DNA of 35,711 nt from Betaproteobacteria bacterium. GTDB taxonomy: Bacteria > Pseudomonadota > Gammaproteobacteria > Burkholderiales > Rhodocyclaceae. Positions 1 through 35,711 of the stretch are shown here, piece by piece. Under the pieces are notes generated by a model. That model did no database searches and was not told the origin of the DNA. It was given only the letters and a program-made list of their open reading frames with translations. The stretch spans positions 1-35,711 of the forward strand of contig WQYV01000017.1 of the NCBI GenBank assembly GCA_009781085.1, given 5' to 3'. Each line of letters starts with the position of its first letter. Positions within the stretch are counted from its first letter, which is position 1. Position numbers and translations under genes: made by a program.

Positions 1-243
1 ATCGGGCATGGGCGGGCGGTTCGCCTTGTATTGCGGGTACCATTCATCCCGGAAGGTTGGTTCTTTGGCATCAAATACACAAACGCGGTAATCCGCCTTG
101 TAGTCCCCGGCCAGCCGACGTAGCATCGCAAGGACGCCACGGATGGCTCCGGTCGGTTCGCCACGCGAGGTGCGCAGGTCGGGCAAGGCGTGGAACGCAC
201 GATAAAGATAACTGGAACCGTCGACGAGCAGCAGGGTTGGCAT
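1..243 (-). CDS. polA: DNA polymerase I, N-terminal part (runs off the left edge)
   Basis: Reverse complement from 243 reads [81 protein letters not shown], the typical PolA 5'-exonuclease N-terminus. Confidence 0.95.
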
Positions 244-282
244 TGAACACGATCCTCGCAATTAGGAATACATGGCGAATAA

Positions 283-1005
283 ATGAACATGAAAGACAAA
301 ATGCCACCCGATGTGGTTGCTGACGCGCCCCGTTACAACGGGCGCGAATCGTGGCGGATCTTTGGGATTATGGCAGAGTTCGTCGAGGCTACCGAACGGC
401 TCAACGCCATCCGTCCGGCGGTATCGGTCTTCGGCAGCGCCCGGACCGAACCGGATCACCCCTATTACGCGCTGACCGAACGCATCGCCCGCCTGCTCTC
501 GGATGCCGGATTTGCCGTCATTTCGGGGGGCGGGCCGGGCATCATGGAAGCGGCCAACAAGGGCGCATTCTTTGGCAAAAGCCCTTCGGTGGGACTCAAT
601 ATCCAGTTGCCGCACGAACAGCAGGCCAACGCCTACCAGGATATTTCCCAGGCTTTCCAGCACTTTTTCGCACGTAAATTCATGTTCGTGAAATGCGCGA
701 GCGCCTACGTGGTCATGCCCGGCGGGTTCGGCACGCTCGACGAACTGCTCGAAGCTATGACCCTGGTGCAGACGCGCAAGAGCCGCCAGATCCCGATCAT
801 CCTCGTGCACGGGGCTTTCTGGCGCGGCCTCCTCGACTGGTTCCGGGATCGGCTCGTGACCGAGCGCATGATCTCTCCGGATGACCTCAACCTGATCCAG
901 GTCATCGACGAACCTGGGGATGTCGTTGAGGCAATTTTCAAACACTATGAAACGCGGGGCTTCATGCCCTTGCCCGAAGAGCACGAAATAATGCTTAATC
1001 TCTAA
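283..1005 (+). CDS. LOG family / TIGR00730 Rossmann-fold protein (cytokinin riboside monophosphate phosphoribohydrolase-like)
   Basis: Contains SGGGPGIMEAANKGAF and MPGGFGTLDELLEAMTLVQT, the LOG family PGGxGTxxE motif. Confidence 0.93.
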   Translation: MNMKDKMPPDVVADAPRYNGRESWRIFGIMAEFVEATERLNAIRPAVSVFGSARTEPDHPYYALTERIARLLSDAGFAVISGGGPGIMEAANKGAFFGKSPSVGLNIQLPHEQQANAYQDISQAFQHFFARKFMFVKCASAYVVMPGGFGTLDELLEAMTLVQTRKSRQIPIILVHGAFWRGLLDWFRDRLVTERMISPDDLNLIQVIDEPGDVVEAIFKHYETRGFMPLPEEHEIMLNL

Positions 1006-1028
1006 ACCCCGTAATGGAGAGTCCTATC

Positions 1029-1343
1029 ATGCGCCCCTCACTGTCAGCCGCACTCGCTGCCCTTGCCTTCTGTATCGGCTCAATGGCCGCCCAACCGCTG
1101 TTTGCCCAGGAACCGGAGGGTCTCGAACCGCTGGATGAGGAATTGCCCCAAGTTACCATCGTCAAACGCGGGGATGACACCATCACCGAATTCCGCCTAC
1201 GCGGCAAGCTTTACATGGTCAAGGTGACGCAACCGAACGGGATGTCCTATTACTTGATCGACCAAGAAGGCAAAGGCCACTGGGTACGGGATAACAGTAA
1301 CGGCAAACTGATCGTTCCTACCTGGGTGCTCACGAATTGGTAA
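1029..1343 (+). CDS. DUF2782 domain-containing small exported protein
   Basis: Signal-peptide-like N-terminus, then DTITEFRLRGKLYMVKVTQPNGMSYYLIDQEGKGHW. GGAG SD favours the ATG at 1029 over 1014. Confidence 0.8.
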   Translation: MRPSLSAALAALAFCIGSMAAQPLFAQEPEGLEPLDEELPQVTIVKRGDDTITEFRLRGKLYMVKVTQPNGMSYYLIDQEGKGHWVRDNSNGKLIVPTWVLTNW

Positions 1344-1353
1344 GCTTGGGAGC

Positions 1354-2307
1354 ATGTCCGTCTTTACATTGCCTACCGAAGAAACCCTGGCGCGCTGGCT
1401 GAATCACTATTCCATCGGGCGGCTGATCGGATTCGAAGGCATCGCGGACGGTGTCCAGAATAGTAATTTTTTCGTCACAACCACGCTTGGACGTTATGTC
1501 CTGACGCTATTTGAGGACATTGCGCGTGCCGAACTGCCTTATTACCTGCACCTGATGGCGCATCTTGCCCGCCACGGCCTGCCCGTGCCCGCGCCAATCG
1601 CCAATCGCGACAACGAATACCTGGGCACACTGGCGGGCAAACCGGCAGTGCTGGTATCGCGGTTGCCGGGTGCTTCGGAAGCGCACCCAGACGGCGGGCA
1701 CTGTACCCGGATCGGTACCATGCTCGCGAGCCTGCACCTGGCTGGGCGATCCTACGGAAGGCGGCAACCCAACCCGCGCGGCACAGGCTGGCGCGCACAG
1801 GCCGCCACCTTGCTCCGCCCCTATCTACCTGTCGACGATGCGGCCTTGCTCGATGCCGAATTGCGTTTCCAGGAAAGCACCGATGATAATTTCTCACGCC
1901 TGCCTACTGGGGCAATCCACGGCGATCTTTTCCGCGACAACGTGTTGTGGACGGAGGACGGGTTCATCGGCGGGGTGATAGATTTCTACTTTGCCGGTCA
2001 CGACGCCCTGCTCTTTGACGTTGCCGTCACCGTCAATGACTGGTGCAGCATGCCCGATGGCGCGATCGACCCGGCACGTGCGCATGCCCTGCTCACCGCC
2101 TATCATTCATCCCACCCTTTTATCGATCCTGAACGTATCATCTGGCCAACGATGCTGCGGGCGGCGGCTCTGCGCTTTTGGCTGTCACGGCTTGCCGACC
2201 GTACCCTACCGCGCACAGGCGAATTGGTATTAGTAAAAAACCCTGACGAATACCGTAATATTCTGTGCCTACGTGCTTCCGGCATCGTCCCCCCCCTGCC
2301 TGATTGA
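1354..2307 (+). CDS. thrB: Homoserine kinase (APH-fold ThrB type)
   Basis: MSVFTLPTEETLARWLNHYSIGRLIGFEGIADGVQNSNFFVTTTLGRYVLTLFE; catalytic-loop motif GAIHGDLFRDNVLW; polA-linked as in betaproteobacteria. Confidence 0.93.
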   Translation: MSVFTLPTEETLARWLNHYSIGRLIGFEGIADGVQNSNFFVTTTLGRYVLTLFEDIARAELPYYLHLMAHLARHGLPVPAPIANRDNEYLGTLAGKPAVLVSRLPGASEAHPDGGHCTRIGTMLASLHLAGRSYGRRQPNPRGTGWRAQAATLLRPYLPVDDAALLDAELRFQESTDDNFSRLPTGAIHGDLFRDNVLWTEDGFIGGVIDFYFAGHDALLFDVAVTVNDWCSMPDGAIDPARAHALLTAYHSSHPFIDPERIIWPTMLRAAALRFWLSRLADRTLPRTGELVLVKNPDEYRNILCLRASGIVPPLPD

Positions 2308-2310
2308 CAA

Positions 2311-3249
2311 ATGCCACCCATGAGAAACAACAACGTCACTGAAACTGAGCCAGCTTCCATCCTGCCAACGGATACCCAGCTTTCGCGGGATGTTGTCAGA
2401 CGGCGCAACCGACATTATTCCCGCCCCTTGAAAATCCGGCGCCTTCCTATGCAACATGGATGGTACTGGTTAATCGAAGGTTTTATGTTATGTGTGCGTA
2501 AACCCGCGTTTCTCAGCTTCCTGACCCTGCCCCTTTGCATCATTGCCGGTGTCACCTTTGCATGGGGCCCTCCTTACGTTGTTGAACTGCTTGGGCCAGT
2601 CTTGTACCCGGGCCTGATGCTTGGGGTCTTCAACGGATGTCGCGCCATTGACCGTAAACGCCCCCTCAACCCGGGCCTGCTGTTCTCGGGTTTTCGCCGT
2701 TTCGCATTCGACCTGCTGCTGGCAGGTTTCATCAATTTCATTGCGATCACAGCCATACTGTTGAGTACCTGGCTGATCGACGGCGGCATGATGTGGCGGC
2801 TGGTCATGCATGCCGAAATACCAGACGTTGAAACCACCTCATTCTTTTATTCATCATTTGTCATTGCGATATTATCCACACTGTGGTCAGTGATGTATCT
2901 CTTCGTGCCGCAACTTATTGGTTGGTGGCGCCTATCCGTACCTAGGGCGTTGATTTTCAGCCTGAAGGGATGCCTCTTCAACTGGCTCCCTTTCCTCACT
3001 TACGCCTTCTGCTTTGGTTTCTTCATCATCATTCTGTCGGCCCTCGTCATCAACTTTTTCGAACTTCTCTCCGAAGGGCTTGGCGTGGTGGTTTGCGCCG
3101 TTTTCCTACTGCTCATCATTCCTGCCCAAATCGCAAGTTTTTATGTCGCGGCACGCGATATTTTCGGGTTCCCGCGCCGAAAAAGAAGCAAAAAACGACC
3201 GTCGGGTTCAGCGGCAGATAATCAAAGAAAACGTAGGGTTCAAGCGTAA
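2311..3249 (+). CDS. BPSS1780-family membrane protein
   Basis: Multi-TM protein with GWYWLIEGFMLCVRKPAFLSF and GPVLYPGLMLGVFNGCRAIDRKRPLNPGLLFSGFR. Confidence 0.75.
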   Translation: MPPMRNNNVTETEPASILPTDTQLSRDVVRRRNRHYSRPLKIRRLPMQHGWYWLIEGFMLCVRKPAFLSFLTLPLCIIAGVTFAWGPPYVVELLGPVLYPGLMLGVFNGCRAIDRKRPLNPGLLFSGFRRFAFDLLLAGFINFIAITAILLSTWLIDGGMMWRLVMHAEIPDVETTSFFYSSFVIAILSTLWSVMYLFVPQLIGWWRLSVPRALIFSLKGCLFNWLPFLTYAFCFGFFIIILSALVINFFELLSEGLGVVVCAVFLLLIIPAQIASFYVAARDIFGFPRRKRSKKRPSGSAADNQRKRRVQA

Positions 3250-3264
3250 TCCTGCGCTGTTTTC

Positions 3265-3287
3265 TAGTGTGGATTTACACTATTTTT
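3265..3287 (+). terminator. Short intrinsic terminator-like hairpin
   Basis: TAGTGT-GGATTT-ACACTA followed by TTTTT, just after the stop of the 2311..3249 gene. Confidence 0.45.
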
Positions 3288-3374
3288 CTTGTTACGCTGT
3301 AAAAATACGATTGATATTTATGTATTTCCCTATTGAAAAACTCAGTAGGATTATGTCTTCTTGGAGATACTCTC

Positions 3375-3914
3375 ATGGATGATTACTCTGCTGCACCGAA
3401 CAACCCTTACCAGGCACCCCAAGCTACCTCCGCGTATGCGCCAGATGATGCGACGTCCGGTGAATTCGTACTTGCCGGTCGGGGTACCCGTTTTGGGGCA
3501 GCCATCATCGACAACATGATTCAAATAATCTTTGTTTTTTTGATTCTCGCCCCCTTTTTCTATTCCACAGGAATCGATGGGTTTATCGAATGGAGCGAGA
3601 GTGATGAGGTTCTTTCATCTGTAGTGGCTGTTATTTTGAGTCTTGGCATTTATTTCGGGGTCAATTTTTACCTGCTTCAAAAGAATGGCCAAACTATAGG
3701 AAAATATCTATGTCACATTAAAATCGTGCGCACTAACGGTTCCCGTGCCGATGTGCAGCGAATATTGCTCTACCGCGAACTTCCGATACTGCTCCTTATG
3801 CAAGTACCTTTCGTTGGCAACTACATCGCATTAATCGATGCGGTAATGATTTTCCGCGATTCGCGCAAATGCCTGCACGATGACATTGCCGACACCATCG
3901 TCATCAAAGCATAG
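3375..3914 (+). CDS. RDD family membrane protein
   Basis: MDDYSAAPNNPYQAPQ...GRGTRFGAAIIDNMIQI...QKNGQTIGKYLCHIKIVRTNGSRADVQRILLYRELP; GGAGA SD upstream of 3375. Confidence 0.8.
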   Translation: MDDYSAAPNNPYQAPQATSAYAPDDATSGEFVLAGRGTRFGAAIIDNMIQIIFVFLILAPFFYSTGIDGFIEWSESDEVLSSVVAVILSLGIYFGVNFYLLQKNGQTIGKYLCHIKIVRTNGSRADVQRILLYRELPILLLMQVPFVGNYIALIDAVMIFRDSRKCLHDDIADTIVIKA

Positions 3915-3929
3915 CCTCATGTCATCCAT

Positions 3930-4691
3930 ATGCCTTTGCTCGATACCGTCCGGACCATTGAAACACCTGAAGGGGTAAGCATCCGCCTGCGCCTGGCCGG
4001 GCCTGCGCCACGTGCGCTGGCCTGGTTGTTGGACTTTCTCATCCGCAACGTTGCCTGGGGGGCTATTGCAACGCCGTTTTTATCCCCATTAGGCGATTTT
4101 GGTTTTGGCATCTACCTGATATGTACTTTTCTCATCGAATGGTTTTATCCGGTGTTGTTCGAGGTCTACTCGCATGGGGCGACACCGGGGAAAAAAGCGT
4201 TGGGTCTGGCCGTATTGCAGGACGATGGCGTACCGGTCAGTTGGTCGGCTTCTGTGACGCGCAACCTGCTGCGTGTCGTCGATCTTTTGCCGTTGCTCTA
4301 CGCCTTCGGGCTGTGTTCGATGTTCCTAAACCGCGACTTCAAACGGTTGGGCGACATTGTGGCGAAAACGATTGTCGTCCATCGCGACAAACCCAAGTTG
4401 CCGCAAAAACTCCCGCCGGGCCACGCATTGCCGTTGCCCATTTGGCTTTCTTCGTCCGAACAGCAACTGATCGTTGCCTTTGCCGCCCGTATCCCCCGGC
4501 TGACGCCAGACCGTGCAAAGGAATTGGCACAAATACTCGACCCCGAAAAAAACAATGCGCATGTACCGGGCGCAACCCCTGCAATGAGTGTCGGACGGGT
4601 TCAAAACAACCGCCAGCACACCAATGCCGCGTTCCATACCGATGTGGATTCCCTGCTCGGCTATGCGCGCCATATCGTCGGGGAGCGTTGA
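3930..4691 (+). CDS. RDD family membrane protein, first gene of a MoxR-type cluster
   Basis: GPAPRALAWLLDFLIRN...YSHGATPGKKALGLAVLQDDGVPVSWSASVTRNLLRVVDLLPLLYAFG. Confidence 0.85.
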   Translation: MPLLDTVRTIETPEGVSIRLRLAGPAPRALAWLLDFLIRNVAWGAIATPFLSPLGDFGFGIYLICTFLIEWFYPVLFEVYSHGATPGKKALGLAVLQDDGVPVSWSASVTRNLLRVVDLLPLLYAFGLCSMFLNRDFKRLGDIVAKTIVVHRDKPKLPQKLPPGHALPLPIWLSSSEQQLIVAFAARIPRLTPDRAKELAQILDPEKNNAHVPGATPAMSVGRVQNNRQHTNAAFHTDVDSLLGYARHIVGER

Positions 4692-4697
4692 GCATTT

Positions 4698-5705
4698 ATG
4701 ACACCCAATGAGTTTGTCAGCCGTCACGAACAGGAATGGAGCCAACTCGAAACGCTGATCGCCGCACGTTCCAGGCGCCGTTTGGCCAAACCGGACCCTC
4801 CGGGCACATCAGGTGGCTCGGACACAAGGCTTACGTTTCCATCGCTCTACCGCCGAACCTGCTTGCATCTAGCCCTCGCACGCGAAAGGAACTATCCGCC
4901 TGCATTGATCGACCGGCTCGACCGCCTCGCGCTGTCAGGACATCAAACGCTTTACGGTGCACGTTCCCGCCTGCTGCACAGCATCGGTCAATTCATTGTC
5001 CGTGATTTTCCTGCGCTGATCCGCAAACACGCACGCCTTTTCTGGTTCGCCAGCGCATTGCTTTACCTGCCCGGCCTGCTCATGGGCCTGCTGGTTTATT
5101 TTCAGCCGGAAATGGTCTACGCCCTCCTCGACCACGAAGGGGTGCGCCACCTGGAGGAGATGTACCGCACTGGCGGCACAATTGAGGTCCAACCCGGTTC
5201 AGGCCGGGTGGCCAACGAAAACTTCAGGATGTTCGGTTTTTATATCTACAACAATATTACGATAGGCTTTCAGTGCTTCGCCTCTGGCCTGCTGTTTGGG
5301 TTGGGTACGCTTTATTACCTGATCTTTAACGGCCTGATTTTCGGCGCAGTCTCCGCGCATCTGATCCACCAGGGGTCGACCGAGCGGTTTTTCCAGTTTG
5401 TGGTCGCGCATGGCGCTTTTGAACTGACTGCCATCGTGCTTTGCGGCATGGCTGGCCTGTTGCTTGGCCAGGCGCTGATCTCACCCGGGCGGCGGCGGCG
5501 CAGCGAGGCGCTGAGCCACGCAGCAGGCCCGGCAGTAAAGATCGTCTACGGCGCCACGGCCATGCTGCTGGTTGCCGCGTTCATCGAAGCTTTCTGGTCT
5601 TCCGGCGCCTATCTGCCAACCACGGGGAAATTCATCGTCGGCGGGTTGCTTTGGGCATTGGTTGCCGCTTATTTTTTGTTCATGGGGGCACGGCGTGAGC
5701 CCTGA
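4698..5705 (+). CDS. Stage II sporulation protein M-like (SpoIIM/DUF95) membrane protein
   Basis: NNITIGFQCFASGLLFGLGTLYYLIFNGLIFGAVSAHLIHQG...FFQFVVAHGAFELTAIVLCGMAGLLLGQALISPG. Confidence 0.87.
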   Translation: MTPNEFVSRHEQEWSQLETLIAARSRRRLAKPDPPGTSGGSDTRLTFPSLYRRTCLHLALARERNYPPALIDRLDRLALSGHQTLYGARSRLLHSIGQFIVRDFPALIRKHARLFWFASALLYLPGLLMGLLVYFQPEMVYALLDHEGVRHLEEMYRTGGTIEVQPGSGRVANENFRMFGFYIYNNITIGFQCFASGLLFGLGTLYYLIFNGLIFGAVSAHLIHQGSTERFFQFVVAHGAFELTAIVLCGMAGLLLGQALISPGRRRRSEALSHAAGPAVKIVYGATAMLLVAAFIEAFWSSGAYLPTTGKFIVGGLLWALVAAYFLFMGARREP

Positions 5706-6456
5706 TGCCCTAACCGTCCAGACCCGCACCCGTGCGCACTGGGAAGCAATCGACCTTGGCTTTGCGCTGGTGCAGGCACACTGGCGGAACCTGTATGCGG
5801 CTTGGCTCGTCGTCATCCTCCCGGCTACCCTTTTGGCGCTGACGCTGGCTTACCTGTCAAACCGCGACGGAAAGGGAATAATGTACGGCTTGGTCCTATT
5901 GTGGTGGCTGAAGCCGCTTTACGACCGTGTCCTCCTGCACGTCATGAGCCGCGCCGTTTTCGGCGAAACGGTCAGTTGGCGCGGCACTCTGCGCGCCATA
6001 CCCGGCCTGTTGCTGCATTCCGGTCTGTTCCGTGCCTTGACTTGGAGACGTTTCTCGCCCCAGCGCAGTTTCAGGTTGCCGACATGGCAACTCGAAGGCG
6101 TTACCGGGCAGGCACGGCGCCGTCGCCTTCGCGCACTGAATGGGCGTGGCGCCATCAGGCTGATTTTTGTGTGCAGCACCTTCGAAACGATTCTGTCCTT
6201 CGGCATGGTGGGCCTTCTCCTCATGCTGCTGCCGCCTGAATCCATCCTCTCCCACCTGAAGGACGCCTTTGTTTCCAGCTTCAAAGTGGCCTCTTACTTC
6301 ATTTACCTGTTCGTCATCACCATCATCGAACCGTTTTACGTCGCAGCCGGGTTCATGCTCTATCTCAACCAGCGCACCGAACTCGAAGGATGGGACATCG
6401 AATTGGGTTTCCGCACGCTGGCCAACCGGCTTGCAACACAGCAGGCCCCGTCATGA
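5695..6456 (+). CDS. Polytopic membrane protein of unknown function
   Basis: GTG start at 5695 overlaps the upstream stop and is in frame with ORF 5572..6456; MSPDALTVQTRTRAHWEAIDLGFALVQAHWRNLYAAWLVVILPATLLALTLAYL. Confidence 0.8.
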   Translation: MSPDALTVQTRTRAHWEAIDLGFALVQAHWRNLYAAWLVVILPATLLALTLAYLSNRDGKGIMYGLVLLWWLKPLYDRVLLHVMSRAVFGETVSWRGTLRAIPGLLLHSGLFRALTWRRFSPQRSFRLPTWQLEGVTGQARRRRLRALNGRGAIRLIFVCSTFETILSFGMVGLLLMLLPPESILSHLKDAFVSSFKVASYFIYLFVITIIEPFYVAAGFMLYLNQRTELEGWDIELGFRTLANRLATQQAPS

Positions 6457-7229
6457 AGCCGTCCGTCCTCCGATGGCTCAGCCTGTGCCTGCTGCTCGCC
6501 CTGTCCGGCCTGTTATCCACGCAATCAGCCGGTGCGCCGCCCGCGCCCAACAACCGGGCATCGGCCTCCGGCCAAGCCCGTCCGGCCTATGTCGCCCAAG
6601 CACGGGAAATGGTCGATGCCGTCCTTGCCGAACCTGAATTCGACCGAACCCAAATTATCAAAAAACCGAAATCAAAAGAGCCTTTGACCCAAGAACCGGC
6701 CACACAAAAACCAACCACTAGCGGCAAATCATCCGATCGGGGCAACTTCTTCGCCCAATCCGGGGAAATTATCTTGTGGCTGCTGGTATTTGTGCTGATC
6801 GTGCTGCTGGTGGTCTATGCAAAGCATTGGCTGCCCTTCCTCAGTTTGCGGCGTTCCCGCGGCAAATCTCCGCACCTGTCCCAGCAAAGCGACAGTGTCC
6901 TTGAAACTGCCGTGGCGCTACCGGAAGACATTGCCACGGCAATCGCACGCTACTGGAGAGAAGGCAAAAAGGACGAAGCGCTGAGCCTGCTCTATCGGGG
7001 AACGATCAAACTGTTGTCGGAGCATTACCGTATTGACTTGCCGCAAAGCGCCACGGAAGGGGAAATGCACCTGCTCGTCAGCAATGCCATACCTTCTTTC
7101 AAAGACGATTTCGGCAACATCGTGCGCGCCTGGCTTCGGCTGGCCTATGCGCACCGCCCGCCTGCGGACATCGTCGGGCTGTTGGCGGGGTTTGCCCGCC
7201 TTCAGCAAACTGAGGGGGTTGTTTCGTGA
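6453..7229 (+). CDS. DUF4129-like membrane protein
   Basis: Signal peptide, one TM, then a C-terminal segment AIARYWREGKKDEALSLLYRGTIKLLSEHYRIDLPQSATEGEM. Start overlaps the preceding stop. Confidence 0.75.
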   Translation: MKPSVLRWLSLCLLLALSGLLSTQSAGAPPAPNNRASASGQARPAYVAQAREMVDAVLAEPEFDRTQIIKKPKSKEPLTQEPATQKPTTSGKSSDRGNFFAQSGEIILWLLVFVLIVLLVVYAKHWLPFLSLRRSRGKSPHLSQQSDSVLETAVALPEDIATAIARYWREGKKDEALSLLYRGTIKLLSEHYRIDLPQSATEGEMHLLVSNAIPSFKDDFGNIVRAWLRLAYAHRPPADIVGLLAGFARLQQTEGVVS

Positions 7230-8494
7230 GATTTTCCATCTGGAAACTCATCGGTTTTCTGCTCCTGTTAAGCCTATTGGCATTTTTTCTGTGGACTTAC
7301 GACCAGATCGAATACGTTGAGGAAAAACGCATCGGTGATTTTAAAGGGGCCGCTCTAAGCAACCCCCTGCTTGCCGCCGGACGGTTGGCCGAGCGTTATG
7401 GTGCGACCGCGCATTATGTCCCCGCTTACAGCAAACCGCCCCAATCCGGCGCTACGCTGGTATTTGCCGCACCGCGCTACTGGCTCTCGCAAAAACAAAA
7501 CGATGCGTTGCTGGACTGGGTGAAAACAAAGGGTGGCCACCTGGTCGTTTACGTACGTTCCCTGTGGGATTATGACGAAAATACACGTGTACGCAGCAAG
7601 AACGGCGAAAAAAAAGAAACTTCCCAAGATCCGTTGCTGGATTATCTTGGTGTCTATTCGTACTCATCTGCGCCAGACAATAAAGAAGGTCATGAGATAG
7701 AAAAAGCATTTCAGGGGCTACTGCAGGCTGTGCAAAAACAGGAGGTTGAACTGCCCGATGGTGTGCATCTAAACGTTCAGTTCGACCCGCAGTTGAGGCT
7801 ATTTGAAGACCCTGATGAGGGAGACCTTGGTGAGGACAGCGACTGGCGGATTTCGGAGCCAGGACGCAATAAGGGCGAAGGCCACTATGGCCTCGGCTAC
7901 AGGGTGGGCAATGGGCGCATCACGGTTCTTACCAGCCTTAATTTCATCAACAATGCCATGATCGGCAAGGACGACCATGCCGCACTTTTTGTCTATCTGA
8001 CCTCATTAGCGAAGGGCCAGGACATCTGGTTCGTTTATGGCAGCGACGTGCCCGCGCTCTGGCGTTGGCTCGTCCATTATGCCTGGCCAGTTCTCAATGC
8101 CGCCGCCATTCTGCTAATTATTTGGTTGTGGGCGATTCCGCGGCGGTTTGGTCCCTTGCTGCCTACCCGCCCCGCCGCCCGCCGCAGCATCGTCGAACAT
8201 GTGGCCGCCAGTGCGCGTTACTTATGGCGCAGCGAGCAGGGACAAGCGCTTTACCGGACGCTTTGTGACGATTTCTACAAACGGGCTTACTTACGCTACC
8301 CGCAGTGGAGCCGCTTGCCACAGCAGGAACTATACCGGCAGGTTGCCCTTTTCGCACATGAAACCCGAGCCCCGCAGCTATCTGGCCTGACTGAACAGGC
8401 CGTCGGATACCTGCTCGATACCAGCCACCCCCGCGACGAACGCCAATTCACCGCCCATTCACACCTTTTGGATATTCTCCGGAACAAATTATGA
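7226..8494 (+). CDS. DUF4350 domain-containing protein
   Basis: NPLLAAGRLAERYGATAHYVPAYSKPPQSGATLVFAAPRYWLSQKQNDALLDWVKTKGGHLVVYV; ATGA overlap with its neighbours. Confidence 0.85.
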   Translation: MRFSIWKLIGFLLLLSLLAFFLWTYDQIEYVEEKRIGDFKGAALSNPLLAAGRLAERYGATAHYVPAYSKPPQSGATLVFAAPRYWLSQKQNDALLDWVKTKGGHLVVYVRSLWDYDENTRVRSKNGEKKETSQDPLLDYLGVYSYSSAPDNKEGHEIEKAFQGLLQAVQKQEVELPDGVHLNVQFDPQLRLFEDPDEGDLGEDSDWRISEPGRNKGEGHYGLGYRVGNGRITVLTSLNFINNAMIGKDDHAALFVYLTSLAKGQDIWFVYGSDVPALWRWLVHYAWPVLNAAAILLIIWLWAIPRRFGPLLPTRPAARRSIVEHVAASARYLWRSEQGQALYRTLCDDFYKRAYLRYPQWSRLPQQELYRQVALFAHETRAPQLSGLTEQAVGYLLDTSHPRDERQFTAHSHLLDILRNKL

Positions 8495-9516
8495 ACGACG
8501 ACGCCCCCGCCCAAAACGCCCCGGAACCTTCGCCCACTTCCACAGAAGCCATGCAAAAAAACCTGGAGAGAACCTATCTCTACGCATTGCGCATCAAGGA
8601 AGAGGTCAACCGTGCGCTGATCGGTCAGGTGACTGCGCTGCAGCATACGTTGGTCGCCCTGTTTGCCGGAGGGCATGTGCTGGTAGAAGGGGTTCCAGGT
8701 CTGGGGAAAACCTTGCTTTTCCGTGCACTGGCGCAAACTTTCAATGGCAGTTTTTCGCGTATCCAGTTTACGCCCGACCTGATGCCATCGGACGTTACCG
8801 GCCATGCGCTTTACGACATCAAGACACAGGGATTCAAGATCCGCCGCGGGCCGGTGTTCAACCACCTGCTGCTTGCCGACGAAATCAACCGCGCACCGGC
8901 CAAAACCCAGGCTGCGTTGCTCGAAGCTATGCAGGAGCAGCAAGTCACCATCGAAGGCGGAGCGCATGCTTTGCCGCGCCCGTTCATGGTCATGGCGACA
9001 CAGAACCCCATCGAGCAGGAAGGCACTTACCCGTTGCCGGAGGCACAACTCGACCGCTTCCTGTTCAAAGTGCTCATTGACTATCCGACGCTCGACGAAG
9101 AACGGCGCATGCTCGAAACAGTCACCCGTAACCAGGTTGGCGACTCCCTCAACGTTACCGCCGTGCAAACCATCGTCACACCACAGATCATTGCGTCGAT
9201 CCAGCAGGTCACGGCTCGGGTTACGGTCGATGCGCGTATCATCGAATATGCTACTCGCATTGTACGGGCCACGCGAGATTGGTCAGGTGTATCGATCGGC
9301 GCGGGGCCGCGTGGCTCGATTGCGCTGATCCGCGCCGCCCGGGCTGCCGCCGTGTTGGGCGAACGCGATTTCGTTACCCCGGACGACATCAAAACTGTCG
9401 CGTTGCCCGCGTTGCGCCACCGCATCACCCTGACGCCAGATTTCGAAATGGAAGGCCGCACGGCCGACCAACTGCTCAGTGCTCTACTCGAACACGTCGA
9501 AGTGCCGCGCCAATGA
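8491..9516 (+). CDS. MoxR-family AAA+ ATPase
   Basis: Walker A GVPGLGKT, Walker B LLADEINRAPAKTQAALLEAMQEQQVT, ATQNPIEQEGTYPLPEAQLDRF. Confidence 0.96.
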   Translation: MNDDAPAQNAPEPSPTSTEAMQKNLERTYLYALRIKEEVNRALIGQVTALQHTLVALFAGGHVLVEGVPGLGKTLLFRALAQTFNGSFSRIQFTPDLMPSDVTGHALYDIKTQGFKIRRGPVFNHLLLADEINRAPAKTQAALLEAMQEQQVTIEGGAHALPRPFMVMATQNPIEQEGTYPLPEAQLDRFLFKVLIDYPTLDEERRMLETVTRNQVGDSLNVTAVQTIVTPQIIASIQQVTARVTVDARIIEYATRIVRATRDWSGVSIGAGPRGSIALIRAARAAAVLGERDFVTPDDIKTVALPALRHRITLTPDFEMEGRTADQLLSALLEHVEVPRQ

Positions 9517-10820
9517 GGCCCACCCCCCGCCTGTTCTGGTTACTTGCCGGATGGCTGGCCTGGGCCGTGCTTGCCTCCTTCTGGAAGCCATTGATCATGC
9601 CCTGGGCAGCTGGCGGTATCGCGCTCCTGCTGTTCGTTGCATTGGACGCCTGGCAGGCGCGGAGCAAAGCACCGCCCCGCATCGCCCGCAAGGCAGCCCA
9701 TTCCATGCCGGTCGGCGTCTGGCGTGAAGTATTGCTCGAAGTCGATAACCCACTGCCGCAAAAGAGCATCATCCATGTTTTCGACCATTACCCGTCGGCC
9801 TGCGAGATGGAGGGTTTGCCATTTACCTTCACCCTTGAGCCGCAAACCCGTGCACGTGCGTCTTACCGCCTGCGCTTCACGATACGTGGTGAGCATTCTT
9901 TCGCCGGCATCGAAGCGTTGATCGATTCTCCATTCGCCCTTTTGCGCCGCCGCGTATTCATCGAAGCGCCGCACCACGCACGCGTCTATCCCAACTTTGC
10001 CGCCGTAGCCAAATACGCCTTGCTCGCCACTGATAACCGCCTGAGCCAGATCGGCGTGCGCCAGCGCCGCCGCCGTGGCGAAGGGTTGTCATTTCACCAG
10101 TTGCGCGAATACAGAGAAGGTGACTCACCGCGTCAAATTGACTGGAAAGCGACCGCCCGTGTCAATAAACTGATTTCTCGCGAATACCAGGACGAACGCG
10201 ACCAACAGATCATGTTCCTGCTCGACTGTGGCAACCGCATGCGTGCCAAGGAAAACGGCTCACTATCACATTTTGATGAAACGCTGAATGCGCTATTGCT
10301 GCTCGCACACGTTGCCTTGCGGCAGGGCGACGCCGTCGGTTGCATGAGTTTCGGCCACGACACCCGCCTGATCCCTGCGCGCAAAGGCCACGCTGCATTG
10401 AACTATCTGATGGAGCGGCTCTTCGACCTAGAACCTGGCAGCAACTCGCCCGATTACCGCAGCGCAGCCACGCACATCGCGCAAACCGTGCACAAACGCT
10501 CGCTTGTGCTGATTTTGACCAACCTGCGCGATGAAGACGACGAAGAACTGCGCGACGCCATTGGGGTACTGCGCCACCGCCATCTGGTATTGGTGACCAG
10601 CTTGCGAGAGACCGCCGTGCAACGCCTGACCGACCTGCCGCGCAATACATTTGAAACGGCGCTTGAAGCTGCCGCCGCACTGCAATATATCGACATCCGC
10701 AACGCGACCATCGAACGCCTGAAACGTAGCGGCGCGCATGTGCTCGACGTTACCCCAACGGCGCTGCCGATCGCGCTCGTCAATCGCTACCTGGATTTCA
10801 AAAGAAGCGGGGCCCTATAA
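9513..10820 (+). CDS. DUF58 domain-containing protein (degenerate VWA)
   Basis: GEGLSFHQLREYREGDSPRQIDWKATARVNKLISREYQDERDQQIMFLLDCGNRM. ATG at 9513 is in frame with ORF 9279..10820 and overlaps the moxR stop. Confidence 0.93.
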   Translation: MRPTPRLFWLLAGWLAWAVLASFWKPLIMPWAAGGIALLLFVALDAWQARSKAPPRIARKAAHSMPVGVWREVLLEVDNPLPQKSIIHVFDHYPSACEMEGLPFTFTLEPQTRARASYRLRFTIRGEHSFAGIEALIDSPFALLRRRVFIEAPHHARVYPNFAAVAKYALLATDNRLSQIGVRQRRRRGEGLSFHQLREYREGDSPRQIDWKATARVNKLISREYQDERDQQIMFLLDCGNRMRAKENGSLSHFDETLNALLLLAHVALRQGDAVGCMSFGHDTRLIPARKGHAALNYLMERLFDLEPGSNSPDYRSAATHIAQTVHKRSLVLILTNLRDEDDEELRDAIGVLRHRHLVLVTSLRETAVQRLTDLPRNTFETALEAAAALQYIDIRNATIERLKRSGAHVLDVTPTALPIALVNRYLDFKRSGAL

Positions 10821-10883
10821 ACCAAAACACCGGGGCGGCGCTGCTGCCTTCCCCAACCTTTCCATCTGCACCATAAGTGAAGA

Positions 10884-11249
10884 ATGAATACATCCGACCT
10901 GGAACAGATCGTTATCAGTGCCCTTGAAGATATCAAGGCGCGTGACATTGAAGTCATCGACACTTCCCGCCTCACCTCGCAATTTGAACGCATCATCGTT
11001 GCCAGTGGTGATTCCGGCCGCCAAACGCGAGCGCTTGCGCGCAATGTCCTGGACTGCGCGCACACAGCAGGGGTCAAGGCGCTCGGCATAGAGGGTGAGG
11101 AAAACGGCGAATGGGTACTGGTGGATTTGGGCGAAATCGTGGTTCACGTCATGCAGCCAGCCATCCGTGCCTATTACCGGCTGGAAGAACTCTGGGCAGC
11201 GCCCCTTCCCCACCGCACCGCCATAGCCGAAAACGCGGCAGGGGCATGA
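10884..11249 (+). CDS. rsfS: Ribosome silencing factor
   Basis: LEDIKARDIEVIDTSRLTSQFERIIVASGDSGRQTRALARNVLD...ENGEWVLVDLGEIVVHVMQPAIRAYYRLEELW. Confidence 0.95.
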   Translation: MNTSDLEQIVISALEDIKARDIEVIDTSRLTSQFERIIVASGDSGRQTRALARNVLDCAHTAGVKALGIEGEENGEWVLVDLGEIVVHVMQPAIRAYYRLEELWAAPLPHRTAIAENAAGA

Positions 11250-11252
11250 ATC

Positions 11253-11723
11253 ATGAGGTTTGTCGTCATCGCCGTCGGCCATCGCATACCCGCCTGGACC
11301 CAGGCCGGTTTCGACGACTTTGCGCGCCGCATGCCGCGTGAGCTGCCGCTTGAACTGATCGAAGTCAAGGCTGAGCCACGCAACTTGGGAAAAGCCCCGC
11401 TCATGATGATGGAAGCCGAAGCGGCCCGTATCGAGGCGGCCTTGCCGCCACACTGCCACAGGGTGGCCCTCGATGAACATGGCATCGATTTCACCAGCAT
11501 GGCGCTTGCGCGCCGCCTGGAAGAATGGCGTGCCGGTGGCGAAGACATTGCTTTCATCATCGGCGGGCCGGATGGCCTTGCCCCGTCGCTCAAGGTAAAC
11601 ACGCACGAATCCATCCGGCTCTCCAGCCTTACCCTGCCCCATGCGCTAGTGCGGCCATTGCTCGCCGAAGCCCTCTACCGGGCATGGAGTATCACATGCC
11701 ACCATCCCTATCATCGTGAGTAA
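11253..11723 (+). CDS. rlmH: 23S rRNA (pseudouridine1915-N3)-methyltransferase
   Basis: [41 protein letters not shown]...[16 protein letters not shown]...[34 protein letters not shown]. Confidence 0.96.
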
Positions 11724-11737
11724 GAGGTGATATCCAT

Positions 11738-12376
11738 ATGTCCGAGGCTCTCTACCGCGTCTACCTCGCATCCTCCAGCCCTCGCCGCCATGAACTGTTG
11801 CGCCAGATCAGTGTGAATTTTGACGTGCTTACCTTTCGCTCCGTTAGGCGTGGGAGGGATGCCGATGTCGACGAAACGCCGATTCCGGATGAGTCTCCAG
11901 ACCGCTACGTCGAACGTGTGGCATTCAACAAGGCGTATGCCGGCGTGCGGCGTCTATTTTGGCGTAAATTACCGTACCGGCCCGTGCTGGCAGCCGATAC
12001 CGCAATCGATATCGATGGCCACATCATTAGGAAACCCTCCAGCGTCGATGACGCATGCGGCATCCTCCGGCTGCTCTCGGGGCGCACTCACCGCGTCTTG
12101 ACCGCTGTCGCGCTCAGCGACGGCGAGCGCACCCAATCGTGCCTGTCGGTAAGCGATGTGACATTCCGCCCGCTTACCGAAGACGATATCCACCGCTATG
12201 TTGCTACCGGTGACCCGATGGACAAGGCCGGAGCTTACGGCATACAAGGCCGCGCTGCGGCTTTTGTCATGGAAATTCGCGGGAGCTACTCTGGAATCAT
12301 GGGGTTGCCGCTGTTTGAAACAGCCTCCCTGTTGGAAGCTTTCGGTTATCAGTACGAACCCTTCGAAGCGGAGTGA
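11738..12376 (+). CDS. maf: Maf-family nucleoside triphosphate pyrophosphatase (YhdE-type)
   Basis: YLASSSPRRHELLRQI...VLAADTAIDIDGHIIRKP...GDPMDKAGAYGIQGRAAAFV...GSYSGIMGLPLFET. Confidence 0.93.
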   Translation: MSEALYRVYLASSSPRRHELLRQISVNFDVLTFRSVRRGRDADVDETPIPDESPDRYVERVAFNKAYAGVRRLFWRKLPYRPVLAADTAIDIDGHIIRKPSSVDDACGILRLLSGRTHRVLTAVALSDGERTQSCLSVSDVTFRPLTEDDIHRYVATGDPMDKAGAYGIQGRAAAFVMEIRGSYSGIMGLPLFETASLLEAFGYQYEPFEAE

Positions 12377-12436
12377 CCCAAAAGAGTAATTGCCCCTTCC
12401 GTTTTGCGGGAAGAAGGGTAAAAGCGCGCCAAGGGG

Positions 12437-12465
12437 TTGACAACCGCATTCAACGTGCGTAAAAC
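12437..12465 (+). promoter_or_regulatory. Sigma70-like promoter for the mgtC-mgtA leader
   Basis: TTGACA (12437-12442), 17-nt spacer, TAAAAC (12460-12465). Predicted start about 12472, directly before the M-box-like core. Confidence 0.55.
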
Positions 12466-12471
12466 GCCTCA

Positions 12472-12640
12472 CGCTAACTGTTTCGGTAAATGAAGCTACT
12501 TACAGAGATACAGGTTGCTGCCGCGGGATCGTGGAAACATGACGAGCAGGTCAACAGCCCCTGTCGAAATCAAGGCATGGAATAACGCAATTTCATCGAC
12601 CTGTAAAGCTGAAGCTTGAACGATGGCGAGGAGATGCCGA
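12472..12640 (+). ncRNA. M-box (ykoK)-like Mg2+ riboswitch aptamer
   Basis: Manual match to the M-box core: TGAAGCTACTTACAGAGATACAGGTTGCTGCC...GACGAGCAGGTCAACAG...CTGTAAAGCTGAAGCTTGAACGA against canonical GAGGCUCCU..GAGAUAC..UGCUGCC..GGGUCAACAG..CAUACAGUGCUAAAGCUC. P2-like TTACAG(12500-12505)/CTGTAA(12601-12606). Confidence 0.75.
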
Positions 12641-12664
12641 GGAGGCGTTCTTTGTGAAAACTCC

Positions 12665-12712
12665 CCCCTGTCTGTCGCCGCTTGATACGTTGGCAGGGGA
12701 TTTTTGTTTTTC
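12665..12712 (+). terminator. Intrinsic terminator 1 (M-box expression platform)
   Basis: CCCCTGTC(12665-12672)...GGCAGGGG(12692-12699) stem, followed by ATTTTTGTTTTT. Confidence 0.7.
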
Positions 12713-12724
12713 AGGAGTGATTGC

Positions 12725-12847
12725 ATGGATCCAGACAGTAGTCATAGACACAGATCAAACGATGGCCTTCCTAGGAATGTGTCTGTTTGCAAAGATACTT
12801 GGCAGCCCCGCACTCAGGCATTCCACCTGAAAATCTGCGCCCGCTGA
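12725..12847 (+). CDS. Putative 40-aa regulatory leader peptide upstream of mgtC (MgtL-like in concept)
   Basis: AGGAG SD 7-8 nt before ATG at 12725; MDPDSSHRHRSNDGLPRNVSVCKDTWQPRTQAFHLKICAR*. Lies between two terminators. Confidence 0.6.
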   Translation: MDPDSSHRHRSNDGLPRNVSVCKDTWQPRTQAFHLKICAR

Positions 12848-12875
12848 CCAGCGGGTTTGCAGCCAACTCATCATG

Positions 12876-12907
12876 CCACCGTTTGAGTTTCAAACGGTGG
12901 TTTTTTT
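12876..12907 (+). terminator. Intrinsic terminator 2 directly before mgtC
   Basis: CCACCGTTTGA-GTT-TCAAACGGTGG, a perfect 11-bp stem, followed by TTTTTTT; 20 nt before the mgtC ATG. Confidence 0.92.
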
Positions 12908-12927
12908 ATGGAAAGGAGTTGGGGAGC

Positions 12928-13608
12928 ATGACCTTATTCGATTTTGTCGTCCGCATCTGCTGTGCGGTTGCATTCGGCTTCCTGATTGGCTTGGAGCGCC
13001 AGCTTACGGGAAATATCGCGGGTATCCGCACAAATATTCTGGTAAGCATGGGTGCATGCCTGTTTACCTTGTTTTCGCAGTTGATGGGCGCACCCGATAC
13101 CACCCGTATTGCAGCTCAAGTTGTCACTGGCATAGGTTTTTTATGCAGTGGTATTATATTCAAGGAAAGGCTTAACGTCAGGGGTTTGAATACAGCTGCC
13201 ACCATATGGTGTACCGCCGCAATTGGCGTACTGTGCAGTAGCGGGTTGCTTCTTTACGCAACCGCTGCCGTCGTTATCTTGCTTGTGAGCAATATAATTT
13301 TTCGTTTTATTGCCAATAAAATTCAGCCGCTGGAGCACTTTGAGGATGAGGAGAATACTTATGTTTTATCCGTATCGTGCTGCGATGAAAATGAATTTGA
13401 AGTTCGTGCCGCGATTATAAGCAGCCTGGGCAATATCCGGCGCTTACATCTGATTAATCTGCAAAGTGCGGACGATATTGCTGGAAAAGTAGAAATAGCG
13501 GCTACCGTCCAGGTAAGCGGTAGGCGGAAGGATGAATATATCGAAAAATTAACGGCACAAATTGCGTTGGAAAAAGGCATAACCAGGGCAGGATGGAAGT
13601 TACCCTAA
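12928..13608 (+). CDS. mgtC: MgtC/SapB family Mg2+-related membrane protein with C-terminal ACT-like domain
   Basis: GFLIGLERQLTGNIAGIRTNILVSMGACLFTLFSQ...GIGFLCSGIIFKERLNVRGLNTAATIWCTAAIGVLCSSG. GGAG SD then ATG at 12928. Confidence 0.93.
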   Translation: MTLFDFVVRICCAVAFGFLIGLERQLTGNIAGIRTNILVSMGACLFTLFSQLMGAPDTTRIAAQVVTGIGFLCSGIIFKERLNVRGLNTAATIWCTAAIGVLCSSGLLLYATAAVVILLVSNIIFRFIANKIQPLEHFEDEENTYVLSVSCCDENEFEVRAAIISSLGNIRRLHLINLQSADDIAGKVEIAATVQVSGRRKDEYIEKLTAQIALEKGITRAGWKLP

Positions 13609-13632
13609 CGCACGAAATGAAGGAACAGACAA

Positions 13633-16350
13633 ATGAACAAAGTAAAAAACAGAACGATGGTAGCAAAAAAAACACTCGAAGAAATGGTTCACCGCGACGA
13701 AGCGCGCAATAGAGTAAAATTTGCTGCCTCCAGTGAAACTGAAAAACTATTCAGTAAACTGGGAACAAGCATTGAGGGTTTGAACGAAACCCTTGTGGAG
13801 GATTCCCGCAACAAATACGGTAGCAACAATGTTACACGCGGTAAAAAGGCATCGCTGCCGAAGCGCATCGCAGCAGCTTTTATCAATCCCTTTACCGCTA
13901 TCCTGTTCGGATTGGTGTTGGTATCTGTTTTCACGGATATTATTTTGGCAAAACCTGAAGAAATCAATCCGATGAACGTTATCATCATCATAACGATGGT
14001 GCTTGTTTCAGGTATTTTGCGGTTTATACAGGAAACAAGAAGCGGCCAAGCTGCCGAAAATCTGCTGAAAATGATAACGACTACTACCAATGCGAGACGA
14101 CAAGAAACAGGGAATCAGGAAATCCCGCTAGAAGATATTGTCGTAGGTGATATTGTGCATCTTGCGGCTGGAGATATGATTCCTGCTGATATGCGAATCA
14201 TCTATGCTAAAGATTTGTTTATTAGCCAATCGGCGCTAACTGGAGAGAGTGAACCGGTAGAAAAAATTTCTAGCGTTGTAAAGAACAACGATAGCTTGAT
14301 TGAAATCCCCAATCTCGCATTTATGGGTTCCAACGTCATCAGCGGCAGCGCAACAGGTGTTGTAGTAACCACTGGAGATGACACGATTTTTGGTGAAATG
14401 GCGAAAAACATCAGCGCCAAACCTGTGCAAACCAGCTTTGAAAAGGGCGTGAACACCGTTTCATGGTTGCTGATACGTTTCATGCTAGTGATGGTTCCCA
14501 TCGTTTTGTTTGTCAACGGGTTCACCAAAGGCGATTGGGTAGAGGCCACATTGTTTGCCTTATCGGTGGCCGTAGGGCTCACACCCGAAATGCTCCCAAT
14601 GATTGTCACCACCTGCCTTGCTAAGGGTGCGGTGGCTATGTCGCAACAAAAAACCATCATCAAGAACTTGAACTCAATACAAAATCTTGGCTCGATGGAT
14701 ATTCTATGCACTGACAAAACAGGAACGCTGACGCAGGATAGAGTGGTTTTGCTTTACCACCTCAATATTCACGGGCAGGAGGATACCCGTGTGCTGCGCC
14801 ACGCTTTCCTGAACAGCTACTATCAGACCGGGTTAAAAAACCTAATGGACGTTGCCATTATACAAAAAACGCAGGATGAACAAGATAACACTCCCGAACT
14901 GCGTGGACTTGCAAATAAATTCATCAAAGTGGACGAAATACCGTTTGATTTTGACCGTCGCCGTATGAGTGTTGTGGTTGCAAACGGTAAAACGCAAATG
15001 ATTACAAAAGGTGCAGTTGAGGAAATGCTTTCGGTTTGCAGTTTTGCTGAATATGAGGGAAAGGTAGAACCGCTAACTGACGACATCCGGGCGTATATCT
15101 TAAAAAAAGTTGACGATCTAAACGAGGACGGTATGCGCGTCATTGCCGTGGCGCAAAAACACGATCCACCACCCGTGGGTGCTTTTTCTGTGGCCGATGA
15201 AACGGACATGGTGCTTATGGGTTACCTAGCATTCCTTGACCCACCGAAGGAATCCACCGCCGGTGCTATTAGGGCTCTGCAAGAGTTCGGCGTGGGCGTG
15301 AAAATCCTGACCGGCGACAATGACAAGGTAACGCGTTGCGTCTGCCGCCAGGTAGGCCTCCCCGTTAACCGCATTTTGCTCGGTTCAGATGTGGATACCA
15401 TGGCCGATGTAGAGTTGGGTAAGGCCGCAGAAGAAGTGAGTGTGTTCGCCAAACTTTCACCGCAACAAAAAGCAAGGGTAATCAAAGCCTTACGGTACAA
15501 CGGCCATAGCGTCGGTTATATGGGAGATGGGATCAACGACGCGGCTGCGATGAAGGCTTCTGACGTGGGTATATCGGTGGACACCGCAGTGGACATCGCA
15601 AAAGAATCCGCTGACGTTATCCTGCTGGAAAAAAACTTGATGGTGTTGGAACGGGGTCTCATAGAAGGGCGCAAAACCTATGCTAACATGATTAAGTATA
15701 TCAAAATGACAGCCAGCTCCAATTTCGGCAATATGTTTTCAGTACTAGCAGCAAGCGCTTTTCTACCATTTATACCGATGTTGCCGATTCAAATCATCCT
15801 ACTTAATCTGATTTATGATCTTTCCTGCACGGCAATTCCTTGGGATAACGTAGACAAGGAATTTCTCGCCAAACCGAAAAAATGGGACTCTTCTTCTATT
15901 GGTAAATTTATGTTATGGATTGGTCCTACAAGCTCTGTATTTGACATCACAACCTATCTACTGATGTATTTTGTCATTTGTCCTGCCATGTGTGGTGGTA
16001 TGTTGTTTCATGAACTGACCAATCCGACAATGAAAGCCTATTATATTGCCGTTTTCCATGCTGGATGGTTTGTGGAATCCATGTGGACCCAAACGCTTGT
16101 TATCCATATGCTCCGCACGCCGAAAATACCGTTTGTGCAAAGCCGTGCATCCGCATCGCTTACCCTGTTCACAATAACCGGAATTATGGCTTTAACGGCT
16201 ATCCCCTTTACGTGGCTTGGTAAGTTAATTGAACTTGCCCCCTTGCCGTTTGAGTTTTTCCCATGGCTAGCGCTGACAGTTTTTTTGTACATGGTGCTAG
16301 TGACGGCATTCAAGAGAGTTTTTGTCAGAAGATATGGGGAACTATTGTAG
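13633..16350 (+). CDS. mgtA: Magnesium-translocating P-type ATPase (MgtA/MgtB type)
   Basis: [99 protein letters not shown]. Confidence 0.97.
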
Positions 16351-16439
16351 CGTCCCCTACCCGGGCAGAAGTGCCGGACTACCCTGAGATGCCCTTGGAA
16401 GGGGGTTTTTTTCATCTGTTTTTCTTGGTTTCTCCCTTC

Positions 16440-16590
16440 TCAAGACGCACCTTGGGCATGCATGGCAAACAAGCGCCGTTTGGTAATGAGCAAATTGGCC
16501 AAGCCAAACAAGGTGAAGAGTTGCGCGGTGTTCTTGGCCAAACCACGGTAGCGTACCTTCTTCAAGCCCAGGATATTCTGCAAGGATTAT
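16440..16590 (-). pseudogene. C-terminal remnant of an IS5-family transposase
   Basis: Reverse complement reads ILGLKKVRYRGLAKNTAQLFTLFGLANLLITKRRLFAMHAQGAS*, the typical C-terminus of IS5-subgroup transposases. Confidence 0.85.
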
Positions 16591-16750
16591 TCGTGCAGGC
16601 ATATTTGTAATATACGAATAAAACAAGGGTACAATTGGGGGTAAAAACATTAAATGGAAACGGATGTCGCACGCTCTAAATCCAATTACGTCTGCCCGTT
16701 GCCCCTATCAGTCGCCGAATATAACTTACTCTGTTCAGGATGTCCGAAGC

Positions 16751-16776
16751 GCCCTCTCCCGCAAACGGGAGAGGGC
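16751..16776. repeat. REP-like palindrome
   Basis: GCCCTCTCCCG-CAAA-CGGGAGAGGGC, perfect 11-bp stem; core shared with 20744..20769. Confidence 0.75.
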
Positions 16777-16824
16777 AAAAAGAATGCACAACCCTATCTT
16801 CTTTGTTAGCAGGGAATTTAGCGG

Positions 16825-17601
16825 TTATTGCACAATCACCCGCCCATACAAAGGCTGTACTGGGCGGTTGTTATGATGGTGCACGACCGCAGAGAATTGC
16901 TCGACCTGCTCCTTGGAAATAGAAAGGGCATCCTTCAGCACCAACCAGCGCACCCCTTCGGTACAGGGTGGCGTGGTCAACGAACCGCTGAAACGGTAAT
17001 ACGCCCGATGCTTTGGCAGCAGTGCTTGAACATCCACTTCCTTGGCTAGTGCTACCGGTTCTCCCTTTTCTTTAGGCATAACCTTCCAGATTTCCTCCAG
17101 TTGCTTATTGACGGTTTTGCCCTCTTTGAACATTAGCGCCAACACCGCGAGTTCGCCTTCCGAGTTCTTATAAACGAAATGCGCTTCTAACGGGAACGAT
17201 TTTCCGTTAACTAAGTTCTCACTCGGTGTGTGGAAGTGGAATTGTTGCAACTCGAAAGTTTTGTCGTCTAGGTTCAAGGTATTGCCAGCCGCAACATTGA
17301 CCTGCACCGTATGACCGTTATTGACGATGGTTTGCGAACCGTTCTTATAATGTAGTTTTAACGGTTTTACGCCTGCATTCAGCGCACCTTCGATATTGAT
17401 TGGCGTCTGGTTGACGCCGATGGAACACATCGCGAATTCGGGAGAAAGCTGTCCCCAGTGTTCGGGGGCACCATCCCCATCGTACCCCCAATGCGGCGGT
17501 TCATTCGCGGGATGAGGGTGTCCAGCAGGTTCGGCTGCCTGCGTAGATTGGGCAAATATTGCGGCGGCAAACGGCAAGGCGAAGAACAAAATTTTTTTCA
17601 T
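16825..17601 (-). CDS. cah: Alpha-carbonic anhydrase, periplasmic
   Basis: MKKILFFALPFAAAIFAQSTQAAE signal peptide; HWGYDGDGAPEHWGQL; QFHFHTPSENLVNGKSFPLEAHFVYKN; FSGSLTTPPCTEGVRWLV. Confidence 0.95.
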   Translation of the reverse strand: MKKILFFALPFAAAIFAQSTQAAEPAGHPHPANEPPHWGYDGDGAPEHWGQLSPEFAMCSIGVNQTPINIEGALNAGVKPLKLHYKNGSQTIVNNGHTVQVNVAAGNTLNLDDKTFELQQFHFHTPSENLVNGKSFPLEAHFVYKNSEGELAVLALMFKEGKTVNKQLEEIWKVMPKEKGEPVALAKEVDVQALLPKHRAYYRFSGSLTTPPCTEGVRWLVLKDALSISKEQVEQFSAVVHHHNNRPVQPLYGRVIVQ

Positions 17602-17828
17602 TCGGGATACTCCTGTAAGTTCGCATCGAATGCATCGCGGCCCCGCGATGCATGGAGCATTGCAGCTATCTGAAACAAGAAGTAAAACTACAGGCTGCAA
17701 ACAGCACGCCGAGAGCTCGTATCGTAGCTATCGGGGACAATAAGAAATGCTACAACCAGTTGCGCAAACGCGCAATGCGGGCTCAACTTAAAGTTTATGT
17801 CCTAAAAAACGCTAACATTTTAAAATAC

Positions 17829-19268
17829 TTACATGCGTTGCGCTGCGCCCTTGCCGAAATCCTTCGGCGTGCATAGGAAAATCAGCGCAGCAATCACGCT
17901 AATGCCGCCCAGGCACAGGTAGGTAGCGCTGAATCCCGCTGCAAGCTCTGGTTCGGCTGCGGGATTCGCCCCTCCCGGCAGGAAGACGGCCATGAGCGAC
18001 GCAGCTACAGCCACGCCTAGGCTCATGGAAAGCTGCATGACAACGGAAAGCAGGCTGTTGCCGCTGCTTGAATCTTCATCTGACAGGCCGATGAGAGCCA
18101 GGGTGTTCATCGCTGTGAATTGAAGCGAATTAACTGCACCGAAAACGCTAAAGATGATCACCATGATGTACAGCGGCGTGCTGGGTGAAAAGCTGGAAAA
18201 CAGGACAATGAGGCTGCCGAGTGCTACCGTGTTAACGAACAGCACCATACGGAAACCGAAACTGTTCAATAGCCGTGTGGCCAGGGTCTTGCTAAAAATT
18301 GCCATCAGGGACATAGGAATCATGATGAGACCGGCGTTAAACGGCGAATAACCTAACAGCACCTGTAGTAACAGCGGTGTCAAGTACGGCATGCCGCCAG
18401 CGGCCAGGCGCGCAAAAATATTGCCAAGCAACCCGACCGTAAAGGTACGGATGCGGAAAATGGAGAGCCGGAACAAGGGATTGGGCCAAACGCTCGCATG
18501 GATGACGTAAAGGCCTATGCACAAAATTCCTCCAACCGTGAGCGCCAATACCTGTGACATAGCCAAATTCCCCTGCCCGACGGTGTCCAGGGCAAAAGAA
18601 ACGAGGAGCATGGCTGTACCGAATAAAACGAACCCCCGAATGTCGAAACGCGGCAACTTTACGCGCCGCAAATTCGGAATGTAGCGCAGAACAGCTACGC
18701 AGCCGATAAAACCCACTGGCAGGTTGATCAGGAATATCCAATGCCAGGTAGCATACTGCACTAAAAAACCACCCACGGTCGGCCCAAACAATGGGCCAAG
18801 CATGCCGGGGATGGTCACGAAGCTTAAAACCTGCACCAAATATTGCCGCGGGTATATTCGCAACACCGCTAGCCGCCCCACGGGCACCATAAAAGCCCCG
18901 CCCATGCCCTGCACCACACGAGCCGCAATCAATATCTTGAGCGAACTGGCAGTGGCGCAGAACAACGAACCGGCCATGAAGAGCATGATCGCCCCGAATA
19001 GCACTGTGCGCATACCGAAACGGTCGGCTACCCAACCAGACACGGGCATGAGCAGCGCCACAGCCAGCATGTAGGCGATTACCACCCAATGGAGGTTCAA
19101 CGGATTTTCATTCAGGTTTTTGGCAATGACGGGCAGAGCCGTATTCATGATGCTCGTGTCGAGCATCTGCATGAAAAAGGAGATAGCCACTATCCAAGGG
19201 ATAATGCGCAGGGTTCTTGCATCCAGCGAAGCGGAGTCCGTAAGCTCTTCCACAAACGAATCTTTCAA
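17829..19268 (-). CDS. MFS transporter, DHA2/EmrB family (MdtD-like)
   Basis: PWIVAISFFMQMLDTSIMNTALPVIAKNL...WVADRFGMRTVLFGAIMLFMAGSLFCATASSLKILIAARVVQGMGGAFMVPVGRLAVLRIYPR. Confidence 0.93.
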   Translation of the reverse strand: MKDSFVEELTDSASLDARTLRIIPWIVAISFFMQMLDTSIMNTALPVIAKNLNENPLNLHWVVIAYMLAVALLMPVSGWVADRFGMRTVLFGAIMLFMAGSLFCATASSLKILIAARVVQGMGGAFMVPVGRLAVLRIYPRQYLVQVLSFVTIPGMLGPLFGPTVGGFLVQYATWHWIFLINLPVGFIGCVAVLRYIPNLRRVKLPRFDIRGFVLFGTAMLLVSFALDTVGQGNLAMSQVLALTVGGILCIGLYVIHASVWPNPLFRLSIFRIRTFTVGLLGNIFARLAAGGMPYLTPLLLQVLLGYSPFNAGLIMIPMSLMAIFSKTLATRLLNSFGFRMVLFVNTVALGSLIVLFSSFSPSTPLYIMVIIFSVFGAVNSLQFTAMNTLALIGLSDEDSSSGNSLLSVVMQLSMSLGVAVAASLMAVFLPGGANPAAEPELAAGFSATYLCLGGISVIAALIFLCTPKDFGKGAAQRM

Positions 19269-19364
19269 AGGCTATCCCGTTAAAAAACAAGATAGCGCAG
19301 CGAAATTATAGCGACCGACGGTAAGAATGCATTTGCGGCAAAAACGCACCCAAGCAAAAAATGT

Positions 19365-20195
19365 TTAAAAATCCGCCGTATCGGGATCAGGGCCGATACG
19401 TCCTTTCGGGTTATCGAGACCATCCAACAGGACAATATCCTCGCTATCCAACCGGAAATCGAGCACATTGAAGTTTTCGCGGATACGCTCTGGATTGACC
19501 GATTTCGGAATCGTGACCACACCGCTATCGAGATGCCAACGCAGCACGGCTTGCGCTGCCGTTTTCCGATGCTTTCGTGCGATACGCAGAACCCGCTCGT
19601 CACGCAGCAATGCGCCGCCCTGCCCTAGCGGGCTCCAAGACTCGGTGACGATTTCATGCTGGGCATGAAACGCACGCAAGGGACGCTGCTGAAAATACGG
19701 ATGCAGTTCGATCTGATTGACTGACGGAACCACGCCGGTTTCATCCAGCAAATGCTGCAAGTGCGGAACCTGAAAATTGGACACTCCGATCGAACGCACA
19801 CGCCCTTTATTTTTCAGTGTGACTAGCGCGCGCCAACTATCGAGATAGCGGCTCCGGTGCGGCATCGGCCAATGTATCAGATAAAGGTCGACGTAATCGA
19901 GCCGCAGCCGCTGTAGGCTTTCATCGTAAGCACGTAGCGTCTCATCGTATCCCTGCTGGCTGTTCCATAACTTTGTGGTCACGAAAATTTCTTCACGCGG
20001 CACACCCGAAACAAGTATTCCCTTACCAATGCCTGTTTCGTTGCCATAAAAAGAAGCGGTGTCGATCAGGCGGTAACCCGCTGCAAGCGCAGCAGAAACA
20101 GCAGCAGCAGCGGTTTCTTCCGGGGTCTGCCAGGTACCGAACCCGAGTTGCGGGATCTGTGCCCCGTCATTCAGGGGGATAGTGGGCTGCGTCAT
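19365..20195 (-). CDS. Aldo/keto reductase (2,5-diketo-D-gluconate reductase-like)
   Basis: MTQPTIPLNDGAQIPQLGFGTWQ...GYRLIDTASFYGNETGIGKGI...VDLYLIHWPMP...SIGVSNFQVPHLQHLL...VTIPKSVNPERIREN. Confidence 0.95.
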   Translation of the reverse strand: MTQPTIPLNDGAQIPQLGFGTWQTPEETAAAAVSAALAAGYRLIDTASFYGNETGIGKGILVSGVPREEIFVTTKLWNSQQGYDETLRAYDESLQRLRLDYVDLYLIHWPMPHRSRYLDSWRALVTLKNKGRVRSIGVSNFQVPHLQHLLDETGVVPSVNQIELHPYFQQRPLRAFHAQHEIVTESWSPLGQGGALLRDERVLRIARKHRKTAAQAVLRWHLDSGVVTIPKSVNPERIRENFNVLDFRLDSEDIVLLDGLDNPKGRIGPDPDTADF

Positions 20196-20479
20196 GACAA
20201 CCTCCTTGCTTTTTCGCGGGAATGATCGAACCTCTGGCTACGTCGTTAAAGCAACATCAATATCGACGCTTTGCTTGCATCGCTAACATATCTTTTAATT
20301 GTAGCCGACCAGATTGCCGTTGGTCTATCCAGGTCACGCCTGTTGATGTAATTTCAATAAAATTGAAAATCTATCTGTATAAGTTCAGAAACCTTTTGCG
20401 CTGCATTACGTCAAGAGATATGCAGTTCAGATACATCAGATAGGTATGGTGCCGTGAATTTTACCAAGTAGCTGCCTTA

Positions 20480-20724
20480 AGGAATCTCTGAACAATTTCT
20501 GTGATAAAATTCTATATTCATAAAATAAATGGACGCATGGAATGAAGCAGGTCACCTTTGCCCCGTTGGCCTTTGAGAAGAAAAAGAAGCAAACACGTTG
20601 GGAACGTTTTTTGGCAGAGATGGATGCGGTGATGCCATGGGCAGAACTGTTGTCGGTCATTGAGCCGCGTTATCCGAAGCCCGGATACCGAGACAGGCAA
20701 CCGATGCCGTTAGAGCAGTTTTGA
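20480..20724 (+). pseudogene. IS5-family element 5' end with truncated transposase N-terminus
   Basis: Candidate IS end GGAATCTCTGAACAA next to TTAA; ORF from 20542 MKQVTFAPLAFEKKKKQTRWERFLAEMDAVMPWAELLSVIEPRYPKPGYRDRQPMPLEQF then stop. Confidence 0.85.
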
Positions 20725-20743
20725 TCCAAGTGGATACAAAACT

Positions 20744-20769
20744 CCCCTCTCCCACTTGTGGGAGAGGGG
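20744..20769. repeat. REP-like palindrome
   Basis: CCCCTCTCCCAC-TT-GTGGGAGAGGGG; core CTCTCCC/GGGAGAG shared with 16751..16776. Confidence 0.75.
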
Positions 20770-20825
20770 AATGAATGTACAGGTTTAAATCGAAAACGCT
20801 TTAGAGGCGATGTTGCGGGTTTATT

Positions 20826-22514
20826 TCATGCGGCAGTGGTACGCACGCTGTCAGACCCCGAAATCAAACGTCTAGCAACCTGCATCATCTTCCAGGTACG
20901 GAACCCACCGTTCAGGCTGCGCACCGACCATCCCTGCTGCTGTAACTGGCGTTGCCCGATATAACCGCGCAACCCAATTTGGCAGTACACGATCAATGCC
21001 GCATCTTTTGGAAACGCTGCCTGTGTACGCAATTGTGGCAGCGGCAGATTCTTTGCCCCGGGAATTTGACCCTGCTGCAATTCTTCGGGCTGACGAAGAT
21101 CGATCAAGGTTGCCCCAGCCAATATCGCGGCATCCAGTTCTTCTGGTTCGATGAGCGAAGAAAGCCCAGTAACGAGGTTCTGCGCTGCCATCCCCGCAAT
21201 GTTGATTGGGTCTTTGGCTGACCCATAGGGCGGCGCGTAGCTCAATTCCATCTCAGCCAAGTCATCGACCGTCATTTTCGCCTGAATAGCCGTTGCCAGC
21301 ACATCGAGCCGTTTATCCACACCGCTTTCTCCGATGGCCTGTGCACCGAGTATGCGCCCCGTGTCTTCAGCAAATAGCAGTTTGATGCTGATTTGTTTTG
21401 CACCGGGATAATAACCAGCATGGTCATTGGCATGGATATATACCTTGCGATACGGTATATCTGAGGCTTTGAGCGCTTTCTCGTTCAAACCTGTCGTTCC
21501 TGCTGTCATCTCGAACAATTTGCAGATGGCCGTTCCCTGTGATCCCCGATACGCCGCCTTCTTGCCAAAAATGACATCGGCCGCAATCCGTCCCTGCCGG
21601 TTGGCCGGCCCCGCCAAAGGCAGGATAACGGGATGGCCGTTGACAACATGGCTAACCTGTACGGCATCGCCTACTGCATAAATAGCTGGATCGGATGTCT
21701 GTTGCTGCACGTTGACGGCAATTGCACCTCCAACGCCCAATGCCAGCCCGGCATCCAAAGCCAGCTTGTTTTCCGGGCGAACCCCTATCGCCAGGATCAC
21801 CAAGTCGGTTTCAATCTGAGCGCCGGAGGACAACATTACCTGCAACTGCGGACCCGGCACGATTGCCGCCAGGCCATCCCCAATGTGCAATTTCACCTGT
21901 TGCCTTTGCAGCGTTTCAAGCAAAGGAGCGGTCATTTCAGCGTCCAGCGGTGTCAGAACTTGTGGGTCGCGTTCGACCAATGTAACTTCCAGCCCCCTAT
22001 TCCGCAGTGCTTCAATCATCTCCAGACCGATGAAACCGGCACCGACGACGCACACCCGGCGCACATGTGCATCAAGAGCCGCCATCATTCGATCCATATC
22101 GGGAATATTGCGCAATGTCAGTACCCGCGGGTCGTCGATACCCGGTAACGGCGGGCGTATCGGCGCCGCACCGGGGGAAAGGATCAACGTATCGTAGTGT
22201 TCAACGTATTCCCGCTCAGCACAAAGATCCCGTACCGCCACCGTTTTCGCCTTGCAGTCGATCGCTATGACCTCATGCCGTGTACGCACGTCGATATTGA
22301 ACCGGGCGCGCAGGGAATCCGGCGTATGCACCAGCAACGCATTACGGTTCTCGATTTCGCCTCCAATATGGTAAGGCAGGCCACAGTTGGCAAAAGACAC
22401 ATAAGAGCCGCGTTCCAATATGACGATTTCGGCGGTTTCACTTAATCGCCTTGCCCGTGCCGCAGCCGATGCGCCACCGGCCACGCCGCCTATAATTATC
22501 AGTTTTTTGGGCAT
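20826..22514 (-). CDS. FAD-dependent CoA-disulfide reductase-like protein with C-terminal rhodanese domain
   Basis: MPKKLIIIGGVAGGASAAARARRLSETAEIVILERGSYVSFANCGLPYHIGGEI; C-terminal IDLRQPEELQQGQIPGAKNLPL...YCQIGLRGYIGQRQL. Confidence 0.93.
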   Translation of the reverse strand: MPKKLIIIGGVAGGASAAARARRLSETAEIVILERGSYVSFANCGLPYHIGGEIENRNALLVHTPDSLRARFNIDVRTRHEVIAIDCKAKTVAVRDLCAEREYVEHYDTLILSPGAAPIRPPLPGIDDPRVLTLRNIPDMDRMMAALDAHVRRVCVVGAGFIGLEMIEALRNRGLEVTLVERDPQVLTPLDAEMTAPLLETLQRQQVKLHIGDGLAAIVPGPQLQVMLSSGAQIETDLVILAIGVRPENKLALDAGLALGVGGAIAVNVQQQTSDPAIYAVGDAVQVSHVVNGHPVILPLAGPANRQGRIAADVIFGKKAAYRGSQGTAICKLFEMTAGTTGLNEKALKASDIPYRKVYIHANDHAGYYPGAKQISIKLLFAEDTGRILGAQAIGESGVDKRLDVLATAIQAKMTVDDLAEMELSYAPPYGSAKDPINIAGMAAQNLVTGLSSLIEPEELDAAILAGATLIDLRQPEELQQGQIPGAKNLPLPQLRTQAAFPKDAALIVYCQIGLRGYIGQRQLQQQGWSVRSLNGGFRTWKMMQVARRLISGSDSVRTTAA

Positions 22515-22531
22515 TACCTTGTCTCCTTTGA

Positions 22532-22939
22532 TCATTTTTGGATGAAGCGAAGTAGTTGCATGCCAGCCAGCATCGAAACAACAAAGACGATTGCCTGCGG
22601 GATTCCCATTGACAGCGTGACCAACGATGGACCGGGGCAGACGCCAGCCAATCCCCAGCCAATGCCAAACAGTGCGCTGCCAATGACTAATTTGCGGTCG
22701 ATCGCGGTCGCTTCAGGCAATCGCATTGGCAGTCTCAACAACGAATGCGGCTGACGTTTTGCGATGGCAAACCCAACAACCCCAACGGCAATAGCTCCCA
22801 CCATGACCATTGCCAAAGAAGGGTCCCAATGCCCGGCCAAATCCAGGAATCCCAAAACCTTGACGGGGTTAGCCATTCCAGAAAGAAGCAAACCGATACC
22901 GAAAATCACGCCTGCCAGGGCTGCGGTAAAAAATGGCAT
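22532..22939 (-). CDS. YeeE/YedE-family membrane protein, half 2
   Basis: GIGLLLSGMANPVKVLGFLDLAGHWDPSLAMVMVGAI...LVIGSALFGIGWGLAGVCPGPSLV. Confidence 0.92.
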   Translation of the reverse strand: MPFFTAALAGVIFGIGLLLSGMANPVKVLGFLDLAGHWDPSLAMVMVGAIAVGVVGFAIAKRQPHSLLRLPMRLPEATAIDRKLVIGSALFGIGWGLAGVCPGPSLVTLSMGIPQAIVFVVSMLAGMQLLRFIQK

Positions 22940-22940
22940 C

Positions 22941-23369
22941 TCATCCTCCGATCAGATGACGGGCAACGAACACCGTGGCGAACCCCGTTCCCATAAAAAC
23001 CAGCGTCGCCACTAGTGAACGCTTCGATAACCGCGACAAACCGCAAACACCATGCCCACTGGTACAGCCCGACCCTAACCGGGTGCCCAGGCCAACCACA
23101 AACCCGGCAATCAGATAGATAGACCAGTTCAATTCAAACTGTGCAGCAGACAATGTGAAGAAAAGACGGTACAAATAGGGCGACAACAGCAATCCGATGA
23201 CAAACGCGAGACGCCATGTACCCTGCCTGACATCGAACACCTTATCCACAATACCGCTGATACCCGCAACCTGCCCATTCAGCAGGATCAACATCGTTGC
23301 AGCCAAACCAATTAACATACCCCCTGCCAGCGATTGCCAAAGGGTGAAATGGTCCCAGTCGATGATCAT
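22941..23369 (-). CDS. YeeE/YedE-family membrane protein, half 1
   Basis: GGMLIGLAATMLILLNGQVAGISGIV...GFVVGLGTRLGSGCTSGHGVCGLSRLSKRSLVATLVFMGTGFATVFV. Confidence 0.93.
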   Translation of the reverse strand: MIIDWDHFTLWQSLAGGMLIGLAATMLILLNGQVAGISGIVDKVFDVRQGTWRLAFVIGLLLSPYLYRLFFTLSAAQFELNWSIYLIAGFVVGLGTRLGSGCTSGHGVCGLSRLSKRSLVATLVFMGTGFATVFVARHLIGG

Positions 23370-23692
23370 GGTTTTCCGTCCGTTTCGTTGCAATACAGCA
23401 TGTAGAGTGTGTTGATCACAGCAATGGCCGCCTCGTTAGCCATACGGTAATAAACCTGTTTGCCTTCCTTGCGCGTTGCAACCAACCCGGCAAGGCGCAA
23501 CACACCCAATTGTTGCGACAAGGTTGGTTGGCGAATTTCCAACATTTCTTCCAGTTGCCCAACGTTGCGTTCCCCTTGGGCAAGCTGACAAAGCAAAAGC
23601 AAACGGTCTTCGTTGCCCAGCAGCTTCAACAGCGACACGGCCTTTTCCGCCTGGGCTTTCATCTGTGACGAGGTTAGCTGGGTTTCAGACAT
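23366..23692 (-). CDS. ArsR-family regulator, BigR/SqrR-like (persulfide-sensing type)
   Basis: LLKLLGNEDRLLLLCQLAQGERNVGQLEEMLEIRQPTLSQQLGVLRLAGLVATRKEGKQVYYRMAN...LYMLYCNE; a Cys in the N-terminal helix and a C-terminal Cys. Confidence 0.88.
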   Translation of the reverse strand: MSETQLTSSQMKAQAEKAVSLLKLLGNEDRLLLLCQLAQGERNVGQLEEMLEIRQPTLSQQLGVLRLAGLVATRKEGKQVYYRMANEAAIAVINTLYMLYCNETDGKP

Positions 23693-23708
23693 GAAATACA
23701 TAATGAAT

Positions 23709-23749
23709 ACATATTTTTATATAATATAATTTTATGAAATATATGTCAA
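23709..23749 (-). promoter_or_regulatory. Promoter of the bigR-like operon overlapping an AT-rich inverted repeat
   Basis: On the minus strand TTGACA (23749-23744), 17 nt, TATTAT (23726-23721); arms ACATAT (23709-23714) and ATATGT (23741-23746) bracket it. Confidence 0.65.
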
Positions 23750-23862
23750 CCCGACTTTTTTGCCTTCAGATTGTGCTTCGCTGATCCAAGCTACCCTTGC
23801 TAAACTTAGCGACCCGAAGGTTAAACCTTCGGTTCTCAACCCAAACCCAGAGAGGAATAAAA

Positions 23863-24060
23863 ATGAAATGTAACGTTGGCTGTACTGACCGCATCTTGCG
23901 CATTGTTGTAGGCATCGTGTTGATCGCCCTGGTTGCCCTAGGAAAGGTGGGGTGGTGGGGTTGGCTGGGCGTCATCCCCCTGGCCACTGGCCTGTTCAGG
24001 TTTTGCCCGCTCTACACCCTGCTGGGCATGAACACCTCGAACTCCTGCCGCATCAAATAA
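23863..24060 (+). CDS. DUF2892 / YgaP-type small membrane protein
   Basis: MKCNVGCTDRILRIVVGIVLIALVALGKVGWWGWLGVIPLATGLFRFCPLYTLLGMNT; AGAGG SD. Confidence 0.9.
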   Translation: MKCNVGCTDRILRIVVGIVLIALVALGKVGWWGWLGVIPLATGLFRFCPLYTLLGMNTSNSCRIK

Positions 24061-24100
24061 TCTTGACGCTAGGCCGTCCCAACGAAAAACACCCGCACCG

Positions 24101-24152
24101 TGAACTGCACCCCAAAAGTTGGACATCAATCCAACCTTTGGGGGGCTTTTTC
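24101..24152. mobile_element. Candidate IS3-family terminal inverted repeat remnant / terminator-like hairpin
   Basis: TGAACTGCACCCCAAAAGTTGGACA resembles IS3-family ends; CCCCAAAAGTTGGA-CATCAA-TCCAACCTTTGGGG stem with one mismatch, then GGCTTTTT. Confidence 0.5.
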
Positions 24153-24205
24153 ATGTGCGCCAAAAAATCATTGCATCACTGGTTGTTACAACGTTTTCAA
24201 CCCAT

Positions 24206-24970
24206 TCACTCCCGCCAGCGCCAACCGATATTGCGCCGCTCCACTTCACGCAGAATCTCCGCCATGGCTTCCTCGACCCGTTCCGGCGCACCTTCAACGC
24301 CAAGTTCGAGGTGGATGCGTTCGGTGCCACGGTGCGAGGGGAGGGAGAAAAGGCGCAGGTCAGGATAGGCGGCAACGATCTGCTCCATCAGCCCGAGTAG
24401 CCCGCTTTCGTGCGCGTCGGGACCTGTGAGCAGCAGTGCGCGCTCGATACGCGGTTCAATGCCGAATTCATCGTGGTGAAAGGTGTCGAGCGCCCATTCG
24501 AGCATCGGATACGCCATCTGCGGAAAACCGGGAACAAAATAGTGACGTTTGATATGAAAACCGGGAATGCGGTTCACCGGATTCGGAATTAAGTCGCAGC
24601 CTTCGGGAAAGGTAATCAGCAAACGCCGCTCTGGCGTAATCTCAATGCCAAGCTCAACGCAGAAACGGGCATGCAGCATCGCTTCGCCCTGAGGATGCGC
24701 GATGAGCGGCACACCAAGCGCAGCGGCAACGGCTTGGCGCGTGCGGTCGTCTGGCGTATTACCGATGCCGCCGAAGGAAAAAACGGTGTCGCCGCCCACA
24801 AAGCTGCGGCGGAACGCGGCAGTCAGCGCCCCTTCGTTATCACCAAGATAAGTCAGCCACGACAACCGCAACCCACGCGCCGCAAGCGCGCCAGCCAGCC
24901 AGCGGAAATGCTGGTCTTCACGCTTACCGAAAAGAATCTCGTCACCAATGATGAATGCACCGAAGCCCAT
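24206..24970 (-). CDS. CinA N-terminal-like molybdopterin-binding domain protein
   Basis: MGFGAFIIGDEILFGKREDQHFRWLAGALAARGLRLSWLTYLGDNEGALTAAFRRS...TVFSFGGIGNTPDDRTRQAVAAALGVPL. Confidence 0.88.
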   Translation of the reverse strand: MGFGAFIIGDEILFGKREDQHFRWLAGALAARGLRLSWLTYLGDNEGALTAAFRRSFVGGDTVFSFGGIGNTPDDRTRQAVAAALGVPLIAHPQGEAMLHARFCVELGIEITPERRLLITFPEGCDLIPNPVNRIPGFHIKRHYFVPGFPQMAYPMLEWALDTFHHDEFGIEPRIERALLLTGPDAHESGLLGLMEQIVAAYPDLRLFSLPSHRGTERIHLELGVEGAPERVEEAMAEILREVERRNIGWRWRE

Positions 24971-25061
24971 TTTTTCTCGCTCAGGCTGGGGTTTAAGGCG
25001 TGCATAGCATACTACTAACATGTGGGGGCTTGGGTATGATAGGAAGTTGGGATTTGCAGGC

Positions 25062-25136
25062 TCGACCCGGCAGGTGGGAAGCCAGCAGTTCCCAGTCTTT
25101 GTCTGATATGTCGTAGCGTCTATTGGCTGCGGGCAT
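25062..25136 (-). pseudogene. N-terminal remnant of an IS5-family (IS427-group-like) transposase
   Basis: Reverse complement from 25136 reads MPAANRRYDISDKDWELLASHLPGR, then similarity is lost. Confidence 0.8.
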
Positions 25137-25233
25137 TTGTCTATTACGGTTGTGATTGAGAATTTTTTATTATGTTACATCTCTGACAGCAGTTTATATT
25201 TTAAATCTCCGGATGGCGCTTCACTTATCCGTC

Positions 25234-26610
25234 CTACACTTCCTTTTCTTCCGCTATTTTTCCCCTATCGCCACCCCTCTCTGCCCGTTTTCGCACCAGA
25301 TTAATGTGGGCTTTCAGAGTATAAAGCATATCGGTGTAACGGAGCGGAATCGGCATTCGGTCGGCAGTTTCTTCAATGAAGTTTAATCGTTTGATAAGTT
25401 CACGGCACATTTCTTCCGTCTGGTTTCTGCTCAAATCTTTTTCTAGGAATTTGAGTTCACCATAGATTTTGCAAAGCCGTGCATGAATCCGCCACTGATA
25501 GAGCGCAGGTGCAAATCGCATGAATGGTAGCAATAAGGTAAATAAAGGAATGGCGAGAACTAAGAAACGCTGTATCAATACTGCAAGCCAAAAAGATAAA
25601 TAGCGTTGCATAAAAGGTGGCCCTGAAGCGTAAAAACGCTCGGCGTCAGGAGACGGCGGAAAATCGCTGTCTTTATAGGCGGGGAATTCGCCACGTGCCT
25701 GAAAAAAACCGCTACCGCCATGAATCTCGCGCATGGCGGAAAGCATCAAGCTTTGCAGGGCGGGGTGCATATCCTCGCGTATGACCAGATTGACCGTAGC
25801 CGCAAGCAGTTCGGTATCTTGCGGCGGGTAGTCCCTCACCAAATCAACCGCACCTTCAGGCATGGTGAGGTGGAACAAATAAGGAAAGCGGCGATGATAA
25901 GCCTCCGCCTGAGCGAAACTCATCAGGCGTACCGTCGACGAACGCAATAAAAGCTGCACCACTGGCGCTTCCTGCCCGGTAATCACAAAGAGCGCATCTA
26001 GCTTGCCTTGTTGCAGCGCCTCGGCAGCTTTCATTTCATCCATTGGCATGAGGTGCACGTCCTGTTCGCTCAACTCGTTCGCTGCCAGAAGCCGATAGCC
26101 TAGGGCGCGGGAACTAACGCTTTCCTGAATGATTGTGACCCTGCGCCCCTTCAGTTCGCTAAGCTTTTTTGGAATTTTGTCGCCGCGCACAAACACCCAT
26201 AGTGGTTCATAAAAGGCACTTCCCAACGATAACAAATCTTCCAGCAACGTACCTGCCTGCTGCCGGTTTGACGCAACCCCGCCTTGGATGAAAGCAATAT
26301 CTGCTTCCCCCTCACGCAACCGACGCAAATTCTCGCCCGACCCCTGCGAAGGTTTTAATTCGAGGGTAACGCCATTTTTAGCAAAGTAATCCTGGTATTG
26401 CTTAGCAAAGGCATGGTAAAGGCCATCCTCACGCCCGGTGCTCATGACGAGTGTTCTCGGCGGCGCAGGCTTTACAAAATGGAGCGCCAGCAAAAAACCA
26501 GCCAACACCAGCACCAGAAACGGTCAGTAAGTCGCCAATGTTTCACGCCAGATGAGGTAACGTTCCCGCGCCCTTTGGCGCAGACGGCGCTTTTGCTTGT
26601 TTTCTTTCAT
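25234..26610 (-). CDS. TAXI-family TRAP transporter solute-binding protein with C-terminal membrane segment; in-frame TGA at codon 29
   Basis: Body: PPRTLVMSTGREDGLYHAFAKQYQDYFAKNGVTLELKPSQGSGENLRRLREGEADIAFIQGGVA. ATG at 26610 gives MKENKQKRRLRQRARERYLIWRETLATY-TGA-PFLVLVLAGFLLALHFVKPAPPR. Confidence 0.85.
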
Positions 26611-26755
26611 ATTGAAAAATCCAACCAGCCCATCATGGCGTCAAGGCAATCCGTTCATGCTCCTGGCTCCCGCGCATAGGTCGCCCACTTCGGCAAAACC
26701 TCCAGCCGTCTCCCATTTTCCTTTCTTGTTGGGCAAGCCATGCACGATACGCATA

Positions 26756-27228
26756 TTACAAGACCAACCGCCCTTTCTTCTCCGCGACGGCGATCTCAGC
26801 TATCGCGCCTGACCTGAACTCAAGAAAGTCGTTCTCGACCCCATCGCTGAAAATCACACCGTTTTCTGGCATATAGGATGTAATCCGCATAGGTCTGTCC
26901 GCGCCAATGCGCCCGAAAACAATACTGGCGCCCATTGTGCGGGATGGATATGGTTCGCGCACAGTAAACTGCAAATACTCCACATCCCACGCATTGAACG
27001 TGGACTTTGCCATGGACACTTCGCCAATGAGCCGCCGATGCACAAACACATCCGGCAGCAAGGCGCGCAAATTTTTGACTCGAAAAAGTAGCAGCATACC
27101 GTCCCAGCGGGCTGGATCGGGGTTTACGCCGATGAGCTGTTGATTAGCGTGTTGGCCACGAGTTGGCCTCTAGAATACCGGAGAACATACTCGCTGGGCT
27201 GAAACTTGAAATATCTGAGTCCAAACAT
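26756..27228 (-). pseudogene. Fused remnant: SPFH/band-7 N-terminus joined to an internally deleted NAD kinase-like protein
   Basis: From 27228 MFGLRYFKFQPSEYVLRYSRGQ (SPFH-like) continues into LVANTLI, shifts frame, then NQQLIGVNPDPARWDGMLLLFRVKNLRALLPDV...VREPYPSRTMGASIVFGRI...GVIFSDGVENDFLEFRSGAIAEIAVAEKKGRLVL. Confidence 0.65.
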
Positions 27229-27262
27229 ACAAAGCACTCCTTTCCTGAAACGGGTAAGTTAG

Positions 27263-27299
27263 TCTAGCCTCATAGGTTGGACGGATCCAAAGGGCTAGA
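27263..27299. repeat. Composite palindrome (nested stems)
   Basis: TCTAGCC (27263-27269)/GGCTAGA (27293-27299) enclosing TTGGA-CGGA-TCCAA (27277-27290). Confidence 0.5.
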
Positions 27300-27459
27300 A
27301 TTTAGCTAGAGGAAATATGATAAGCACCTCACTCTTGGTAGGGAAAGCATTCGTTTCATTTCCACAAAACCCATTGTTGCCACAAACAAAAATTGTGATG
27401 GGTTCCGCTTCGCCCTACCCCTTGTATCTACAGGCTATACTTGAACAGGAGCTAAAACC

Positions 27460-28038
27460 ATTTTCAATCCCCATGTTGCCGCATCCATACTGCTGCTGGC
27501 CCTTCTGTTCATGATTTTTGCTCGGGCACTCATACTGTCCCGCCGAGGTATCAACGCCCTTGTACGAAGACTGGAATACGATGCGTTCGGCATTTATTAC
27601 CTTGTGTTCACTTATGCGGTCCTGGCCTGCTCTTTTTCCTGGCCTTTTCCCTCTGTCATAGGGCGAGCGCTATGGCACAACCCCGCTCTGTCCTGGGCAG
27701 GAGTCCTGCTGTGCCTTGTGGGGACGGTAGGATACGGTCTGTGCATAGCTTCGCTCAAAGAGTCATTTCGCATCGGCATTGATGAAAACACGCCAGGCAA
27801 CCTGATCACCGGCGGCATCTTCAGCTATAGCCGCAACCCGCTCTACCTGTCCCTACTCACCATTTACTTGGGACTGTTGCTGGTCTTTGCCAATGGAGCC
27901 ATGGCGGTTAATTTAAGCATTTCGGTATTCCTAATCCTGAGGCAAATTTTCAGGGAAGAAAAATTCCTGCTCCAATACCACGGTGAGAGGTATGCCGCAT
28001 ACTGCCAAAAAACTGGGCGTTTCTTTGGTAGATCCTAA
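27460..28038 (+). CDS. Isoprenylcysteine carboxyl methyltransferase-family membrane methyltransferase (start uncertain: 27460 ATT or 27511 ATG)
   Basis: NLITGGIFSYSRNPLYLSLLTIYLGLLLVF...REEKFLLQYHGERYAAYCQKTGRF. AGGAG at 27447-27451 is 8 nt before an in-frame ATT. Confidence 0.8.
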   Translation: MFNPHVAASILLLALLFMIFARALILSRRGINALVRRLEYDAFGIYYLVFTYAVLACSFSWPFPSVIGRALWHNPALSWAGVLLCLVGTVGYGLCIASLKESFRIGIDENTPGNLITGGIFSYSRNPLYLSLLTIYLGLLLVFANGAMAVNLSISVFLILRQIFREEKFLLQYHGERYAAYCQKTGRFFGRS

Positions 28039-28071
28039 AGTTGTGCACAGGCAGAAGCGGATCGATCCTCT

Positions 28072-29430
28072 CTACCTAACCTCGCGTACAACCTCCAGCA
28101 CCTGTTCGATCCGATCCACACCATGAACCGTAATGCCTGCAATGGGCTGTCGCGCCAGGTTTGCACGCGGGACGATGGCCGTCTTGAAACCGAGCTTGGC
28201 GGCTTCCTTGAGCCGCTCCTGCCCGTGTGGCGCGGGGCGTATTTCGCCCGCCAGCCCTACCTCGCCAAACACAGCAAGCCCTTGCGGCAATGGCCGGCCG
28301 CGTAATGAAGAGGCTACAGCCAGCAAAATCGCGAGGTCAGCAGCAGGCTCAACAATCTTCACGCCGCCGACGGCGTTGATGAAGACGTCCTGATCGAAAC
28401 AGATGATCCCGGCGTGACGATGCATAACCGCGAGTAGCATCGCTAGCCGCGTCGGTTCCAGCCCCACGGAAAGCCGCCGGGGATTGGGGTTTTGGGCGCT
28501 GTCTACGAGCGCCTGGATTTCGACGAGCAGCGGGCGGGTACCTTCCTGGGTGACGAGCACGCAGCTGCCAGAAACTTCTGCATCATGCCGGGAAAGAAAA
28601 AGCGCGGAGGGATTGGAGACACCTTTCAGCCCCCGCTCGGTCATGGCAAAGACGCCCAGTTCATTGACCGCGCCAAAACGGTTCTTGAACGCACGGACTA
28701 AGCGGAAGCTAGAATGGGTGTCGCCCTCGAAATAGAGCACGGTGTCGACGATGTGTTCGAGCACACGAGGCCCAGCGAGCGCACCATCCTTGGTAACGTG
28801 GCCGACGAGGATGAGCGTGGTCCCGCTCTGCTTGGCATGACGCGTAAGTTGCGCCGCGCATTCGCGCACCTGCCCAACGGAACCGGGAGCCGATTGAAGG
28901 TTTTCCGAGTGCAGGGTCTGGATCGAATCGATGACCGCAATTCTGGGCGCTGCTTCGGAAACGCCTTCGATGATACGCTCCAGGTTGGTTTCGGTGAGCA
29001 GTTGCAAATTTCCTGGGGATAATTGCAGGCGTCGGGCGCGCAGAGCCACTTGTTCGCCAGACTCCTCGCCGCTTACGTAAACCACCGGATATTCGTTCGC
29101 CAATCCGCAAAGAGCTTGCAGGAGCAAAGTCGACTTGCCGATACCAGGGTCGCCACCGATCAGCACCACCCCACCGGGCACGAGCCCACCGCCCAGGACG
29201 CGGTCAAATTCGTCGATGCTGCTGGGGATGCGTGGTTCTTCACGCGCTTCGAGCGCAGCCAGCCTTTGCATCTTCGCCGTACCCCCAACCTGCCGTCGGG
29301 ATTGCGCGCTGCGTTCGATGACAGTCTCGGCCAGGGTGTTCCATTCCCGGCACTGCGGGCATTGCCCCTGCCAACGCGGCAGTTGCGCACCACAACCGGC
29401 ACAGACGTAGGCAGACTTGACTTTCGACAT
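28072..29430 (-). CDS. radA: DNA repair protein RadA
   Basis: YVCAGCGAQLPRWQGQCPQCREWNTL zinc finger; GGDPGIGKSTLLLQ; KNRFGAVNELGVFAMTERGLKGVSNPS. Confidence 0.97.
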   Translation of the reverse strand: MSKVKSAYVCAGCGAQLPRWQGQCPQCREWNTLAETVIERSAQSRRQVGGTAKMQRLAALEAREEPRIPSSIDEFDRVLGGGLVPGGVVLIGGDPGIGKSTLLLQALCGLANEYPVVYVSGEESGEQVALRARRLQLSPGNLQLLTETNLERIIEGVSEAAPRIAVIDSIQTLHSENLQSAPGSVGQVRECAAQLTRHAKQSGTTLILVGHVTKDGALAGPRVLEHIVDTVLYFEGDTHSSFRLVRAFKNRFGAVNELGVFAMTERGLKGVSNPSALFLSRHDAEVSGSCVLVTQEGTRPLLVEIQALVDSAQNPNPRRLSVGLEPTRLAMLLAVMHRHAGIICFDQDVFINAVGGVKIVEPAADLAILLAVASSLRGRPLPQGLAVFGEVGLAGEIRPAPHGQERLKEAAKLGFKTAIVPRANLARQPIAGITVHGVDRIEQVLEVVREVR

Positions 29431-29549
29431 GGCGAGCATTCAATGACGCGATGAAATATGATGCATTTTATCTATACCTATTCTGCATTGAAAAATGTCG
29501 GCAATATTTACACTTTGACAACCCATATGCTTGCCGACGTCTACTGTAT

Positions 29550-32252
29550 TCAGGCCAGCGCCTTGTCAACCACCTCCGCCACCCCGTTGGAAAGCCCCGG
29601 TTGTGCCCTCACCCGTTCGAGTTGCGTGCGGATACTTGTCTGCAAGTTCGGGGTGTAGCGCCGCCAGTTTTCCAGCGCACGCGCTACCCGCGCCGCGATT
29701 TGCGGATTGCGTGCATCGAGCGCGCAGACCTGATCAGCCCAAAAAACGTGTCCGTTGCCGTCCCCGGCATGGAATTCACCAGGATTGCCACGGAAGAAAG
29801 CACCCAGTAAGGCATAGATTTTGTTGGGGTTCGACAGGTTGAAGGCCGGATCTTGCATTAGAGTACGCACTCTGTCGAGTGTCGGGCGAGCGCACTCGTT
29901 CCAGCGCCAAATTCCGGCCTGAAGGGCAAACCACTTGTCGAGCGCCAGGTTTTGCCCGTCGAATCGCCTGCGGAAGGTATCGAGCGCGGCATTACGCGCC
30001 GCCTCGTCAGTGCTCGTCATCAGCGCGCCGAGCGCACCCATGTACTCTGTCATGTTGTCGGCAGCAGCAAAGCGCGCAAGGGCAAGCGGTACACCACGGG
30101 TATCCCCTCCGGCGACGAGATAGCGTAACGTCAGGTTAGCCAGCGCACGCCGTCCAGCATCCAGCGGGTGATAACGGTAAGGCTCTGTTACCCACAGGGT
30201 ACGAGTCAATTCATGGCAGTTTTCAGCCAGCACGGAACCGAGTTCGCGCGTCACATGAATGAACGCCGCACGCAGGGCAATTGGGTCAGCGGGGCTCATG
30301 CGTTCAAGCAGGTAGCCTTCTGACGGCAGGGTGAGTGCTTCGGCACGAAAAGCTGGGTCGAGCCGTTCATCGATGAGCAGTGCACGGAAAGCGTCGACCC
30401 AGGCCGCCGGTGTTTTCCGATAGGGATCGGCAACCCGTGCAAGGATTAGCTGCTCGCTATAGCGCTGTGCGGCATCCCAACGGTTGAATGGGTCGGAATC
30501 GTTGGCCATGAGAAAGGCCAACCGAGTTTCGTCTTCTTCCTGTTCGAGAATGACCGGGGCGGAAAAACCGCGCAGAACCGAGGGCACGGGCTCGACTTCG
30601 ACCCCAGTGAAGCGGAAGGTTTTTTCAGCCTTGTCGAGCGTCAACACCTTGGTGAACGCCGCTTCGCCATCGCCCTGTTCACCTTCGAGGCACAGCGGCA
30701 AATCACGGCCATCAGGGGCAATCAACCCTACCGCCACGGGGATGACCAACGGCAACGGTTTTCCAGGCTGTTTTGGGAACGGGACGCGCTGTGAAAGCGT
30801 GAGGGCATAGCTGGCATTGGTAGCATCCCACCAACCCTGCACCTTCAACCGGGGCGTGCCAGCCCGGGCGTACCAACGCATAAAGGCGGTCAGGTCGGTT
30901 TCGTTGGCATCGCTCATGGCGGCAACGAAATCGTCGCAGGTTACTGCTTGCCCATCGTGGCGGCGGAAATAGAGATTCATCCCCGTGCGGAAACCTTCCG
31001 GTCCGAGCAAAGTTTTGAGCATACGGACAACTTCGGCTCCTTTTTCGTACACGGTAGCAGTATAAAAATTGTCGATTTCCCGGTAGCTGTCAGGCCGGAT
31101 CGGGTGCGCCATCGAGCCGTTGTCTTCTGGAAACTGCGCCGCACGCAGCCTTTTGACATCATCGATGCGCTTGACGGCTCTAGCCGAGGCCGCGCCTTTT
31201 TTCCCCGCTGCGCGGGCAAGCATGTCGGCGGAAAATTCCTGGTCGCGGAAAACCGTAAGCCCTTCCTTAAGGGTAAGCTGGAACCAGTCGCGGCAGGTCA
31301 CGCGGTTGCCCGTCCAGTTGTGGAAGTATTCATGAGCCACCACGCTTTCCACGTCTGCGTAGTCGGCATCAGATGCCGTCCTGGGGCGGGCGAGCACGTA
31401 TTTTGCGTTGAAGATGTTCAGCCCCTTGTTTTCCATCGCCCCCATGTTGAAATCGGACACGGCAACGATCATGAAACGGTCGAGGTCGAGTTCCAGCCCG
31501 AAATGTTCCTCGTCCCAACGCATGGCATTGATGAGCGATGCCATCGCGTGCCCGGCGCAGCCGAGATCGTTTTCTTCCACCCAGACTTGGAGCAACACTT
31601 GCCGCCCGGAAGCGGTTTTTTCCACGCATTCCAGCGCGGACAGCTTCGCCGCCACCAGTGCGAAAAGGTAGGACGGTTTCGGAAACGGGTCTTCCCATCG
31701 CGCAAAATGCCAGCCATTGGGTAAATCGCCGACTTCAACCAAATTACCGTTGGACAGTAGCACCGGACAACGCTTGCGCTCGGCTTCGATAATCACGGTA
31801 TAACGCGCCATCACATCAGGCCGGTCTGGGAAATAAGTGATCCGGCGGAAACCTTCGGCTTCGCATTGGGTGAAAAACCCGCCGTTGGACATGTACAACC
31901 CGGAGAGCGCAGTATTGGCCCCGGGCCTGATCTGGGTGATTGCCTCCACCGTCACCCTGGCATTGTCCTGGTTTGAACCAAGGTTGAATTCCAGCATGCC
32001 GCTGCTAACCTTGTGAGGAACCGCTAGTTGCCCGTCAACTTTCATCGAAAGGCATTCGAGTTCCTCTCCCCACAGCCGCAAAGGACCGTTCTCCGCCCCC
32101 AGGTTACGCACGCACACCATGCGATTAGTGACAATGGTCGCAGCCGGGTCGAGCCGGAAATGCAACTCGACGCGCTCGACTGTCCAAGCCAATGGGCGAT
32201 AATCGGCACGATGGATCGTTAGAGGGGTTTTCTTTTCCGCTTTTTTGCTCAT
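29550..32252 (-). CDS. pepN: Aminopeptidase N
   Basis: VSDFNMGAMENKGLNIFNAKYVLA; VVAHEYFHNWTGNRVTCRDWFQLTLKEGLTVFRDQEFSAD. Confidence 0.97.
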   Translation of the reverse strand: MSKKAEKKTPLTIHRADYRPLAWTVERVELHFRLDPAATIVTNRMVCVRNLGAENGPLRLWGEELECLSMKVDGQLAVPHKVSSGMLEFNLGSNQDNARVTVEAITQIRPGANTALSGLYMSNGGFFTQCEAEGFRRITYFPDRPDVMARYTVIIEAERKRCPVLLSNGNLVEVGDLPNGWHFARWEDPFPKPSYLFALVAAKLSALECVEKTASGRQVLLQVWVEENDLGCAGHAMASLINAMRWDEEHFGLELDLDRFMIVAVSDFNMGAMENKGLNIFNAKYVLARPRTASDADYADVESVVAHEYFHNWTGNRVTCRDWFQLTLKEGLTVFRDQEFSADMLARAAGKKGAASARAVKRIDDVKRLRAAQFPEDNGSMAHPIRPDSYREIDNFYTATVYEKGAEVVRMLKTLLGPEGFRTGMNLYFRRHDGQAVTCDDFVAAMSDANETDLTAFMRWYARAGTPRLKVQGWWDATNASYALTLSQRVPFPKQPGKPLPLVIPVAVGLIAPDGRDLPLCLEGEQGDGEAAFTKVLTLDKAEKTFRFTGVEVEPVPSVLRGFSAPVILEQEEDETRLAFLMANDSDPFNRWDAAQRYSEQLILARVADPYRKTPAAWVDAFRALLIDERLDPAFRAEALTLPSEGYLLERMSPADPIALRAAFIHVTRELGSVLAENCHELTRTLWVTEPYRYHPLDAGRRALANLTLRYLVAGGDTRGVPLALARFAAADNMTEYMGALGALMTSTDEAARNAALDTFRRRFDGQNLALDKWFALQAGIWRWNECARPTLDRVRTLMQDPAFNLSNPNKIYALLGAFFRGNPGEFHAGDGNGHVFWADQVCALDARNPQIAARVARALENWRRYTPNLQTSIRTQLERVRAQPGLSNGVAEVVDKALA

Positions 32253-32399
32253 GAAACCGCCCACCACAACAGTACAAAAGTGTGTAGTGTAATTGCCATA
32301 AACGCCCGGATAGCAGAAACTTCCTTCATTTCGTATCAGATCCCGTCATTGGCCTCATCGCAACTTCATCATCAACAATATCCTGAGGGAGAATGCAAT

Positions 32400-34382
32400 A
32401 TGACACCCAGTTCAGTCCACGACATCCGCAACCTGTGCCTCCTTGGGCAAACCGGCAGCGGCAAAACAACCTTGATTCGGGCGTTGCTTGCCACTGCCGG
32501 GGTCGACGATGGCGGTAACGGCGCGCCCACCGGCCAGTCGCTCACGTCCTCGTTGTCGCACCTGGAATGGGCGAACCACTGGATCAACCTGCTCGACACA
32601 CCGGGATTGTCCGATTTGGCCGGACGGGCGTTATCCGCGCTGTCGGCAGCGGAAACTGCAGCCATCGTCATCAACGCCGCGGCCGGGCTCGAAAATAGCG
32701 TGCGCCGGATGATGACGGCAGCGCAGGGTAAATGCCGGATGCTCATTATCAACAAGATCGATGTAGGCGGCGACTTTGGTGCCCTGATGGAAGCCATCAC
32801 TTCCTCCTTTGGCCGCGAATGCCTACCGCTCAACCTGCCCACACCGGACGGCAGCGGCGTGGTCGACTGCTTTTTTGACCCCAAGGCGGACGCCAGCACC
32901 GCCTTCTCCAGTGTAAATGCCGCGCACGAAGCCATCATCGACCAGGTTATTGAACTTGATGAAGACCTCATGGCACGCTACCTCGAACAGGGCGAAGCGC
33001 TCGACCCTGACCAACTCCACGCCCCGTTTGAAGCTGCCCTGCGCGACGCCCACCTGATTCCTGTCTGCTTCGTTTCCGCCCAGACCGGCGTGGGCGTGCG
33101 CGAACTGCTCGACATTCTTGGCAAACTCATGCCCGACCCCACCGAGGCCAACCCGGCACCATTCCTTAAGGGTTCGGAAATGGTAGAAGTCCTGCCCGAT
33201 CCAGATCGCCATACGATTGCCCATGTATTCCAGATAAGTAATGACCCCTACCGGGGCAAGATTGCCTTGTTCCGCATACACCAGGGCACGGTTTCGCCGG
33301 GCAGCTCGCTTTTCGTCGGCGATGGGCGCAAACCTTTCAAAGTAGCCCACCTCCTGCGCATGCAAGGGCAAAACACCTCAGAGACGAAGCTTGCCGTCCC
33401 GGGAGATCTTTGCGCCGTTTCCCGGATCGACGAACTGCACCACGACGCCGTGCTGCATGATTCTCATGACGAAGATTATTACCATCTGGTTCCGCCCGCC
33501 TATCCGCAGCCCGTTTACGGCCTGGCACTCATTCCCCGCAAGACTGCCGACGAGCAGCGCCTGGGTGAAGCCCTCTCCCGCCTGGCCGACGAAGACCCTT
33601 GCCTGGAAATTGACTACGACACACGCAGCCGCCGCACCGTCGTGCGCGGCCTCGGCGAACAGCACCTGAAAATCATCCTCGGTGAGCTTTCCTCGCGCTG
33701 GAACCTCGAACTCGACACCGCACCGCCAGCCATTGCCTACCGCGAAACCATCACCGCCATCGCCGAAGCACGCTATCGCCACAAAAAACAAAGTGGGGGG
33801 GCGGGTCAGTTCGGCGAGGTTGCCCTGCGCGTTGAGCCCCTGCCGCGCGGCGAGGGTCTCCAGTTCGGCGACGAGGTCAAAGGCGGAACCATCCCTGCAC
33901 AATACATGCCGGCAGTCGAAAAAGGCGTGCGGATGGCCGTAGCCGATGGCGCGCTGGCCGGTTATCCGATCCACGACCTGCGCGTAGTCATCACTGATGG
34001 CAAGCATCACCCCGTCGACTCCAACGAAATCTCTTTCGTCACCGCCGGGCGCCATGCCTTGATCGATGCCGTGCTAGCCGCACGGCCCCAAATCCTCGAA
34101 CCCATTGTCGAAGTTCAAGTTCGGGTGGCGGATGACTACTTCGGTAACGTCAGCGCTGAACTCTCCGGCCGCCGCGGCCGTGTCACCGGCACGGACAGCC
34201 CCGCGCCCGGCTGGACGCTGATCTCTGCCTCCGTGCCGATGGCCGACATGGATGGCTTTGAAGCGCGGCTGAAATCGCTTTGCGCGGGCGAAAGCGAATT
34301 CGCCACCACAGCAGGCGGTTATGAGGCAGTCGCGGGTGATGTGCAGGTTAGATTGGTGAACGAGCACAATAATCGGGGGTAA
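32400..34382 (+). CDS. Elongation factor G paralogue (EF-G-like, divergent G domain)
   Basis: LLGQTGSGKTTLIRALL; LLDTPGL; INKID; YRHKKQSGGAGQFGEVALRVEPL; PAQYMPAVEKGVRMA. ATG at 32400 is in frame with ORF 32280..34382; GAGGGAGA SD. Confidence 0.9.
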   Translation: MTPSSVHDIRNLCLLGQTGSGKTTLIRALLATAGVDDGGNGAPTGQSLTSSLSHLEWANHWINLLDTPGLSDLAGRALSALSAAETAAIVINAAAGLENSVRRMMTAAQGKCRMLIINKIDVGGDFGALMEAITSSFGRECLPLNLPTPDGSGVVDCFFDPKADASTAFSSVNAAHEAIIDQVIELDEDLMARYLEQGEALDPDQLHAPFEAALRDAHLIPVCFVSAQTGVGVRELLDILGKLMPDPTEANPAPFLKGSEMVEVLPDPDRHTIAHVFQISNDPYRGKIALFRIHQGTVSPGSSLFVGDGRKPFKVAHLLRMQGQNTSETKLAVPGDLCAVSRIDELHHDAVLHDSHDEDYYHLVPPAYPQPVYGLALIPRKTADEQRLGEALSRLADEDPCLEIDYDTRSRRTVVRGLGEQHLKIILGELSSRWNLELDTAPPAIAYRETITAIAEARYRHKKQSGGAGQFGEVALRVEPLPRGEGLQFGDEVKGGTIPAQYMPAVEKGVRMAVADGALAGYPIHDLRVVITDGKHHPVDSNEISFVTAGRHALIDAVLAARPQILEPIVEVQVRVADDYFGNVSAELSGRRGRVTGTDSPAPGWTLISASVPMADMDGFEARLKSLCAGESEFATTAGGYEAVAGDVQVRLVNEHNNRG

Positions 34383-34396
34383 TAGAGAGAAATATG

Positions 34397-34419
34397 GGGG
34401 CGAAAATTTTTCGCCCCCC
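34397..34419. repeat. Palindrome after the EF-G-like gene (possible terminator without clear U-tract)
   Basis: GGGGGCGAAAATTTTTCGCCCCC. Confidence 0.5.
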
Positions 34420-34574
34420 CATCAATATCATCAAGTTTGCGCAGGTAGGGTAGAGCGGAGCGTAGCGGCTAGTTCAGACGAACAACAGGCACGCCAGGCT
34501 ATATATGACAAGAACCTCCATCAACCTTCTGACAGTCGGGCAGAACAAGATAGAACGCTTGACCGCTCCAACCT

Positions 34575-34805
34575 TTATGGGCCGGGACTGCCCCAACCGT
34601 AGAGCGCATCAAGGATGGTCGGATCGATCTACCTTGCGAGTTGCAACCAGAAGTCCACGAAGAAGAGCGCGAACTGCACGTAACTGATGGTCATTGGCGC
34701 CTTCAGATCGTACATGCCTGCCAAGAGCAAGAGCGGGGGGCAGATCACCAATGCCATTTTCAAAAAGGACAGAATCATCGGTAGGGCTTGGCGCAACACG
34801 TCCAT
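34575..34805 (-). pseudogene. ICE TraG-like protein fragment
   Basis: MDVLRQALPMILSFLKMALVICPPLLLLAGMYDLKAPMTISYVQFALFFVDFWLQLAR-TAG-IDPTILDALYGWGSPGP*. Confidence 0.8.
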
Positions 34806-34821
34806 CGTCGGGAAATAGGCG

Positions 34822-35003
34822 AGTGTACCTCCCAGGGGTTTTCGCCGGTGACGGCATAGCTTGATACGACGGCATCGGGTACGTAGTGGCGGTACTTCGT
34901 CGAGGTGCGTATCTCGCACTCGTATAAGTGCAGTAGAGCCAGAAACAGATACCGACGACGCGCCAGTCGAGGCAATCGACGGAGAGGGTCGATTCAATGA
35001 TCT
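34822..35003 (-). pseudogene. ICE TraU-like (TIGR03756/PFL_4710 type) fragment, frameshifted
   Basis: IIESTLSVDCLDWRVVGICFWLYCTYT in one frame, then CEIRTSTKYRHYVPDAVVSSYAVTGENPWEVH in another. Confidence 0.78.
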
Positions 35004-35115
35004 GATCCGTTCGATTGCAGCCGCCCCACTGGCATCCGGCGGCAAACCTTCGGACAAGACAGCTTCGATTTGCTTCGGCGCATCGAGCGCGACCACGCGC
35101 GCACCGTCCGTCGAA
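35004..35115 (-). pseudogene. ICE TIGR03757 (PFL_4709)-like fragment
   Basis: DGARVVALDAPKQIEAVLSEGLPPDASGAAAIERIRSLN. Confidence 0.6.
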
Positions 35116-35147
35116 GAGTCCGTGAAATAACGACCGTGCTTGTTTTA

Positions 35148-35423
35148 CAGGTTTTGAAGCCAATATGGGCCATAAAGACAGAAACAGCTTCCCGGCTCCG
35201 GGAGCGCATCGAACGGATACTTTCTTGGGCCACAATACATGGCTATCGCGATGGCGAGAACCCGGCAAGGTGGGATGGGCACCTGTAAGAGATATTGCCA
35301 AAACCATCTCGGGTCAAGCATATCCGCCACCACCCAGCGATCCCTTATCAGGAAATTGGCGGGTTTTTCAAATTGCTGAACACCGAGAAAAGCATCGTGG
35401 CAAGGGCTCTTGAATTCACGATC
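35148..35423 (+). pseudogene. P4-type tyrosine integrase fragment, frameshifted
   Basis: VLKPIWAIKTETASRLRERIERILSWATIHGYRDGENPARWDGHL, then LPKPSRVKHIRHHPAIPYQEIGGFFKLLNTEKSIVARALEFTI in another frame. Confidence 0.85.
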
Positions 35424-35463
35424 GGGGAAGCGGACAAAGACTTGGACTACCTGGAGGTAGTTC

Positions 35464-35571
35464 ATGTACTCATACGAAGAACGCATTCGAGCGGTTCGAC
35501 CCTACATCAAACTGGGAAAGCGCATCGCGGCGACCATCCGGCAGTTGGGTTATCCGACAAAGAACTCTCTT
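35464..35571 (+). pseudogene. IS3-family transposase OrfA N-terminus, truncated
   Basis: MYSYEERIRAVRPYIKLGKRIAATIRQLGYPTKNSL, cut at the start of the next IS sequence. Confidence 0.85.
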
Positions 35572-35572
35572 A

Positions 35573-35711
35573 GGACCTGTTCACGATTTTTTCATGATCA
35601 GGGCAAGGAAAGCGAAATGGATGAACTGCAAGCTGGAGTTGAGCAACCTCTCGCAGTTTTTCCAAAGCCTGCGGCACTTTTCCAGCCAGGCAAAGGAGCG
35701 TTCGACGACCC
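35573..35711 (-). mobile_element. IS5-family (IS427-group-like) element, 3' end of transposase (runs off right edge)
   Basis: Reverse complement of the window end reads VVERSFAWLEKCRRLWKNCERLLNSSLQFIHFAFLALIMKKS*; AGGACCTGTTCACGA at the putative element end. Confidence 0.85.

Follow-up and report, generated by a model that had tools for sequence, protein, structure and literature searches.

The leader of the mgtC-mgtA genes in the window (the whole stretch of DNA analyzed here, 35,711 nucleotides) is probably a two-stage Mg2+-responsive device, in which an M-box riboswitch and the terminator that belongs to it are followed by a leader-peptide attenuator of the MgtL type. The elements are arranged in the order M-box, terminator 1 (T1), leader open reading frame (ORF), terminator 2 (T2) and mgtC-mgtA. 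The ORF is almost certainly a translated regulatory leader; it begins with an N-terminal motif common to M-box leaders across phyla, and its pairing with T2 is conserved.

All elements of the leader lie on the forward strand. A promoter-like sequence, TTGACA-N17-TAAAAC (12437-12465), is found upstream, with only 4 of 6 matches in its -10 element and no counterpart in the output of a promoter scan. The M-box (ykoK) Mg2+ riboswitch aptamer (RF00380) occupies positions 12475-12635 and matches its model over the full length (cmscan, model positions 1-169) at 77.8 bits against a gathering threshold of 44. T1 (12665-12711) consists of a stem-loop at 12665-12699 (CCCCTGTC...GGCAGGGG) followed by ATTTTTGTTTTT, with a folding energy of -16.2 kcal/mol (-14.7 in a second computation); because the M-box lies directly upstream, T1 belongs to the riboswitch as its expression platform. 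The Shine-Dalgarno sequence AGGAG (12713-12717) stands 7 nt 5' of the ATG at 12725, which opens a leader ORF of 40 codons, MDPDSSHRHRSNDGLPRNVSVCKDTWQPRTQAFHLKICAR (MDPDSSHRHR...), ending with TGA (12725-12847). Both sequence and fold reveal a hairpin within the ORF, PA (12744-12786), formed by ATAGACACA (12744-12752) and TGTGTCTGT (12778-12786) through nine pairs, one of them G-U. Its loop holds the antiterminator segment (AT), TCAAACGATGG (12755-12765), which corresponds to ORF nucleotides 31-41 in codons 11-14. The leader stop codon is contained in a further hairpin, CCCGCT-GACC-AGCGGG (12840-12855). T2 (12876-12907) is built from CCACCGTTTGA (12876-12886), a GTT loop, TCAAACGGTGG (12890-12900) and a T7 tract, has 11 perfect pairs and a folding energy of -15.9 kcal/mol, and is the sole site reported by a terminator scan. 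Downstream follow mgtC (12928-13608; MgtC/SapB family, PF02308 2e-36 and PF21770 1.6e-13) and a gene for a Mg2+ P-type ATPase of the mgtA/mgtB type (13633-16350; TIGR01524, 1132 bits against a cutoff of 611). A preliminary description of this DNA had proposed the ORF with its AGGAG between two terminators, the perfect 11-bp stem, GTT loop and T7 tract of T2, the hairpin around the antiterminator segment and the hairpin around the stop codon, and each of these is present base for base.

That description had read the leader as an ORF plus attenuator in front of mgtC and had overlooked the M-box just 5' of T1. The ORF and its pairing are retained in homologous leaders and this part of the reading stands, whereas the primary Mg2+ sensor of the leader is the predicted M-box riboswitch, with the ORF and attenuator as a second stage. 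Aptamer sequence and structure, a terminator directly downstream and Mg2+ homeostasis genes beyond it are all found at this locus, as is standard for members of RF00380. From B. subtilis ykoK onward, the M-box has been known as a Mg2+ sensor complete in itself.

The M-box at the mgtC leader is the only one in the genome, and a search of 60 relatives, including 21 of the same genus, returned none. The whole M-box/mgtC/mgtA cassette (12475-16350) is missing from all 21 genus-mates searched, and none of the genus-mates searched yielded a match to the MgtC of the window. In a single contig scan of the genome collection, the best MgtC matches were to a Defluviitaleaceae MAG (70%), a Fibrimonadaceae MAG (52%) and Pectinatus (49%). 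The G+C content of mgtC and mgtA is 46%, compared with 55-57% in the flanks. Thus, the absence from relatives, the low G+C content and the distant best matches suggest that the cassette was likely acquired by horizontal transfer.

The distribution of similar ORFs behind other M-boxes is revealing of the nature of the leader ORF. M-box loci were gathered by covariance search from the classes of Pectinatus and the Defluviitaleaceae MAG, the orders of Peptostreptococcus and Hoyosella, and plasmid records; after removal of duplicates and of the upstream members of tandem M-boxes, 179 non-redundant loci remained (Negativicutes, Clostridia and Actinomycetota), and the survey also took in plasmids of Bacilli and Fusobacteriota. 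Most of the genes downstream serve Mg2+ transport; their products include MgtE, CorA, Nramp-type and P-type ATPase proteins and MgtC, with a few others besides. Small ORFs, picked by Shine-Dalgarno strength alone and blind to sequence, were present at 122 loci (98 unique leaders) and absent at 57. Residue 2 is acidic in 61% of the 98 unique leaders; the corresponding figure is 15% for the genes downstream and 5% for control ORFs with a Shine-Dalgarno sequence elsewhere in the same DNA. The start M-[DE]-x-[DEGS]-[PSG] is shared by 45 of the 98 leaders, whereas background genes show it in 3 of 882 cases (odds ratio 249, p 2e-46); this pattern was defined after the leaders had been viewed and the p value, uncorrected for phylogeny, is indicative, the residue-2 comparison being independent of the pattern. 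Typical starts are MDSGP, MDDGP, MDTDP, MDCDP, MDASP, MDAGS and MDPES, and both MDPDS of the window and MEPDP of enterobacterial MgtL conform to the pattern. ORFs with this motif stand behind M-boxes in genomes of Negativicutes and Clostridia, with a related start in Mycobacteriales, and plasmid leaders include those of Bacillus velezensis (MDSPHSSMSEE), Alicyclobacillus (MDSGPSHQ), Clostridium estertheticum (MESNPDLY) and Cetobacterium (MEGDVQSS). The comparison of leaders that the preliminary description had called for thus shows that most of the surveyed M-box leaders contain an acidic-start ORF, and membership of the window ORF in this conserved, M-box-linked family is close to certain. 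M-box leaders devoid of an ORF also occur, as in Peptostreptococcus (L006), at the Enterococcus FtsW loci and at some mgtE loci (leaders of 40-130 nt). Upstream of mgtC homologues that lack an M-box in three order-level relatives, no acidic-start ORF was seen.

Conservation in these ORFs is confined to residues 1-5, and their length ranges from 9 to 80 aa. The residues D2, S3, G4 and P5 are each encoded by several synonymous codons (for D, GAT 54 and GAC 30; for G, all four; for P, CCT, CCC and CCG), which argues for selection on the peptide at codons 2-5. Across 18 groups of near relatives, substitutions in the ORF bodies are spread evenly over the three codon positions (110/114/118), with 200 nonsynonymous and 55 synonymous codons. 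A drifting body beside a retained start is what marks a leader peptide whose function lies in its start, rather than a protein. The ORF matched no family in Pfam or NCBIfam and its body is free of coding constraint, so classification as a protein family was rejected. Two acidic residues within residues 2-6 are found in only 30 of the 98 unique leaders, so that intrinsic ribosome destabilization (IRD) driven by charge alone would not explain starts such as MDSGP; this simple form was given up and the claim loosened to an acidic start plus G, S or P. Serine codons at positions 5-7 in the survey are AGT with few exceptions (32 of 36 at codon 6) and those at position 3 mostly TCN, possibly reflecting RNA pairing.

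The second line of evidence concerns the pairing between the ORF and T2. The preliminary description had reported that 12755-12765 is complementary to the T2 5' arm (12876-12886) at 10 of 11 positions and had put the chance of such a match at about 1 in 1000; the complementarity is exact as described, and the estimate is fair, given that a 10/11 match to the T2 3' arm arose in 0 of 2000 dinucleotide shuffles within the ORF region and in 2 of 2000 anywhere in the leader. The AT duplex has an energy of -11.2 kcal/mol, a value that about 4% of shuffles also reach (energy-only p 0.04 in the window, or 0.30 when the whole downstream region is the reference). Since the energy-only p value is weak, the argument rests on the identity test and on the conservation of position. 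Nascent RNA ending at 12889 adopts the antiterminator helix; full-length RNA at equilibrium always folds T2 (-15.9 vs -11.2 kcal/mol for the AT duplex), so the antiterminator must win kinetically. For the same reason, equilibrium folding was rejected as proof of a switch, the minimum free energy structure of the full-length RNA always showing T2. Separately, the 3' end of the M-box, TTGAACGATGG (12617-12627), resembles AT and could itself pair with the T2 5' arm.

Three M-box/mgtC leaders carry a terminator 2, namely those of the window, Pectinatus (L004/L106) and Megasphaera (L005/L103). In all three, the T2 5' arm is best matched at ORF nucleotides 30-42, within codons 10-14, and the pairing segments (ATCAAACGATGGC, GGACTGGGGAAAT and TCAGATTCGTGGAA) are unrelated in sequence. 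The pairing is reached by 4% of shuffles for the window, 0.5% for Pectinatus (0.03% with a longer arm) and 0.8% for Megasphaera, and the chance that three pairing positions agree within 1 nt is ~0.0006; these values apply to arm ends set by eye, and a Megasphaera arm shortened to 8 nt matches elsewhere. Cognate and swapped pairings of codons 4-18 with the downstream leader were also compared in 22 mgtA/mgtC-type leaders, giving a mean residual of -7.2 kcal/mol in favor of cognate pairs (8.5 SD, 0 of 20000 permutations), with the window among the weaker members of the energy matrix (ranks 6 and 16 of 22). In 66 other leaders the excess of cognate pairing is weaker, still significant (p 5e-5). 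Thus, the pairing covaries among leaders, and the question of whether homologous leaders keep the ORF and the alternative pairing, on which the preliminary description had made its reading depend, is answered in the affirmative, the other two mgtC leaders having their partner at codons 10-14 in different sequences. Action of codons 10-14 on T2 in the window is therefore likely. Most other leaders (before mgtE, corA and others) lack a clear terminator 2, and in 45 of 88 leaders the ORF stop falls within -60 to +20 of the gene start, which indicates that the read-out differs there. A universal terminator 2 was accordingly dropped from the proposal and T2 is claimed for mgtC leaders only; counts from an automatic terminator finder, which accepts long weak stems, were excluded as evidence.

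These features suggest how the two stages may operate. At low Mg2+, the M-box would let RNA polymerase past T1, and a ribosome translating the ORF would pause on, or drop off, the acidic start M-D-P-D. From the established size of the ribosome footprint, we infer that a ribosome stalled at codons 2-5 would protect the RNA to about nucleotide 27, masking the 5' strand of PA (nucleotides 20-28) and leaving AT (nucleotides 31-41) free. The free AT could then pair with the T2 5' arm, and RNA polymerase would transcribe mgtC-mgtA. At adequate Mg2+, T1 would stop most transcripts; in those that escape, the ribosome would read through, PA would re-form behind it, AT would be hidden and T2 would terminate. 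We infer that the ORF is translated, that ribosomes pause or drop off on it in response to Mg2+ and that the switch runs in this direction. If drop-off were complete, the RNA left free could fold into PA and favor T2, so that pausing fits this leader better than drop-off. The role of Mg2+ at the acidic start is drawn by analogy with MgtL, and we lean modestly toward it.

Several alternative explanations bear on these inferences. Translation of the ORF might serve coupling only, by keeping Rho off or by feeding ribosomes to the next gene, with the acidic start chosen for initiation strength or RNA shape. In favor of coupling, roughly every second leader not of the mgtA/mgtC type has its ORF stop near the gene start (the 45 of 88 mentioned above), and the AGT codons at positions 5-7 look RNA-driven; however, residues 2-5 stay the same while their codons change synonymously, and the motif matches that of MgtL, whose acidic residues constitute the sensor (PMC11282234), making coupling as the sole function unlikely. 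The ORF could also be a classical or proline-type attenuator placed after the M-box, sensing tRNA charging or EF-P activity (Pro, Ser, Asp) in place of Mg2+. The mgtC and mgtA leaders of Salmonella do respond to proline limitation (PMC3641672), Pro is common at codon 5 and the near-invariant AGT serine codons would agree with such a role, yet the window ORF has no single-codon run and, in its early part, only Pro3 and Pro16; many leaders have no Pro at all, the constant feature is the acidic residue 2, and the controlled genes serve mostly Mg2+ transport. Sensing of this kind is distinctly unlikely.

An origin of the 10/11 match by coincidence, or as a relic of M-box sequence, would leave T2 as an ordinary back-up terminator. 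The similarity of AT to the M-box tail and the modest energy p value of 0.04 in the window are in keeping with this, but Pectinatus and Megasphaera have their partner at the same codons in unrelated sequence and the pairing covaries across the class, so that an ordinary back-up terminator appears improbable. It is very improbable that the ORF specifies a small protein with a function of its own, for instance a membrane or regulatory peptide of the MgtR kind, which lies in the leader by chance: the Shine-Dalgarno sequence is strong and a role of this type has been proposed for mycobacterial Rv1805A (D'Halluin et al. 2026, PMC12810186), but only residues 1-5 are kept, the body drifts free of coding constraint over lengths that vary from 9 to 80 aa, and neither Pfam nor NCBIfam contains a match.

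M-box riboswitches and MgtL are each already known, and the window leader appears to be MgtL-like in its working, not by homology or terminator type. In MgtL, the EPDP motif causes ribosome drop-off at low Mg2+ and thereby switches mgtA on, an effect abolished by mutations of E2 and D4 (PMC11282234). The two share a short ORF in a Mg2+ transport leader with acidic and Pro residues at positions 2-5, and the choice between RNA structures that is tied to ribosome progress in MgtL (PMC11282234) is the same choice proposed for the window. They differ in that the enterobacterial leader has no M-box, a Rho-dependent read-out and a PhoPQ context, whereas the window has the intrinsic terminator T2 and a riboswitch upstream; moreover, there is no homology beyond about five residues and no family match for the window ORF. 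Relative to described M-box models (e.g. PMC4072509), which stop at one terminator and have no leader ORF, the aptamer, T1 and the Mg2+ gene context of the window are standard. The Salmonella mgtCBR leader, with MgtM and MgtP, likewise stacks two controls before mgtC (PMC3641672); there, however, both are ORFs, sensing ATP and proline, the stem-loops are unlike intrinsic terminators and no riboswitch is involved (PMC3641672).

The one related case described behind an M-box is the mycobacterial M-box uORF2/Rv1805A, in the literature searched here, a conserved and expressed small ORF between the M-box and the operon that was called mycobacteria-specific and Rho-dependent, its role being left open (D'Halluin et al. 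2026, PMC12810186). The mycobacterial loci surveyed here recover an ORF of this type (MSPSDSPYP..., with an invariant Pro7); its start is MSPxDSP, not M-[DE], residue 7 of the window ORF is His, and no antiterminator is described for Rv1805A (PMC12810186). The mycobacterial uORF is possibly one branch of a wider pattern. A literature search, with sparse coverage of subscription journals, found no case from Bacillota or Fusobacteriota in which an M-box is combined with an acidic leader peptide; the only M-box uORF described there is the mycobacterial one. It is an evenly balanced proposition that the M-box in many lineages (Negativicutes, Clostridia, some Bacilli, Fusobacteriota and Actinomycetota, with Proteobacteria added by transfer) is only the opening half of a two-stage device. 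The other half would sense Mg2+ through a nascent peptide that starts M-[DE]-x-[DEGS]-[PSG]; it would be convergent with MgtL and would read ribosome stability rather than free Mg2+. If so, a well-studied riboswitch class would have an overlooked translational sensor in most surveyed loci, and the same five-residue ribosome-sensitive start would occur in unrelated leaders of enterobacteria and Gram-positives. The acidic nascent chain as a general Mg2+ sensor would then be testable in the mgtE leader of the B. subtilis group and in many M-box leaders, and the conserved, unexplained mycobacterial M-box uORFs would gain a possible function.

Some surveyed loci have unusual targets or arrangements. 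In the Defluviitaleaceae MAG, an M-box and the leader MDSDGKCRSS (L002:6954-7134) precede a gene of the uppP/bacA undecaprenyl pyrophosphatase family, and on plasmids of Enterococcus gilvus and E. raffinosus (L290, L295) an M-box lies directly before a gene of the FtsW/RodA/SpoVE family, where no acidic leader ORF was apparent. An M-box with MDTDG- or MDDGP-type leaders precedes related membrane proteins at L130, L121, L132 and L134 (and at L101, which has no Pfam hit); the L130 protein belongs to the ABC-type permeases (BPD_transp_1) and is a candidate for a Mg2+-responsive transporter of a kind seldom counted among M-box targets. Tandem M-boxes about 130 nt apart stand before one gene at G142:C23:1515-1993 and G127:C1:4541392-4541872 and in G094, G106, G074 and G115. 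Elsewhere in the window, the Rfam family V_AS7 (RF02819, a Vibrio antisense RNA) has a match outside Vibrio at 22321-22489 on the forward strand (105.9 bits), antisense to an oxidoreductase ORF on the reverse strand (20826-22535), and the family probably tracks conserved coding sequence.
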